Source of the DNA: Melioribacter roseus
Lineage (GTDB): Bacteria; Bacteroidota; Ignavibacteria; Ignavibacteriales; Melioribacteraceae
Direction of reading: 5' to 3'
Assembly (NCBI GenBank): GCA_020723165.1
Contig: DYJK01000007.1
Location: forward strand, 1-59,378
DNA: 59,378 nt
Made by a program: the position numbers and the translations under genes. The notes under the pieces were generated by a model. That model did not search any database, had not been told where the DNA came from, and worked only from the letters and a program-made list of their open reading frames with translations. Positions 1 through 59,378 of the stretch are shown in pieces. Each line of letters begins with the position of its first letter. Position 1 is the first letter of the stretch.

Positions 1-371
1 TTCTTCAGTATTCAAAATCGAGGACCTAAAAATTAAAACTTCTTAGAAGAGAACTGCTCTCCTTTCTATCCGGATTAACCCGGTATTTTTTTTGCAAAAA
101 TACTTTTTAATATTTGTAGAAACAAGAAAATATGTTTTAAAGTATATGTACCATTACATTATTTTATTATTTTGTCAAAAAAAATTAGCGTTAAAATCAA
201 ATAGATATGTTTCTTTATTAAAGCTTAATGATTGACCCTTGTTATTTTATGATAATATTTAGAAACCTTAATTCTGATTTTATTACTCTGTAATTGTTTT
301 GGGAGGTAAAATAATTGCATAATCATTAAATTATAGTTGTTCTAAAATTTCCCTTTTATAATTTAATAAAT
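1..371. other. Intergenic leader, no gene seen
   Basis: No open frame with recognisable content was found on either strand. A CCGG-attaac-CCGG mini-hairpin followed by eight T (about 70-93) could be a weak terminator of a gene to the left. A TTGACC (232-237) and TAATAT (253-258) pair, 15 bases apart, might be promoter elements for the Crp/Fnr gene, but the spacing is poor for a sigma-70 promoter. The bases before the ATG at 372 are almost pure A/T with no Shine-Dalgarno site, as is usual in this group. Confidence 0.4.
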
Positions 372-1070
372 ATGATAAAGACCGAACAAATACTTTCAGC
401 GGATATTCTAAACAAACTTCTTCTCTTTTCAGAATTAACAGTTCAACAAGCAAAAAAAATTATTCTCATTTGCAAGATCATCAATTACAGAAAAAACGAA
501 ATCATATTTACTGAAGGCGATCAATACAAAGGTTTTTATATTTTATTAAACGGCTCGGTGAAAATTTATAAGATATCGTTCGAGGGAAAGGAATCAATCC
601 TTCATTTGATCAAACCCTTTGAATCGTTTGGTGATGTTCCCCTTTTTGAAGGCGGTAATTATCCGGTAAATGCTCAGGTAATTTCCGATTCGGAGTTAGT
701 TTTCATTCCAAGCAAAGAATTTATTCAATTGATAAAAAATAATTCTACTATTTGTTTTAATATGCTTGTCGGCTTTGCAAAAAAGATGCGACGGCTTACA
801 CAAAAAGTAGAAGAGCTTTCCACCAAAGAAGTAACTAATCGTTTTGCAAGATATCTTCTCGATGAAATCAAAAAAAACAGCACTGAAAATCTCCCCGAAC
901 CTTTTGTAAGAATGACAATATCAAAAAAGAATATTGCCTCTTACATCGGAACAATTACCGATACGTTATCGCGGTTATTAAAAAAATTACAAAGCGAAAA
1001 AATTATCCGATTGTCAGGTAAATCAATTTTTATTCTGGATATGAATAAATTGAAATCCTTAGCAAGATAA
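372..1070 (+). CDS. Crp/Fnr-family transcriptional regulator
   Basis: Cytoplasmic DNA-binding regulator of 232 residues, normal length for the family. An N-terminal cyclic-nucleotide-binding-type jelly roll covers about residues 15-130 (FTEGDQYKGFYILLNG is the typical turn) and a C-terminal winged helix about 150-225, with the recognition region near SKKNIASYIGTITDTLSRLL (184-203). Only Cys34 and Cys128 are present, so the N-terminal cysteine cluster of oxygen-sensing FNR is absent. The Arg/Ser pair that holds cAMP in CRP is not evident. It sits just before genes for a hemerythrin and a NorB-like oxidase, so an NO- or redox-sensing role of the DNR/NNR kind is an inference from context. No Shine-Dalgarno site precedes the ATG. 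Confidence 0.9.
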   Translation: MIKTEQILSADILNKLLLFSELTVQQAKKIILICKIINYRKNEIIFTEGDQYKGFYILLNGSVKIYKISFEGKESILHLIKPFESFGDVPLFEGGNYPVNAQVISDSELVFIPSKEFIQLIKNNSTICFNMLVGFAKKMRRLTQKVEELSTKEVTNRFARYLLDEIKKNSTENLPEPFVRMTISKKNIASYIGTITDTLSRLLKKLQSEKIIRLSGKSIFILDMNKLKSLAR

Positions 1071-1121
1071 ATTTTTTTCTACTTTTCATTCTCAAGCAAA
1101 AAAATTAAAAAACAGAAATCC

Positions 1122-1131
1122 GACTTAAGTC
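1122..1131. promoter_or_regulatory. Perfect 10-bp palindrome upstream of DUF6448 gene, candidate Crp/Fnr site
   Basis: GACTTAAGTC is a perfect palindrome 56 bases before the ATG at 1188 and is itself bracketed by AATCC on the left and GGATATT on the right. Its place between the regulator gene and the first putative target makes it a candidate operator. It does not match the canonical TTGAT-N4-ATCAA Fnr box, and no second copy was found in this region. Confidence 0.3.
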
Positions 1132-1187
1132 AAAGGATATTAACTCTGTTTAAGGGATATTTCACTTGAAAAAAAAGGAGATATACC

Positions 1188-1802
1188 ATGACACTTACAA
1201 TTTCTAAACTTGCAAAATTTTTAGCAGTTACTGCTTTTATATTCTTAATATCATCAACAACATCTAATGCACATTGCGATGGATTAGATGGACCACTTAT
1301 TAAAGATGCACGAAAAGCACTCGAAACCGGTAATGTTAATCTTGTACTGATTTGGGTAAAAGAAGAAAATCAGAAAGAAATTACTGATGCATTCAACAAA
1401 ACACTTGCAATTCGTAAACTTTCACCCGAAGCAAAAGAATTTGCCGACATGTATTTTTTTGAAACTTTAGTACGAATTCACAGAGCCGGAGAAGGTGCAT
1501 CGTATACCGGTATTAAACCGGCTGGAAGAGATTTAGGACCGGCAATTCCGGCAGCGGATAAGGCAATTGAAACCGGTTCTCCAAAAGAATTAGTTAAATT
1601 TTTAGAAGAAGCGGTGCATAACGGTTTACATCCTTTGTACACTGGGGTTCAAAAGAAAAAGAATTTTGATCCGAATAATGTTAATGCCGGCAGAGAATAC
1701 GTAAAAGCATATGTTGAATTTGTTCATTATGTAGAAAAAATTTATCTATTAACTTCCGGTAATACACATGGCGAAGAAGGAGCAGAGGCTCATTCACATT
1801 AA
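1188..1802 (+). CDS. Secreted DUF6448-family protein
   Basis: 204 residues. The first 28 or so form a signal peptide ending SNA, followed at once by the family hallmark HCDGLDGP and then KDARKALETGNV. The rest is predicted mainly helical, with several His residues (RIHRAGEG, EAVHNGLHPLY, FVHYVEKIY) and a His/Glu-rich tail (HGEEGAEAHSH). I recognise the family as DUF6448, whose biochemical role is unknown to me. The exported location, the conserved His residues and the neighbouring hemerythrin and oxidase genes suggest a metal- or heme-related periplasmic function. The start has a good ribosome site, GGAG about nine bases before the ATG. Confidence 0.75.
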   Translation: MTLTISKLAKFLAVTAFIFLISSTTSNAHCDGLDGPLIKDARKALETGNVNLVLIWVKEENQKEITDAFNKTLAIRKLSPEAKEFADMYFFETLVRIHRAGEGASYTGIKPAGRDLGPAIPAADKAIETGSPKELVKFLEEAVHNGLHPLYTGVQKKKNFDPNNVNAGREYVKAYVEFVHYVEKIYLLTSGNTHGEEGAEAHSH

Positions 1803-1886
1803 TTGATTATTCGTGTTATTTATTGTTAATACAGAAATCACTTGATGAAATTTTGAATAAATAAAACATAATAAGGAAAAACAAAA

Positions 1887-2330
1887 ATGCAATTCACAAT
1901 TCCAAAACCCCTTAAGATTGAACATGAGGAATTACATGCTCAGTTATTTAAGGCAACAAAAGAAGAAGGAGAAGTTGGAACAGCGGCAAAAAATGTTGCT
2001 AAGATCTTACACAACCATTTTGTAAAAGAAGAAGAATTTGCAACTCCTCCGCTTGGATTGTTAATCGAACTCTCAAAAGGTATTGTTACAGAAGGGATGA
2101 AATCCGTTCTTGAAATGACAGAAAAACTTAGAGCCGAACTTCCGCAAATTTTGGAAGAACATAAAATGATAAAAGATGCTCTACAAAATTTAATTTCTGT
2201 TTCAGTAAAAGAAAATAAGCCAGAATACGCAGAGTTTGCCAGCAGACTAATTCTTCATGCACAAACCGAAGAAGAGGTAATGTATCCGGCAGCTCTCTTA
2301 ATCGGCGAGTATATAAAAACAAAACTATAG
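1887..2330 (+). CDS. Hemerythrin-like HHE domain protein
   Basis: 147-residue cytoplasmic four-helix protein. Candidate di-iron ligands are spaced as in HHE hemerythrins: His13, His42/His44, Glu48, His92, His124 and Glu128. Proteins of this family bind O2 or NO at a di-iron centre, or act in iron handling or repair of nitrosylated iron centres (compare YtfE/RIC). Here it is 84 bases after the DUF6448 gene and 26 before a membrane protein gene, so it is likely part of one NO- or oxygen-responsive unit. There is no signal peptide and no fused domain. Function beyond di-iron binding is inference. Confidence 0.85.
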   Translation: MQFTIPKPLKIEHEELHAQLFKATKEEGEVGTAAKNVAKILHNHFVKEEEFATPPLGLLIELSKGIVTEGMKSVLEMTEKLRAELPQILEEHKMIKDALQNLISVSVKENKPEYAEFASRLILHAQTEEEVMYPAALLIGEYIKTKL

Positions 2331-2356
2331 AATTATTATTAAGGCGGAGGGAACAA

Positions 2357-2815
2357 ATGTTTTCTACCGTAAGATATTTTGTAAAGACCAGTATAATATT
2401 CCTCATCATAGGAATTGTTACTGGTCTTTACTTGTTAATTATGCGGAATTACTTTAATACTTGGCCTCGTCCTGATTTGGTTTCAGCTCATACGCATATA
2501 ATTCTTGTCGGTTCAGTAATGATGATGATTATGGGAGTAGCATTATGGTTCTTCCCCCGTGCTGAGAAAGATGACAAACTATACAAACCTAATATTATCC
2601 TTACAGCATATCTTATAATTACTTTATCTACTATTACCAGGTTTGTATCCCAGATAATTTCTGCTTTTGTTCAAACAGATGGACTGCTAAAATTTCTGCT
2701 TACTATTTCTTCGATCGGCCAGGTAATTGGTATCATAATATTTTTCATTTCCATTTGGGGAAGAATTAGATCAGTCGGGAGTCATATTCGAGAAGCTAAA
2801 GGAGAAAAATTTTAG
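2357..2815 (+). CDS. Small four-helix membrane protein resembling a heme-copper oxidase subunit I fragment
   Basis: 152 residues with four predicted membrane helices (about 11-31, 46-66, 80-100, 112-134). The second carries AHTHI (His45, His47) followed by GSVMMMIMGVALWFFPR, the pattern seen around the first heme ligand helix of cbb3/NorB-type subunits. It is far too short to be a full catalytic subunit (usually above 450 residues) and has no second ligand helix. Proteins of this size often sit beside NO-reductase or copper genes, where they may bind heme or help assembly. Strong ribosome site GGAGGG before the ATG. The exact function is not known to me. Confidence 0.6.
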   Translation: MFSTVRYFVKTSIIFLIIGIVTGLYLLIMRNYFNTWPRPDLVSAHTHIILVGSVMMMIMGVALWFFPRAEKDDKLYKPNIILTAYLIITLSTITRFVSQIISAFVQTDGLLKFLLTISSIGQVIGIIIFFISIWGRIRSVGSHIREAKGEKF

Positions 2816-2890
2816 TAAAAAATTTTTTATGCTCAAATACGATATGCCGATATTAATTAACCAATTTGTTCTATAAAAAAAGGTGAAACT

Positions 2891-3454
2891 ATGATTGATT
2901 CAAGCGTAGTATTAACGGGACAAGCTATAGCTTACACACTTTACGTCCTTGTCATAATGATTTTGATTGGATGGTTCGCTTACAAGGTAACACGAGTAGG
3001 AAAAAATTCAATTATTAAACCGGCACTCTTTTATTCGTTTGTCGGTCTATTAGTAATAATTGGAGTTTCCCTTCATATCGTTACCTATAACACCATTCCC
3101 TGGGCTTCGATGGATTTGAACAGAGATGATATCAAACCCGATAAAGTTTTCAACATTAATGTTGAGAATCATCAATTCAAACTTCCATCAGAAAAATTAA
3201 TTATTAATTCAGGCGAAAAAGTTTTGTTCAATGTAACATCAAATGATTTGACTTATGGATTTGGTTTGTTCAGAGAAGACAATTCTATGGTATTCCAAAT
3301 GCAAGTTGTACCTGGTCATATGAACGATATACTCTGGCGGTTCGACAAACCGGCAGTTTATACGATACGCTCTACCGAATATTCAGGTCCAAAAGGAAAT
3401 GATATGATCGTAAAAAATGCCGTTGAAGTAATTGAAACAAATAATTTTGATTAA
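2891..3454 (+). CDS. Heme-copper oxidase subunit II-like protein lacking CuA ligands
   Basis: 187 residues: two N-terminal membrane helices (about 11-31 and 45-64) and a C-terminal cupredoxin-like domain (about 85-182), the layout of oxidase subunit II. The CuA loop is recognisable but disarmed. The family pattern C-S-E-x-C-G-x-x-H-x-x-M reads STEYSGPKGNDM (161-172), so both Cys are Ser and the His is Gly; only Glu163 and Met172 remain. The upstream His is Tyr122. It therefore should not bind CuA. It lies 31 bases before the catalytic subunit gene and is probably its structural partner. Loss of CuA occurs in quinol-oxidising members and in some NO-reductase-type complexes; which applies here is not decided by sequence alone. 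Confidence 0.8.
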   Translation: MIDSSVVLTGQAIAYTLYVLVIMILIGWFAYKVTRVGKNSIIKPALFYSFVGLLVIIGVSLHIVTYNTIPWASMDLNRDDIKPDKVFNINVENHQFKLPSEKLIINSGEKVLFNVTSNDLTYGFGLFREDNSMVFQMQVVPGHMNDILWRFDKPAVYTIRSTEYSGPKGNDMIVKNAVEVIETNNFD

Positions 3455-3485
3455 ACTTATTTCTAACTAAACATGAGAAATTAAT

Positions 3486-5108
3486 ATGAGTTTTTTAAAA
3501 ACGTTAATTTACGGCGAACAAGGATTGTTCAAACCTGACACCTTAACGCCCATGCAAAAAATGACGCTCCGGTTTGTAGTGATAGGATTGATTTATTACG
3601 GATTCGCGGTTGTTGAGGGAATGATTATGAGAGTTCACTTGGTTACACCGGTACCGACTGTTGATACAAACCAGTACTATGCAATTTTGACTGCACATCC
3701 ACTTGTTGGAATTTTTGGTTCAACATATCCTATTGTGTTCGGTGCATTTTTATTTCTTGTCCCTTTCCTAATGAAAAAACCATTATGGAGTATTAAGCTT
3801 GCTAATTGGACTGCCGCGTTAATTGGATTTGGAACCTTAACTTTTTGGTTAGCCGGTTTCATTAGTGAATATGCACCACTTTATACTCTTTACTGGCCTC
3901 TGCCGGCAGATTTCACTCAATTCAATCCATTGGGTGGATCATTCTTTATACTCGGTATTGCCCTTGTAATGGTGGGAACAGTCTTTTTTGTTATCAATAT
4001 TTTTAAAACAATTACTTACACTCCACAAGGATGGGAAAAACAACCGGGTGGGGCATTAATTGCTTCTGCACTCGGAATTAGCGGAATAAAAAATCTATTC
4101 AGAAAAAAGAAAGAAGAACATCTTGTTTCTTTACCGGTAGCTGCAATTGCTCGCGGTACTGTTGATACTGCACTTAATGCCGGAATTATTTTATTCACCG
4201 GCGTATTAATTCTTATCTACATGCTTTCATATTTTTTCGGATATGATTTAAAACATTCTTCCATAGATGCTCTGCTTTACAAAAATTGGTTTTGGTGGGG
4301 ACTCGATTTAATAGCAGACGGAATGGTTCTGATTTTTGTAGCCGGAACGTGGTACCTACTCGCAACACTAATCACCGGTAAAAAACTTTATATGGAAAAT
4401 ATTGCACGTGCCGCATTGCTTGTGGAACTTGTTGTATCATGGACGGTTTGGTCTCACCATTTATTATCAGATCAAGCACAGCCCGGAATTTTAAAAGTTG
4501 TTTCCGGTGAGATGGTAACCGCATTTGAATTGATCACACAAGGACTTGCATTCTTCATTACGCTTGTAACTTTGTGGAGTGCACGTCCATTGCAAATGAA
4601 CAATCCATTAAAATTTTTACTCGGTGGTTTACTCGGTTTTGCATTAGCAGTACCAGCCGGTATTATGCAAGCTGACATTGGTTTGAACAGAATTCTTCAT
4701 AACACTCAATGGATAGTTGGTCCGCACGTGCATGTCGCAGTATTGGTTGGTTTGACGATGACACTCTATTCTGCTATTTATTTTCTTTTCCCGATTTTAA
4801 CAAATGGTGCAAAACTGTACAGTCAAAAACTTGCAACATTTCATTTTTGGGCTCATCTGCTTGGCGGAATTGGAATGGGTGCTTTTATGGGCATGGCCGG
4901 ACTTAAAGGGATGCTGAGACGAACTCTCTATTTTAACGGTGAATTTAATTTGTACATGATATTAGCTGCGTTAGCCGGATCGTTACTTTTATTTTCTTTC
5001 ATTGCATTCTTCTTTAACATTGTTATGAGTGTTGGTTTGAAAGGTGTGATAGGAATTTTTATGCCGGCAAAATTAAAAACAAAAGATTTGTTGCCAGCTG
5101 AGAAGTAA
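3486..5108 (+). CDS. Atypical heme-copper oxidoreductase catalytic subunit, probable nitric oxide reductase type
   Basis: 540 residues with about 12-14 membrane helices. Heme ligands are visible: His71 (AHPLVG, low-spin heme) and His414/His416 in GPHVHVAV (high- and low-spin heme). The His-His pair of the active-site metal is His324-His325 (WSHHLL). The third-ligand helix reads NWFWWGLDLIADG (267-279) and aligns with NorB VVHLWVEG, so the metal-ligand His (207 in Pseudomonas NorB) becomes Asp274 and the FeB Glu (211) becomes Asp278. The oxidase HPEVY motif is absent. This favours NO reduction or another non-standard reaction over O2 reduction; substrate and electron donor are unproven. The partner subunit II precedes it, and a terminator follows. 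Confidence 0.8.
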   Translation: MSFLKTLIYGEQGLFKPDTLTPMQKMTLRFVVIGLIYYGFAVVEGMIMRVHLVTPVPTVDTNQYYAILTAHPLVGIFGSTYPIVFGAFLFLVPFLMKKPLWSIKLANWTAALIGFGTLTFWLAGFISEYAPLYTLYWPLPADFTQFNPLGGSFFILGIALVMVGTVFFVINIFKTITYTPQGWEKQPGGALIASALGISGIKNLFRKKKEEHLVSLPVAAIARGTVDTALNAGIILFTGVLILIYMLSYFFGYDLKHSSIDALLYKNWFWWGLDLIADGMVLIFVAGTWYLLATLITGKKLYMENIARAALLVELVVSWTVWSHHLLSDQAQPGILKVVSGEMVTAFELITQGLAFFITLVTLWSARPLQMNNPLKFLLGGLLGFALAVPAGIMQADIGLNRILHNTQWIVGPHVHVAVLVGLTMTLYSAIYFLFPILTNGAKLYSQKLATFHFWAHLLGGIGMGAFMGMAGLKGMLRRTLYFNGEFNLYMILAALAGSLLLFSFIAFFFNIVMSVGLKGVIGIFMPAKLKTKDLLPAEK

Positions 5109-5149
5109 GTATCAACTTTATTGTATGTCTAACTAAATATGATTTCAAC

Positions 5150-5180
5150 AAAAGGGCTCGATCATCTCATCGAGCCTTTT
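5150..5180. terminator. Bidirectional intrinsic terminator between convergent genes
   Basis: GGCTCGAT and ATCGAGCC form an 8-bp stem with a CATCTC loop, extended by AAAA/TTTT after a one-base bulge. It lies between the 3' ends of the oxidase gene (+) and the histidine kinase gene (-), so it can stop transcription from both sides. Confidence 0.85.
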
Positions 5181-5219
5181 ATATTTCTGTTGAATTTTAA
5201 GTGCGTGCAGATAATTTTC

Positions 5220-7331
5220 TTAGGTTGTAAATTTTACTCTGAAAGTAGAACCAATATTCTTTTTGCTTTCGACTTCAATTACTGCTTTATTCAAATCACA
5301 AAATCCTTTCACTAATGCAAGTCCTAATCCATTACCTTCATGCTTTCTCGTATATGCATGTTCTGCTTGAGCAAAAGGTTCGAATAGTTTATACATGAAA
5401 TCATCTGAAATTCCAATACCCGTATCTTTAATCTCAACAACAACATTTGCAAAGTCTTTTAGAACTCTAATTTCAACAAAACCTTTCTCAGTAAACTCTA
5501 GAGCATTATCAATCAGATGTGAAAAAATTTGAGTAACGCAATATGGGCTCGCAAAAACAATTGGATTTTCCACTAGATTCGTAAATCGTAATTCGAGTCT
5601 CTTGCTTCTAGCTTCCAAGCCAAAGTTTTCTATTAATTTTTGTAGTACCTCAGTTAGATTTACATTTTCAAAATTTGGCACAAATATACCAGCTTTTAGC
5701 TGTGACACATTTAAAATAGTATCCATTGTTTTAATTATTCTCTTACCATTATCGTCCATTCCGCTAAACATTTCCATATCATCTTCTGTTAACGTATCAC
5801 CAAATTGTTCTTTTATGAGATTGGCATAATTTATAACAGCATTTAGCGGTGTTCTAACTTCATGCGACATTAAAGCCAAGAATTCAGATTTCAGTTTGTC
5901 CGATTCTTGCGCTTTCAACAGAGCCTCCGATAATAATTCTTCATGCTTTTTCCTTTCCGTTATATCACGAATAATCCCTTGATAAAATTTCATGCTGTCT
6001 ATTTCAATTACACGGGCGCTAATTTCAACCGGAAAAATTGTACCGTCTTTTTTCTTATGTATTTTTTCGATGAGAACTCCGTCTTCCTCGTCTATCTTAG
6101 CCATAAGTTGCAACATCGAATTTTGTTCAACATTATCAAGCAAATTTTTTATATCCATACCGATTAACTCATCTTTTTCAAAACCGTATGTCATCACAGC
6201 TTTATTGTTAGCTTCTACAATAACACCATCCGGATTTATCAACAGAATGATATCGTTAGCATATTTAATAAGATAATCGAAATGCTTCGCAAGAACATTT
6301 TTTTCTAATTCCTTCTTATAAAGTTCTTTATAAAACGCGAGGTTGTTTCTCTTCAAATAAAAAGTGGTACCAAAACCAGCAATAACCAGCAACAAAATAA
6401 TAACTGAACTTACTACAAATGCGCCCTTGCGTAACAGTTCATAAATCTCATCCGCATCTTGTTTAGATACTAAAAACCAGGGTGTATGTTTTATTTTAGT
6501 AATAGCCGCCACTACGTTGGCTCCCCGATAATCTTCGCCTTCAACAATTCCTTCTTTACCATGAGCTGCCATCGCTGCTGGTAAATTTTCATTAGTGTCA
6601 GGCTGTGAAAAATTCAGTGCAGCATTTTCCATAAACCTAAGTTCGCTCAAATAAAGCAAGTTATCACCTTCATGCCTTACAATAAATGATTCGGCAGAAA
6701 AGCTCATAACCGGCCATATAATAATAAGTGGGAATAAAAATTTATTCGGATCAATAGAACAAATTAATGTTCCGAGCGCTGTGGTATCATGTATGCTAAT
6801 ACTTAAAAGTGGAATATGAATATTTAATTCTATTCTTCCATCAACGTCGTTTTTGTGTAAATCTGAAATCATCACCTCTTTTTTTCTATAGCACTCTTTA
6901 TTTATTTCCAAATCCAAGTAATGAATTTTGGTTTTTGAATTAGGAATGCTAATTAATAAAGATTCTTTTTCATCAAGCAAGTTAATTGATTCGTAACCAT
7001 AACATCTCATATATGATTCCATCATTCTACTCAGATTGTTTTCTGCTCTTATATTTAGAGGGTCTACTAAAAATTCTTGTAATAAACTATTTATTGGAAA
7101 TGCGGTAGAAATAATTTCTGCGCTGTTCAAGCGGTCATATACCCAATTTGAAATCTGCTCTGATTTATAATGGGATATTGATAAGAGTTGATTTTTTATA
7201 TCATTTTCAGTTCTATTTCTCTGGCGATTGTAGAAGAAAAAACCGGCAAGAATAATTCCTAATGAGAGGATTAAATAAATAATAACTACAATAATATTCG
7301 ATTTGTAAAGTTGGGTGGGCTTTATTTTCAT
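5220..7331 (-). CDS. Membrane-bound PAS sensor histidine kinase, orphan
   Basis: 703 residues. Order: membrane helix about 12-34, a periplasmic sensing region of about 265 residues (Cache-like by position and length), second helix about 305-326, a PAS domain about 345-460 (INPDGVIVEANNKAV start), HisKA with the phospho-acceptor His490 in SHEVRTPLN, and an ATPase domain with N box (HLIDNALEF), G1 (DTGIGIS) and G2 (GNGLGL). It should autophosphorylate in response to an external ligand. No response-regulator gene is near, so its partner must be encoded elsewhere. It converges on the oxidase operon but shares no promoter with it. Start ATG is preceded by GGTG about five bases upstream. Confidence 0.9.
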   Translation of the reverse strand: MKIKPTQLYKSNIIVVIIYLILSLGIILAGFFFYNRQRNRTENDIKNQLLSISHYKSEQISNWVYDRLNSAEIISTAFPINSLLQEFLVDPLNIRAENNLSRMMESYMRCYGYESINLLDEKESLLISIPNSKTKIHYLDLEINKECYRKKEVMISDLHKNDVDGRIELNIHIPLLSISIHDTTALGTLICSIDPNKFLFPLIIIWPVMSFSAESFIVRHEGDNLLYLSELRFMENAALNFSQPDTNENLPAAMAAHGKEGIVEGEDYRGANVVAAITKIKHTPWFLVSKQDADEIYELLRKGAFVVSSVIILLLVIAGFGTTFYLKRNNLAFYKELYKKELEKNVLAKHFDYLIKYANDIILLINPDGVIVEANNKAVMTYGFEKDELIGMDIKNLLDNVEQNSMLQLMAKIDEEDGVLIEKIHKKKDGTIFPVEISARVIEIDSMKFYQGIIRDITERKKHEELLSEALLKAQESDKLKSEFLALMSHEVRTPLNAVINYANLIKEQFGDTLTEDDMEMFSGMDDNGKRIIKTMDTILNVSQLKAGIFVPNFENVNLTEVLQKLIENFGLEARSKRLELRFTNLVENPIVFASPYCVTQIFSHLIDNALEFTEKGFVEIRVLKDFANVVVEIKDTGIGISDDFMYKLFEPFAQAEHAYTRKHEGNGLGLALVKGFCDLNKAVIEVESKKNIGSTFRVKFTT

Positions 7332-7712
7332 GCGAACACCAATTAATTAGTGCATCACCCCCCTTAAACCTTAAATATAATTTAGTTCTAATAGCAAGAA
7401 ATGTCAATTTGTTAATTTTGTCAGTATTCAAAGAAAAAAATTCTGCGATTCAGTATTTTAATACGCATGATCGACGAACATTTTATTATAAATCCCTTCT
7501 TTGACGAAAGAATTATCCAATCTTAATATCAAAATATTCATAAAGATTCGGATACCGGCTCCTACATTCCGTTGCATATCAGTGAGTAAGATATCAAATG
7601 TTTACTTTTACAAGATTTGAGTCGCCATGGTGTGTATGGTTGAAGAAAAAATATTTGTTAAAAAAATTAAAAATAGATTAGTTACAATTAGAACTCTTAG
7701 AATGATTTTACT
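7332..7712. other. Gene-free gap holding a gene remnant
   Basis: No intact gene. The part 7332-7457 is the presumed promoter region of the histidine kinase (transcribed leftward) and shows no clear motif. The part 7458-7590 is a decayed copy of an outer-membrane protein gene end, annotated separately. The rest (7591-7712) has no recognisable content. Confidence 0.6.
7458..7590 (-). pseudogene. Remnant of Omp85-type barrel gene, C-terminal 40 or so codons only
   Basis: Translating the minus strand ending at the stop codon 7458-7460 gives a tail that matches the last 41 residues of the protein encoded at 19314-20621, for example NVGAGIRIFMN, LILRLDNSF and MFVDHA shared in the same order. At DNA level 7465-7584 and 19321-19440 align without gaps over 120 bases with about 15 mismatches by eye. 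The reading frame is still open over this piece, but similarity stops upstream and no start or signal peptide remains. It is thus a truncated paralogue, left by deletion or by a recombination that duplicated the gene end. Confidence 0.85.
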
Positions 7713-8933
7713 TCATTCACTCCTTAATGCATTTATCGGATCGAGCAAAGAAGCTCTATGAGCCGGATAAACACCGAAGAACAAACCGATAGCCATTGAA
7801 AAACCGAATGATAACATAATGGATGTTAATGAGATTACAATGTTCCAATCCAAAATATATTTTATTGAAAGCGATACAATAATTCCAATAATTATTCCGA
7901 TTATTCCTCCGCCAATACTTAGGAAAGAGGACTCAAATAAAAATTGTGTGCGGATATCTTTCCGGCGTGCGCCTACCGCTATTCGCAAACCTATTTCATT
8001 AGTCCTTTCTCTTATTGATAGAAGCATAACGGCAAGAATTCCTATCCCTCCTACAATCAATGAGACGCCGGCAATGCTTGCTGTGAGCGTTGTAAAAGTA
8101 TCGCTTGTTTCTTTCTGCGCTTCAATCAAATCAACTTGATTTTGAATTGTAAAATCATCCGGTTTATTTTTTTTATCTAATTTATGCTCCTCTCGTAATA
8201 TTTTTTGTACAGAGGCAGCAGCAATTTCCATATTCTCTTGTTTATTAATTTGTAAATAGACAGAACTGATATATGTTTGATTAAAAACCCTTCTCAAGGC
8301 AGTTCTGATCGGTATAATTATCTGGTCATCCTGATCTGTTCCGTACATATCAACACCTTTAGACTCAAGCACACCGATTACTTTAAAAGGAACTTTGCCA
8401 ATTCTAATTGTCGCATTTATCGGATCGTCATCCCCAAAAATATTTTTAACTACACTAGCGCCAATCACAGCAACTCTCATTGAAGCTCTCTCTTCCATAT
8501 CAGTAAAAAAAACGCCCTTCTCAATCTTAAAATTTCTTACTAAAGTAAAATTTGGGGATGAACCTACAATAGTTGTGTTTGTAATAAGATTACCGTATTT
8601 AACTTGTATCTTTTTAGTTTGAATTGGTACTGTACCGGTAACTGAATTTATATTTTTTTCGATTACGTCAACATCTTCCAAAGTTAAAGTTGCTACACTT
8701 CCCCTAAATTGTCTGCCGCCGGTTGTTTTAATTTCACCGGCATTAACAATTACCAGATTAGTTCCCATTGCCTCAATTTTAGAGACAACTTCTTCCTCAG
8801 CGCCGTTACCTATTGCAATCATTATAATTACTGCCGAAACACCTACAATTATTCCGAGAAGCGCAAGCACTGTTCTAAGTTTATGCGCAAGTAATGTCTT
8901 CTGCGATATTTTTAAACTTCGATATATCTTCAT
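7713..8933 (-). CDS. MacB-type ABC transporter permease (second of two)
   Basis: 406 residues. Typical MacB/FtsX permease: a cytoplasmic start SLKISQKTLLAHKLRTVLALLG, one membrane helix (about 19-42), a periplasmic MacB core domain (about 45-270), then three C-terminal helices with the conserved RTNEIGLRIAVGARRKDI segment between the first two. It lacks the ATPase half fused in E. coli MacB; the ATPase is the separate gene at 10160. With the permease at 8952 it likely forms a heterodimer that couples to the MacA-type adaptor and TolC encoded upstream. Last gene of the operon. Confidence 0.9.
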   Translation of the reverse strand: MKIYRSLKISQKTLLAHKLRTVLALLGIIVGVSAVIIMIAIGNGAEEEVVSKIEAMGTNLVIVNAGEIKTTGGRQFRGSVATLTLEDVDVIEKNINSVTGTVPIQTKKIQVKYGNLITNTTIVGSSPNFTLVRNFKIEKGVFFTDMEERASMRVAVIGASVVKNIFGDDDPINATIRIGKVPFKVIGVLESKGVDMYGTDQDDQIIIPIRTALRRVFNQTYISSVYLQINKQENMEIAAASVQKILREEHKLDKKNKPDDFTIQNQVDLIEAQKETSDTFTTLTASIAGVSLIVGGIGILAVMLLSIRERTNEIGLRIAVGARRKDIRTQFLFESSFLSIGGGIIGIIIGIIVSLSIKYILDWNIVISLTSIMLSFGFSMAIGLFFGVYPAHRASLLDPINALRSE

Positions 8934-8951
8934 TATCTTTTTCTGTTAAGT

Positions 8952-10163
8952 CTAAGACCTCAACGCTTCAATCGGATCCAAAGATGATGCTCTTTTAGCC
9001 GGCTGCATTCCAGCAATCAATCCCACTAAACTGGAGAATATTATTCCGGTAAGAATTCCTTCCCAAGAATAAGAAGCCGGCATATCTGTGATTATGCTTA
9101 GAATTTTCGCTCCGGCAAAACCTAAAACAATTCCTATTACTCCACCGATGAAAGTAACCATAATAGTTTCAATTAAAAATTGTTTCTGAATATCTTTTTT
9201 GCGAGCTCCTACAGCTTTACGTAAACCAATTTCGTTTTTCCTTTCACTGACCGATATTAACATTATGTTAGTTATTACAAATCCACCGGCTATTAGTGAA
9301 ATTCCGGCTACAAGGACAAGAAACAGATTAAAAGTTCCGGCAACTTTTTCAGCGAATTGCGTTACTTCTGTCGGTGTAATAATTCGAAAATCGTCGGGCT
9401 CGCCTTCAGCTAATTTATGTCGTTCCCTCAAAGTTGATTTTATATCTGCCACAATATTTTCATCGATTGATTCAACGTTAATTTTGATCCCGGATAGATA
9501 ATCTATATTTGCAGTTCTTCGCATCAATGTTTGAAGCGGAATAAATATTCTATTATCCATATCCCCGCCGCTCGGACTAGTGCCGCGAGCTTCCATTATT
9601 CCGATAACTTCGAAAGGCACGTTGCCAATGCGGATTCGTTCGCCGATAGGATTCATATCTCCGAATAATTCTTTTTGTACTGTAGGTGCAATAACGCAAA
9701 CACGCGCCATATGTGAATCGTCTTCAGAAGAAATAAATCTTCCTTTACTTACATCGATATTCCAAACAGAAGTATAAAAGGATGTAACACCTTGTACTGA
9801 AGGATTGGAAGAAATTTCCTGATACTTAATGGTTGCATCGGGCATACGGCTGAAGGGTGAGATTTCCATAATGCCCGGAATATTTGAAACAAGAACTTCA
9901 GCATCTGCAAGAGTTAATGTTGTAGTCGGCGCACCCGATTCACCTCCCATTAATTGAGTTCCGCCGCCGGAGAATACCATAATACTTTCAAACCCAAATT
10001 TCTTAACACGTTCCATTACGCGCTCTTCCGCCCCAAGACCTACAGAAATAACCATAGTAATTGCCATTATACCAATGACAATTCCTATCATCATAAAGAA
10101 GGTGCGCATTTTATTTTTGCTCAATCCTCTTAAAGCTGTTTTAATTATTCTTTCTGTTTTCAT
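8952..10163 (-). CDS. MacB-type ABC transporter permease (first of two)
   Basis: 403 residues, same architecture as its neighbour: N-terminal membrane helix (about 19-43), periplasmic MacB core domain, three C-terminal helices and the SERKNEIGLRKAVGARKKDI coupling segment. The ATG overlaps the stop codon of the ATPase gene by four bases, which indicates translational coupling. The two permeases are clear paralogues but differ throughout the periplasmic part, so a heterodimer is more likely than two homodimers. Substrate is unknown; MacAB systems export macrolides, peptides, lipopeptides or heme-related molecules. Confidence 0.9.
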   Translation of the reverse strand: MKTERIIKTALRGLSKNKMRTFFMMIGIVIGIMAITMVISVGLGAEERVMERVKKFGFESIMVFSGGGTQLMGGESGAPTTTLTLADAEVLVSNIPGIMEISPFSRMPDATIKYQEISSNPSVQGVTSFYTSVWNIDVSKGRFISSEDDSHMARVCVIAPTVQKELFGDMNPIGERIRIGNVPFEVIGIMEARGTSPSGGDMDNRIFIPLQTLMRRTANIDYLSGIKINVESIDENIVADIKSTLRERHKLAEGEPDDFRIITPTEVTQFAEKVAGTFNLFLVLVAGISLIAGGFVITNIMLISVSERKNEIGLRKAVGARKKDIQKQFLIETIMVTFIGGVIGIVLGFAGAKILSIITDMPASYSWEGILTGIIFSSLVGLIAGMQPAKRASSLDPIEALRS

Positions 10164-10903
10164 TTCAGATTCTCCGTAGTTTTACCGAGAGTTAACAACT
10201 CATCTTTTGCCTGACGAATGTTTTCATTTTTTTCATCGCTTACAATTTTGCCGTCCGTAATTTTAATTATCCTTTCGGCATACTCAGCTATATCTTGTTC
10301 GTGTGTAACAATTACAATTGTTACACCGGTTTTATTTAATTTCTGGAAAAGATTCATTATCTCGTAGCTTGATGTTGTGTCAAGGTTCCCGGTTGGCTCA
10401 TCGGCAAAAATTATTTCCGGCTCATTTACTAAAGCCCTCGCAATCGCAACTCTTTGCTGCTGTCCTCCGGAAAGTTCACCCGGTTGATGATCTAATCTAT
10501 CACCTAATCCTACTTTTATTAATGCTGTTTTTGCGAGATCGGTTAAATTATCTCTATCGGAATAAATCAACGGGAGTTCAACATTTTCTAACGCGTTGGT
10601 CCGTTGCAATAAATTAAATGACTGGAAAACAAATCCGATTTTTTTGTTTCTTATCTTCGCAAGAGTTTCATCATCTAATTTATTTATCTCTTCGCCATCA
10701 AGTAATAATTTCCCTTCAGTTGGTCTGTCTAAAAATCCCAAGATGTTCATCAAAGTAGATTTGCCTGAACCTGAAGCACCCATTATTGCAATAAATTCTC
10801 CTTTCTCAAACTCAGCTGTAACATTCCTTAGAGCATAAACCGGAACATTATTATTTTTCTGATAAACCTTTGAAAGGTTTACCGCTTGAACTACTGGTTG
10901 CAT
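10160..10903 (-). CDS. MacB/LolD-type ABC transporter ATP-binding protein
   Basis: 247 residues, cytoplasmic ATPase that powers the two permeases downstream. Complete motif set: Walker A GASGSGKS (42-49), Q-loop FQSFNLL, signature LSGGQQQR, Walker B IIFADEP, D-loop GNLD, H-loop VTHEQD. A C-terminal extension of about 25 residues (from VSDEKNEN) is rich in charged residues and slightly longer than the usual family end. Start ATG has GGAGAC upstream. Operon member between the lipoprotein gene and the permeases. Confidence 0.93.
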
Positions 10904-10943
10904 AATTTATGTCTCCTGATTTTTTATTTTATTCATAAACTTT

Positions 10944-11783
10944 TTATTTCAAATCTTGTGCATCACTACTCTCAACTGTCTTATTCCCATCAGCAAGTGA
11001 TAAACTTACCCAGAATTTTATCGGCTCTAACATATCCTTCATTGCACTTTGATTGCCGCGTCCCATACCGCCACCTTTACCCATCATTCCACCGCCTTTA
11101 CCACCGCCCATCATTCCACCGGAAGATTTTTTATCCATCATACTTTGTTTGTCTATCTCGCCGGTTTCAATGCCAACATTAATTTTACTGCCCGGAATAA
11201 TTTTTAATTCAGATATTGAACCAATGGGAGATGTTAACGGTATTTTCATTTCGTAAACAAATGTGCCATTAGTATCTTTTAGAGCAAAATTAATGTTATA
11301 CGGATTGCCCAAAGAATACTCGAACTGATTGCGACCGACTGAAGAAATAATCTCAAATTCTTTCAACATAATTTTAGATTTTTCTTTTAACCTCTTTTCT
11401 CTTTCTTCCGGCGTTCCCCAATCTGCCGGATCATATAATTGAGATTTATTCCAATCCATCATTCCGATTGGATAATGAATTCCGAAGCTTTTTTCTTCAT
11501 CAGCGGAAGGATCAATCCAAACCGTTAATCCGTTGCTGAATATTTTCTGTTTCACTTGATTATCAATAGTCTTAAAAACTAAATAAAGATATTCGGAATC
11601 ATTTCTTACGCCAAATGCCATTTTTTCATCTTTAAGAAAGTTGTAACTGCCGGACCATTCATTATCTAATCCATCTATTTCGATATTTTGTTTTGACCAC
11701 TTACTATTAAGCTGAACTGTTGCACAGCTGCTAAAAACAATAGCTGATAGAAATGCGTATGCAATCATTTTAATTCTACTCAT
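10944..11783 (-). CDS. Lipoprotein with CBM9-like fold and Met/Gly-rich segment
   Basis: 279 residues. Lipoprotein signal peptide with lipobox FSSC (Cys about 20). After it, IEIDGLDNEWSGS is the opening signature of CBM9-like beta-sandwich domains (also common in cytochrome-associated proteins), and the domain continues to about residue 200. Then comes a low-complexity stretch near 215-245 built from GGMMGGG, GGGMMGKGGG and GRGN repeats, and a final strand KFWVSLSLAD that may close the sandwich. The Met cluster could bind soft metals such as copper or silver, but this is inference. The gene lies inside a sigma/anti-sigma-led efflux operon, between a small protein gene and the MacB ATPase gene. 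Confidence 0.65.
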   Translation of the reverse strand: MSRIKMIAYAFLSAIVFSSCATVQLNSKWSKQNIEIDGLDNEWSGSYNFLKDEKMAFGVRNDSEYLYLVFKTIDNQVKQKIFSNGLTVWIDPSADEEKSFGIHYPIGMMDWNKSQLYDPADWGTPEEREKRLKEKSKIMLKEFEIISSVGRNQFEYSLGNPYNINFALKDTNGTFVYEMKIPLTSPIGSISELKIIPGSKINVGIETGEIDKQSMMDKKSSGGMMGGGKGGGMMGKGGGMGRGNQSAMKDMLEPIKFWVSLSLADGNKTVESSDAQDLK

Positions 11784-11806
11784 TAATATTCTCCTTTTAC
11801 AATTTC

Positions 11807-12235
11807 TTAATTAACAACCTTATAATTACTATGATGTATTTCAAATGGTATTTCTGAGTTTGTAACATATTGATTAATAAATTCTTCCAATTCAACAAAG
11901 AACCATTGTTTGGACAGATTATTTTTTTGTGCAGTATTCGCAAGCCACTGTATCTGAAGTAGATTCAGAATTCCATCAGAGAGGGCAAGATGTATTCCAT
12001 CTTTTATAAAACTTTCCGCAATAAGAAAATCAGAGAACATCGGAGGTTCTTCAACAATATTCATATTTTCTAACAAATTCTTCAAAGAGATATCAACATA
12101 TTCCTGGTTGAAATCCAATACGGTAGCTATTCTTTTTACCTTTCTACTTGCAGATTCGGTTACGGTCTTATTCTTTTTAATTAAAACCAGAAGCCCTCTA
12201 AAATAATTGCTCTTATCAATGAGGTTAAATTTCAT
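11807..12235 (-). CDS. Small cytoplasmic protein of unknown function in the macAB-like operon
   Basis: 142 residues from the ATG at 12235, chosen because GGGAGAA lies just before it; the frame is open for 21 more codons upstream but without a ribosome site. No signal peptide or membrane helix. Predicted mostly helical; it begins MKFNLIDKSNYFRGLLVLI and contains a segment (FLIAESFIKDGIHLALSDGILNLLQIQWLANTA) that loosely recalls TerB-like helical proteins, though I would not assign it. Its position inside an export operon, flanked by secreted proteins, makes a regulatory or chaperone role possible. I do not recognise a family. Confidence 0.6.
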   Translation of the reverse strand: MKFNLIDKSNYFRGLLVLIKKNKTVTESASRKVKRIATVLDFNQEYVDISLKNLLENMNIVEEPPMFSDFLIAESFIKDGIHLALSDGILNLLQIQWLANTAQKNNLSKQWFFVELEEFINQYVTNSEIPFEIHHSNYKVVN

Positions 12236-12352
12236 AATGTTCTCCCTTTTTTTATAATTAATATTTGAATAGGGTGCTTCGTAACAAAACGGTAACATTT
12301 ATAAAATATTCCTCCTTATTAAAATGATTTTTATTGTTTGTATCCAGGATTT

Positions 12353-12769
12353 CTAATTCATTCTTTTTGATTTACTCATAAGATTTGGCTTTTCAATTTC
12401 ATTGAATATTTCAAGCTGATTCTTGTTTAACGATTGTTCAATTTGTTTTATCAATCCATTAATTTCATTTTGTCTTTCCGCACGTTCTTCCATCATTTTT
12501 TCTCTCATTGACGGATCAGGCATTCCCATAGATTGCATATTTGAGCGCATTTCTTTTGCAATTTTTTGACTTTGTTCAATTATGATTTTGATTTCATTTA
12601 TCAATGGTTTAATTGTTATTTGTTGTTCAAGATCCAGTTTCAAATAACTCTTAACCTCTTCATAATTCAGTAAATTTACTTTTGAAGATTCATTTTGCTG
12701 TGCAGATAAAACACTACCAAAAAGCAATGCAGCTAAAAACAGAGCCATAATTAATTTTTCACTTTTCAT
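12353..12769 (-). CDS. Spy/CpxP-like periplasmic protein
   Basis: 138 residues: signal peptide (about 1-23, ending VLSAQ) followed by a nearly all-helical, highly charged domain with Glu, Lys, Gln and Met, as in Spy/CpxP (LTxxQ) chaperones. KLDLEQQITIKPL and LNKNQLEIFNEI stand where the paired LTxxQ-type motifs occur. A Met/Pro patch (QSMGMPDPSMREKMM) might contact metals. These proteins work as periplasmic chaperones or stress sensors. It is one of three proteins of this kind in the window and lies directly after the MacA-type adaptor gene. Confidence 0.6.
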   Translation of the reverse strand: MKSEKLIMALFLAALLFGSVLSAQQNESSKVNLLNYEEVKSYLKLDLEQQITIKPLINEIKIIIEQSQKIAKEMRSNMQSMGMPDPSMREKMMEERAERQNEINGLIKQIEQSLNKNQLEIFNEIEKPNLMSKSKRMN

Positions 12770-12797
12770 TTAAATGCTCCTATTTCTAAAATTAAAT

Positions 12798-13853
12798 TTA
12801 TTGAATAACCACTTTTTCACCTTCTCTTACACCTTCCAAAATTTCAATATAACCGTTGGAAGAATACCCAGTTTTTACAATTCGTTGATCCATATTCCCG
12901 TTGTTATCCAGAACAGTTACAACAGTTTTACCTTGATCGCGCTTAATTGCTTTATTAGGTACGGTCAATACATTCTCTTTTTTCTCAAGATAAATCGTAA
13001 CGGTAACTGTCATCTCCGGTCGTAATATTTTTTCTTTGAAATCTGTTATCTTTAATGTGGTGACATAATTAACCACGTTATCCTGGATCACTGCTTTTGG
13101 ATAGATCGCTGTGACAACGCCTTCAAAATCAATATCGGAATAAGTATCAACTGTAAAAGTTGCTGATTGGTTTTCTTTTATTCTGCCAATATCTGTTGCA
13201 TCAACGTAAGCCCACACTTCGAGCCGTGCCAGATCTATTATTGTAACAAAAGTTGGAGCGGCAAAGCTTGCTGCAACTGTTTCACCTTTCTGTGTTGAAA
13301 CAGAGGCAACAATTCCGGAAATAGGTGCTGTTATTTTTGTGTACTCTAATTGAACTTTAGCAAAATCAAGATTTGCCTGAGCTTGCTCTAACTGGGCTTT
13401 GTTTATTTCGAAAGTTTTTTCGGCAAGGTCTAATTGATTCTGCGAAATAAAATTTTGTTTGTGTAATGATTTTTGTCTTTCGAAGTCCAGCTTCGCATAT
13501 TCAAAATTTGCGCGCGCATTTTGAAGAGATGCAAGGGATTGATTGTATTTTGCTTCAAGTTCAGAAGGTTCTAACTCAGCTATGATCTGACCCTTCTTTA
13601 CATAGTCGCTTACATTTGCGTGCAGACTTTTTACCAGTCCGGAAACACGCGAACCAACTCGAACTTCGGCTCCGACCATTGGTTTTATTATCCCGGTTGC
13701 AAGAACGCTTGAACCGATATCGCGCTTTGTTACTACAGCCGTTTGAAGTTTATCATCATTCTTATTCGCATTTGAGAAAGCAGAACTAACAACAAAATAA
13801 AAAGCAACTAATGTTATTATACTTCCAAAGATTATGTACCATTTATTTTTCAC
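12798..13853 (-). CDS. MacA/HlyD-type periplasmic adaptor (membrane fusion protein)
   Basis: 351 residues. N-terminal membrane anchor (about 6-25), a biotinyl-lipoyl-like domain around RVSGLVKSLHANVSDYVKKGQ, an alpha-helical hairpin (about 105-175, LEAKYNQSLASLQNARANFEYAK to LEQAQANLDFAK), the second lipoyl half TAPISGIVASVSTQKGETV, and beta-barrel plus membrane-proximal domains to the end. It links the MacB-type permeases to TolC and spans the periplasm. Its ATG overlaps the stop of the TolC gene by four bases, so adaptor and channel are made together. Confidence 0.92.
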   Translation of the reverse strand: MKNKWYIIFGSIITLVAFYFVVSSAFSNANKNDDKLQTAVVTKRDIGSSVLATGIIKPMVGAEVRVGSRVSGLVKSLHANVSDYVKKGQIIAELEPSELEAKYNQSLASLQNARANFEYAKLDFERQKSLHKQNFISQNQLDLAEKTFEINKAQLEQAQANLDFAKVQLEYTKITAPISGIVASVSTQKGETVAASFAAPTFVTIIDLARLEVWAYVDATDIGRIKENQSATFTVDTYSDIDFEGVVTAIYPKAVIQDNVVNYVTTLKITDFKEKILRPEMTVTVTIYLEKKENVLTVPNKAIKRDQGKTVVTVLDNNGNMDQRIVKTGYSSNGYIEILEGVREGEKVVIQ

Positions 13854-15205
13854 TTCAAGATCTCCTCAATATTTTTAATTCCAACTACCCGTTTAAGCGA
13901 AGCTACAGATATTCCGTAATCCGCAAGTGCTTGAATATAACTTTCTTCTGCGGTTACAAGATTTGTTTGTGCATCAACCAAAGAGAGCATTGAACCAACT
14001 CCTTCTTTGTATTCACCTTCGGCAATTCGCAAGTTTTCCAAAGCATTTTCATAGAAAATTTTTGTGTTATCAATACGTTCGACCGATTCTTTCACACTTA
14101 GATAGGCATTCCAGATCTCAAGAATAATTTGATTGCGAAGAGATAAATCCTGTTGTTCTAGATTTTTTAACATTATTTTTTCTTCATCAACCTTAGCTTC
14201 ACTTGAAAAACCATTAAATATCGGGAAGTTCAAGCTCAATCCAACGAATGAATTAGCGCGTAAATCGGCAGTGGTTTCTCCGGCAAAATTATAATTTGCA
14301 TCAAGAGAAAGAGTGGGGAAGTACTCACTTCTAGCAATGGTCAAATAAGATTGCTGTGCATTCATTTGACTTTTTGTTCTAACTATCTCGGGTCGGTTTT
14401 GATAAGCAGTTTCGATCAATTCTGTAATGTTCTCTTGTATGGATAAAGAATCGTTCAACTTTCGGTAAGTTGAGGTTTCAAGATTATCAATAATGCTAAT
14501 TAGATTTGAAGCAGAATTACCAAGTAAAGTATTTAAGTTGCCCATTGCAGCTAATTTTGCATTACGCGCACGAATGAGAGCTAGTTCCGAATTTGAATAC
14601 TCAACTTTTGCTTTTAATAAATCTGACTGAGATGCAAGCCCGTTTTTATATCTTGCATCAGCAAAGTCTAAATATAAATTAGAGCGTTCAACGGCTTTTT
14701 CTGTAGTTTTAACAATCCTCTCTGCTTGCAGAAGCTTGTAATACGATTCTGTTACATTCAAAATCAAGTCTTCAGTGTTAACTGAGTGCTGGGCAATATT
14801 AGCATTATAATTTTCATTGGCAGCATCAACTGCAGCTGTAGTTTTGAATCCCTGAAAAATAGTATAACGAGATGAAAGCCCGGCACTGAGATTATCATTG
14901 CTGATTAAGCTGCCACTTTGATTCTCTGAATAATTTCGATTAGCAGATGTATTAAAACTTAAGCTGGGATATAAACTGCTCTTTGATTCTTTTATCTTTA
15001 ACCGGCTTTCTTCAACATAATAAGATGAAGATTTTATTCCCGGATTGTTTTGCTGTGCTGTCTGAATACATTCTTCGAGCGATAATACATTACTTTTATT
15101 TTGAGCATTTATAACTGATGTAAAAAATAATAGCGTAAATAGAAATTTTGTGATTACCCGACTGTTAATCGCCCGTAAATTTAATTTTATTTTCAATGTA
15201 TTCAT
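13850..15205 (-). CDS. TolC-family outer-membrane efflux channel
   Basis: 451 residues with a signal peptide (about 1-34, ending INAQ) and the two internally repeated OEP halves typical of TolC: LSLEECIQTAQQNNPGIKSS opens the first and ENITELIETAYQNRPEIVRTKSQ opens the second. Long amphipathic helices alternate with short barrel strands (SLSFNTSANR, TLSLDANYNF). It forms a trimeric channel in the outer membrane. Start and stop codons overlap with the genes on both sides (four bases each), fixing it in the sigma-factor-led operon. Confidence 0.92.
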   Translation of the reverse strand: MNTLKIKLNLRAINSRVITKFLFTLLFFTSVINAQNKSNVLSLEECIQTAQQNNPGIKSSSYYVEESRLKIKESKSSLYPSLSFNTSANRNYSENQSGSLISNDNLSAGLSSRYTIFQGFKTTAAVDAANENYNANIAQHSVNTEDLILNVTESYYKLLQAERIVKTTEKAVERSNLYLDFADARYKNGLASQSDLLKAKVEYSNSELALIRARNAKLAAMGNLNTLLGNSASNLISIIDNLETSTYRKLNDSLSIQENITELIETAYQNRPEIVRTKSQMNAQQSYLTIARSEYFPTLSLDANYNFAGETTADLRANSFVGLSLNFPIFNGFSSEAKVDEEKIMLKNLEQQDLSLRNQIILEIWNAYLSVKESVERIDNTKIFYENALENLRIAEGEYKEGVGSMLSLVDAQTNLVTAEESYIQALADYGISVASLKRVVGIKNIEEILK

Positions 15206-15720
15206 TTAATATCCTCTTGATTAATAGGGAAGTTTCGCAAACCTGAATTTTGCCTCATACCTATGAAACGCTCGGACACAATAGAATAAAATTTTTCGGC
15301 TTGTTCTGCAGTTAATATCTTCTTGAATTTAATTAAATGCTTTACAACCCATCTTTGGGTTTCATTTTGTAAGTCGCCGAAACGAGAGAGTAACTGATCA
15401 ATTTCTTTGCTTTCGTTTTCATTTTTCCAAATTTCTTTTATCATTCTTTGTCTAATTTTTTGTGCTTCGTTATCAAGACTATCAAGCCGGGAATGAAATT
15501 CAATTCTGATAGATTCAAACTCTTCAATCTGTTCGGGTGTCAATTTTAGCTCTTCTTTCATCTGCTGAAATCTCTTCGCTCTCATCTCTTCGTTTACCGG
15601 GAATCCCTGGAAGCTGCGTACTTTTTCTTGTTTCAATTTCAAATAGACAATTGTTACTAACGAGGATATGTTAACAATAGTAATAACAGCAATCAGATAA
15701 ACTGTAATTTTCTTTTTCAT
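15202..15720 (-). CDS. Membrane-anchored Spy/CpxP-like heavy-metal sensor-type protein
   Basis: 172 residues: one N-terminal membrane helix (about 6-28) and a periplasmic helical domain. EELKLTPEQIEEFESIR and ILTAEQAEKFYSI are the two LTxxQ-type motifs of the Spy/CpxP/CnrX-like family; the central part is heavily charged (RQRMIKEIWKNENESKEID). Proteins of this kind, encoded next to ECF sigma and anti-sigma genes, often sense misfolded protein or metal in the periplasm and modulate the anti-sigma factor. GGAGG precedes the ATG, and the ATG overlaps the end of the anti-sigma gene. Confidence 0.75.
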   Translation of the reverse strand: MKKKITVYLIAVITIVNISSLVTIVYLKLKQEKVRSFQGFPVNEEMRAKRFQQMKEELKLTPEQIEEFESIRIEFHSRLDSLDNEAQKIRQRMIKEIWKNENESKEIDQLLSRFGDLQNETQRWVVKHLIKFKKILTAEQAEKFYSIVSERFIGMRQNSGLRNFPINQEDIK

Positions 15721-16202
15721 TTTTTATTAACCTCCGTGTTTGAAGCAAATATAAAAACGTCTTCTGCTATGCTATTTGGGGGTAAAATATCAAAGTAATT
15801 TATTCCGAAGTCGTCTCTGGTAATATTGTTTTTTAGAAAAATATTATTTTCATTTTCGAAGGATGGATTCAAGGCATTTCCTAAACGGGAGCCGGTAAGT
15901 ACTGAAATTATAACAATAACCATCGCTGCTGCTGTTTTCAAAATCTTTTTTTTGTTAAGTCTTAATCCCAAAATCCGGTCGATCCGTTTTTCTTCGAGTC
16001 TGTCCTTCAGTTTATACCATAAAGATTCCGGCGGAAGAACTTGAAATTTCTCTTCGCCATCCCAAAGCTCTTTGATTACTTTAAGTGCGTTTCTACAGCT
16101 TTCACATACAGAAAGATGTTTTTCTATTTTTCCTTTTTCTGTTTCGGGCAGATCGCCGTCAAGATAAAGGATAAATTTTCTGCGGATTTTTTTATGTTTC
16201 AT
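15717..16202 (-). CDS. Zinc-finger (ZAS) anti-sigma factor
   Basis: 161 residues from the ATG at 16202, preferred because AAGGTGAT lies just upstream; a TTG at 16265 overlapping the sigma gene is the alternative. The cytoplasmic N-terminus carries the zinc anti-sigma signature HLSVCESC (H-x3-C-x2-C) preceded by a conserved His near the start. A single membrane helix follows (about 90-110, TAAAMVIVIISVLTGS), then a short periplasmic tail. It should hold the ECF sigma factor encoded just upstream at the membrane until an envelope signal releases it. The Spy-like protein encoded next is a plausible periplasmic signal input. Confidence 0.88.
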   Translation of the reverse strand: MKHKKIRRKFILYLDGDLPETEKGKIEKHLSVCESCRNALKVIKELWDGEEKFQVLPPESLWYKLKDRLEEKRIDRILGLRLNKKKILKTAAAMVIVIISVLTGSRLGNALNPSFENENNIFLKNNITRDDFGINYFDILPPNSIAEDVFIFASNTEVNKK

Positions 16203-16261
16203 ATTATCACCTTTTCTTATACTATTAGACACATAGCTGTTTGTTAACTTGCGCTGGTTAT

Positions 16262-16813
16262 TCAATTATTTTTTAACAAAGAAAGTTTTTTTGCGAGATT
16301 TTCTTTTGCACGGAAGATAAGTGATTCTACAGCCGGTAAGCTTGTTCCCATAATCTCGGCAATTTCCTTGTAAGATTTTTCTTCATAACGGGATAAGATT
16401 AATGCAGTTTTTTGTTTTGCCGGAAGACGATTTAGGGCACGCTGGACAGTATTTTGGATTTCCAATTTTTCTAATGATTTTAACGGAGTACTATTTTCAA
16501 CGGGTGAATCTTTTTCCTCCTCCCAAAAATCAAATGATAAGAATTTTACAATTTTTTTTCTTCTTTGAAAATTTATACAAACATTTACTGCTATACGATA
16601 TATCCAGGTAGACAGTTTTGAATCTGCACGAAACGAATCAATTGAATTAAACACTTTAATAAAAACTTCTTGTGAAGCGTCTTCTGCTTCTTCTTTGCTG
16701 CCAGCCATTTTATAACAGACGTTAAAAATTATTCGAACATATTTATCGTAAACATATTTATATATAAACTCATCCCCATTTTTAAGATGTTCTATTATTT
16801 GTGTTTCATCCAT
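16262..16813 (-). CDS. ECF-family RNA polymerase sigma factor
   Basis: 183 residues. Sigma region 2 about 20-90 (KEEAEDASQEVFIKVFNSIDSF is the core-binding and promoter -10 part) and region 4 about 120-180 (LPAKQKTALILSRYEEKSYKEIAEIMG, then SLPAVESLIFRAKENL recognising the -35). It heads a long run of overlapping or closely spaced genes on the same strand down to 7713, so it most likely drives its own operon. Paired with the adjacent zinc anti-sigma factor, it fits an envelope-stress or metal-responsive switch. Confidence 0.93.
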   Translation of the reverse strand: MDETQIIEHLKNGDEFIYKYVYDKYVRIIFNVCYKMAGSKEEAEDASQEVFIKVFNSIDSFRADSKLSTWIYRIAVNVCINFQRRKKIVKFLSFDFWEEEKDSPVENSTPLKSLEKLEIQNTVQRALNRLPAKQKTALILSRYEEKSYKEIAEIMGTSLPAVESLIFRAKENLAKKLSLLKNN

Positions 16814-16907
16814 TATGCATCCAGCGCTCAGTATAATTAATTAGTTTCAAAAAATAGATTTTTTAACAATTTTCTTTATCATCAATTAAATCAATTTCCT
16901 TTTCAAA

Positions 16908-19184
16908 TTAAAACTTAGCGGTTAACCCCAGTATAGGCATAATACCGAAATCGTATCGTGCTGTTGAAGTAATAGTACCGTCCTTATTTGTATTAATCGA
17001 ATATGAAACGACATTATCTCTGTTATAAATATTCCACAAATCGAGATAGACAGAAAATGACCAATTGTCAAAAACAAATTGCTTATCAATACGAATATCT
17101 AACTTGTGATAATCGGGATAACGTGCAGAATTCTTCTCTGCGTCAATTAAATAAAAGATGTTGTCTTTTTTAGTTACTCCTATAACCGGAGTGTAAGGAT
17201 TGCCGGATGCATACTGAAACTTGGCTCCAATCTGCCACCCAGTTCCTAATTCCATTCCAAAGATCAGATTAACTATATGCGGTCTGTCGTATTCAAAATC
17301 ATATAAAGCAGCGGCATCATAGTCTCTTCGTTTAGAAGTTGAATAAGAATATGAAGCACTTCCAACAAAACCATCAGTAAACTTTTTCTGAAGCGAGAAT
17401 TCAATTCCTTGAGCATAACCGCTTCCGGTATTAATCAATAAATTAGAGCTGTCCGGGTCAACAATCAAATCAGAAAGTTCTTTATGATAAATGTCTGCAC
17501 CGGCTTTGGTATGATGACCTAATCTGTACTCTATGCCGGCAATGTAATGATCTGAGTAACTGCTTTTTAAAAAAAGGTTTCTTTCATCCGGCGCTATTTC
17601 ATAACTTGCCGGGGTTTGGTAATATCTTCCCCAAGCAAAATTAAGTGCTGTTTTTTCGGATAGATTATATGAAAGTGAAACACGCGGACTGAAATTATTT
17701 TCGTTAGTTAATGAAAAGTAATCATAACGAAGTCCAGCAGATAAAATTAACGGATTAAAAATTCTAAATGAAGATTGCAAGAATAGCATAGATTTATATG
17801 CGGCATCCGGTTGGTATGAAATAATGTTTTCAGGAATAATTGTTCCATCACGCATAGTATCTTCGGGCGTCCAGGATTCATTATAAGAACTTATTATTTT
17901 AAATTGACCGCCAAATTTGAAGTTTAGTTTCGGTGTTGCTTGATAATTTATTTCCGACTTCAAGCTAAATTCATCTTCTCGAATATCTTCTCCCATTAAA
18001 TCCGGATTTAGTTCGGTACCTTGAAGTGTATTCCAACCGTTACTTGTGTAAGATACAGTTGTTAATGAAAATGTTTTTTCGGAAATAAGCGAACGCCAGT
18101 TAATACCCAATGCAGCGCCGTAATCATCACGCGTTAAATAATCAAAACGGTTCCAGTTGGACGACTCTTCTTTTTCTCTTCCGGTTCGTTCAATCTGATC
18201 CAAATAATAAAATCCCACAAGACTGATCCTATTCTCTTTATTCAGATCAAAAGAAATTTTACCGACGGCATCATAGTAATTAGGTGCAACCGGTTTATCG
18301 AGCAGTGATGTAATTAAATCGAAGTAGCCGCGTCTGAGAGAGAAAATCATATTTGTATTGTTAGTAAGAGGTCCATCCATCGTTACGCCAAAGCCGGCAA
18401 CATTTAAATTTGCATCCGTGTTCATTGTTTCCTTGTTCCCTTCTTTAAGAGTCATATCGAAAACCGAAGACATTTTATTGCCGTACTTTGCGGGAAAACC
18501 GCCGGTTAAGAAATCTACTTTTTGAATCAATGCCGGATTAACAATGCTGATAACCCCCATTGACTCGCCGGTTCTTGCAAAGTGAATCGGATTGTAAACT
18601 TCGATATTATCGAGTAAGGTAAGATTTTCTTCCGGGCTGCCACCCCGTACAATTAGTTGTGCGCTTTTTGTGCCGGCAGTTGCAACTCCGGGCATTGACT
18701 GCATTACTCTAAAAATATCTTCTGCCGATCCGGGTGATCTTCTTATTTCTTCCGGTGCTAATGATCTAAAGCTAACCGGATTTTCATCAGGTTTGGAAAA
18801 ATAATCCGCTGAAACTTTAACTTCTTCTAATTCCATTGCAGTGGAATGAAGTTCAAAATTAATGGAATGATTTCGATTTGGATTTATGGTAACATCAGTA
18901 TATACAGTAGGTTCATATCCAATCATCGATGCTTTTAGGTTATAACTACCGGTAGCTACATTTTTTATTACGTAGTAACCGTTCTCGTCGCAAGCTGAGC
19001 CGATATTTGTTCCCTCAATAATAATATTAGCACCGGGTAGTGGTTGTTTCGTTATCGCATCTCTTACCTCTCCGGAAATTATTCCGGTTTTGGCTTGACT
19101 ATTTATTTCGGTTGAAAAAACTGAAATTACTAGAATTGTAAGTCCCAATAAGTTGTTGGCTGCAAAAAATGGTTTTTTATACAA
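16908..19184 (-). CDS. TonB-dependent outer-membrane receptor with carboxypeptidase-regulatory-like N-domain
   Basis: 758 residues: signal peptide (about 1-30), a carboxypeptidase-regulatory-like beta-sandwich (about 33-115; ISGEVRDAITKQPLPGANI opens it), plug domain (about 125-235, with GVATAGTKSAQLIVRGGSPEE split around it), then a 22-strand-type barrel ending in a C-terminal Phe (PILGLTAKF). No SusD partner is adjacent, so it is more likely a siderophore, metal-complex or small-ligand receptor than a classical SusC. It ends 94 bases before the sigma-factor gene and may be under the same regulatory control, but this is inference. Confidence 0.88.
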   Translation of the reverse strand: MYKKPFFAANNLLGLTILVISVFSTEINSQAKTGIISGEVRDAITKQPLPGANIIIEGTNIGSACDENGYYVIKNVATGSYNLKASMIGYEPTVYTDVTINPNRNHSINFELHSTAMELEEVKVSADYFSKPDENPVSFRSLAPEEIRRSPGSAEDIFRVMQSMPGVATAGTKSAQLIVRGGSPEENLTLLDNIEVYNPIHFARTGESMGVISIVNPALIQKVDFLTGGFPAKYGNKMSSVFDMTLKEGNKETMNTDANLNVAGFGVTMDGPLTNNTNMIFSLRRGYFDLITSLLDKPVAPNYYDAVGKISFDLNKENRISLVGFYYLDQIERTGREKEESSNWNRFDYLTRDDYGAALGINWRSLISEKTFSLTTVSYTSNGWNTLQGTELNPDLMGEDIREDEFSLKSEINYQATPKLNFKFGGQFKIISSYNESWTPEDTMRDGTIIPENIISYQPDAAYKSMLFLQSSFRIFNPLILSAGLRYDYFSLTNENNFSPRVSLSYNLSEKTALNFAWGRYYQTPASYEIAPDERNLFLKSSYSDHYIAGIEYRLGHHTKAGADIYHKELSDLIVDPDSSNLLINTGSGYAQGIEFSLQKKFTDGFVGSASYSYSTSKRRDYDAAALYDFEYDRPHIVNLIFGMELGTGWQIGAKFQYASGNPYTPVIGVTKKDNIFYLIDAEKNSARYPDYHKLDIRIDKQFVFDNWSFSVYLDLWNIYNRDNVVSYSINTNKDGTITSTARYDFGIMPILGLTAKF

Positions 19185-19313
19185 ATAATTTCCTTTTTTT
19201 AATTATACTCATAAGACACATTAGTTTAAAAAAACTTGCGTTTTATTTGAGGGGGAAATATTTGACAGATAATGAATAGAAAAAATTTTCTGAACTTACC
19301 AATTGATATTCAC

Positions 19314-20621
19314 TTAGAATGCATGATCAACAAACATTTGAATATACATTCCTTCTTTGCCGAAAGAATTATCCAATCTTAATATTAAATTATTCATAAA
19401 TATTCGAATACCGGCACCGACATTCCATTTCATATCAGTGTGGAGAGTTGATAATTTCCACTCGGGTGCAACTCTACCGATTTCTCCATACAGAGCAAAT
19501 TGAAGCCAATGTATATCCAGTTTCTTAGTCAGCCACCACGAATCGAAAGGATTCCATGAAATAATTTGTCTGTACTCGGCACCATAATAGATTGCCGCAC
19601 GGTCGTTAAATCGTCCTTCATAATAAGCACGAAGACGATATCTGCCGCCAAGATATGCTCCGGTGTACGGCGGCGGACGATGATAACTTTTCAACAAATT
19701 ACCATTTTGATTTACGCCGACTACATCATAACTATTCCACGTTAACGTATTTATCGTCCAGAAGTCTAACGCCAAAATTTTGGGTAATGATTTTTTTGTG
19801 CCGCTCAATTCATGAATTGGTAAATACCATCTCAAATCAGTTTCAATTACACTCCACGGAGCCGAACTATCAAACCAGCCGAAGTCTCTTCTGAAAATGA
19901 ATTTCTGTAAACTTCCGCGAGTTGGATTAACATAATAATCCGTGTTCTCGCGCGTAAGTGCAAACTCGATTCCGTTTGTAGCAAAAGAGACGCGCTTCCG
20001 ATAGAATGGTTTGATATCTATAAAAGTTCTTCCGCTCATAAACGGATTCCAACTAGTACCTCCCATCTCGCCGGATTGTAATATTCCATTTTCGAGCTTC
20101 GGAGAGAAATAGATTTGATTTTTGCCATGACCTATCGGAAGCAGAAATCTAAATTTCAATTCATACCATTGATCGGAACCGCTCACTTCAACATAATTGT
20201 TCTTGTCAGATTCATTGCTTCCGGCTCTCAATTTAGGATCGGCTGGAGGAGATGAGTTAGGCGAATCTTTGTATACATTTAATACACCGAAATAACCTCC
20301 GAGAATATCCGGCGCGATGTACAATCGCGGATAAAACGGTAAATAGAATTCTCTGAATTGAATAAAACCATATTTTGTTCCATTCGTGCTAATCAAACCG
20401 CCAAAATAAAGCGACATATTTTTTTGCGACAATCCTTGAATACCGGCAAATGCACCGGCTCCCCATCCAAACATTTCGCTGTACAAACCAAACGGTAAGA
20501 CAGAAACATTTACCGATTCATTATCTGAGGCTGTATTGCAAGTATCCTCTTGAGCAAAAATAAAATTGTCAAACGTTATAAATTGCAACAACAGAACAAA
20601 GCGGCAGAATTGTTTATACAT
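19314..20621 (-). CDS. Omp85-type surface-antigen outer-membrane barrel without POTRA domains
   Basis: 435 residues with a signal peptide (about 1-23) directly followed by beta strands rich in Tyr, Phe and Gly. The segment GGRYRLRAYYEGRFNDRA is the lid-loop and strand motif of the D15/BamA C-terminal barrel family, and the chain ends in Phe (MFVDHAF) as outer-membrane barrels do. No POTRA domains are present, so it is not BamA; similar POTRA-less barrels are common in Bacteroidota and their roles are mostly unknown. The end of this gene is duplicated as a remnant at 7458-7590. Last gene of the efflux-led operon. Confidence 0.8.
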   Translation of the reverse strand: MYKQFCRFVLLLQFITFDNFIFAQEDTCNTASDNESVNVSVLPFGLYSEMFGWGAGAFAGIQGLSQKNMSLYFGGLISTNGTKYGFIQFREFYLPFYPRLYIAPDILGGYFGVLNVYKDSPNSSPPADPKLRAGSNESDKNNYVEVSGSDQWYELKFRFLLPIGHGKNQIYFSPKLENGILQSGEMGGTSWNPFMSGRTFIDIKPFYRKRVSFATNGIEFALTRENTDYYVNPTRGSLQKFIFRRDFGWFDSSAPWSVIETDLRWYLPIHELSGTKKSLPKILALDFWTINTLTWNSYDVVGVNQNGNLLKSYHRPPPYTGAYLGGRYRLRAYYEGRFNDRAAIYYGAEYRQIISWNPFDSWWLTKKLDIHWLQFALYGEIGRVAPEWKLSTLHTDMKWNVGAGIRIFMNNLILRLDNSFGKEGMYIQMFVDHAF

Positions 20622-20655
20622 TTTTAATTCGCAATTAATAGACTTACTTCCGGCA

Positions 20656-21057
20656 TTATTCGGTTAATTCTTTTTTGCTGAGTGGTTTTAAAATCGGTTT
20701 CGCAACATTTTCAAATTTATTTTGTTGTACATCGTTCAACTGATCTTTAATTTCATCGAGTAATTCTTCAATTTGATTTGTTCTTTTGTCGCGTCCGCGT
20801 TTAACTTTTATTTTTTCAAAGAAGCCTGGCTCGTCACCGTTTTTAAAACGTTCTTTTAATCCGGTAAGAATCTTTTTATCTTCACTCAGAACTGAATTTA
20901 TTTTATCGACTGTTTTTTTGATAAATGTATATTGATCTTCGGATAATTCGAGATGATCTTTAATTTTATCTACATCGGTAAGAGAGATTTGATCTTGTGC
21001 CGATAACTTGGCACCAAATAATAAAGCCAACACGAATAAAAAAGTCTTTAATTTCAT
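20656..21057 (-). CDS. Spy-like secreted helical protein
   Basis: 133 residues: signal peptide (about 1-20, ending KLSAQ), then a highly charged, all-helical domain. HLELSEDQYTFIKKTVDKIN resembles an LTxxQ-type motif and DQLNDVQQNKFENVAKPI its second copy. Most likely a periplasmic chaperone-like or stress-sensing protein. It lies 34 bases upstream of the Omp85-type barrel gene on the same strand, so it could assist export or folding of that barrel. Third protein of this class in the window. Confidence 0.55.
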   Translation of the reverse strand: MKLKTFLFVLALLFGAKLSAQDQISLTDVDKIKDHLELSEDQYTFIKKTVDKINSVLSEDKKILTGLKERFKNGDEPGFFEKIKVKRGRDKRTNQIEELLDEIKDQLNDVQQNKFENVAKPILKPLSKKELTE

Positions 21058-21105
21058 AGCACACCTTTTTGAAATAGATTTAAATAATATTAAAGAATTG
21101 AATAC

Positions 21106-21477
21106 TTACTTATTTGTTTTTAACAGTGTAAAGACTATAATAAGCCAAACGGATGATCTGGTTGTCATTGCACTTGCACTGTGTAGTGCCACAACATCTG
21201 TAAAAAAATAGAGAGCATTTACTATCAGCCACACCGTTAAATGTATTCCGGTAATTGCGACAGTGTTCTTAAAACAATTTCTGTGATTTCGCCAAATTGA
21301 TATGCCGGTAGCAATTCCAACAACTCCCATAATAATATTGTAGAGAAGAAGAGGAAGAAACACAGTATAGTCCGGTTCTGTTATGCCAAATAAAATCTTA
21401 CTCCCTTCGATAAGTGTAAGAACACTAAATAGTGTTCCTAACAGAGCAGCAGCTTTCTTAAAAATGAATTTATTCAT
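21106..21477 (-). CDS. Four-helix inner-membrane protein of unknown function
   Basis: 123 residues with four predicted membrane helices (about 8-28, 41-60, 72-90, 104-120) and little outside them. No catalytic motif is visible; the arrangement recalls small DUF4383- or DoxX-like proteins but I would not assign it. It is 24 bases downstream of the DUF3943 gene and 48 bases upstream of the Spy-like gene, so it is probably co-transcribed with the envelope genes around it. Confidence 0.6.
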   Translation of the reverse strand: MNKFIFKKAAALLGTLFSVLTLIEGSKILFGITEPDYTVFLPLLLYNIIMGVVGIATGISIWRNHRNCFKNTVAITGIHLTVWLIVNALYFFTDVVALHSASAMTTRSSVWLIIVFTLLKTNK

Positions 21478-21501
21478 GAAATCCCCTTCCTGAAATTCGA
21501 A

Positions 21502-22932
21502 TTAAATAGTTTGCCTGATGTAGAACCTCACTGCGGAATTTGCATCTTGTGTGTTTGGAAAATTTTTATACTCGCCATATCTTTCATACAACAAAAAGTC
21601 CAATCCTAAAGAAGTTTTCTCGAACAGTTTATAATTAATCCCGGCATTAAAAAGACCAACAAACTCATCACTCTCTGCCCCACTCAATGTATGAATCCAA
21701 TACCTTTTGTAATTGGCATAGACATCACCGAGATCTTTGAATGAAAATTTTATTCCAATTTTTCCGCTTGCACCCGGACCAATGTTATAATCTTTTCCGT
21801 ACTCTTTTGCATATAGAGAATTTGTTCCGCCCATAAGAATTGCAGACAGACCAAAATAATTTTGCATTGTAGTTGTTGACGAAACCGGTAATGTATTAAT
21901 TATTTGTCCGGATACACTTGTTGCAGAGAGTTTGTAAACCGTATTAATATGAACATCAATCTCTTTGTAAATTCCAACGATATTTTTTGCAGTGCCGAAT
22001 AGTTTAATATTGTTATCCCAAATAACACCGCTTGCGAAAATTCCAACAATGTTATCATCGGGTGTTAGATTAATTTCGGTGTGCAAAGAAAAATAATCGA
22101 ACGGTTCTTTATGATTCTCTACATCAAATTGATTACCGTAATTTAAATCTGTTCTTAAAGAGGCATAAGTTCTGCTGTTGTTCATCTTTCTGCTGAAAAA
22201 AACATTATGCGTGCCAAATGAAACAATGGCATTAAAACTTTTCTTTTCCTTTTTAAAACCGTCTTTCCACATATCTCCTCTTACCAACCGGTTAAAACCT
22301 TTCATCGGATCAATTAGCGTTGAAGAAAATTCGCGCAAGAATCTTTCAAAGCCAACCGCGCTTTCATCAATAATCAAATCTGAAACACGGAATGATATTT
22401 CGCCGAGAATAATTCCCGTAACCGGAGTATTAACAATATCATTGTAGGAAGGCGGCTCGTTTTCCATAAAATATTCCCACATTAAACTTCCACCGAATGC
22501 ATATGGCGCCGATTCCCAAAATTCAAGTCCGTTTGATCGAGCCGTGTTAAAATAATTTGAGCCGTGGTACGGATGCCAAAATTGATTGATTAGATATCCA
22601 TCAACATCCCATTCAAATCCGTTCTTAAAATTATTTTTTATTGATTCCCAGCTAATGGCAGACCATCCCTCACCACTTACATAGCGATGATACGCCCATA
22701 CACCGATATTCAATCCAATAACTTCTGCCGCAGAGAGCCAATATTTTTTTTCTACCTGACATGTATCTTTTGACCTATTCTCTTCGGGTAACTGTTGTTT
22801 TTGAGATAAACCTGAAGGAAGCTGTTCATACTTAATTATTTGTGAATAAGTATTTGTTAAATTACTATTGAATAGAAATAGTAATAAAAACAAAATTAGT
22901 TCCATCATTGAAACTTTAACATTTGTTTTCAT
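21502..22932 (-). CDS. DUF3943 outer-membrane-associated protein
   Basis: 476 residues. After an N-terminal hydrophobic signal segment (about 8-31), the conserved DUF3943 block appears: NQFWHPYHGSNYFNTARS and EFWESAPYAFGGSLMWEYF, then NTPVTGIILGEISFRVSDL. The C-terminal half is a series of alternating strands typical of an outer-membrane barrel. The family is widespread in Bacteroidota and uncharacterised as far as I know. Here it follows a methyltransferase gene by 12 bases in the efflux-led operon. Confidence 0.78.
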   Translation of the reverse strand: MKTNVKVSMMELILFLLLFLFNSNLTNTYSQIIKYEQLPSGLSQKQQLPEENRSKDTCQVEKKYWLSAAEVIGLNIGVWAYHRYVSGEGWSAISWESIKNNFKNGFEWDVDGYLINQFWHPYHGSNYFNTARSNGLEFWESAPYAFGGSLMWEYFMENEPPSYNDIVNTPVTGIILGEISFRVSDLIIDESAVGFERFLREFSSTLIDPMKGFNRLVRGDMWKDGFKKEKKSFNAIVSFGTHNVFFSRKMNNSRTYASLRTDLNYGNQFDVENHKEPFDYFSLHTEINLTPDDNIVGIFASGVIWDNNIKLFGTAKNIVGIYKEIDVHINTVYKLSATSVSGQIINTLPVSSTTTMQNYFGLSAILMGGTNSLYAKEYGKDYNIGPGASGKIGIKFSFKDLGDVYANYKRYWIHTLSGAESDEFVGLFNAGINYKLFEKTSLGLDFLLYERYGEYKNFPNTQDANSAVRFYIRQTI

Positions 22933-22944
22933 TTTTTCCCTCCT

Positions 22945-23631
22945 TCAATTTTTTATAACTAACCATCCACTGTGCAATAAATTTTTATAAAAGCAAGTAA
23001 TTATTTCAAATCCGGCTTCTCTGAGTAATATACGCAGTCTCGATTCTGTGATTAAACTGTGTTCAAAAGCTTGCATTATAATGTTATTTGTTAGTTCAGG
23101 TGGAATCCCTCTAAATTTCATAAAATTATACCACGCTCTAACCATTTTTTGAAATTGAGCATCAAATTGGTCGCCAAACTGGTCAATAATAATCAGTTTA
23201 GATTTTGGTTCCAGCCGCTTATAAATATTTTGAAATAGTAATAGTTTTGAGCCATCATCGGGAATAAATCGTGTAACAAATATTAAAGAAGCAATATCAA
23301 ACTTTTCGTCCTCAGGAAAGTTTTCAATAACGCCCTTATGAAGTTTCACTCTATCTTGCAAACCATAATTCATAATCTTTTCTCGTGATATTTTAATCAT
23401 TTCTTCAGACGGGTCAACACCGGTTAATTGCCAGTTGGGCATTAATGAACCGAAAGTTGTTAATTCCATTCCCGTGCCGCTGCCAACTACCAAAACATTA
23501 GCCGGATCATTCCGTTTATCTGAAAGCATTGCTGATACCATTATAAATAACTGGTCATACCCAAAAATCGCTTTACGAGCTAGGTCTTCATAATGTAAAG
23601 CTTTCTTTATATCAAAATTTATATTTTTCAT
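22945..23631 (-). CDS. Class I SAM-dependent methyltransferase
   Basis: 228 residues from the ATG at 23631, chosen because AAAGGAAG lies just upstream; the frame is also open to an ATG at 23670 that overlaps the permease gene. Rossmann motif I VLVVGSGTGMEL (47-58), then an acidic residue after strand 2 (GVDPSEEM) and a motif IV region KFDIASLIFVTRFI. The substrate cannot be told from sequence. Its place between ABC-2 permease genes and outer-membrane genes suggests modification of an exported lipid, quinone or small molecule, but this is inference. Confidence 0.85.
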   Translation of the reverse strand: MKNINFDIKKALHYEDLARKAIFGYDQLFIMVSAMLSDKRNDPANVLVVGSGTGMELTTFGSLMPNWQLTGVDPSEEMIKISREKIMNYGLQDRVKLHKGVIENFPEDEKFDIASLIFVTRFIPDDGSKLLLFQNIYKRLEPKSKLIIIDQFGDQFDAQFQKMVRAWYNFMKFRGIPPELTNNIIMQAFEHSLITESRLRILLREAGFEIITCFYKNLLHSGWLVIKN

Positions 23632-23662
23632 TGATCTTCCTTTCGTCATTACTGTTTGAACA

Positions 23663-24793
23663 TCATTCAATTTTTTTACTGAATCTCAGTGCACTGAAAA
23701 TTAATATCGTAACACCCATGCCAAATAAGATCAACGTTTCAAGCCATAGAGATGAGAAACCGATTCCCTTCAGTACAATGCCGCGCAGTATTGTAATAAA
23801 ATACCTGAGGGGGATTAAGTAGGTAATATATTGTACTATCTGCGGCATATTTTCTATCGGGAATGCAAAGCCGGATAGATAAATCATCGGCATCATCAAA
23901 GCAAAAACGGAAGCCATCATTGCTTGTTGTTGCGTTTTGGAAACAGTGGAAATAAATAATCCGATACCAAGATTAGAAAGAACAAAAAGAAAAGCAGTGA
24001 AAAGAAGAAATAGTTTATTTCCCCGCACTACAATTCCGAACCACTGAGTCATAATTACCATTACAATTATTAACACAACAAAGCCGATGAGCGTGAAAGG
24101 AATCAATTTCCCGAGAAGCAGTTGTGAGGGTTTGAGGGGTGTTACAATTAATTGTTCTAACGTACCGATTTCCCGTTCTCTAACAATTGCCATCGACATT
24201 AACGAGATTGTGGAGATCATCAAAATCAATCCTAAAATTCCCGGCACCATATAATTGCGTGTTTTCATTTCAGGGTTGTACCAAACGCGCACTTCCGGTG
24301 TCATTGAACCGCTTAACGATATTTTCATTCCGAGTTTGTCTTTTGCATCCGTAACAATTCCTTGAGAAAATTTTGTTGCGATTCCCTGAATATATCCAAG
24401 TGCAATAGAGGCTTTATTGCCGTCCGAACCTTCGAATAAAGCTTGGAGAGGTGTTGTCTCGAGTCTGTTAATTTTCTTTTCAAAATCTTTTGGAATAACT
24501 ATTGCAACAAGAGTTTTGCCTTCGTTTAATAGAGTTGTTACTTCTTCATAATTATCAACGTAATAATCTATTTTGAAGTAACCCGACTGCTCGAATCGTT
24601 TAATAAAATCCCGGCTGGTCGATGTTTTATCCTGATCATAAATAGTTGTATGAACAACGTTAACATCCATGTTGGCGGCGTAACCAAGAAAAACTAACTG
24701 TAATATCGGAGCCATAAAAATTACTACAAGCATTTTTTTATCACGCTTAACTTGCAACAGCTCCTTTATAATAAATTGAATAATCGTTCTCAT
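23663..24793 (-). CDS. ABC-2-type efflux permease (YbhR/YhhJ-like)
   Basis: 376 residues from the ATG at 24793 (GAGAGAA is adjacent); a GTG at 24802 overlapping the upstream stop is possible. Layout of the YbhS/YbhR family: N-terminal helix after IIKELLQVKRDKKM, a large periplasmic loop (about 45-170), then five membrane helices with the coupling helix AIVREREIGTLEQLIVTPLKPSQ. It should pair with the preceding permease (24799-25929) as a heterodimer driven by the two ATPases encoded upstream. Confidence 0.9.
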   Translation of the reverse strand: MRTIIQFIIKELLQVKRDKKMLVVIFMAPILQLVFLGYAANMDVNVVHTTIYDQDKTSTSRDFIKRFEQSGYFKIDYYVDNYEEVTTLLNEGKTLVAIVIPKDFEKKINRLETTPLQALFEGSDGNKASIALGYIQGIATKFSQGIVTDAKDKLGMKISLSGSMTPEVRVWYNPEMKTRNYMVPGILGLILMISTISLMSMAIVREREIGTLEQLIVTPLKPSQLLLGKLIPFTLIGFVVLIIVMVIMTQWFGIVVRGNKLFLLFTAFLFVLSNLGIGLFISTVSKTQQQAMMASVFALMMPMIYLSGFAFPIENMPQIVQYITYLIPLRYFITILRGIVLKGIGFSSLWLETLILFGMGVTILIFSALRFSKKIE

Positions 24794-24798
24794 TTCTC

Positions 24799-25929
24799 TC
24801 ACTTAATTTTTGATTTTTTATCTGCTAGAGTTGCAAGTATGATGAAGACAAACCCAAAAATTCCCAGATAAACAAGCTGATCCCAGAATGCGGAAATTCC
24901 GGCACCTCTTAAAAGTATTGCTCTAAGAATAACGATGTAAAATTTTGCCGGAGTAATATTCGTAAGCACCTGAATTGCTGCCGGCATACTTTCTATCGGA
25001 AAAATAAATCCCGAAAGAATTAATGAAGGAAGTAACGAAGTAACATTAGCCGCTTGAAAGGCAACTTGCTGTGAATCGGCAATAGTGGAAATGAAAATTC
25101 CCAAACTCAGCGCAGCAAATAAAAATGTAAATGTTCCGAGCAGCAGCAATAACAAATTTCCTTTGATCACTATTCCGAACAGAACGTAGCCGGCAATCAA
25201 AACAATTGCGGCATTGATTAATGATATTACGATGTACGGAATAGTTTTACCGAGGATGAATTCAATTGATGAGAGGGGCGAAACATTAATCTGTTCGATT
25301 GTTCCTCTCTCCTTCTCGCGCACAATTGATAATGAAATTGATATAACCGCCGTAATAATCAAAATCATTCCCATCAAACCGGGAATCACAAATCGTGTTG
25401 ATTGCAAATCCGGGTTGAACCAAAATCGTGGCTGAAGATCAACCGGCACATACATATTTTTTCCGGTAACTGCGAGGTATTCTTTTGTTAATTGGATTGA
25501 ATAACTGTACGTAGCGGCGTTCACATAATTTTGAATCACATTTGCAGAGTTACCGTCAACACCATCAACGAGAAATTGAACTTTTACTTCTTGCCGTGAT
25601 AGCAGTTTTCTTGACATATCTTTCGGGAATACAACAACGGCTTGTACAATTTTTTCATCAAGTAAATTTTTTATTTCGCTGTCGTCCTCGATGTAAGTTA
25701 CAAGATCAAAATATTCCGAGCTGATTAAACCGCCGATAAAATCTCTCGTGTACTCCGAACGGTCCTGATCATACACAGCAATTTTAATATGATGAACATC
25801 GAAGTTGATTGCGTAGCCGAATATTGCCAGAAGCACAACCGGGAAGAAGAATACTATGAATAACATTCGCGTATCGCGCCGCAACTGCCGCGATTCTTTT
25901 TTAGCAATTGCAAATATTCTATTGAACAT
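24799..25929 (-). CDS. ABC-2-type efflux permease (YbhS-like)
   Basis: 376 residues from the ATG at 25929; a TTG at 25950 is a weaker alternative. Same architecture as the downstream permease: AIAKKESRQLRRDTRM before the first helix, long periplasmic loop starting FDVHHIKIAVYDQDRS, five C-terminal helices and the coupling segment SIVREKERGTIEQINVSPLSS. The gene overlaps the end of the second ATPase gene by eleven bases. Together with HlyD, TolC and two ATPases it reconstructs an E. coli YbhGFSR-type exporter. Confidence 0.9.
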   Translation of the reverse strand: MFNRIFAIAKKESRQLRRDTRMLFIVFFFPVVLLAIFGYAINFDVHHIKIAVYDQDRSEYTRDFIGGLISSEYFDLVTYIEDDSEIKNLLDEKIVQAVVVFPKDMSRKLLSRQEVKVQFLVDGVDGNSANVIQNYVNAATYSYSIQLTKEYLAVTGKNMYVPVDLQPRFWFNPDLQSTRFVIPGLMGMILIITAVISISLSIVREKERGTIEQINVSPLSSIEFILGKTIPYIVISLINAAIVLIAGYVLFGIVIKGNLLLLLLGTFTFLFAALSLGIFISTIADSQQVAFQAANVTSLLPSLILSGFIFPIESMPAAIQVLTNITPAKFYIVILRAILLRGAGISAFWDQLVYLGIFGFVFIILATLADKKSKIK

Positions 25930-26860
25930 TTTTCTTGCTGTCCTTTTCAATTAAATGAATAAATACGTCTTCGAGTGTCGGAATAATTTTTTCGACGCGT
26001 TTTACTTTTATGCCGTGTTTCTCTTGCAATAGATTCGTGATGTTGCTTTCGTTAATCGAACTATCGTTTAGTATCACGTGGATATAATTGCCGAAGATTG
26101 AAGTTTCGCCGACCCATTTTTCTTTTTCTAAAATTTCCAGGCTGTCAACAACGCGTTCGCTTTCGATTTCGAGAATCGGATTTTTGATGTAGTTTGTTTT
26201 AAGCGCCTTGGCATTCCCTTGTGCAATAAGTTTGCCGGCATTGATTAATATGATATCGTTGCAGAATTCCGCTTCGTCCAGATAGTGTGTTGTAACAAGC
26301 ACAGTCGTTCCGCCATCGGAAAGTTCGTTTATCAGACCCCAAAAATTTCTTCGCGAGATCGGATCAACTCCGCTTGTCGGTTCATCGAGAAAAACAATTT
26401 TGGGTTCGTGAATAACCGCCGTTCCAAGCGCCAAACGTTGTTTGATACCGCCGGGCAATGAACTGGTTATTACATTTTCCATCTTTTCTAAGTTCGCAAC
26501 TTTCAGAACCCACTTTTTTCTTTCTTCATATTTTTTTCCGCTCAGCCCGTACACACCGGCAAAGAATCTAATATTCTCGGCAACTGTTAAATCATTGTAC
26601 AAAGAAAATTTTTGCGACATGTAACCGATATTTTTTTTTACCATATCGGGTTCCTTTTTTATGCTGTATCCGCCCACAAGCGCATCGCCGTAAGTTGGTT
26701 CCAATATTGCGATCAACATCCTAATAGTTGTTGATTTACCAGCTCCGTTTGCACCGAGAAATCCGAATATCTCTCCTTGCCGCACACTGAAAGAGACTTG
26801 ATCAACGGCGGTAAACTTGCCGAAGACTTTTGTAAGATTATTTACTTCTATTGCATTCAT
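25919..26860 (-). CDS. ABC efflux ATP-binding protein, canonical-site half (YbhF C-terminal-half-like)
   Basis: 313 residues. Walker A GANGAGKS (36-43), signature LPGGIKQ (135-141, with Pro in place of the usual Ser), Walker B IVFLDEP, and an intact H-loop His192 (TTHYLDEAE). A C-terminal regulatory-type domain follows (about 215-313). E. coli YbhF is a fusion of two such ATPases; here they are separate genes with the TolC gene between them. Its own ATP-binding residues are complete, unlike those of the partner at 28211. The ATG overlaps the TolC stop by one base. Confidence 0.92.
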   Translation of the reverse strand: MNAIEVNNLTKVFGKFTAVDQVSFSVRQGEIFGFLGANGAGKSTTIRMLIAILEPTYGDALVGGYSIKKEPDMVKKNIGYMSQKFSLYNDLTVAENIRFFAGVYGLSGKKYEERKKWVLKVANLEKMENVITSSLPGGIKQRLALGTAVIHEPKIVFLDEPTSGVDPISRRNFWGLINELSDGGTTVLVTTHYLDEAEFCNDIILINAGKLIAQGNAKALKTNYIKNPILEIESERVVDSLEILEKEKWVGETSIFGNYIHVILNDSSINESNITNLLQEKHGIKVKRVEKIIPTLEDVFIHLIEKDSKKNVQ

Positions 26861-28179
26861 TAATAAATAACTCTCCCTAAAGATTTTTCTAATTTCACTT
26901 TGGCAATTCGGAAATCAACTTCTGCGGTTTTCAAATTTGTTTCCGCTTGCAGCTTTGAAGTTTCGGCATCAATCAAATCCGTGCTCGTTGCTAATTGCAA
27001 ATTGTATTTTTCAGAAGTGACGCGATAATTCTCTATCGCTTGTTCCAGCGCATCTTTATTTACTTTTACTTTTTCTTCGAGCTTGTTAAGGTTGAGATAG
27101 TTTGCATAGACTTCCATTTGTATATTTTCTTTAAGTTGATCCAAGCTTGTTTCGAGTTGAATTTTGGTTTGCTCTGCTTGCGACACTTGCGATGATGTGA
27201 GTCCCCAATTCCAAACATCCCAGCTTAACGTAACGCCTAAATCCCAGTTATTATTAAATTCATCTTTCGCCGGTTGAAATCTCGGGTTCGGATTGCTGTA
27301 ATAGTAATTTCCGGTAAGATAAACGGAAGGAAGCCAATTTGATTTTGCCACACTTATATTTTCTTTGCTTGCATCAACACGATATGATAAAGATTTTAAC
27401 TCATGGCGATTTGCAAGTGATTCGTTGATGACATCCGAAAGTTGATAACGATCTGCATTATTATTAGTTAATAATTCATCACCGGCTATTTTTGTTTGTG
27501 CGCCAAGTTCAAAGCCAAGAGCTTTATTAAAAGCGATGCGTGAAATATCAAGATTATTTTCCGCATCGATAAGCATTAGTTTTGTGTTTGCATATTGTAC
27601 TTCCAATTTCAGCAAATCATTTTTTGATACAAGCCCGTTGTCGTAAAAATCTTTTGTGTCTTCAAGATGTTCTTTCATTTGCTGAAGCGTCTGTGCAATT
27701 ACTTTCTTAATCTCTTCGGCTTTGTAGTAATTCCAGTACGAGTTGTAAATATTGAACGCAGTTTCGTTTGCCTCTTTTGAATAATCCAATCCGGATGCAT
27801 TGACATTCAGCTTCGCTGAATTTCTTAACGACAATAATTTGAATCCGGTAAACAAGGGCTGGCTAAAACCGAATTTGAAACTGTAATTATCATAGATCGG
27901 ATCAGAAATTCGAATCGGATTTGGAGAAAAAGGCATTGTTACTTCAAATGCCGGAATATTATCGCTCAAGCGCGTGTAATTTCCCGATAGTTTGAATTGC
28001 GGCAAGAATTGACTTGTAATTTCAGTTAGTTTGGAATCAGCATAGCTCATTTTCGATTTCGAAATTTTGAGATCTTTGCTGTTCCGCAATCCGATTTCCA
28101 AACTTTCTCTTAGCGTTATTACTTTTTCTTGAGCCGCAAGCGAGCCGGCAATAAATATTATGAATAATATTTTTTTCAT
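26860..28179 (-). CDS. TolC-family outer-membrane efflux channel
   Basis: 439 residues, signal peptide (about 1-15, ending SLAAQ), and two OEP repeats: ITLRESLEIGLRNSKDLKISKSK starts the first and SDVINESLANRHELKSLSYR the second. Barrel strands FKLSGNYTRL and SVYLTGNYYY mark the outer-membrane part. It is a different TolC from the one at 13850 and should serve the ABC-2 exporter, since it lies between the two ATPase genes of that system. Confidence 0.92.
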   Translation of the reverse strand: MKKILFIIFIAGSLAAQEKVITLRESLEIGLRNSKDLKISKSKMSYADSKLTEITSQFLPQFKLSGNYTRLSDNIPAFEVTMPFSPNPIRISDPIYDNYSFKFGFSQPLFTGFKLLSLRNSAKLNVNASGLDYSKEANETAFNIYNSYWNYYKAEEIKKVIAQTLQQMKEHLEDTKDFYDNGLVSKNDLLKLEVQYANTKLMLIDAENNLDISRIAFNKALGFELGAQTKIAGDELLTNNNADRYQLSDVINESLANRHELKSLSYRVDASKENISVAKSNWLPSVYLTGNYYYSNPNPRFQPAKDEFNNNWDLGVTLSWDVWNWGLTSSQVSQAEQTKIQLETSLDQLKENIQMEVYANYLNLNKLEEKVKVNKDALEQAIENYRVTSEKYNLQLATSTDLIDAETSKLQAETNLKTAEVDFRIAKVKLEKSLGRVIY

Positions 28180-28210
28180 TTCTATTTCCTTTACAATTTT
28201 TCTTCTTCTG

Positions 28211-29119
28211 TTACTTGCTCATAAAATGAATGAAGACATTCTCCAGCGAAGGAGTGATAATTCTTTTATCTATTTCTGCAATTGAGTTTTCTATAAATAT
28301 TTTTTTGATCAACGTGTAATCATGTTCATAATTCGATACTGCAACGTTCAAGCGGTCGCCGTACATCTGTACTTCAAAACCGGTAGAAGATTTAATCACA
28401 CTGTATGCTGTTCTAACCGGCGAGCAGACAATTTCCAGTATTTGCATGTTCATCGAATCCTTCACATTCTTCGGCGTGTCACAACTAATTATTTTCCCTT
28501 TGTCCATCAATGCAACTCTGTTGCATCTTTCGGCTTCATCGAGATAAGGCGTGGACATGAATATTGTAATACCCTCTTTCAAAAGGTTTGATAAAATTTT
28601 CCAGAAGTCTCTTCTCGAAACCGGATCGACACCGGTTGTTGGCTCATCCAAAAAAATAATTTTAGGTTTGTGAATTAAAGTACAAGCCAATGCAAGTTTC
28701 TGTTTCATTCCGCCGGATAATTTATCGGCAAGCCGATCCCTGAAAGGAGTAAGCCGGGTAAACTCAAGCAGTTCATTTCTTCTTTCATGAAAGTTTTTTA
28801 CTCCGTGTATATCGGCAAAGAATTCGATATTCTCGTCAATTGTTAAATCGCCGTAAAGAGAAAATTTTTGCGATAAGTAACCGACTTCATTTTTTATTAA
28901 ATTTTTTTGGGAAATAAGATCGTATCCCAAAACTTCTGCGGAACCACTTTCGGGATTCAATAAACCGACAAGCATTCTGATTGTGGTTGTTTTTCCAGCG
29001 CCGTCGGGTCCGACCAATCCAAACATTTCACCGCGATTTACATGATAGCTCACACCGTTTACCGCCAACAGTGAGCCGTAACTTTTTTTCAAATCATTTA
29101 TTTTTATAACAGCTTTCAT
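28211..29119 (-). CDS. ABC efflux ATP-binding protein, degenerate-site half (YbhF N-terminal-half-like)
   Basis: 302 residues from the ATG at 29119, preceded by GAGAAGAAG; the frame is open to 29152, overlapping the HlyD gene. Walker A GPDGAGKT (37-44), canonical signature LSGGMKQ (134-140), Walker B IIFLDEP (154-160). The H-loop is altered: MSTPYLDEAE has Pro191 where His is expected, as in the N-terminal half of YbhF-type proteins. It should form a heterodimer with the ATPase at 25919, with one weakened composite site. The C-terminal domain (about 215-302) is of the same type as in its partner. Confidence 0.9.
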   Translation of the reverse strand: MKAVIKINDLKKSYGSLLAVNGVSYHVNRGEMFGLVGPDGAGKTTTIRMLVGLLNPESGSAEVLGYDLISQKNLIKNEVGYLSQKFSLYGDLTIDENIEFFADIHGVKNFHERRNELLEFTRLTPFRDRLADKLSGGMKQKLALACTLIHKPKIIFLDEPTTGVDPVSRRDFWKILSNLLKEGITIFMSTPYLDEAERCNRVALMDKGKIISCDTPKNVKDSMNMQILEIVCSPVRTAYSVIKSSTGFEVQMYGDRLNVAVSNYEHDYTLIKKIFIENSIAEIDKRIITPSLENVFIHFMSK

Positions 29120-29132
29120 CTTCTTCTCATTT

Positions 29133-30098
29133 TTATAAAATGATTTTTGCATCCGCCGGCATGCCGGGTTTTAACTCAAAATTTTTATTACGGATTTCTA
29201 CCTTTACGGCAAACACAAGTTTTGTTCTTTCATCCTGGGTTTGAATATTCTTCGGTGTGAATTCAGCTTCGGGCGAGATATAAGTTACTTTGCCTTCATA
29301 TTTTTTGCCGGGATATGTATCAATTGTTATCTCTGCTTTCTGACCAAGTTTTATTTTCCCTAATTCAACCTCGGAGACATATATAATCAGGTTCACACTT
29401 GATAGATTTGATATCTTCACAAGAGATGACATCGGCGTAACTGTTTCTCCAACTTCAACAAATTTTTTAACTACGAATCCGTTAATAGGCGAAACAACGT
29501 AACTATCCCTGATATTTTTTTTCAGAAGTTCAACGGAAGCAGTGGCTTTTTTCAAATTAGCTTTTGCCTGTTCAATTTCTTCGGGGCGGAAAATTTTTTT
29601 CACCTTTTCATAATTTTCTTTTGCTGCAGTAAATTGAGCCAGCGATATTTGATAACGTGCAGTCATATCTTCGTATTGCTTTTGAGTGATCGCTTTACTT
29701 TCCCACAACTTTGCATATCTTTCAAAATCACTCTTTGCAATTTTCAAATTTGCCTCACTCTGCTTCATAGCTTCTTCGGCTTGCTTAATATCTTCAGTCC
29801 GTGCGCCTTTCATCATTAAATTGAGCTGAGCTTCGGAGATTTGCTCAACAGCAACAGCTTGTTCAAGCTGATATGAAAGCGCTTCCTGATCGATTACCAG
29901 AATTGTGTCGCCGGTAATTACTTGTTCTCCTTCATCGGCAATAATTGATTTTATTTCACCGGCATTTTTCGAACTGATGGTAACATTGGTAGATTCAATT
30001 GTGCCGGTTGCTTCAATTACAGAAGCGTTGTCATTTCCGCTGCACGCATACAATGACAAGAAAAGAAAGAGCAAGGAAATGATTTTAGTTGTTTTCAT
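29133..30098 (-). CDS. HlyD-type periplasmic adaptor lipoprotein (YbhG-like)
   Basis: 321 residues. Lipobox LYAC (Cys19) suggests it is lipid-anchored to the inner membrane rather than held by a helix. Lipoyl half-domain SSKNAGEIKSIIADEGEQV, then a long helical hairpin (about 75-195) with the MKGARTEDIKQAEEAMKQSEANLK repeat style of YbhG/EmrA proteins, second lipoyl half SPINGFVVKKFVEVGE, and a beta-barrel domain to the end. It joins the ABC-2 permeases to TolC. Its start overlaps the end of the TetR gene by 14 bases. Confidence 0.92.
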   Translation of the reverse strand: MKTTKIISLLFLFLSLYACSGNDNASVIEATGTIESTNVTISSKNAGEIKSIIADEGEQVITGDTILVIDQEALSYQLEQAVAVEQISEAQLNLMMKGARTEDIKQAEEAMKQSEANLKIAKSDFERYAKLWESKAITQKQYEDMTARYQISLAQFTAAKENYEKVKKIFRPEEIEQAKANLKKATASVELLKKNIRDSYVVSPINGFVVKKFVEVGETVTPMSSLVKISNLSSVNLIIYVSEVELGKIKLGQKAEITIDTYPGKKYEGKVTYISPEAEFTPKNIQTQDERTKLVFAVKVEIRNKNFELKPGMPADAKIIL

Positions 30099-30735
30099 TT
30101 TTCATCCTTTTATTAATTGCTAATAATTTTTTCCCTTTTTTAGTAAGCAGTCCGTTTACAAGAATATCAAACAAATTCCGGAATACAGCCTGCTGTGAAT
30201 ATTTATTGTGTGTAAGAAAATTTTTATCGATTGAGATATCGAGCGACGAACTGAAAAGCTTTATTATCAGTTCGTTCGAGTAGTCGGCAATTAGATTATG
30301 TTTTTTGGCATGGTTCAACAGAAAATAGAAAAGCGGTATTACTTTCTGTTTTCTAAATAGAACAATTTCCTTCCATAGATTCGGAAATTCTTTTTTAAGA
30401 TTTGCGAGAGACTCTTCATTGAACAAAAAAATGTACTTCTCTATGATCTCCGACAGCTTATATATCTTTTGAATCATCGGACTTTTTTCTTGCAGTAGCA
30501 GAATCAAACCATTAAATGCGTTATTCAACTTTTCAGTTAGCAGCGATCTTACAATTTCTTCTTTGTCGGTAAAAATTTTGTAAATAGTCTTTTTACTAAT
30601 TGCCGTGCCCTGAGCAATCGTATCAAGCGTAAATTTGTGATAGCCCTTTACGTTTAGTTCTTCAAGAACAAAATCACGGATAATTATTTTGTACTGACTA
30701 CTATCTTTTCTCATAAAATTTTTGTTAGTTATCAT
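30085..30735 (-). CDS. TetR-family regulator, second of two
   Basis: 216 residues. N-terminal HTH (about 28-60): TLDTIAQGTAISKKTIYKIFTDKEEIV. The C-terminal ligand-binding part is divergent. The ATG at 30735 sits inside the 20-bp inverted repeat 30724-30743, which is identical to one upstream of the other TetR gene, so binding there would block this gene's own translation start region; ATG 30714 is a less likely alternative. No Shine-Dalgarno site is present. It likely represses the efflux genes downstream in response to a small molecule, in the manner of E. coli CecR/YbiH upstream of ybhGFSR. Confidence 0.88.
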   Translation of the reverse strand: MITNKNFMRKDSSQYKIIIRDFVLEELNVKGYHKFTLDTIAQGTAISKKTIYKIFTDKEEIVRSLLTEKLNNAFNGLILLLQEKSPMIQKIYKLSEIIEKYIFLFNEESLANLKKEFPNLWKEIVLFRKQKVIPLFYFLLNHAKKHNLIADYSNELIIKLFSSSLDISIDKNFLTHNKYSQQAVFRNLFDILVNGLLTKKGKKLLAINKRMKNENN

Positions 30736-30743
30736 TCACTAAC
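30724..30743. promoter_or_regulatory. TetR operator, copy 1, overlapping the start codon of the second TetR gene
   Basis: GTTAGTTATCATTCACTAAC: arms GTTAGT and ACTAAC are perfect inverted repeats around an 8-base centre. The identical 20 bases recur at 31368-31387. The spacing fits a TetR dimer. The start codon of the gene at 30085-30735 lies within it. Confidence 0.8.
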
Positions 30744-30760
30744 TATATAGTTAAAAATTT

Positions 30761-31348
30761 TTATTTCTTCTCTAATAATTTTTCAATTGTCTTCACTGTT
30801 TGTTCACCTCTATCAGCAAGCGAAAAAGAAAATCCGCTCATGCGCCACTCGAGAACAACAAGACGAATAAAGCCAAGAATAACAGTTAAAAGTTCGTCTG
30901 TTTCCAAATCAAGAATTTGATTTTTTGATTTTGCCTCGTCAATAATTAGTTTCATCAATCTTTTTCTCTTCAAAATGATCGTCAACATTTTTTCTCTTAA
31001 TAGTTCACTTTGATTAAAAATGTCCTCAGCAAAAATAATTGATGTCATTTCCGGATTTTTATTCAAGAATTCAAAATGAAATTTTACAAAACATTTTATC
31101 TGATCGATCGGGTTATCATACGTCTTTACATCTTTAAATAGACTTTGATCGAATTCATTGAAGCGACTCAAAATACCAAGTACGATATCCTCCTTGTTCA
31201 AAAAATGCCGGTAAATTGCCGGTTCGCTAATACCTACTTTATTTGCCAATTCTCTAATAGATAATGATTGGTAACCATAATCATGAATTATTTTAATTGC
31301 TTCATTAATAATTAATTTTTGTCTTTCTTCAGTACTTAATCGAGCCAT
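30761..31348 (-). CDS. TetR-family regulator, first of two, head of the efflux operon
   Basis: 195 residues with a textbook N-terminal HTH (about 10-56): IINEAIKIIHDYGYQSLSIRELANKVGISEPAIYRHF. The C-terminal domain resembles TetR_C proteins of the SlmA/AcrR kind. An operator copy (31368-31387) lies 20 bases before its ATG, in the promoter zone, indicating autoregulation. Two TetR proteins in tandem at the head of one exporter operon could respond to two signals or form a cascade. Confidence 0.9.
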   Translation of the reverse strand: MARLSTEERQKLIINEAIKIIHDYGYQSLSIRELANKVGISEPAIYRHFLNKEDIVLGILSRFNEFDQSLFKDVKTYDNPIDQIKCFVKFHFEFLNKNPEMTSIIFAEDIFNQSELLREKMLTIILKRKRLMKLIIDEAKSKNQILDLETDELLTVILGFIRLVVLEWRMSGFSFSLADRGEQTVKTIEKLLEKK

Positions 31349-31367
31349 TTTACTTCTTTTGAGTTAT

Positions 31368-31387
31368 GTTAGTTATCATTCACTAAC
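31368..31387. promoter_or_regulatory. TetR operator, copy 2, in the promoter region of the efflux operon
   Basis: Exact 20-base copy of the inverted repeat at 30724-30743. It ends 20 bases before the first TetR start codon, where a repressor would cover the promoter of the whole operon. Confidence 0.8.
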
Positions 31388-31509
31388 AAAAATAATATAT
31401 AATTATCTTCCTGTCAAGTAAAATTTTTATAGGATTAAAAAATGGCGTGAAAAAAAGTGGAAATATTTAGATAGGATTGATCTCATGTGCATCAGATTAC
31501 AAAGGTATC

Positions 31510-31528
31510 ACCTCAAGTTTGTTGAGGT
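31510..31528. terminator. Short hairpin downstream of the serine hydrolase gene, weak terminator candidate
   Basis: ACCTCAA-gtttg-TTGAGGT is a perfect 7-bp stem with a five-base loop. It lies 33 bases beyond the stop codon of the minus-strand hydrolase gene. No T-run follows on the minus strand, so it may only protect the 3' end. The remaining gap 31388-31560 shows nothing else. Confidence 0.3.
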
Positions 31529-31560
31529 TTAGTTTAAAGAAGTAATGCTATGAAATAAAA

Positions 31561-32871
31561 TTATTTTTTAAGTGCCTGGTAGATTAGTGTTATAAATTTA
31601 GCCCTAATGTTTTCATAACTATTCGGACCTTTTTGAATTACAAGTTGAGCAATAATTTTTTCTTTTGGATCAATCCAGAATAACGAACCAAAGGTTCCGC
31701 CCCAGCCGAATGTACCTTTGGAGAGAAGTATTTGTTTGCTTCCAGCTTCAGATATCACTTCGAATCCCAACCCGAATTTGCCGCCGCCATTTGGAACATA
31801 CAAACTTCCGCTAACTAAATCGCCAATTTGATTTGTACTCATAATTTTAATTGTCTTAGGACCAAGTAATCTTTTACCGTTGTATTCTCCACCGTTGGCG
31901 AGCATTTGCAAAAAAATTGCATAGTCGAAAGCTGTTGAGACCAAACCGCCGCCGCCTGAAAAATATGTACCTTCGGTTTTAGGATAATCCGGGTTAAAGC
32001 CTCCTTTAGAAGGTTTTATCTTTATCAGATGTTTTGTTGAATCTTCGCTGTACAATGTAGCAAGTCTATTAAATTTTTCTTGCGGAAGATAAAAATAAGT
32101 ATCATTCATACCGAGTGGTTTGAATATTCGTTCTTGGAAAAATTGATTTAAGCTCAATCCAGAAATTACTTCTACTAAATATCCCAGCACATCGGTACTT
32201 AATCCATATGTATATTTTTCGCCGGGTTGATGAGACAATGGGAGAGCACCAAGTTTTTTCATTTGGTCTTTAAGCAAAATTTTATCTTCGGTAATCCCCA
32301 TAATAATTCCATTCATGGCAAATATATAATTCATTGCTTTGGATTGCAGCAAAGGGTAGCCAATTCCGGAAGTGTGGGTTAGCAATTCACGAATAGTAAC
32401 CTGGTGTTTTGCTTCAACAGTAGTGTAGGTTGAATCATCTTCGTTGAAAGTATCGATCACTCTTTGATTTTTAAATTCGGGTAAATATTTAGAAACCGGA
32501 TCATCTAGGAGAAATTTTCCTTCTTCGAATAACATCATCACAGCAACGCTTGTAACAGCTTTCGTCTGCGATGCAATTCTAAAAATTGCATCTCTTTTAA
32601 AAGGTTCTTTCGTTTCTATATCATCATAGCCGAAACCTTTGTAATAAATAATTTTCCCATCCCTGGCAATTAAAACGGCTCCACCCTGGCACCATCTGTT
32701 ATCAACATATTCCTTTAAAACATCATCAAGTCTTTCAAGTCTTGCAGATGAAAACCCGGCAGATTCCGGTGAAGCAATTTCCAATATTTTGAATTCTTGA
32801 GAATTATTTTGTGCTTTTTGATTAACAAACAAAAAAAGAAATACAGCAAAGCACGAAATTAGTCTATTCAT
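31561..32871 (-). CDS. Secreted beta-lactamase-family serine hydrolase
   Basis: 436 residues from the ATG at 32871 (GAGG upstream), giving a clean signal peptide MNRLISCFAVFLFLF; the frame extends to 32904 without a ribosome site. Serine-type motif SQTK (S-x-x-K) in FRIASQTKAVTSVAVMMLFEEG, the second motif at KYTYGLSTDVLG, and a third in FGWGGTFGSLFWIDP in place of KTG, a pattern of class C-like esterases and peptidases (EstB type) rather than true beta-lactamases. Probably a periplasmic or extracellular esterase or D-amino-peptidase. Single-gene unit between the efflux operon and the rhamnose cluster. Confidence 0.87.
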   Translation of the reverse strand: MNRLISCFAVFLFLFVNQKAQNNSQEFKILEIASPESAGFSSARLERLDDVLKEYVDNRWCQGGAVLIARDGKIIYYKGFGYDDIETKEPFKRDAIFRIASQTKAVTSVAVMMLFEEGKFLLDDPVSKYLPEFKNQRVIDTFNEDDSTYTTVEAKHQVTIRELLTHTSGIGYPLLQSKAMNYIFAMNGIIMGITEDKILLKDQMKKLGALPLSHQPGEKYTYGLSTDVLGYLVEVISGLSLNQFFQERIFKPLGMNDTYFYLPQEKFNRLATLYSEDSTKHLIKIKPSKGGFNPDYPKTEGTYFSGGGGLVSTAFDYAIFLQMLANGGEYNGKRLLGPKTIKIMSTNQIGDLVSGSLYVPNGGGKFGLGFEVISEAGSKQILLSKGTFGWGGTFGSLFWIDPKEKIIAQLVIQKGPNSYENIRAKFITLIYQALKK

Positions 32872-32945
32872 TTTTACCTCAAATATTTTCACCAATGACT
32901 GCAAATAATATTATTAATATACTTTATGTTGTTCAACAATTAAAA

Positions 32946-32987
32946 AATCAAAAACCCAAGAACATCTTACGACATCCTTGAGTTTTT
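32946..32987 (-). terminator. Intrinsic terminator at the end of the rhamnose polysaccharide cluster
   Basis: On the minus strand AAAAACTCAAG pairs with CTTGGGTTTTT (11 positions, one G-U), followed by further T-rich sequence. It lies about 65 bases beyond the stop codon of the 967-residue hydrolase gene, the last gene of the cluster. Confidence 0.75.
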
Positions 32988-33053
32988 GTTGAGAGGCACC
33001 ATGAAGGATGCACTTTTGCTATTTAAAGCCAAGCCCTACCAAATTTATAACTA

Positions 33054-35957
33054 TTAATTGCATAGATAGATCCACCGTCCGCAAAGTTCTGGACTTACAT
33101 TTATAATGATCTTGCTATCCTTCAACTCATATTCGACATCATTAATTAAGCTTTTGATACCATAATCAACTTTAGCAAATTGGATACTTGTCACCGGCAA
33201 GACGATTGGAATATTAATTTTGCCATCGGCCTCAAGCCATATTTTCATAAAAGCATTGTAATTTTTAAGTTCTTCACTAGATGCCGGTGCCCACACAATA
33301 GTTTTCTGTTTTTGATCACTCAGTTTATAAAGTTTGTTGTCAATCTTTACCTTAGCACAATCATGTCCTTCAAAGGAAATTAAATTTCCTTTTACATCAT
33401 GGTTAAAAGAGCAAATCTGTTTCCCATCTAAATCGATTGTGTGACCATTAACCTTAAAATCTTTTAATTCCATTTTGTCAGAAGGCAGTGGATTTGTTTC
33501 AAGAACTTTTGCATCTGCAACGTCATCACGGGAAAAACCGTCAGCCCAACCCTCGCGGTGTGTTCTATAATGTTTTACTATTACTGTTGCACCATTCGGA
33601 AATCTTGTTGTTAAATAATCTGAATTGCGCGATACGTATTCGGTATTATCATTCACGTTTGTAAAGGTTCCGGTTGATGGATAAGCACCAACTGCATTAA
33701 GTATTTCGAAAAGCGTTCTTGTTTCATAACCAAGACTTTGCGATTGATCATCACGGGGTCTGAATCCAAAATAATATGCTTGGCTATTACCGTTTTTCTT
33801 TTTCGAACCAACCGAAAGTCCATCTACATTTGCCAGCAGTTCAGAATCTTTTCGTAATGATACTGGATAGATGCGGTCAACTAAAAAATCGGTAAGTATT
33901 GTTTGCTTAGGTACATCCTCCAGATCACTTTTAAATATTACTTCTTTACCGGCAGCTATCTGCCCAAAGTAAATTGAAGGTGTATAATCGATACCGAAAA
34001 GATTTTCCCACTTGTTTAAACATGAAATTCCTTTGCTATCAATAATTGGGGGAGTTCCAAACCAGAGTAATTTTCCACCGGCATTATTAAACTTTGCCAT
34101 AAAATCCAAAAGACCATCAGCCGGTACCGGTTCAAATAAGGCAACTAAAGTTGTAAATGTTCTCCCGGCAATTTTAATTTTACCGCCAGGCCTAACTTCA
34201 CCTACTTCTAAAAGTTTCTCAGCAGTTATATAATTAGCATAAGCGTATTGAGTCATCCAGCTTCCAAAACGTTCTTCGGTTGCAACAAGATTCATCGGGT
34301 AAAGAATCAGAACATCAACATCGCGATGAACATGTTCAGTAATTGCATCAATTGTTGGAGTTGCTTGTGCGCCGAAGGCACTGTTTATTGAATGTTTCCA
34401 CTTCTCAGCTATTCTTGGCATTCCCCAGAATGCTGCATAAGCGTTCGGGTATTTATTTAATATCCCGATTGACACAGCCATTGCTACACCGTAGTAATCA
34501 CGGTCTGCCCAGCCGCATTCCGCAAAATCATTTCCGGTTGGCTGCAAATATTCACCCCACTTGAAATAATCATAACAAGCCGCAGCAGCTTGCTGGACTG
34601 TATTTGACCAAATAAAATTTGAAGTGTATTCATATAAGTAAGCTTGCTTTTGCAATTCTTCGGTTTCAACCAAATCGATTGTAGGACTTTCTGCCCACGA
34701 GGCATGAGCTAAAGTTTGTAAACCAAGATGAAATAAAGAATCGGCGTAATCTTTTGCTGATTTGAAAAGATCAACTACACTATTGTTTAGCATCTTATAA
34801 TAGCGGTCACGGAATAAAATTGTTTTAGCTATATCTTCAGGGCTTTCTCCCATTACATACTGTGTGTTCAATATTGCTTGCGGTGCACGGTTAAAACTTT
34901 TAGGACCATAAACAAAATAGAGCATATATTTGTCCATGTCCCGATATTCTGCACCGAATTTTTCAGAATATCTTTGCGCGAAATTATTAGTCATAAATCT
35001 GTTGCTAAACTGTCCGTTCTCGTGATGATTATGATAATGCCAGTCTTGCTGTATATGCATTTCGTCGGAATAAAGACTCATAAGGTTGATCCCGGTATCA
35101 GAGTATTTTTTTAGAACATTTTTCAGAAACGGTAAAGCTTTCGGGCTGAAGTAATCCATTTCCGGGGTCTCATATTCCAGCATAACAAAAACACGATCAT
35201 ATCCTTTCAGCTCATCCGAGCCATCACTGTATATTCGTACACGTTTAATAGGAACACTTACATCATGCTTAATACTCGTTGGTATCCATTTAGGAATAAC
35301 TGTTGTGTCCGGCCATTCTTCAAGTTGAAGATTGTTTTTTAGTTCAATAATATCTGCCGGCATAACAACAGAATATTTTCCATTCCCGATTTCTTTTTCC
35401 TTAAAAGCGTACGCTTTAAATCCTTTCAGTTTCAAAGCAAATTTTCCCTTGTTATTGGTCCAATAAAGTTCGCGCCAAAGCTGAACATCAAATTTGCCTG
35501 ATTTTGGTTCACGAAGACCTACAGCATAGCGCAGCCATCTGCCATATTCACCGGTTCCCTTTGCAAATGCCGGTCCTATTTCCAGCGGACTTAAAAGACT
35601 CAATCCGATTCCAAGTCCATACTCTTTTGCAAAGTCACTAATCTTTTTCAGCTTTGTGATATACTCATCCATTACCGGTGTAAGTTTTCTTTCAGTCCCT
35701 TCTTGATCGCGATACTGACGGAAGAATTCATCGAATGCAATTGTAAGTGTGGTTTCATTTCTTGACTTAGCGGCTTCACAGACATCGCGCAGACTAGCAA
35801 CATACTTTTGTAAACCGGTAGATAGATCAAGTTTCTTTTCAGGATCCTGGAGTTCCGTCAATTGCTGATCGCTTGTAAGAATAATTACTGTTTGTGCATT
35901 CATTGATGCGGCGGTAAATAACAAAATAAAAAGAAGAACAAGGCTGCTGATTTTCAT
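33054..35957 (-). CDS. Large secreted putative glycoside hydrolase, family not assigned
   Basis: 967 residues with signal peptide (about 1-21, ending MNAQ). The middle of the protein looks like a TIM barrel of the beta-galactosidase superfamily: LYSDEMHIQQDW puts Glu299 at a likely catalytic position, and a distal segment (KFNNAGGKLLWFGTPP) resembles the amidotransferase-like trimerisation domain of GH42 enzymes. The C-terminal 200 residues look like beta-sandwich domains. It is last in the cluster that also encodes GH78 and GH106-like enzymes, so a role on rhamnose-containing polysaccharide is inferred. It could be a new or poorly sampled family. Confidence 0.6.
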   Translation of the reverse strand: MKISSLVLLFILLFTAASMNAQTVIILTSDQQLTELQDPEKKLDLSTGLQKYVASLRDVCEAAKSRNETTLTIAFDEFFRQYRDQEGTERKLTPVMDEYITKLKKISDFAKEYGLGIGLSLLSPLEIGPAFAKGTGEYGRWLRYAVGLREPKSGKFDVQLWRELYWTNNKGKFALKLKGFKAYAFKEKEIGNGKYSVVMPADIIELKNNLQLEEWPDTTVIPKWIPTSIKHDVSVPIKRVRIYSDGSDELKGYDRVFVMLEYETPEMDYFSPKALPFLKNVLKKYSDTGINLMSLYSDEMHIQQDWHYHNHHENGQFSNRFMTNNFAQRYSEKFGAEYRDMDKYMLYFVYGPKSFNRAPQAILNTQYVMGESPEDIAKTILFRDRYYKMLNNSVVDLFKSAKDYADSLFHLGLQTLAHASWAESPTIDLVETEELQKQAYLYEYTSNFIWSNTVQQAAAACYDYFKWGEYLQPTGNDFAECGWADRDYYGVAMAVSIGILNKYPNAYAAFWGMPRIAEKWKHSINSAFGAQATPTIDAITEHVHRDVDVLILYPMNLVATEERFGSWMTQYAYANYITAEKLLEVGEVRPGGKIKIAGRTFTTLVALFEPVPADGLLDFMAKFNNAGGKLLWFGTPPIIDSKGISCLNKWENLFGIDYTPSIYFGQIAAGKEVIFKSDLEDVPKQTILTDFLVDRIYPVSLRKDSELLANVDGLSVGSKKKNGNSQAYYFGFRPRDDQSQSLGYETRTLFEILNAVGAYPSTGTFTNVNDNTEYVSRNSDYLTTRFPNGATVIVKHYRTHREGWADGFSRDDVADAKVLETNPLPSDKMELKDFKVNGHTIDLDGKQICSFNHDVKGNLISFEGHDCAKVKIDNKLYKLSDQKQKTIVWAPASSEELKNYNAFMKIWLEADGKINIPIVLPVTSIQFAKVDYGIKSLINDVEYELKDSKIIINVSPELCGRWIYLCN

Positions 35958-35969
35958 CGTTTAAATTCC

Positions 35970-38816
35970 TTATTGATTGACTTTGAAAATAGATTCAAAT
36001 TTATAAGTACCTGAACCTACTTTCACAGAAAGAAGATTATTTTGAAATCCATTTATTTTAATTCCGGATTGTTCACTTAATTTTAAACCATTTACCGTAA
36101 CCGTTTTAGAGTTATCTGCCGGGATAAAAATCTCAGCCGTTGTATTTACCGGGATCGTTACGTTCAATGTGATTTCTCCCCCGTTCTTTTTCCATGAAGA
36201 AATGATTTTACCATTCATCGTATTCAATGCAGCATTTACAAAAGAAATATTACCATTTTGAATTTCAGGTTTGATTACAATTTGTTTGTAGGCAACGCTT
36301 TTGTTTTTTATTCCAGCCATATTTCCATAAAGCCACTCACACACAGAACCGAAAGAATAATGGCTAAAAGAATTCATCCCGTTTTGAAAACCAACATCTT
36401 TAATGTAGCTATTCCACCTTTCCCAAATAGTTGTTGCACCGTTTTCAATTTCATATCCCCATGAAGGGTATTCTTTATTCAACAATAGTTGATAAGCCAA
36501 ATTAGAATTTCCAGTAATTGATAATGCCGGTAATAAAGGTCGCACTCCTAAAAATCCAGTTGTAAGATAGCCGTTGTTTTCCTTCACAAGTTGTGCAAGA
36601 TGTTCACCAGCTATAAGCATAAGACTATCGGGTAAAATTTTCATGTAGATGGCATTTGCATAAGCCGTTTGTGTATGTCCTGAAAATCCGCGTCCGGCAT
36701 CATTATATCCTTCCCCCTTACCGTAAACATTTTCGTCACATTTCAATTTCCCATCGGGATCAACATAATGTTCTAAGAAAGCATTTTTTATTTTTTCAAA
36801 AACCTTTTCATAATATCTTGCTTCATTTTTTTTACCGATTGCCTCTGCCATTTCAGACATTAATAGCGAGCAATAAGCGTAGTACATTGTTGCAAGCATA
36901 TCCGTTGAAGTATTTTTACCAATTGAGAGCCAGTCACCGAATCCACCCTCAGGATAAATATCATCAAATGATCTTTCAGGAAAATAAAATTTGCCCTTTG
37001 TTCTATCTTCAAGAAATTTCATAAAGTTCGTCATGTTTGGCCAGAATTTTTTAATAACTTCAACATCACCATATGACTTAAAAATCTGGTAAGGACAAAT
37101 TATTCCGGCTTCCATCCATCCTGGAGAAAATGTATCGTAGTTTCTAATCTTAGGAAAAGGAGCGTAAGGTGGATAAGCACCGTTTAACATTTGCGCATCA
37201 TTCAAATCGACTAACCATTTTGTATAGAACGCGGCAATATCCATGTTTAATGCAGCAGAGCTCACATAAACTTGAGCATCACCGGTCCATCCAAGTCTTT
37301 CGTCGCGTTGCGGACAATCGGTTGGCAGATCAATAAAATTTGCACGCTGAGTCCAAACAATATTGCTGTACAATTTATTCACCATCGAATCGCTGCACTC
37401 AAACGATCCGGCAACGGGTGTTGTAGAGCCCAGAACAAGCCCGGTAATGGTGTTTTGATCCGGCGTATTTTTTAATCCGCTCACCTCAATATATTGAAAC
37501 CCATGATAAGTAAATCGTGGGGTCCATTCTTCACCATCTGGATCACCTTTTAAAATGTAAGTATCCGTTGCCCTCGCTTTACGTAAGTTTTCTGTCATCA
37601 ATCTTCCATCAGGGTAAAGCATCTCTCCGTAGCGCACAACAATTGAATCGCCAGCATCACCTTTAACTTTTAAATTGATTATCCCGGCAAAATTTTGTCC
37701 CATATCGAAAATATATTTTCCATCCTCTCTAGGTGTGATCGATTTTGGTTTGATAACTTCAGTTACTTGTACCGGGTTACCGGGATGACATTCAATTTTG
37801 CGATCTGATGCCGGAATGATTTCTACATTTGCCCAGTCGTTATAGATGTAATCCGGGTTTGTCCACCCATGAAATTCTTTTCGTGCATCATAAGTCTCTC
37901 CATTTAATATATCAGTTTCAACGATTGGACCGTAATTTGTTTTCCACGATTCATCGGTAACAAACATTTCCCGGTTTCCGTTTTCGTATTCAACTTCAAG
38001 CTGCGCTAAGAGTGCCGGTACATCTCCATAGAAATTTTTTACTTGGTGGTTACCGACCAGCAAAGCATATCCTACGTATCCCGAATACCATCCGTAAGAT
38101 AAAATTGAACCTAACACATTTTCTCCTTTGTGGAGGTTGCTTGTTACATCATAAGTTTGATAATAAACTCGCTTGTTGTAATCTGTCCATCCGGGAGTTA
38201 AATAATCTTTGCCTATTTTCTCACCATTAATATAAAACTCGTATAAGCCAAGAGCGGTAACATACAGCCGGACTTTTTTTATTTCTTTTTTGATCGAAAT
38301 CTTTTTTCTCAAATAAGGCGCCGGCGGAAGGTGATATTCTTTCCCTTTACCGAGTTCATTCAAATTTTTTCCTATCCATTTTCCTCTCCATTCTTTTTTA
38401 TCTAGCAGACCTATTTCCCATTTAGCCGGTTCACTCCATTGCCCTGGTTTTCCATCTTTATCCCAGCTCATAACTTTCCAATAACAGACTTGTCTTGATC
38501 TTAAGGACTTTCCTTTGTATTGAATATGGTAGGTTTGATCACTCTTAACTTTTTTGGTATCCCATAAATCTGCCTTACCGGTGGAAAGATTTTTTAGAGT
38601 TGAAGCAACAAGTATTCTATACGCACTCTGGAATTGTCCGTTCACTTTTGATTCAAGAATCCAGCTTAACCTTGGGTTCATGATATCAATTACCGGATCT
38701 GTTTTGTATTCACAACGGAGATAATTTGCTTTCAAATCACTATTCATATTTTCAGGATGAACTCCCCGGCTTATTATACTTACAATCAAAAAAATTAAAA
38801 CAAAAATATTTTTCAA
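35970..38816 (-). CDS. Secreted alpha-L-rhamnosidase, GH78
   Basis: 948 residues. Order: signal peptide, N-terminal beta-sandwiches (fibronectin-like PVIDIMNPRLSWILES, then rhamnosidase N domain around KVRLYVTALGLYEFYINGEKIG), (alpha/alpha)6 barrel, and a C-terminal beta domain. The GH78 signature DCPQRDERLGWTGD starts at Asp500, with Glu506 the likely general acid; the second carboxylate is probably Glu799 in TIWERW. The enzyme removes terminal alpha-L-rhamnose by inversion, feeding RhaT. The first codon available is TTG at 38816, with an in-frame stop two codons before it, so either TTG is used or a later start that would lose the signal peptide. Confidence 0.93.
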   Translation of the reverse strand: MKNIFVLIFLIVSIISRGVHPENMNSDLKANYLRCEYKTDPVIDIMNPRLSWILESKVNGQFQSAYRILVASTLKNLSTGKADLWDTKKVKSDQTYHIQYKGKSLRSRQVCYWKVMSWDKDGKPGQWSEPAKWEIGLLDKKEWRGKWIGKNLNELGKGKEYHLPPAPYLRKKISIKKEIKKVRLYVTALGLYEFYINGEKIGKDYLTPGWTDYNKRVYYQTYDVTSNLHKGENVLGSILSYGWYSGYVGYALLVGNHQVKNFYGDVPALLAQLEVEYENGNREMFVTDESWKTNYGPIVETDILNGETYDARKEFHGWTNPDYIYNDWANVEIIPASDRKIECHPGNPVQVTEVIKPKSITPREDGKYIFDMGQNFAGIINLKVKGDAGDSIVVRYGEMLYPDGRLMTENLRKARATDTYILKGDPDGEEWTPRFTYHGFQYIEVSGLKNTPDQNTITGLVLGSTTPVAGSFECSDSMVNKLYSNIVWTQRANFIDLPTDCPQRDERLGWTGDAQVYVSSAALNMDIAAFYTKWLVDLNDAQMLNGAYPPYAPFPKIRNYDTFSPGWMEAGIICPYQIFKSYGDVEVIKKFWPNMTNFMKFLEDRTKGKFYFPERSFDDIYPEGGFGDWLSIGKNTSTDMLATMYYAYCSLLMSEMAEAIGKKNEARYYEKVFEKIKNAFLEHYVDPDGKLKCDENVYGKGEGYNDAGRGFSGHTQTAYANAIYMKILPDSLMLIAGEHLAQLVKENNGYLTTGFLGVRPLLPALSITGNSNLAYQLLLNKEYPSWGYEIENGATTIWERWNSYIKDVGFQNGMNSFSHYSFGSVCEWLYGNMAGIKNKSVAYKQIVIKPEIQNGNISFVNAALNTMNGKIISSWKKNGGEITLNVTIPVNTTAEIFIPADNSKTVTVNGLKLSEQSGIKINGFQNNLLSVKVGSGTYKFESIFKVNQ

Positions 38817-38832
38817 AAGTTAACCATAAAAA

Positions 38833-39750
38833 TTAGTTATATCGTTTGCCATTTTTATATCGTTCAAAAAGTTGGTCGGGATTATTCTGGATCAAATAAA
38901 TTGTCCCATACCAGTGTCGTTCTCTATAGGGATCAATTGTAAATTGAATTGATGGCCCGGCATGAATGCATGGATTGAGAGAGTTATAAATCAGAAAGCT
39001 TGTATCACCAGGCCAGGAAATTGCTACAAGGTGTTTTTTGTCTCTGCTTTCACGTACAATAATATCTTCATCACTTGTTTCATTAACAAGCCACCAGGTA
39101 CCAATATCGCTCCCGGGTTTATCAATTTTCGTTTTGCCCACAGCTTCAATCTCAGTAAATCCTTCTCTAGCAATTACAAGTAACGGGTCCCTTCCTTTTT
39201 CCGCTACCGTTGGTGTAGTTTTATCAAGACTCAAATACTTACCTCCCGACCAAATAAATACATCGGATGTAACGCTGAGTTGGTTAAAATCATTTGAGTT
39301 ATCGAGAGCTAAGCATATTTGTGGAGAAATTTTTCTTACTGGTTCACTTGTATGATTCTTAACAAAAAACTCGATATGAACTTCATCATCGGTAGAATTA
39401 ACAATCCCACCGAATTCAATTCCTTCTTTAGTTGTGTATGAATATGAAATCTCACCGGTCGATTCGTTTACATTCCATTCGGGGTAGGTTTCCATTTCAG
39501 AAAGCGGAAGCATATCGGCACGGTAATGATCGATGAAGTGCATCCCCTTTTCGCTGTCTAATGTTTCGGGAAAACGTAATTCGATTGTTCCATCCATCCA
39601 TGTGGCTTTCATCTGGAAACCGATGTGTTCCATTTTGCCTTTGATGTGATGAAGCGGAATTAATTTAATTATTTCTTCACCGGTGGCTGATGTTTTTCCC
39701 CCGATAAGTAATAAGATTACTAAAAATTTTATTGCAACTTTATTTTGCAT
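38833..39750 (-). CDS. Secreted beta-sandwich protein of unknown function
   Basis: 305 residues with a signal peptide (about 1-22). No enzyme motif is known to me. The sequence is a run of beta strands with conserved-looking Trp and His residues (HFIDHYRADMLPLSEMETYPEWNV, SLNPCIHAGPSIQFTIDPYRERHWYGTIYL). It lies between the GH78 gene and the esterase gene and has AAGGAG before its ATG, so it is co-expressed with them. A carbohydrate-binding or mutarotase-like role is possible. Confidence 0.55.
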   Translation of the reverse strand: MQNKVAIKFLVILLLIGGKTSATGEEIIKLIPLHHIKGKMEHIGFQMKATWMDGTIELRFPETLDSEKGMHFIDHYRADMLPLSEMETYPEWNVNESTGEISYSYTTKEGIEFGGIVNSTDDEVHIEFFVKNHTSEPVRKISPQICLALDNSNDFNQLSVTSDVFIWSGGKYLSLDKTTPTVAEKGRDPLLVIAREGFTEIEAVGKTKIDKPGSDIGTWWLVNETSDEDIIVRESRDKKHLVAISWPGDTSFLIYNSLNPCIHAGPSIQFTIDPYRERHWYGTIYLIQNNPDQLFERYKNGKRYN

Positions 39751-39798
39751 ATGAATACTCCTTGATAAGAAATGTATTCAAAATGATTTGGTTGGAAT

Positions 39799-41091
39799 TT
39801 ATTTCAACGGAATATCAATCGGCCCGAAAGCCGGTATAGGATTATCAAGTGAATCTGTGATATTCATATACGGATTAGTGCCGCTGCCGCAAACAAGTGT
39901 TGCCGGTGTTGTGGGTACCATCGACAAAAATAATTTTAATCCGGCATCGTCTTCCGGATCAAACTCAACTTTTGCAACTACCCATTCAATATGCGGTTCC
40001 CCATCAACTCGAAGTTCAAACTGTCCCGGGCTGCCGGGTGCCGAAAGTTTACCATACACACCACTGTAATGAAGTTTAAGATAATTTGATCCCGACTTTT
40101 CATCTTTGCACATTTTTATCGATTCAAGTTCAATTTGTTTTGCGTGTCCCGTCTGCTTATAAACATAGGTCAATGCAATTTCTGCCAGTCTCTTACCAAG
40201 CCGCTTTTGTCCATCAGTAGAAATATGAGCGCAATCATCTAAAGGCAGATCGATTCCCGTAATCATGTAAACATTTTTTGTGTTATGTGCTACCCTTCTT
40301 TGTATCTCTCTTATTTCTTCCCATGTTCTATCTTGTTTCTCGTCATATTTTATAAACCTACCAATCTGAACAAGTATAACCGGTAATTCTGGATTGTCAA
40401 CTTCTTCCCTAACTGCTTCAATTAAACGGAGAAGATCAGCTTCATATTCGTCAGTTTTCAATTTCATAGCTTCGGATTCACCTTGGGACCAGATGAATCC
40501 TTTTATTTTTTCTTTACCTACAGAATGAATACGATTTATCATAGCACCATAAAGCGAATTACCGCCTTCTGATTTTAACTCCGGGTACCACTGATCCATC
40601 CTTGAACCACCTAACGCACACGGAATCAATCCAATCGACCGACCGGTATTTTCGAAAATATGTTTAGCGAAGTACAAACCGGGACCAACTCCTCCAACCG
40701 GATTTTGTTTACTTATCTGTGCAAGTAATTTGAATTGTGTATGTGCTTGCTCTGAATTTTTCAATGAATCGGGCAGAAGATCGCAAAAACCGTTTTCATA
40801 TGCCGGTGCAGTTGCTTCGAAAATTCTATGTAGAGGATTTTTTGCTATCATCCATTTATCATCCATATTCAACATCATGATGTTGGGATTAGATGTAGTA
40901 TCAGGGATTCTGCCGGCACCAGCCATCTGCGATTGACCGGCAAGCACCCAGATATCTGCATTATCTATGGGGCAAGGATTTTTCTTTATTTCTTGTCCAC
41001 TACAAATTGTATTAATAAAAACCGTCAGCATTAAAACAAAAATTATTTCAAAACTTTTGAGCGGTACAAGAATTCTCTTGAGCATTAACAT
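39799..41091 (-). CDS. Secreted SASA-type (SGNH) carbohydrate acetylesterase
   Basis: 430 residues with an N-terminal hydrophobic signal. SGNH motifs: AGQSQMAG (nucleophile Ser54), WSQGESEA, and the Asp-x-x-His type DDCAHISTDG. The catalytic domain covers about 45-315; a C-terminal beta domain follows. The family (sialate O-acetylesterase-like, DUF303) includes acetyl esterases acting on plant polysaccharides, so removal of acetyl groups from a rhamnose-rich glycan such as rhamnogalacturonan or a similar polymer is plausible. GAGG precedes the ATG at good spacing. Confidence 0.8.
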   Translation of the reverse strand: MLMLKRILVPLKSFEIIFVLMLTVFINTICSGQEIKKNPCPIDNADIWVLAGQSQMAGAGRIPDTTSNPNIMMLNMDDKWMIAKNPLHRIFEATAPAYENGFCDLLPDSLKNSEQAHTQFKLLAQISKQNPVGGVGPGLYFAKHIFENTGRSIGLIPCALGGSRMDQWYPELKSEGGNSLYGAMINRIHSVGKEKIKGFIWSQGESEAMKLKTDEYEADLLRLIEAVREEVDNPELPVILVQIGRFIKYDEKQDRTWEEIREIQRRVAHNTKNVYMITGIDLPLDDCAHISTDGQKRLGKRLAEIALTYVYKQTGHAKQIELESIKMCKDEKSGSNYLKLHYSGVYGKLSAPGSPGQFELRVDGEPHIEWVVAKVEFDPEDDAGLKLFLSMVPTTPATLVCGSGTNPYMNITDSLDNPIPAFGPIDIPLK

Positions 41092-41178
41092 ATCAACCTC
41101 GCGGAGTTATATTTTTTTCGATTGGGTATAAACTTAAAGAAAAGTTAAGATGGGTACTAACTGATTTTTTTAGGTGTA

Positions 41179-42453
41179 TTAGGATTTCCTTTTACTTATA
41201 ACATCAGATTCATACTTCTGAATGTCTGCTACATAATCTTCACCGACCGGTACATTGTTTATTAAACAATAATAATCATAAACTGCGCCGAAAGGTTTTG
41301 TTTTCATCAATTCAAGAAAAGCAAGTCTCTCAAAATTCTTACCGGCTTCTTCGTATTCTTTCAATTTTTTAGTTGGCTCTAATAATGCGAACAAAAATGC
41401 CAACTGAGCAGCGCGCGTACCAACTACGTAAGCACCAATACGATTTAAACTTCCATCAAAATAATCGAGTCCCACATTTATTTTATCTAGAACGTTTGCT
41501 CGAACAATTTCCTGAGCAATCAATTGAATTTCATCATTAAAAATTACAACGTGATCACTATCCCATCTGACGCCGCGGCTTACATGTAAAAGTAATTCAT
41601 CAATAAATTGCAGCATCGAGGAAATCTTATCACCTACTTGTTCAGTTGGATGGAAATGCCCGGTATCCAAGCATAGCAGCTTATTATTTTTTACCGCGTA
41701 ACCCATATAGAATTCATGTGAACCAACAACCATTGACTCGGATCCAATACCAAACAATTTGCTTTCAACTGAATCTTTGAGATATTCTTTCGGGTATTCG
41801 ATTTCGAATATTTCATCGAGTGATTTCTTAAGTAAGGAGCGGTGAGTGTTACGATCAACCGGTATATCCTTCGAACCATCGGGTACCCAAATATTATTTA
41901 CCGATGGAGTACCAAGTTGCTTTCCCATTTCGGCTGCAATTTTTCTTGTACGCTTAACATGCTCTATCCAGAATTTGCGGTAAGTTTCGTTTTTACTTGA
42001 AAGTGTAAATCCATCGTCTGCATACGGATGAGAAAAACATGTAGGGTTAAAATCAATTCCGATACCAAGTTTTTTTGCCCAATCGATCCAGCTTTGAAAA
42101 TGCCGAACTTCAATTTGATCGCGGTCAACTTTTTCACCTTTGAAATCCCCGTATATAGCATGAAGATTAAGGCGTTGTTTGCCCGGCAGCAGACTCATCA
42201 CCTTTTCAATATCAGCGCGTAACTGTTCAATTGTTTTTGCTTTGCCGGGATAATTACCGGTAACTTGAATTCCGCCGCCGCCAAGTTCTGCATCCGGTGT
42301 TTCAAATCCGCCTACATCATCGGATTGCCAGCAATGCAAACTAATTTTTATTTGATCTAATTTTTTTAACGCTTCGTCTGTATTCACCCCTAAAGCAGTA
42401 TACTGCTCCTTAGCATACTTGTAAGCACTTTCAATTATTGTTTTGTCTTTCAT
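41179..42453 (-). CDS. rhaA: L-rhamnose isomerase
   Basis: 424 residues, aligned in mind to E. coli RhaA over its whole length: SLHCWQSDDVGGFE, GNYPGKA, RLNLHAIYGDF, DFNPTCFSHP, GTPSVNNIWVPDG, ESKLFGIGSES, DTGHFHPTE and RWDSDHVVIFND are all present and in order. It converts L-rhamnose to L-rhamnulose in the cytoplasm using a divalent metal. It lies 31 bases downstream of the transporter gene (rhaT, 42485-43525) on the same strand. The kinase gene is farther away (56401) in a separate group. Confidence 0.97.
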   Translation of the reverse strand: MKDKTIIESAYKYAKEQYTALGVNTDEALKKLDQIKISLHCWQSDDVGGFETPDAELGGGGIQVTGNYPGKAKTIEQLRADIEKVMSLLPGKQRLNLHAIYGDFKGEKVDRDQIEVRHFQSWIDWAKKLGIGIDFNPTCFSHPYADDGFTLSSKNETYRKFWIEHVKRTRKIAAEMGKQLGTPSVNNIWVPDGSKDIPVDRNTHRSLLKKSLDEIFEIEYPKEYLKDSVESKLFGIGSESMVVGSHEFYMGYAVKNNKLLCLDTGHFHPTEQVGDKISSMLQFIDELLLHVSRGVRWDSDHVVIFNDEIQLIAQEIVRANVLDKINVGLDYFDGSLNRIGAYVVGTRAAQLAFLFALLEPTKKLKEYEEAGKNFERLAFLELMKTKPFGAVYDYYCLINNVPVGEDYVADIQKYESDVISKRKS

Positions 42454-42484
42454 AATAAGAACTCCTATATAAGAATATGTATTG

Positions 42485-43525
42485 TTATAATTTGATTACA
42501 AATGTTGATAATATTAATACAGCCAAACCAAGTATAAGGACACCAATTGTTTTTGTGCCGGCACCCTTCCACTCTTTTAGAATTATTCCCCAAACGTTGC
42601 TGAAAAGAATATTCAAAGCCATCAGTATACTCCAGCCAAATGCAATCATTCCTAACGGAAGTTTGCTTTGTCCCATTCCAAAAAAGAAAAATTGAAGATA
42701 CCAGAGTGTTCCCCCCAACAGACAAAACAATAGATTATTAATTAGAACACCACTGGCGACTGATGTGTAATCTTTGAACGTTTTGTTCTTCGTGTTTAGA
42801 TACATACAGTAAATAAAGTTGGTAAGAAATCCACCAAACATTACGAAGATATAAACCGGGTTTGCTACGAATAAGGGATCAGTTCCGTTTGAAGCAGCTA
42901 CTTTCTGGATGATATTTCCGGCATCGATAAACCCTGAAATTCCATTGATCCCATAATTAAAACATGCACTCATTACACCGGAAAGAATTGCAATGAGCAA
43001 TCCTTTCTTCAAAGCAAATTCTTTTATTGCCTTCTTGCGATCTTCCTCGGACATATTCTTTGATCTTAACGCACCGGCGTAGCCTACAATTGCAATACCG
43101 ACTATACAAATTGTTACACCGATGAGTATCAATACACCTTCATGAGTAGTAAATAAATTCTGGCCGGATATAAAAGGAGGTATTAGTGTTCCGAGTGCAG
43201 CACAAAATCCAAGTGCAATTGATTGACCGAGGGCAACACCGAGATAACGCATGCTTAATCCGAATGTTAAACCTCCTACACCCCATAGAGCACCAAACAG
43301 AACTGACCCGCCAACAGCATCTATAGGCGAGTTACTCAACACAGCACCAAGATTAGGTACAGTGAAATATGCAAAGAGCCATGGGGCAATTATCCATGAA
43401 GCGACTCCTTGAACTATCCAGTACGATTCCCACGACCATTCTTTTACTTTTTTTATAGGCACATAAAAACTAGCGGCACATGCGCTGCCGATTGCCATTA
43501 ATAATATACTTTGAAGTGAACTCAT
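42485..43525 (-). CDS. rhaT: L-rhamnose/proton symporter
   Basis: 346 residues with about ten membrane helices, the standard size for RhaT. Recognisable family segments: SACAASFYVPIKKVKEWSWESYW near the start, GLSMRYLGVALGQSIALG and the C-terminal WGIILKEWKGAG. It imports L-rhamnose through the inner membrane. Co-directional with rhaM upstream and rhaA downstream, at gaps of 31 bases each. Confidence 0.95.
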   Translation of the reverse strand: MSSLQSILLMAIGSACAASFYVPIKKVKEWSWESYWIVQGVASWIIAPWLFAYFTVPNLGAVLSNSPIDAVGGSVLFGALWGVGGLTFGLSMRYLGVALGQSIALGFCAALGTLIPPFISGQNLFTTHEGVLILIGVTICIVGIAIVGYAGALRSKNMSEEDRKKAIKEFALKKGLLIAILSGVMSACFNYGINGISGFIDAGNIIQKVAASNGTDPLFVANPVYIFVMFGGFLTNFIYCMYLNTKNKTFKDYTSVASGVLINNLLFCLLGGTLWYLQFFFFGMGQSKLPLGMIAFGWSILMALNILFSNVWGIILKEWKGAGTKTIGVLILGLAVLILSTFVIKL

Positions 43526-43556
43526 AATCGTTTCGTCCTTTTTATCTATTAGTCAA

Positions 43557-43871
43557 TTAATCAATGTGAAAAACTTCTTCCAGTGGAATTGTAACCGGCG
43601 ATGAATCCGGATTCGTTTCCATTATATCTTTCATATATACCCACCATTTATGTACTATGGGATTACTACCTAAATCCTGGGATGACGTGTCTCCATCCTG
43701 GTATTGAACCGCAAAAAGAATATTAGTTTCTTCATCGAGGTAAATTGAATAATCCCTAACACCCGAAAGTGAAAGTAAATTTTTTAATTCTGTCCAGATT
43801 GCATCATGTCTCCGGATATACTCTTCCTTGCATCCTGGTTTTAATTTCATTTTAAAAGCAAATCTTTTCAT
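43557..43871 (-). CDS. rhaM: L-rhamnose mutarotase
   Basis: 104 residues, the family's usual length. RFAFKMKLKPGCKEEYIRRHDAIWTEL is the typical RhaM start, with His24 in the active-site position, and the end carries HKWWVYMKDIM. It interconverts the alpha and beta anomers of L-rhamnose so that the isomerase receives its preferred form. First of the rhaM-rhaT-rhaA run. Confidence 0.95.
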   Translation of the reverse strand: MKRFAFKMKLKPGCKEEYIRRHDAIWTELKNLLSLSGVRDYSIYLDEETNILFAVQYQDGDTSSQDLGSNPIVHKWWVYMKDIMETNPDSSPVTIPLEEVFHID

Positions 43872-43928
43872 GATTTGGCTCGCAAAGTTTTGTGAAATAG
43901 ATAGATTTTTTATCGTGTTAAAAGGTTT

Positions 43929-45956
43929 TCAATTCTTCACAAGCATCACACGGAATTCGTGGGGTAACAATCGAAACTCTGCCCCATTCGAAAACTCTTC
44001 ACCTAAAGAATCCGCGTTAAGTGAAAAAAGATTCTCCTTTGTGTTAAATTTTATTTTTGTCGAAATTTTATTTTTCCCTTCATTGAAAACAAAATAGAAA
44101 TGGAAATCATTTTTAACAACATGGCGTATTCTAATATCTTTATTCACCGGTGCAACGATTACATCTTTTTTAACAATCTGCCGAAGTTGATTAAGCAACG
44201 AGCTTTCATCTTCGTTCCCGTCCGGATTCCATCTAATAATTCTTCCTTCGTTCTCAAGTTTTTTTATTGCGTTCTTTGCTTCCGGCGGCGGATCAAATTC
44301 TACAATCAAGGTTTTATAATTCATACCGGCAATATGGATTCCATCAGAATCAACAACAGCGTCTTCCCATAAATGTCTCGCTTCAAGGTAATTAAAATCA
44401 TATTGGTTTTGAAAACAAACTTTTGCGGATTGCCACGGTAAATAATCACTCAATCCCAAGATTGCGATGTCGCAAATCTGTTGGCTATCCGTATTAAGCC
44501 AGCATATTTGCGAAACCGAATTTGTGAACGGTCTAAATTGTTCCCACCATGTATTGTTTGGCCCAACATCTGGCGGACGCTCATCTATTCTTGGTCCCCG
44601 AACAGAATAATAAAATGCATGGGAATAAAGTAAGTTGCACCCTCTAATTAAAAGCCAGTGCGCGAGCCATTGCATTTCTGTGAAAGTAAAATTATGACCG
44701 TAAGCCCCACAGTATTCGTTGGAGTTTCTTCTTTTATTCAAATGGATCATAGCGGAAGATGCACATTTGGCATTTGTCGATTCAGCACCTTCAAGTGCAT
44801 TAGGTTTGTCCATATCTACAAATCGCCAGACTATATCTTGCCCCGGCATTTGAAAATAGCGGAGATGACCAATATCATCCGGTTGACCGGGGTGACCGGT
44901 TAACGAAATGTTATGTTCTATACACCAACTATGTAACTGTTTGTAATATGTTTCTTCCAGACGTGCGTTTAAAGCTCTATAATATTTTTTACGTATTATA
45001 TTCGAATCAGGTTCGTCATCATACCACAATGCTGGCAGTTTATCCGTGAGATCTTCTTTCAACCAGTTATTAACAAATGGAATTATTTCTGTATTCCCGG
45101 GTATAGCACCGTCTTCCGGATTTTTTCCGAAGAATGAAGGTTCATCTGTAAAAATTGCTTTAACTGTCTTACCAAAATGATCTTTAAACTCATCATAGTA
45201 CCGTTTGTAAACAATCTTAATAAAACATTTCACGGAATCCGGATTAAGAATATCAGCAAGTTGCGGCATCTCTTCAGGTACTTCTTTGTGATCATCTCTT
45301 CTTTCTGAATTTGAGTCAAGAAAATGTAATCCCCTGATCAAAGAATATTCAGGATTTATAAAACGATCAAGGATTGCAATTCTATGCCCATTTGTTTTTC
45401 TTTTTACTACGGTAACGAGATTTTGATTTTCTTGTAAATCAACTTCGCCGGAAGTTACAATATTAAATCCAAATTTTTGTTCTCCCGGTTTTACTTCGTC
45501 AAGATCTATTGCAAATAATCCGTGTGGACGATATGAAGGATTTTCGGCAACTATTAATCCGCTCGCAGAACCGCTCGGGTACATTCCTTCATCATAGAGC
45601 ATACACCACATATCATTTTTTTCAGCTTCCTGGATCGCAACGCGCATGAAATAGATCAGCTTATCACTCATAAAACTAATCTCTTCCGGAAGCCCAACAC
45701 GCGGATGAATGATAAATCCATAAACGCCATGATCTGCAAAATCTTGTATCTGCCGGATGATTTCTTTCTCAGATAGATCATCATTCCAAAACCAAAAAGG
45801 TGCTTGTGAAAATTCTCGTGGCGGATTCTTCCATTCATAAAGTAATTCGGATAGTTTCTTATTATCATTTGTTAACGGTTTTATTTTGAAACCGAGCGTT
45901 GCCAAAGGTGGAATAGCAGATAAGTATTTAATAAAACTTCTTCGAGTGATTCCCAT
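43929..45956 (-). CDS. Tat-exported GH106-like putative alpha-L-rhamnosidase
   Basis: 675 residues. Twin-arginine signal TRRSFIKYL then a hydrophobic stretch. The catalytic region resembles GH106-type enzymes: FWFWNDDLSEKEI (54-66), GFIIHPRVGL (80-89), YDEGMYPSG (121-129, Glu123) and FTDEP (269-273, Glu272), which supply candidate acid/base residues in a TIM barrel. GH106 rhamnosidases are usually about 1000 residues; this one lacks much of the C-terminal beta domains. Export by Tat implies folding in the cytoplasm before export. The alternative is a related unclassified hydrolase. Confidence 0.65.
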   Translation of the reverse strand: MGITRRSFIKYLSAIPPLATLGFKIKPLTNDNKKLSELLYEWKNPPREFSQAPFWFWNDDLSEKEIIRQIQDFADHGVYGFIIHPRVGLPEEISFMSDKLIYFMRVAIQEAEKNDMWCMLYDEGMYPSGSASGLIVAENPSYRPHGLFAIDLDEVKPGEQKFGFNIVTSGEVDLQENQNLVTVVKRKTNGHRIAILDRFINPEYSLIRGLHFLDSNSERRDDHKEVPEEMPQLADILNPDSVKCFIKIVYKRYYDEFKDHFGKTVKAIFTDEPSFFGKNPEDGAIPGNTEIIPFVNNWLKEDLTDKLPALWYDDEPDSNIIRKKYYRALNARLEETYYKQLHSWCIEHNISLTGHPGQPDDIGHLRYFQMPGQDIVWRFVDMDKPNALEGAESTNAKCASSAMIHLNKRRNSNEYCGAYGHNFTFTEMQWLAHWLLIRGCNLLYSHAFYYSVRGPRIDERPPDVGPNNTWWEQFRPFTNSVSQICWLNTDSQQICDIAILGLSDYLPWQSAKVCFQNQYDFNYLEARHLWEDAVVDSDGIHIAGMNYKTLIVEFDPPPEAKNAIKKLENEGRIIRWNPDGNEDESSLLNQLRQIVKKDVIVAPVNKDIRIRHVVKNDFHFYFVFNEGKNKISTKIKFNTKENLFSLNADSLGEEFSNGAEFRLLPHEFRVMLVKN

Positions 45957-46014
45957 CAGTATGATATTTGTAGGTGATCTAACGCTAATCTATCAAGCAA
46001 TAATTTCTAATTCA

Positions 46015-46947
46015 TCAATGATCGGATTGTATATTGTGTAATTGGTAAACTTTGGTTCTTATTCCTTCAACAGAACCAACTATGATATAATAATCATACT
46101 CGTAAACACTATTTTTATTTAGTGCTTCAACTTTAACCGGGGCAATGTATGATGTCGATTTTGCAAATGCATCTCCGCCTGGTTCACCGGACATGCCGGC
46201 AAGAAAATTTGTACAGTTCGGATTGTAAATACCGATCCCCCATTTATTGTTATCTGTAAAAGCCATCCAATGTTCGGTTACTGAATTGTATCTGCCCCAA
46301 AAACCGGAAGATAAATTAACAACTTTAGGATTTTCGACCGGTTCATTTGAAAAAGGTTTTCTACCCGAATAGGTGAATAAATTTTTTAATTTAGATATTG
46401 GATAGACCGCCGGGAGTTCCTGGTCGTTTGGAATATTCTCCCCGTAAATTGTATCGGTTCTGCTGCATGTTAGTTTGTTGTGTACTTTAATACTCGATCC
46501 ATCAAGAAAAGTCCATTGTTCAATCACAGCTTCAGCCGGTACATTATTCATATCCCACAGCATCGGAATACATTTTACATATAATGTTTCTTCATTCTGT
46601 TTGTAGTCAAGAATTTTTGCACGATTTCGATAGTAATCCCCAACTTGAATCGGATTCCATGGCCAGGGAGACCAGTATTGTGATTGCCCTTCACTTTTTC
46701 TATCTAAGCGTTTACCGGCATAATATGATTGCTGGATATATCTGCCTTCGTCATAAATATTCACAAGATTTTCATCACTGCCGGATAAAGAAACATAACT
46801 GATAGCACCTCCTCTTGTTAGGTCAAGTTTAATTTTCAGTTTCCCATTATCAGAAATAATTTCAGCCGGTTGGGCTAAAGAGTCTGAAAAGCCAATTACA
46901 ATAGGTATTATAAGGAATAAAATTGTTTTCATTACAATCAATCGCAT
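46015..46947 (-). CDS. Secreted beta-sandwich protein, possibly mutarotase- or lyase-like
   Basis: 310 residues with signal peptide (start ATG 46947 or 46932). The body is beta-rich with many aromatic residues, for example SQYWSPWPWNPIQVGDYYRNRAKI and HWMAFTDNNKWGIGIYNP, which recalls carbohydrate-active beta-sandwich folds of the galactose-mutarotase type. No catalytic motif is certain. It lies between the beta-helix protein gene and the GH106-like gene in the same transcription unit. Confidence 0.55.
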   Translation of the reverse strand: MRLIVMKTILFLIIPIVIGFSDSLAQPAEIISDNGKLKIKLDLTRGGAISYVSLSGSDENLVNIYDEGRYIQQSYYAGKRLDRKSEGQSQYWSPWPWNPIQVGDYYRNRAKILDYKQNEETLYVKCIPMLWDMNNVPAEAVIEQWTFLDGSSIKVHNKLTCSRTDTIYGENIPNDQELPAVYPISKLKNLFTYSGRKPFSNEPVENPKVVNLSSGFWGRYNSVTEHWMAFTDNNKWGIGIYNPNCTNFLAGMSGEPGGDAFAKSTSYIAPVKVEALNKNSVYEYDYYIIVGSVEGIRTKVYQLHNIQSDH

Positions 46948-47076
46948 TTTAATAGATCCTACTTAAGAAAGATATGTCATTTATAATTATGATTTTAGGA
47001 CGGGGCACAAATTTTTTCATTTCGAAGATTGTTTTCTTATTACTACCAACCGGCTTACAATTAATATATATACGAC

Positions 47077-48837
47077 TTACTTCAGCAACATGAACTTTTT
47101 TGCTAAGCTAATATTGCCGGCGCTCAATTTATAAATATATACACCGGAAGCCAGCTTGGAAGCATCAAAATCAACGGTATAGTTACCAGCATCTTGTTCA
47201 TTGTTAACCAAAGTTGCCATTTCTTGACCAAGCAAATCATATACTTTTAATGAGACTATACCTTGTTTGGGTATACTGTATTGAATTGTTGTTGTTGGAT
47301 TGAAAGGATTAGGATAGTTTTGCAACAATTTATAATTACCCGGTATTTGATCATCAAATGCTTGAACATCAACAAGTGTTATTTGATCTGTATTTAGTGC
47401 AAGAATATGATCCCTAATCCTTGTTTGATTTTGTTCCCAAAGAACTTTTTTATCCGGGTACCAGTTAAGATCGCCTAAAGGTAGCTTTTCAATTGATGCG
47501 GTTAATAAAGTTGAATTACTGAATTCACCATTAAAACGCGGCCATGTGAGAGGATTACCATTGTTTCCATCGATACTGTAAAAATAATGCGGCCAATAAG
47601 AAGATTCGGGCAATCCTTGTTCGCCTCGAATAAATCTCCAATCAATTACTGCCCAAGCTTCAGCCGAATCTGTTAAATCATAAATTTTTTGGTCCAAGAA
47701 TCCCGGGTCATTTTCAGTTACTTCCATTGTAAAATCTTCTATATTATTTCCATTAGTAAAAAATGGGAAACTAGTATTGTCATAATACATTCTTGTAGCT
47801 CTACTAGAATCGATATAAGTTTCAGGGAAGACAAATGGTTTAAGATATGATGTAACTCCATCTTGTCTATCTTGTTCAATTAAGTCCCATATCGCTTGTG
47901 TTCTGTAATTTGAATTGTAATGTACATAGGCAACGCGTTGACTTGGGAATGCCTCATTGACCGGCTGCCCCTGGTCTGTAGTATCAACAACTAAAGTATC
48001 GGCATCAAAAAATGCCTGGTATTTATTTCCATTACCTGGATCCCATGTTTCTGATCCGCCGGTTTTGAAAATGTAAGTATCGAGCATCCAGCAAAGGTTA
48101 TTAGTAAAAAATAAATTGTCCGGGTAAGACATTCCATAAAGGTGAGCTTTTCCAAAAAGGAATGTGTTATGATTGATCCAGTGAAACAATTCTCTATCAC
48201 CATTTTGCTGGGCGGCAGAAAGCATCCAAGCAGTTCCAATATCGACAAAAGTATTATTCTCTACATATAAGCTATCCCACTTTCCACCCTGGTTCCAGAA
48301 AACACCACCATCGTTAATGCTAAGTGTATTTCCTTGACGCATGAATAAAGAATTTGTTATGCGAGTAACAATGTGATCAGCATTAACAAACAAAAGGAAA
48401 TTAACACCAATTGGATCAACTGTAACACTATCCATAACTACTTTACCGCTTGCTACCTGGTAAATAACACCGGCACCAAGTCCTTCATTTAAATCTGAGT
48501 TTACAATAAAAACATTTTTTAACGTAAGATCTGCGGCAATAACAAACATAAATGGAAACGTAGCGCCGGCAGATGTAGCACCGTTCTGAATAATAGCCGG
48601 CATCTGACCTTCAGCCGGGGTTTCGCCAATAATAGAAATTCCCGATATTGTTTGTACCATTGCATTAAGCCCGTACCATTGACCAGCTTTCAAAACATAT
48701 GTTGCCGAACCGTTAGCCGTGATAGCATCATTAAGAGTACCTATTCCGGGTTCAACTTGTACTATCGTTTGAGAATGGATTATCGTGGAAAAGATAATCG
48801 AGAAAATGGCAATTAGTAAAACACTTTTTCTTTGCAT
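47077..48837 (-). CDS. Secreted parallel beta-helix protein with type IX sorting domain
   Basis: 586 residues: signal peptide (about 1-22), a pectate-lyase-like right-handed beta-helix (about 30-330; repeats with Asn ladders such as LKNVFIVNSDLN, DSLYVENNTFVD, NLFFTNNLCW), a linker, and a C-terminal type IX secretion sorting domain from about 505 (NYPNPFNPTTTIQYSIP to KKFMLLK). The chain is therefore exported and attached or released at the cell surface. It could bind or cleave a polysaccharide; no catalytic residues were identified with confidence. A 227-base gap upstream separates it from the TonB receptor gene and may hold a promoter. Confidence 0.78.
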   Translation of the reverse strand: MQRKSVLLIAIFSIIFSTIIHSQTIVQVEPGIGTLNDAITANGSATYVLKAGQWYGLNAMVQTISGISIIGETPAEGQMPAIIQNGATSAGATFPFMFVIAADLTLKNVFIVNSDLNEGLGAGVIYQVASGKVVMDSVTVDPIGVNFLLFVNADHIVTRITNSLFMRQGNTLSINDGGVFWNQGGKWDSLYVENNTFVDIGTAWMLSAAQQNGDRELFHWINHNTFLFGKAHLYGMSYPDNLFFTNNLCWMLDTYIFKTGGSETWDPGNGNKYQAFFDADTLVVDTTDQGQPVNEAFPSQRVAYVHYNSNYRTQAIWDLIEQDRQDGVTSYLKPFVFPETYIDSSRATRMYYDNTSFPFFTNGNNIEDFTMEVTENDPGFLDQKIYDLTDSAEAWAVIDWRFIRGEQGLPESSYWPHYFYSIDGNNGNPLTWPRFNGEFSNSTLLTASIEKLPLGDLNWYPDKKVLWEQNQTRIRDHILALNTDQITLVDVQAFDDQIPGNYKLLQNYPNPFNPTTTIQYSIPKQGIVSLKVYDLLGQEMATLVNNEQDAGNYTVDFDASKLASGVYIYKLSAGNISLAKKFMLLK

Positions 48838-49064
48838 ATTACCTCCACTTTAATGATTGTTAATTTAATGAATTTGTTTTCAAGATAAGTTAATTGCAAT
48901 TTTCAAAATCACTACAAGATATTTGAATTTCATCTTGTGATAAAAAGGGTGTTGTATTTTGAATAGATATAAACCTTGGGCAATATTTGTTAAGCAGATA
49001 AAAAGATAACACGCTTTGTTAAAAGTTGAAGTGTTTTTTTCTAAAGTATTTTTTTGTTACGATA

Positions 49065-52061
49065 TTAAAACTCATATCGCAATCCCAAATCGGAAGTCCA
49101 GCCGTATTGTTCCGTGTATGTAAATCTTGGATCGCCTTTAAGTTTTGAATCTTGTTCTGCATTATTAATATTTGCTACATTAAACAGAAGAGAAAGACCA
49201 TCAACCGGTAATTCTTGAGAAATCTGCAAATCCCATTTTCGATAACTGCCTTGTGTACCAATCAATTCACGTTGAGCGCTCCAACTTGTTAGTATCGATC
49301 CATTGTATTGATACGAGAGCCAAACGTTAAGTCCTTCGTAATTAAAACCTAGAGAAACATTTGCAATACTATTTGGCTGGTTTATCATTCTTTCAGTTGC
49401 AACCGAATCAACACGGTGTAATGTAGCAATAGGTCTGCCGTTAGGACCAATTACATATGAAGTGTACATTCTTGTTGTGGGATATTTTGTTTCCGATTTC
49501 ATCAAAGAATAATTTACATTCAATGCAAAGTAATTTAATGGTTCAGGTAAATACCAAAAGCTTGTCTGCCATGAAAATTCTAATCCTTTAACATAAGCCT
49601 GGTATATATTATTAACAGTTTCAATTACAGTAACCTGGGCGTTATCCGGGAAACCGGGTACTAACGGATCACCTTTTATTCTATTATAAACTCTGTACCA
49701 AATCTTATCTTTAGCTTCTTTGTAAAATCCGCCAACGGAAAATAATCCAACTTCATTTCCAAAAAATGCAAACTGGAGATCGTAACTTGTCCACTGTTCC
49801 GGTTTTAGACCCGGATTACCCGACTGATATATATAGGGCTGTAATCCATTATTAACATATGTGTTTGGAACTATTTGATCATAGCTTGGTCTGCCCAATG
49901 TTTTTGTAAATGAGGCATGTATATGGAACCAATTTACCGGCTTAATTTTCATCTGTATCATGGGAAGCCAATACTCATCCTTTCTTGTTGCACTTACATA
50001 AGTTCGTGGAAAAGTTAGTGTATAAGCTTGTGATAAATCATAGACAAAATTTCCAAGCATATCATCAACAACTTTTTCGTAACGAACACCGGGAACAAAC
50101 ATGATAAGACTGCTAAAATTTACCTCGGACATTAAGTAAGCTGCCCAATATTTTTCTTTTAGATCCTGGTTGCGGATAGAACTTCCATAATAATCCGGTA
50201 CAAATCCTATTCTTGTCATGGCACCTACTTTGTTAATTACCTCTTCAACACCCTGGTTCATTAGATCATTTGAAAAGTTATTCCAGGCATCCCACATCTG
50301 GTTTAATCGTTCCAGGTTTGGATACCAGCCAAAATTATATTCACCGTCTAAGAAATCATTAAGAATATGATCATAAAACGGAACAGCATTTATATTCCAG
50401 CTTGTTTGCTGTAGCCAGCTATGTGTTTCCTTAACAATACCACCCATATAAGGATTTGTAGCTGCAAATTGTGTTGCCGACATGAAATCAACAATACGGC
50501 TAACATATTTATACTTTCCACCTCCCTTTACGTATCCACTGATATCATCACTTAATTTGAAATGTGATTTTAAATCAAAATAAAGAGACAAGTCTTTTTG
50601 AATCATATCATTATTGTTAGACCCCATGTTAAACAAGGTGATTTTTTTCAGTGTCCCTTCTTCACTGTTATCATTCGATAAGTTGATAACCTGGTTAGGA
50701 GTAGAAGAACGTGTTACAGAAGTATCTCTGTATTCCTCATTGAATGCGTTTGATAACCAAAATTGCCAGGTTCGTTCATTTGGCACATAATTATGAGTTT
50801 GGGAGTAAGCAACTCCGTAGTCAACATCGAACCAATCAAATGAATGATCGCCTCTCAATGAACTTGAGTACAATAAATTTTGCCGAGCATTTTGTTGACT
50901 AATATTATAAAATATAGTGGCACTTAGAGGGTTATAAGATTTGCTTGCACTTGTATAATCCCCACCGCTTACTGAAAAGAAGTTGTACAACAAAATTTTA
51001 GAAGTTGGTGAAAATTCTAAATCAAGTACTAATGTTGCAGCTTGTTTTTCATTTAGCTGATAGATATCATTCAAAGTAGCATTTGATAGATAAACCGGTT
51101 CATATGCTAATCCTTGATAAAGATTTGATGAGACTGTATAACCGGCACTCATTGTTTGACGGCTTCTATTTACACGCTCGGCGTTAAAACTAAATCTCGC
51201 ACCAAGTAAACCGTCCAACAGTCTCCCGCTAACATCACCTTGAAATTTATAATTACCGAGATAGTCATTAAGTCTGTTATAACCGGTTTGCGCTATAAAA
51301 GAATATTTAAATTCTTCCGGTGCCGGTGCTAATGTAAGATTAATTGCCCCGGCTACGGAGTTACCATCCATATCTGCTGTGATTGATTTATAAACAGAAA
51401 CTCCTTCCAATAAATACTGCGATATACCGGATACACTTGTTTCCCTATCTGTATAACTTGTTGAAGGCAGTACAATACCATTCAACGATACCGTACTATA
51501 CTTAGGATCGAGACCGCGTATTACTAAACCAACACCCTCACCTCCTGATCTGATTAAAGAAATTCCGGGAAGACGGCCAATTGCCTCAGCTGAATTTGCA
51601 TCGGGATTCTGTCTTATACGGTCAGGTGCAACAATATCAACTATGGTACTGGAATTTATTTGTTGATTGATAGCTTCTCTTTGACCTTTTGCCTGAGCAG
51701 TAATTACAACTTCGTATGTTACCACATCACTGATACTTAGCACAAATTCAACTTCTGTTGTAGTATTGGCTTTAATTACAACCTCTTCAATTTTTGTTTG
51801 ATAGCCAACATAAGTAACTTTAATTTTTTGTGTACCGGCATCAACATTTCTTATGATAAATGAACCATCCATGTTGGTTGCAGTTCCATTAGTTGTACCA
51901 TCTACCAAAACATTTGCAAAAGGAAGACCCATCTTATCGTCGGCAGCGACTACTTTACCTTTAAGTGTACCCTTGGCACTTTCCTGGGCAATTAAGAAAT
52001 TGTTATTGTTTAAAACAAGTGTCAAACAAAATATGAGTTGGATGAATATTTTTGTTTTCAT
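49065..52061 (-). CDS. TonB-dependent outer-membrane receptor of the rhamnose cluster
   Basis: 998 residues from the ATG at 52061 (GAG upstream); a TTG at 52073 is the other option. Signal peptide, carboxypeptidase-regulatory-like domain (about 35-115, LKGKVVAADDKMGLPFANVLVDG), plug domain (about 130-245, with RLPGISLIRSGGEGVGLVIRG split by position), then the barrel ending in a C-terminal Phe (GLRYEF). It should import a glycan fragment released by the hydrolases. No SusD-type lipoprotein gene follows, unlike classical polysaccharide utilisation loci. Confidence 0.9.
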   Translation of the reverse strand: MKTKIFIQLIFCLTLVLNNNNFLIAQESAKGTLKGKVVAADDKMGLPFANVLVDGTTNGTATNMDGSFIIRNVDAGTQKIKVTYVGYQTKIEEVVIKANTTTEVEFVLSISDVVTYEVVITAQAKGQREAINQQINSSTIVDIVAPDRIRQNPDANSAEAIGRLPGISLIRSGGEGVGLVIRGLDPKYSTVSLNGIVLPSTSYTDRETSVSGISQYLLEGVSVYKSITADMDGNSVAGAINLTLAPAPEEFKYSFIAQTGYNRLNDYLGNYKFQGDVSGRLLDGLLGARFSFNAERVNRSRQTMSAGYTVSSNLYQGLAYEPVYLSNATLNDIYQLNEKQAATLVLDLEFSPTSKILLYNFFSVSGGDYTSASKSYNPLSATIFYNISQQNARQNLLYSSSLRGDHSFDWFDVDYGVAYSQTHNYVPNERTWQFWLSNAFNEEYRDTSVTRSSTPNQVINLSNDNSEEGTLKKITLFNMGSNNNDMIQKDLSLYFDLKSHFKLSDDISGYVKGGGKYKYVSRIVDFMSATQFAATNPYMGGIVKETHSWLQQTSWNINAVPFYDHILNDFLDGEYNFGWYPNLERLNQMWDAWNNFSNDLMNQGVEEVINKVGAMTRIGFVPDYYGSSIRNQDLKEKYWAAYLMSEVNFSSLIMFVPGVRYEKVVDDMLGNFVYDLSQAYTLTFPRTYVSATRKDEYWLPMIQMKIKPVNWFHIHASFTKTLGRPSYDQIVPNTYVNNGLQPYIYQSGNPGLKPEQWTSYDLQFAFFGNEVGLFSVGGFYKEAKDKIWYRVYNRIKGDPLVPGFPDNAQVTVIETVNNIYQAYVKGLEFSWQTSFWYLPEPLNYFALNVNYSLMKSETKYPTTRMYTSYVIGPNGRPIATLHRVDSVATERMINQPNSIANVSLGFNYEGLNVWLSYQYNGSILTSWSAQRELIGTQGSYRKWDLQISQELPVDGLSLLFNVANINNAEQDSKLKGDPRFTYTEQYGWTSDLGLRYEF

Positions 52062-52243
52062 ATTAGTTCTCAATTATTAATAGAATTTTATTCAGGATAT
52101 TCTTAAAAACCTATATAATGTGATAAATGAGAAGGTGTGAAATATTAAATTTGTTTTTGTGAAGCTAAAGTTTGAAATGAAAAACGATTTTCTACTTTTC
52201 AATTTTAGTATAGAGTAAAAAAGATTTGGTTAAAAGTGAACCA

Positions 52244-53263
52244 TTATCTTTGAATGACTTCAGATTCAATAATTATATCCTGGAATTTTTCTGGGTGATT
52301 TCCAGATTCAATCATACTAATAAGTAAATCAGTTGAAGCTTTCCCAATTTTATAGGGATTCTGGTGAACAGTATAAAAAGGTACTCCCAACCTTGCAACA
52401 ATATCGTTATCACCAAATTCTCCCAGTATAATATCACCTGGGATAGTCAGTTTTCTATCGAGTATGGCTTTACCGGCACCATATGTTATCAAACCACCTA
52501 TACTGATAACACCATCAATTTTAATCCCTTTGTCTAAAAACGAACTCATTTTATTATAACTATCTTCAACATCTCTAAATGTCTGTACAACCAATTCAGG
52601 ATTAAATGGGATATTATTTTTTCTAAGAGATATTTGATATCCTTCGAAACGATCTTTTGCAACGGGGATCCCGGTATTTGGTCCCAAGAAAAGAATATTT
52701 TTTCTACCATCATCAATAATTTTTGAAGTAAGTTGAAATGCTGCTTCTGTATCATCTATCGTAACAGATTTGTATTCTAAATCTTCTAACTTTCTATCCC
52801 AGCAAACAATATTAATACCTTCATCAGTCAGCTTTTCATACAAAGGATAGTTTGCTCTACCGCCGGCTGCATTAAGTAAAATTCCATCAACACCAAGATC
52901 AGATAGGAATTCAATTTTCTTCCTTTCCTTTTCGTAATCCTCATCATGCACTAACAGCAAACATTCATAACCTTTAAGACTTGCTTCCTCATACATACCT
53001 CGTACCGCTTCAGAAAAAAACGATATGCGTAAATCAGGGACCAACACACCTAAGATTTTACTTTTATTATTAATTAGTGAGCGTGCTAAAAGATTTGGAC
53101 GGTATCCTAATTCCCTACATTTATTTTTTACTAATTCTTTAGTTTCAAATGATATGTCACTACTATCTCTTAATGCTTTAGAAACTGTTGCCGGTGTCAG
53201 CGACAAAATGTTGGCGACATCTTTAAGAGTAATCTTTTTTCTTTTTTGCTTTTTTACATTCAT
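52244..53263 (-). CDS. LacI-family transcriptional regulator
   Basis: 339 residues. N-terminal HTH about 11-32 (TLKDVANILSLTPATVSKAL), hinge about 55-66 (PNLLARSLINN), then a periplasmic-binding-type effector domain (VPDLRISFFSEAVRG, LNAAGGRANYP, CWDRKLEDLEYKSVTIDD, IGGLITYGAGKAI). The effector is likely a rhamnose-related sugar by context. Three operator-like palindromes lie within 260 bases upstream (53296-53521), so it probably represses its own promoter and the genes downstream, starting with the TonB receptor. Confidence 0.9.
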   Translation of the reverse strand: MNVKKQKRKKITLKDVANILSLTPATVSKALRDSSDISFETKELVKNKCRELGYRPNLLARSLINNKSKILGVLVPDLRISFFSEAVRGMYEEASLKGYECLLLVHDEDYEKERKKIEFLSDLGVDGILLNAAGGRANYPLYEKLTDEGINIVCWDRKLEDLEYKSVTIDDTEAAFQLTSKIIDDGRKNILFLGPNTGIPVAKDRFEGYQISLRKNNIPFNPELVVQTFRDVEDSYNKMSSFLDKGIKIDGVISIGGLITYGAGKAILDRKLTIPGDIILGEFGDNDIVARLGVPFYTVHQNPYKIGKASTDLLISMIESGNHPEKFQDIIIESEVIQR

Positions 53264-53295
53264 ACTATAATTATCTTACTTTAATGGATAAATTT

Positions 53296-53321
53296 CTTAA
53301 TGCTTTGCGAAATGCTTTAAG
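53296..53321. promoter_or_regulatory. LacI-type operator, site A
   Basis: 26-base imperfect palindrome with arms CTTAA and TTTAAG and a central CG. Matches the consensus CTTAAA, GC, TTTCGAAA, GC, TTTAAG at 20 of 26 symmetric positions by eye. Lies 33 bases before the LacI start codon. Confidence 0.7.
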
Positions 53322-53412
53322 AAATATAATAAAAAAACAGTAGATTAGATACAGCTCCGCCACGTAAGTCCCATTTTGTAATAACTACTTTCTTAATAAA
53401 CCAACTATTATA

Positions 53413-53438
53413 AGCAAACGTTTTCGAAATGCTTTAAG
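53413..53438. promoter_or_regulatory. LacI-type operator, site B
   Basis: Core AACGTTTTCGAAATGC and right arm TTTAAG as in sites A and C; the left arm is degenerate (AGCA). Centre 117 bases from that of site A. Confidence 0.6.
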
Positions 53439-53495
53439 TTACTAGATAATTTTTTCTACCTTTACACTGCTGACAATGTGAATTTACATCACGTA

Positions 53496-53521
53496 CTTAA
53501 ACGTTTTCGAAATCCTTTGAG
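53496..53521. promoter_or_regulatory. LacI-type operator, site C
   Basis: Left arm CTTAAA and core CGTTTTCGAAA with central CG; the right arm reads TTTGAG. Centre 83 bases from that of site B, about eight helical turns, which would allow looping between dimers. Confidence 0.65.
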
Positions 53522-53599
53522 AAATTAAAATTGTATTTCTATAATGTCAAGTTATTTTTCTTACTACTCATCAAAAAATCTATTAGGTTTAATCTAAAA

Positions 53600-55813
53600 C
53601 TATCCAATTACTTTATGTAAAAATTCTATTGGATGGTAAACTTCCTCTCCTAATTCATCCATAATTTGTTCTCTACACGAATTACCGCTCGCTAGAATTA
53701 TTGAACAACCATCGACTTGTGACTTTCTGATTTGTTTTGTTAAATCTTTTCCAACGTTCTTACTTAGTTCATAATATTGTTTTTTATATCCGAAACTGCC
53801 GGCCATACCACAACATTCTGCAATAGAAATATCAACCTCGAATCCAAGCATTTCGAGAAAATCCGGTGTAGAATTACCAATGCCGATAGATTTCATCTGG
53901 CAATGGCCATGATAGAATATCTTGATGTTTCTATTAGTAATCCGCTCTTTCAACCAATCAACATTTAGAGTTCCCTCTTTAACAATTTTTAAAAGATATT
54001 CCATCGGATCGTAACAATTATTTTGAAGTTTTAGAAAAAGTCTATTGTCATTAACAAATTTTTTATAATCATATCTAATCATAGATAGAACACTTGGTTC
54101 TGCAAAAAGTAGATCAGCGCCATCCGCAATAAGTTCAAGTAGATAACGGGTTAATCGCTTTGCACTGTTACCGGCAGCATCAATCAGTCCTTGTGATTGA
54201 GCAGCCCTACCATCTTCCATTACTTTACTCAAAGTAACCGGCAAGCCAAGTTTTTCAAACAACTTTACAATCGCCATTCCGATATGTGGATTATTATAGT
54301 TTGTATAAACATCTGCGAACAGAATTAATTTTGTTGAAGCGTTTGATTCTATTTCTCTTATAGAAGAATCCCTCTTATAATTTTGATATTGCTTGGTAAG
54401 TGTACTCTTCGCAAATCTTGGAATGTTTCTCCGCTTATCAAATCCTATTACTTTTTCAAAAATTATTTTACTCAAATAAAAATTTGCTGCCCAATTTGAA
54501 AGTGTTGGAACCGTGGATGTAAATCGTGCCAATACGGAAAAGTTTCCAAAAAACTTTCTTTGTAATGAAGGCTCACCTTTTTTTATTAGACGGTTTTTAA
54601 TAACCGTGTTTAAATGAGGAATATTGATCTGTACCGGACAGCTAGGAATACAGCGCGAACAACCGGTACACAATTCTGCGAAACGACCATTTTCAAGTTT
54701 ACCGGTTGTACCAACTGTCCATGCACCGCCAATTCCCCCGGTATAACACTCGCCGCCAAAAGCATGACCACCAACTGCCTGGAAATTAGCGCAAACATTC
54801 ATACAAGCACTGCACCTGATACAGTAAAGTGCTTCATATAAATCCCTATCTTCGCGCATTTTCATGCGTCCATTATCAACAAGTACAAGGTGAAATTCTC
54901 TTAGTGTGTCTTGTCTTCCATTTAAATTAAGTACCGGGAGATTTAAGGGTGGTTCAAGAATGTTAGTATAAGTTGTAAGCTGTTGACCGGTACCGCTTGC
55001 TGCAAGCAGTTCGATAAATGTGCCGAAATCTTTTTTAGTCTCAATAATTTTTTCTATCCCGGCTATCGCAATATGAATTGCGGGAAGTTGTGTGGTAAGC
55101 CTGATGTTCCCTTCGCTTTCAACAAGTAGTATTGTTCCTTCGTTTGCAGCAATTAAGTTTGCGCCGCTTATCCCAACATCGGCAGATAAAAATTTTTGCC
55201 TTAGTATATCTCGTGCAAACTTGGTTAATTCTTCACCGGTTTCAAGTTTTTGTGCGGTTCTAAAATTTTCTTTAAATAATTTAGAGATTCTTTCACGACT
55301 TCTGTGAATTGCGGGCGCCACTATATGTGACGGTTGTTCTTTGGATACTTGTAATATAAATTCCGCCAAATCTGTTTCAGCTACTTCAATATTCTCTTTT
55401 TCAAGGGAGTCGTTTAATCCAATTTCTTCCGATGTAATCGATTTTGCTTTTACAACAAGTTTAGCTGAATGCGATTTGCACACATCCTTAACATAACCGG
55501 CAGCATCTTCTTTTGTTTTTGCTAAATATACTTTTCCACCGCGTGACTGCACAGCGGCAGTAAGTTTATTTATTAATTCCGGTAAATTTTCTATTGATTT
55601 TTCTTTAATCTTTCTTGCACGGTCTTTTAATCCTTCATAATCATTAAGTTTTTTAATTGCATTGTATCGATTAGCATTGAAAGTTTGAGTGTTTAGACGC
55701 AGTGCATCATTCTCAACTTCTAAAGCCATACCGATAGCTTTTTGAAGGTTCTCTTTGTCCCCTTTATTTGCAACTTCTCTCGGGTGAATTTCTTGCATAG
55801 ATGATTTTATCAT
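53600..55813 (-). CDS. LutB-LutA fusion, iron-sulfur L-lactate oxidation protein
   Basis: 737 residues from the ATG at 55813; a TTG 18 bases earlier overlaps lutC. LUD domain about 60-310, two 4Fe-4S clusters (Cys331/334/337/341 in CIRCSACMNVC and Cys382/385/388/392 in CTGCSRCIPSC), then a LutA/GlpC-like C-terminal half (about 490-737). Of the two CCG elements expected in that half, the second is intact (Cys667-Cys668, ECCGMAGSFG), but the first reads EDGRAAQSQG (533-542) and has lost its cysteines. With LutC this makes up the LutABC-type system that oxidises L-lactate to pyruvate. In Bacillus lutA and lutB are separate genes. Confidence 0.85.
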   Translation of the reverse strand: MIKSSMQEIHPREVANKGDKENLQKAIGMALEVENDALRLNTQTFNANRYNAIKKLNDYEGLKDRARKIKEKSIENLPELINKLTAAVQSRGGKVYLAKTKEDAAGYVKDVCKSHSAKLVVKAKSITSEEIGLNDSLEKENIEVAETDLAEFILQVSKEQPSHIVAPAIHRSRERISKLFKENFRTAQKLETGEELTKFARDILRQKFLSADVGISGANLIAANEGTILLVESEGNIRLTTQLPAIHIAIAGIEKIIETKKDFGTFIELLAASGTGQQLTTYTNILEPPLNLPVLNLNGRQDTLREFHLVLVDNGRMKMREDRDLYEALYCIRCSACMNVCANFQAVGGHAFGGECYTGGIGGAWTVGTTGKLENGRFAELCTGCSRCIPSCPVQINIPHLNTVIKNRLIKKGEPSLQRKFFGNFSVLARFTSTVPTLSNWAANFYLSKIIFEKVIGFDKRRNIPRFAKSTLTKQYQNYKRDSSIREIESNASTKLILFADVYTNYNNPHIGMAIVKLFEKLGLPVTLSKVMEDGRAAQSQGLIDAAGNSAKRLTRYLLELIADGADLLFAEPSVLSMIRYDYKKFVNDNRLFLKLQNNCYDPMEYLLKIVKEGTLNVDWLKERITNRNIKIFYHGHCQMKSIGIGNSTPDFLEMLGFEVDISIAECCGMAGSFGYKKQYYELSKNVGKDLTKQIRKSQVDGCSIILASGNSCREQIMDELGEEVYHPIEFLHKVIG

Positions 55814-55817
55814 AGAA

Positions 55818-56360
55818 TCAATCCAAAACAATTATATGAATTTGTCCCGGTCCGTGAACTCCCCGTACCAATGGTCCCATATCAGCTGTTGCACTTGGCC
55901 CGGTAATGAAAGAAAAACTTTTAGATAATCCTTTCCCTTCTAAGTAATTTTCTGAAAAAAGATCTGCTGGACGCGGAACAATCGTGCGGCTATCCACAAC
56001 AACAATATGTTTTCTCGTTAACATACTTATGGCGCTTGTAAGATATTTATTAACTGATACACAGACTGAACCCGTTTTTGCAACTGCGCAAAATGAATCA
56101 GTAATGCCGGTTCTAATTGTTTTCAACTGTTCACCGGTCGGATAGGTTATAACTTTTTCATTTTTTTCAAAGAGCGAAAAAAGTTCTTTATCGATATCAT
56201 CCGGCTGAGAAAGCAAGACAAATTGTTCGTCGGCAATTTCTTTAAGTAAAGCTTCGTTTAAAGCTTCCGGTGTCCTTGCAATCTTTTCTACAGTTGCAAC
56301 TGAATCAACTGCCGAAAGGAGAAATTGATTAACCAAATCTACGTGTGTCTGAACCGGCAT
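55818..56360 (-). CDS. lutC: LutC-type LUD-domain protein
   Basis: 180 residues, a single LUD domain: IRTGITDSFCAVAKTGSVCVSV is the conserved core and GVHGPGQIHIIVLD the usual end, near the SATADMGPLVRG segment. It is the third subunit of the LutABC lactate oxidation system. It ends five bases before the LutB-LutA start codon. It follows the rhamnulokinase gene on the same strand, which suggests that lactate arises from rhamnose-derived lactaldehyde. Confidence 0.88.
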   Translation of the reverse strand: MPVQTHVDLVNQFLLSAVDSVATVEKIARTPEALNEALLKEIADEQFVLLSQPDDIDKELFSLFEKNEKVITYPTGEQLKTIRTGITDSFCAVAKTGSVCVSVNKYLTSAISMLTRKHIVVVDSRTIVPRPADLFSENYLEGKGLSKSFSFITGPSATADMGPLVRGVHGPGQIHIIVLD

Positions 56361-56400
56361 AATTTCTTCCGCTAAAAAAAATTCAAAATAGATCGCTTAA

Positions 56401-57888
56401 TTATTTTTTCCTTAAAACCCGGAAATATTTTTTTTCGTTTTCGTTAAAGTAATCTGCTTGCAATGGTGTATATTTTTTTATTTCAAATGAATTAGCTACG
56501 ACGTTTCTCCACATTTCAAGACCGGGCACAATGCCGGCGGCTATTGCTTGAACACCGATGTTCCCAATTATTGTGCCTTCAATTGGTCCAGCATATACAA
56601 TGCTTCCTATTGCATCCGCAGTATATTGAGACAGCAATTCATTCTGTATACCTCCGCCTACAGCATGCAATTTTTCAATTTTGTTACCGGTTACTTCTTC
56701 GATTTCTTTGAGAGTTTTCCTATAACTAAATGCAAGACTTTCAAGAACAATCCCAATAATAAAACCAACGTTTGTTTTTGCTTTCTGACCGGTCTCTGTT
56801 AAATAAGAAAGGATCTTTTCCGGCATTTCACCAGCTTTCAAAAATCTCGGGTCATCAAGATCAACCCAGGCATTAACAAAACCTTCTTTCTTTGCCAGTT
56901 CAGTTAATTCGGTATAACTATACTCTTCCCCTTTTTCAAACCAGTATCTTCTACATTCTTGTATAGGCCAGAGACCAATAATATTTTTTAGAAAGCGAGT
57001 GGACCCTTCCACACCACCTTCATTTGTAAAATTATATTTCATCGATTGTGTACCGAGGAGAGGTTTACCTAGTTCAACTCCCATCAGTGACCATGTACCC
57101 GAACTCAAAAAAGCCCACTTACCTTCACTCGCCGGGACTGAAACAACAGCCGAAGCAGTATCATGACCGGCACTCGCAAAAACCGGGATATCGGAGTTGA
57201 GCCTAGTTTCTTTAGCTATCGATGGAAGCAGTGTCCCTAATTTTGTGCCTGGTTCAACAATCTCCGGGAAAATTGTTTTGGGAAATCCAAACAACTCGAT
57301 TAACTCCCACGACCAATTTCTTGTAAACGGATCAACTAAACTTGTTGTTGAAGCTATAGAGAACTCTGCTTTCTTAACACCCGATAACATAAAATTTAGA
57401 AAGTCGGGCATCAACAAAACTTTGTCTGCTGTGTTTAGCAGATTTGTTTTTCTTTTCTTTTCAGCCAACAATTGGAACAGAGTATTGAATTGAGCAAACT
57501 GAATTCCGACTTTATTATATATTTTCTCTTTCGGTAAAATAGTAAACGCTTCTTCCATAATACCGTCTGTTCTATCATCGCGGTAATGATAGGGATTGCC
57601 TAAAATTCTATCTTCTTTATCAATCAAAACATAATCTACACCCCAAGTATCAACACTAATACCATTAAAATCAGGTCCAAAAGATTTTTGAGCTTTAGAT
57701 AATCCTTCGATTAGTTCTGCATAGATTGCAAGTATATCCCAATAGAATCCATTATGATTTTTAATATTATGAGTTGGAAATCGATGTACTTCATTTAATT
57801 CAATCTTGTGATTTTTAAGTGTTGCTACCACACAGCGGCCGCTTTCAGCGCCAAGATCGAAACCGATAATTTTTTTTTCAGTAGGCAT
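56401..57888 (-). CDS. rhaB: L-rhamnulokinase
   Basis: 495 residues, FGGY-family sugar kinase of normal size. N-terminal phosphate motif GFDLGAESGR (9-18), SVDTWGVDYVLID, YHYRDDRTDG and the C-terminal ATP-binding VGGGIQNELLSQYTADA. This set matches RhaB (the DTWGVD and YRDDRT segments are typical). It phosphorylates L-rhamnulose at C1 with ATP. It sits between the acetate-kinase-like gene and lutC in one operon rather than beside rhaA. Confidence 0.94.
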   Translation of the reverse strand: MPTEKKIIGFDLGAESGRCVVATLKNHKIELNEVHRFPTHNIKNHNGFYWDILAIYAELIEGLSKAQKSFGPDFNGISVDTWGVDYVLIDKEDRILGNPYHYRDDRTDGIMEEAFTILPKEKIYNKVGIQFAQFNTLFQLLAEKKRKTNLLNTADKVLLMPDFLNFMLSGVKKAEFSIASTTSLVDPFTRNWSWELIELFGFPKTIFPEIVEPGTKLGTLLPSIAKETRLNSDIPVFASAGHDTASAVVSVPASEGKWAFLSSGTWSLMGVELGKPLLGTQSMKYNFTNEGGVEGSTRFLKNIIGLWPIQECRRYWFEKGEEYSYTELTELAKKEGFVNAWVDLDDPRFLKAGEMPEKILSYLTETGQKAKTNVGFIIGIVLESLAFSYRKTLKEIEEVTGNKIEKLHAVGGGIQNELLSQYTADAIGSIVYAGPIEGTIIGNIGVQAIAAGIVPGLEMWRNVVANSFEIKKYTPLQADYFNENEKKYFRVLRKK

Positions 57889-57913
57889 ATTAGTATTCTA
57901 ATTAAGTTGGGAA

Positions 57914-59083
57914 TTATTTATTTTCTAAAAAATTAACTACCTCTTTAGCAACTATATATTCTTCGTTAGTTGGAATTACAGCGACCTTAACTTTCGAATT
58001 ATCCGCAGAGATTAATCCTTCTTTTGGGTTGGAGAAATTTTTCTTGTTGTCTAATAGGATCCCAAGATTGTCCATATCAGCAATAATTTCTTTCCGAAGT
58101 GTTGGTGAGTTTTGCCCGGCGCCGGCAGTAAATACTATACAATCAGCACCATTGAGTATCGCCATATATTCACCGATGTATCTCTTCACATAATAAGCAA
58201 AAGTTTTAAATGCAAGCTCGGAACGTTTATCGCCTTTCAGCATACTTTCTTCAATGTCTCTAAAATCACCGCTTGTTCCTGATATACCCAATATTCCACT
58301 CTTTGACATTAAGATATCCCCGGTTTCTTTAACAGATAAGTTTTCCTTTTCCATAATGTAAAGAAGTGCGTACGGATCTAAATCTCCAACTCGTTTTGCG
58401 TTCAATAATCCGCTTTGCGGACTCATCCCCATAGATGTATCGATAGACCAGCCACTTTTGATTGCACATACAGAAGAACTTCCACCGAGATGACACGATA
58501 TAACTTTGTCTGCATTGAAAAGTTCTTTTGCACGCAGCCCAATAAACCTATGTGAGGCACCGTGAAATCCATATTTGCGTATCCCATGCTTTTCATACAA
58601 CTCGAATGGAATACCGTACATATAAGCTTCCGGCGGAATGTTTTTATGAAAATGTGTTTCAAATAATCCAACAAGCGGAGTAACCGGTAAAAGCTTTTTG
58701 AAAACAGAAATTGCAGTTACATAAACATCTGTATGTACCGGGGCAAGCAACCGATAATCTTCCATTGCTTTCAAAACATGGTCCGTTAATTCCACACAGC
58801 CCGATACACCTTTGGCATGAACCGTTTTGAACCCTACCGCAGCAATTTCACCAATAGAAAATTTTTTCTTTAATGATTCTAATGTAAGGTTAACTGCAAA
58901 GAAATAATCCGGGATTTCTTGTTTTAAGATTACTTTTTCAGCACCCTTGAACTCATAAGAATAAATTCCTTCCTTGTCGCCAATTCTTTCAACTGTTGCA
59001 GTGAAAAGAATCGACATGTTGCCGGCATCATAAAATTTACATTTGTAAGAAGTGCTGCCTGGATTTGCAATTAGTATTTTCAT
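57914..59083 (-). CDS. Acetate-kinase-family acyl-phosphate kinase
   Basis: 389 residues from the ATG at 59083; a GTG four codons earlier is weaker. ASKHA-fold motifs: ILIANPGSTSYKCKF (start), YGFHGASHRFI, CHLGGSSSVCAIKSGWSIDTSMG and VFTAGAGQNS. The segment usually reading GTRSGD in acetate kinases is NAKRVGD here, and the glycine-rich HLGNGGS is shortened to HLGGSS, so the substrate may not be acetyl phosphate. In rhamnose/fucose microcompartment loci, a related enzyme is proposed to make ATP from lactyl- or propionyl-phosphate. The gene is 23 bases after the aldolase gene. Confidence 0.85.
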   Translation of the reverse strand: MKILIANPGSTSYKCKFYDAGNMSILFTATVERIGDKEGIYSYEFKGAEKVILKQEIPDYFFAVNLTLESLKKKFSIGEIAAVGFKTVHAKGVSGCVELTDHVLKAMEDYRLLAPVHTDVYVTAISVFKKLLPVTPLVGLFETHFHKNIPPEAYMYGIPFELYEKHGIRKYGFHGASHRFIGLRAKELFNADKVISCHLGGSSSVCAIKSGWSIDTSMGMSPQSGLLNAKRVGDLDPYALLYIMEKENLSVKETGDILMSKSGILGISGTSGDFRDIEESMLKGDKRSELAFKTFAYYVKRYIGEYMAILNGADCIVFTAGAGQNSPTLRKEIIADMDNLGILLDNKKNFSNPKEGLISADNSKVKVAVIPTNEEYIVAKEVVNFLENK

Positions 59084-59106
59084 TGTACTGCCCACAAATT
59101 TTAGAA

Positions 59107-59378
59107 TTAATTCTTTTTCAATTTTGTAAGAACTTGTTCAACTATTTCTTGAATTTTTTGTTCATCAATATCATCCGACAATTTCCTCGAATCAGAAAAT
59201 GGCTGAGCATTACTCGGCATCGGTGTAGCATCGCATACTGTTACTCTTCCCGGCAGATTAAACTTTTCCCGTAATGTCATTAACCGGTCTCTTTCATTAT
59301 CCGGGAGTACATTCATATTCCCCAACTGGATTGCTTTCCAAACTATGCTTGCGGTATGTTCCAGTGTTTCCATTTTAT
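59107..59378 (-). CDS. Class II aldolase C-terminus with microcompartment targeting-like tail (cut by window edge)
   Basis: Open to the window end; about 90 codons visible. METLEHTASIVWKAIQLGN matches the C-terminal helix of class II aldolase/adducin enzymes (ETLEHxAxI), the family of rhamnulose- and fuculose-1-phosphate aldolases. After a low-complexity linker (PMPSNAQPFSDSRKLSDD) the chain ends DEQKIQEIVEQVLTKLKKN, an amphipathic helix with hydrophobic I/V/L spaced every three to four residues, like the encapsulation peptides of microcompartment cargo. It likely splits rhamnulose-1-phosphate into DHAP and L-lactaldehyde inside a microcompartment. Confidence 0.72.
   Translation of the reverse strand, partial: KMETLEHTASIVWKAIQLGNMNVLPDNERDRLMTLREKFNLPGRVTVCDATPMPSNAQPFSDSRKLSDDIDEQKIQEIVEQVLTKLKKN

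Follow-up and report, generated by a model that had tools for sequence, protein, structure and literature searches.

A predicted gNOR-type nitric oxide reductase with a conserved aspartate pair at its active site in Melioribacter roseus

Two adjacent genes of the window, the whole stretch of 59,378 nucleotides of Melioribacter roseus DNA that was analysed, are very probably those of subunits I and II of gNOR, a predicted nitric oxide (NO) reductase of the heme-copper superfamily (Table 1). The catalytic gene is a further member of a family that has been published but only predicted to reduce NO, and the two aspartate residues that it carries in the helix of the third metal ligand are, as judged from the comparison of sequences, the signature of that family, present in all the loci readable among the matches listed, and not a departure from it.

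The gNOR family was reportedly defined in a PNAS paper of 2024. In Table A4 of PMC8756737 (modified from Hemp and Gennis, 2008) gNOR is marked by an aspartate at the position of the active-site tyrosine, a rule drawn from Sulfurimonas, Sulfurovum and Persephonella, the same position being occupied by glutamine in eNOR, by asparagine in sNOR and CuANOR and by glutamate in cNOR and qNOR; a cupredoxin second subunit is predicted in that source for sNOR, gNOR and eNOR. PMC11388526 calls gNOR proposed rather than characterised, counts only cNOR, qNOR, bNOR and eNOR as characterised NO reductases and states that gNOR is related to the B-family oxygen reductases. A search of the openly accessible literature, subscription papers and preprints aside, found no activity assay of a gNOR.

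The catalytic subunit and its ligand residues

The catalytic gene starts with an ATG at 3486 and stops at 5108 on the + strand, and its product of 540 amino acid residues matches the Pfam family COX1 with 191.8 bits over residues 26-499; the product is a complete subunit I of the heme-copper oxidoreductases. Its best NCBIfam match, the cytochrome oxidase CtaD, reaches 104.8 bits, the cut-off of that model being 670.75. The putative ligands lie in the local motifs WWGLDLIADG (Asp274 and Asp278), WSHHL (His324 and His325) and GPHVH (His414 and His416), and the residues named in a sequence-only reading of this DNA (His71, Asp274, Asp278, His324/His325 and His414/His416) are all present at those positions of the translation. 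That reading had also set the motif outside those of the O2 reductases, cNOR and qNOR, and we agree: instead of the A-type pattern of three histidines at CuB and a tyrosine in the same helix there are two histidines and an aspartate, with an aspartate at the tyrosine position, and instead of the HLWVE histidine and glutamate in the third-ligand helix of cNOR and qNOR there are Asp274 and Asp278, so that Asp/Asp stands against His and Tyr or His and Glu.

Table 1. Features of the gNOR locus in the window
Feature	Position	Strand	Basis or remark
Crp/Fnr-family regulator that probably controls the cluster	372-1070	+	
DUF6448 protein, a repeated neighbour in operons of this type	1188-1802	+	
Hemerythrin-like protein, possibly an NO/O2-related accessory	1887-2330	+	Also in L007
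152-aa membrane protein similar to the N-terminal region of COX1 and NnrS	2357-2815	+	Sub-threshold Pfam hits; an adjacent gene that is not conserved as part of gNOR
Predicted gNOR subunit II of cupredoxin type with a membrane anchor; CuA Cys/His ligands lost	2891-3454	+	CoxB-like, 34.2 bits, below the cut-off of that model
Predicted gNOR subunit I (catalytic)	3486-5108	+	COX1 family, 540 aa, one clade with Sulfurimonas/Sulfurovum relatives
His71 codon, low-spin haem ligand position (TM2)	3696-3698	+	His in 101/101 readable loci among the matches listed (18 have no residue there)
Asp274 codon, replaces the third His ligand of metal B	4305-4307	+	hhalign against cNOR and A-type, spacing, conservation; cbb3 alignments one residue off
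Asp278 codon, replaces the active-site Tyr (oxidases) or Glu (c/qNOR); gNOR diagnostic residue	4317-4319	+	Rule tabulated in PMC8756737, hhalign, conservation
His324-His325 codons, two remaining His ligands of metal B	4455-4460	+	His in 113/113 readable loci among the matches listed
His405-N-T-Q-W-x-x-G-x-His414-x-His416, high-spin and low-spin haem ligands	4698-4733	+	Motif, alignments

The predicted structure (AlphaFold, 43 aligned rows) has a mean pLDDT of 80.5 and a pTM of 0.85, with low pLDDT at the active-site helices (53 over residues 271-280 and 48 over residues 401-410). By VIA-align the model resembles oxidase subunit I structures over nearly its full length (Z 33-36, rmsd about 3, approximately 465 residues aligned). 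At the level of a model, the fold search confirms the superfamily fold and says nothing on the orientation of the aspartates; NO reductase chains were absent among the fold-search matches listed, an absence that excludes nothing.

Which of the two aspartates takes the place of the histidine depends on the register of the third-ligand helix. Aligned with hhalign to a profile of seven NorB-type proteins of Campylobacterota, Asp274 falls on the ligand histidine and Asp278 on the glutamate of HLWVE, with no gap in the helix; against five A-type subunits Asp274 again falls on the CuB histidine, followed by a four-column gap. The alignments to cbb3 (hhalign and phmmer) are shifted by one residue, placing Leu273 on the histidine and Asp274 on the following asparagine, and an HMM profile alignment to yeast Cox1 places Asp278 on the histidine, at the cost of a four-column gap. 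The distance to the His-His pair of TM7 offers a further measure: from Asp274 it is 50 residues in 91 of the 92 full-length relatives compared and 51 in the remaining one, and the ligand histidine lies 49 residues away in three A-type sequences, 50 in two of cbb3 type and 51 in three of c/qNOR type, whereas from Asp278 it would be 46. The spacing favours Asp274, not Asp278, at the third-ligand position, with alignments that are not unanimous. The sequence-only reading, in which the helix aligned with that of NorB and both the histidine and the glutamate had become aspartate, is confirmed as an observation.

We also identified seven carboxylate residues that are invariant in the 93 full-length sequences (Asp142, Asp227, Asp261, Glu314, Asp329, Glu348 and Asp397) and that are candidates for a proton path. 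In the alignments with A-type, cbb3 and cNOR sequences, one extra residue stands between the conserved His405 and His414-x-His416, and this residue is also present in the relatives L007-L013, which the spacing-dependent scan did not pick.

Conservation and distribution

GTDB species genomes were scanned at the DNA level for the TM10 pattern H-N-T-x-W-x-x-G-x-H-x-H, which demands the spacing longer by one residue and makes no demand on TM6, which yielded at least 119 loci, all with an open reading frame (ORF) related to the window protein. Asp274 and Asp278 are both aspartate in 110 of the 110 readable loci among the matches listed, nine having no residue there. Since the scan asked for TM10 only, this conservation of a TM6 pair was not built into it; chance is excluded as the source of the pair, which is no local oddity.

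The loci fall into 13 named phyla, with 60 in Bacteroidota, 36 in Campylobacterota and 23 in others among the matches listed (Actinomycetota, Acidobacteriota, Ignavibacteriota, Myxococcota, Chlorobiota, Chloroflexota, Spirochaetota, Gemmatimonadota, Bacillota, Fidelibacterota and Pseudomonadota, or no phylum in the record title). Single odd phyla may represent binning errors, since most record titles are those of metagenome-assembled genomes. No Persephonella locus was found among the matches listed of the TM10-pattern scan. All the full-length relatives aligned are at least 57% identical to the window protein (78-85% for seven from its own phylum, 57-62% for the main Campylobacterota group and 66-69% for a few other Campylobacterota members). 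Two Campylobacterota proteins (L110 and L132) cluster with a protein from Woeseiaceae (L103; 96/100), apart from the main Campylobacterota clade, a grouping that points to transfer between phyla or to a binning error.

Within the phylum of the window the gene was matched in 10 of 296 and in 11 of 395 sampled genomes, counts that include a gene split over two contigs (G156) and a 94-aa remnant (G263). Among plasmids, 42 records matched the window protein, all below 60% identity (approximately 22-28%) and, where annotated, as cytochrome oxidases; the four that were retrieved have A-type motifs, the haloarchaeal ones with HPEVY. Viral contigs yielded no relatives, the two pattern matches among them being rejected as out of frame within unrelated ORFs.

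Subunit II and the electron donor

Of the 97 loci that have an upstream ORF at all (115 of the 119 listed loci being scorable), 90 carry the subunit II gene in the first position upstream: 45/45 in Bacteroidota, 31/33 in Campylobacterota and 14/19 in others among the matches listed. In the window protein the CuA ligand positions are occupied by Tyr122, Ser161, Ser165 and Gly169, with Glu163 and Met172 kept, and there is no cysteine anywhere. We compared these positions in 90 loci, the window and the 89 scan loci with a subunit II of at least 170 aa among the matches listed. At the two CuA cysteine positions, residue 161 is serine in 90/90 and residue 165 is serine in 85 and alanine in five; at the two histidine positions, Tyr122 is present in 90/90 and residue 169 is never histidine; Glu163 is kept in 90/90 and residue 172 is methionine in 86/90. 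As a control, the CtaC encoded by the host genome retains CAEYCGLNHSMM, exceeds the CoxB cut-off and lines up with STEYSGPKGNDM. The CuA motif is also absent from the Nostoc subunit II compared.

Loss of CuA is typical of quinol oxidases such as CyoA. Since the cysteine and histidine ligands are lost in 90/90 loci among the matches listed, quinol is the likelier donor to the window enzyme, rather than cytochrome c. PMC8906906 describes gNOR as quinone-oxidising and non-electrogenic.

Relationship to other heme-copper families

By profile comparison (hhalign) the window protein is most similar to A-type subunits (E 3.4e-24), then to cbb3 (2.2e-9), and marginally to cNOR (4.9% probability, E 0.008). 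The closeness to A-type subunit I, with which the fold is shared, would suit an enzyme that reduces O2, or both NO and O2, at an altered metal site, as would the adjoining regulators (Rrf2 and Crp/Fnr), which are not specific for NO, and the O2 respiration that is common among Campylobacterota. We nevertheless regard such an enzyme as improbable. The His-Pro-x-Val-Tyr motif and the three CuB histidines of A-type subunits are missing, so that the active-site tyrosine is absent and metal B is left with only two histidines in all of the 110 readable loci among the matches listed. Oxidases are, moreover, already at hand: the host genome has three COX1 members over the cut-off, namely an A-type oxidase, a cbb3-type protein (709-aa frame) and the gene studied here, and cbb3 proteins are present in the eight Campylobacterota genomes searched. 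Finally, the gene stands beside denitrification genes in two Sulfurimonas genomes, where NorB, a putative NorC and a cytochrome-d1 protein are divergent from gNOR, and in Aliarcobacter, where a radical-SAM protein and genes resembling those of heme-d1 biosynthesis lie just upstream (the names NorC, NirE, NirF and NirJ were assigned by eye; the NorB, cytochrome-d1 and radical-SAM proteins were checked).

The assignment to gNOR rests on the genera from which the published aspartate rule was drawn. We searched for COX1 members in eight Campylobacterota genomes, reached through loci of Sulfurimonas (three), Sulfurovum (three), Sulfurospirillum and Aliarcobacter, and obtained 28 matches, by motif eight cbb3, 11 NO reductases with HLWVE (one partial) and eight of the Asp/Asp type, one sub-threshold match staying unclassified. 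The Asp/Asp type occurs exactly once per genome and is the sole aspartate-bearing candidate over the cut-off in all eight; we therefore identify the gNOR of these genera with the Asp/Asp family. A tree was computed from 50 rows (the window protein, 28 hand-picked from 92 full-length relatives and 21 outgroup rows, which include A-type, cbb3, cNOR and qNOR, and no B-family, eNOR, sNOR or nNOR sequences). In it the window protein and the 28 relatives, with those of Sulfurimonas and Sulfurovum among them, are separated from A-type, cbb3, cNOR and qNOR by a branch with 98/98 support. The cNOR and qNOR rows join cbb3, away from this clade (99/95), and since the program flagged long branches between the families, their order is less sure than the clade itself. 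The window protein thus shares with the predicted gNOR (norGH) of Sulfurimonas, Sulfurovum and Persephonella, as tabulated in PMC8756737, the aspartate at the tyrosine position and the cupredoxin-type subunit II, together with the clade. According to the same source, eNOR, sNOR and bNOR also have a residue other than tyrosine in the active site, with a predicted cupredoxin subunit II in eNOR and sNOR, and are set apart from the window protein by that residue, glutamine in eNOR and asparagine in sNOR and bNOR (CuANOR).

Known cNOR and qNOR (NorB and NorZ) take their electrons through cytochrome c or a fused quinol module. They share with the window protein the heme-copper fold, a carboxylate four residues past the third-ligand position and the expected reaction, and their HLWVE helix is in ungapped register with that of the window protein, as a divergent NorB with both His and Glu turned into Asp would require. 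Such a protein is most unlikely and was rejected on profile similarity and tree: the cNOR match is marginal (E 0.008) and far surpassed by those to A-type and cbb3, the tree joins c/qNOR to cbb3 on a branch separate from the window clade, the active-site residues are Asp and Asp rather than His and Glu, and the partner is a cupredoxin-type protein, not a cytochrome c. A separate NorB-type protein is, besides, present in the eight Campylobacterota genomes, close to gNOR in two Sulfurimonas, and the best PDB matches of two HLWVE proteins are NorB structures. Membership in nNOR rather than gNOR is scarcely to be expected of a protein that forms one clade with Sulfurimonas and Sulfurovum proteins bearing the aspartate tabulated for gNOR.

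We return to the gNOR assignment, against which the remaining claims of the earlier reading can be set. Its separate clade of NO reductase-like proteins appears in the tree as the branch with 98/98 support. Its term "NorB-like" does not fit, with a profile closest to A-type and marginal to cNOR and with cNOR/qNOR grouped with cbb3 away from the clade; and where it could not place the protein among the atypical NO reductase clades, the aspartate rule as tabulated in PMC8756737 and the shared clade place it in gNOR.

Nitrogen oxide genes in the host genome and its phylum

The host genome (3.8 Mb, 98% complete, 193 contigs) has a NirK of 343.6-345 bits with a C-terminal cytochrome c-like domain. 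The NorB and qNOR queries found no match in its 193 contigs, no NosZ came over the cut-off with either of two models, and NrfA was not found in the genome. Since NirK is present and neither cNOR nor qNOR was found, gNOR is the genome's only NO reductase candidate, with the caveat of an assembly in 193 contigs. A gene for a RIC-type iron-sulphur repair protein lies near that of NirK, the two being on G000:C59 (L199:5082-6653 and 2844-3602).

Across 395 genomes of the phylum, gNOR was not associated with NirK (3/11 genomes with gNOR against 60/384 without, p 0.39), and co-occurrence with NirK was rejected as proof of function, whereas qNOR was associated with it (17/38 against 46/357, p 8e-6). 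Both gNOR and qNOR occur in two of the 11 gNOR genomes (p 0.29), G014 being one with both. The test treats G156 (split gene) and G263 (94-aa remnant) as gNOR genomes, assumes that three samples of 395 genomes are identical, and is weak because there are only eleven gNOR genomes, one of them with a remnant. NirK or NosZ came over the cut-off in 7 of 11 genomes with a gNOR gene, against 12 of 16 without; the NirS model PF02239 gave only partial matches in 27 genomes, of up to 29.9 bits alone and 34.8 with neighbours. The remnant, a C-terminal piece of gNOR at G263:C85:12097-12378 (L015, L183), adjoins a Crp gene and has a qNOR on the same contig (C85:3312-4526), so that gNOR may have decayed in G263, where qNOR is present.

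Proposed mechanism and significance

The mechanism that we propose takes as its starting point the superfamily fold, the positions of the haem and metal ligands, the family membership, the partner gene and the loss of the CuA ligands. Electrons would enter from quinol, since subunit II appears to have no CuA centre, and would pass from the low-spin haem (His71/His416) to the high-spin haem (His414) and on to metal B. The ligands of metal B would be His324, His325 and Asp274, with Asp278 acting as a fourth ligand or as a proton carrier, and two histidines with a carboxylate would favour iron over copper. Two NO molecules would be coupled to N2O at this site, and in the host the enzyme may remove NO that comes from its own NirK or from outside.

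It is possible, if slightly the less probable outcome, that gNOR breaks the three-histidine rule for metal B in the heme-copper superfamily, with an iron bound by two histidines and one or two aspartates, like a facial triad, facing the haem; that it is fed by quinol through a cupredoxin subunit without CuA; and that many Bacteroidota and their neighbours, now scored as having no NO reductase, rely on it as their only respiratory one.

NO reductases are a main biological source of N2O. As NCBIfam has no good model for gNOR, genomes that rely on it can be scored as being without an NO reductase, and the host genome would be such a mis-scored case: NirK and gNOR are present, and cNOR, qNOR and NosZ were not found. 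From this combination, with NosZ not found, the host should release N2O. The aspartate pair provides a one-line sequence test for the gNOR family, and the first biochemical work on a gNOR would have a clear target in its metal site.

Gene neighbourhood

Upstream of subunit II the neighbourhood differs between groups. A regulator of the Rrf2 family is next upstream in 28/39 Bacteroidota, 1/31 Campylobacterota and 4/17 others, the denominators being the loci with a second ORF upstream among the matches listed; the one Rrf2 regulator tested came over the Rrf2 superfamily cut-off, its match to NsrR being below the cut-off. The window has a Crp/Fnr regulator, a DUF6448 protein, a hemerythrin and the 152-aa membrane protein, a similar order to that of L174, L175 and L177 (Crp, DUF6448, a protein with an ABM domain, the 152-aa protein, subunit II and gNOR), which have the ABM protein where the window has the hemerythrin.

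The 152-aa protein carries the motif AHTHIILVG and is possibly a haem-binding accessory protein. In five loci (the window, L174, L175, L177 and L180) its gene immediately precedes that of subunit II, and in L183 a sixth copy stands 3.6 kb away from the gNOR remnant. Its cluster comprises these six loci only, and it was rejected as a general gNOR subunit. In Campylobacterota, unlike in the window, two other genes follow gNOR in most loci: among the matches listed, the small genes c2 and c4 occur in 30 and 25, respectively, of the 35 loci with a downstream ORF, and they comprise a 201-aa protein without a Pfam match and a YcxB-like protein (L168-L173). DUF6448 homologues are found in seven stretches with gNOR (the window, L068, L174, L175, L176, L177 and L183), mostly upstream of it.
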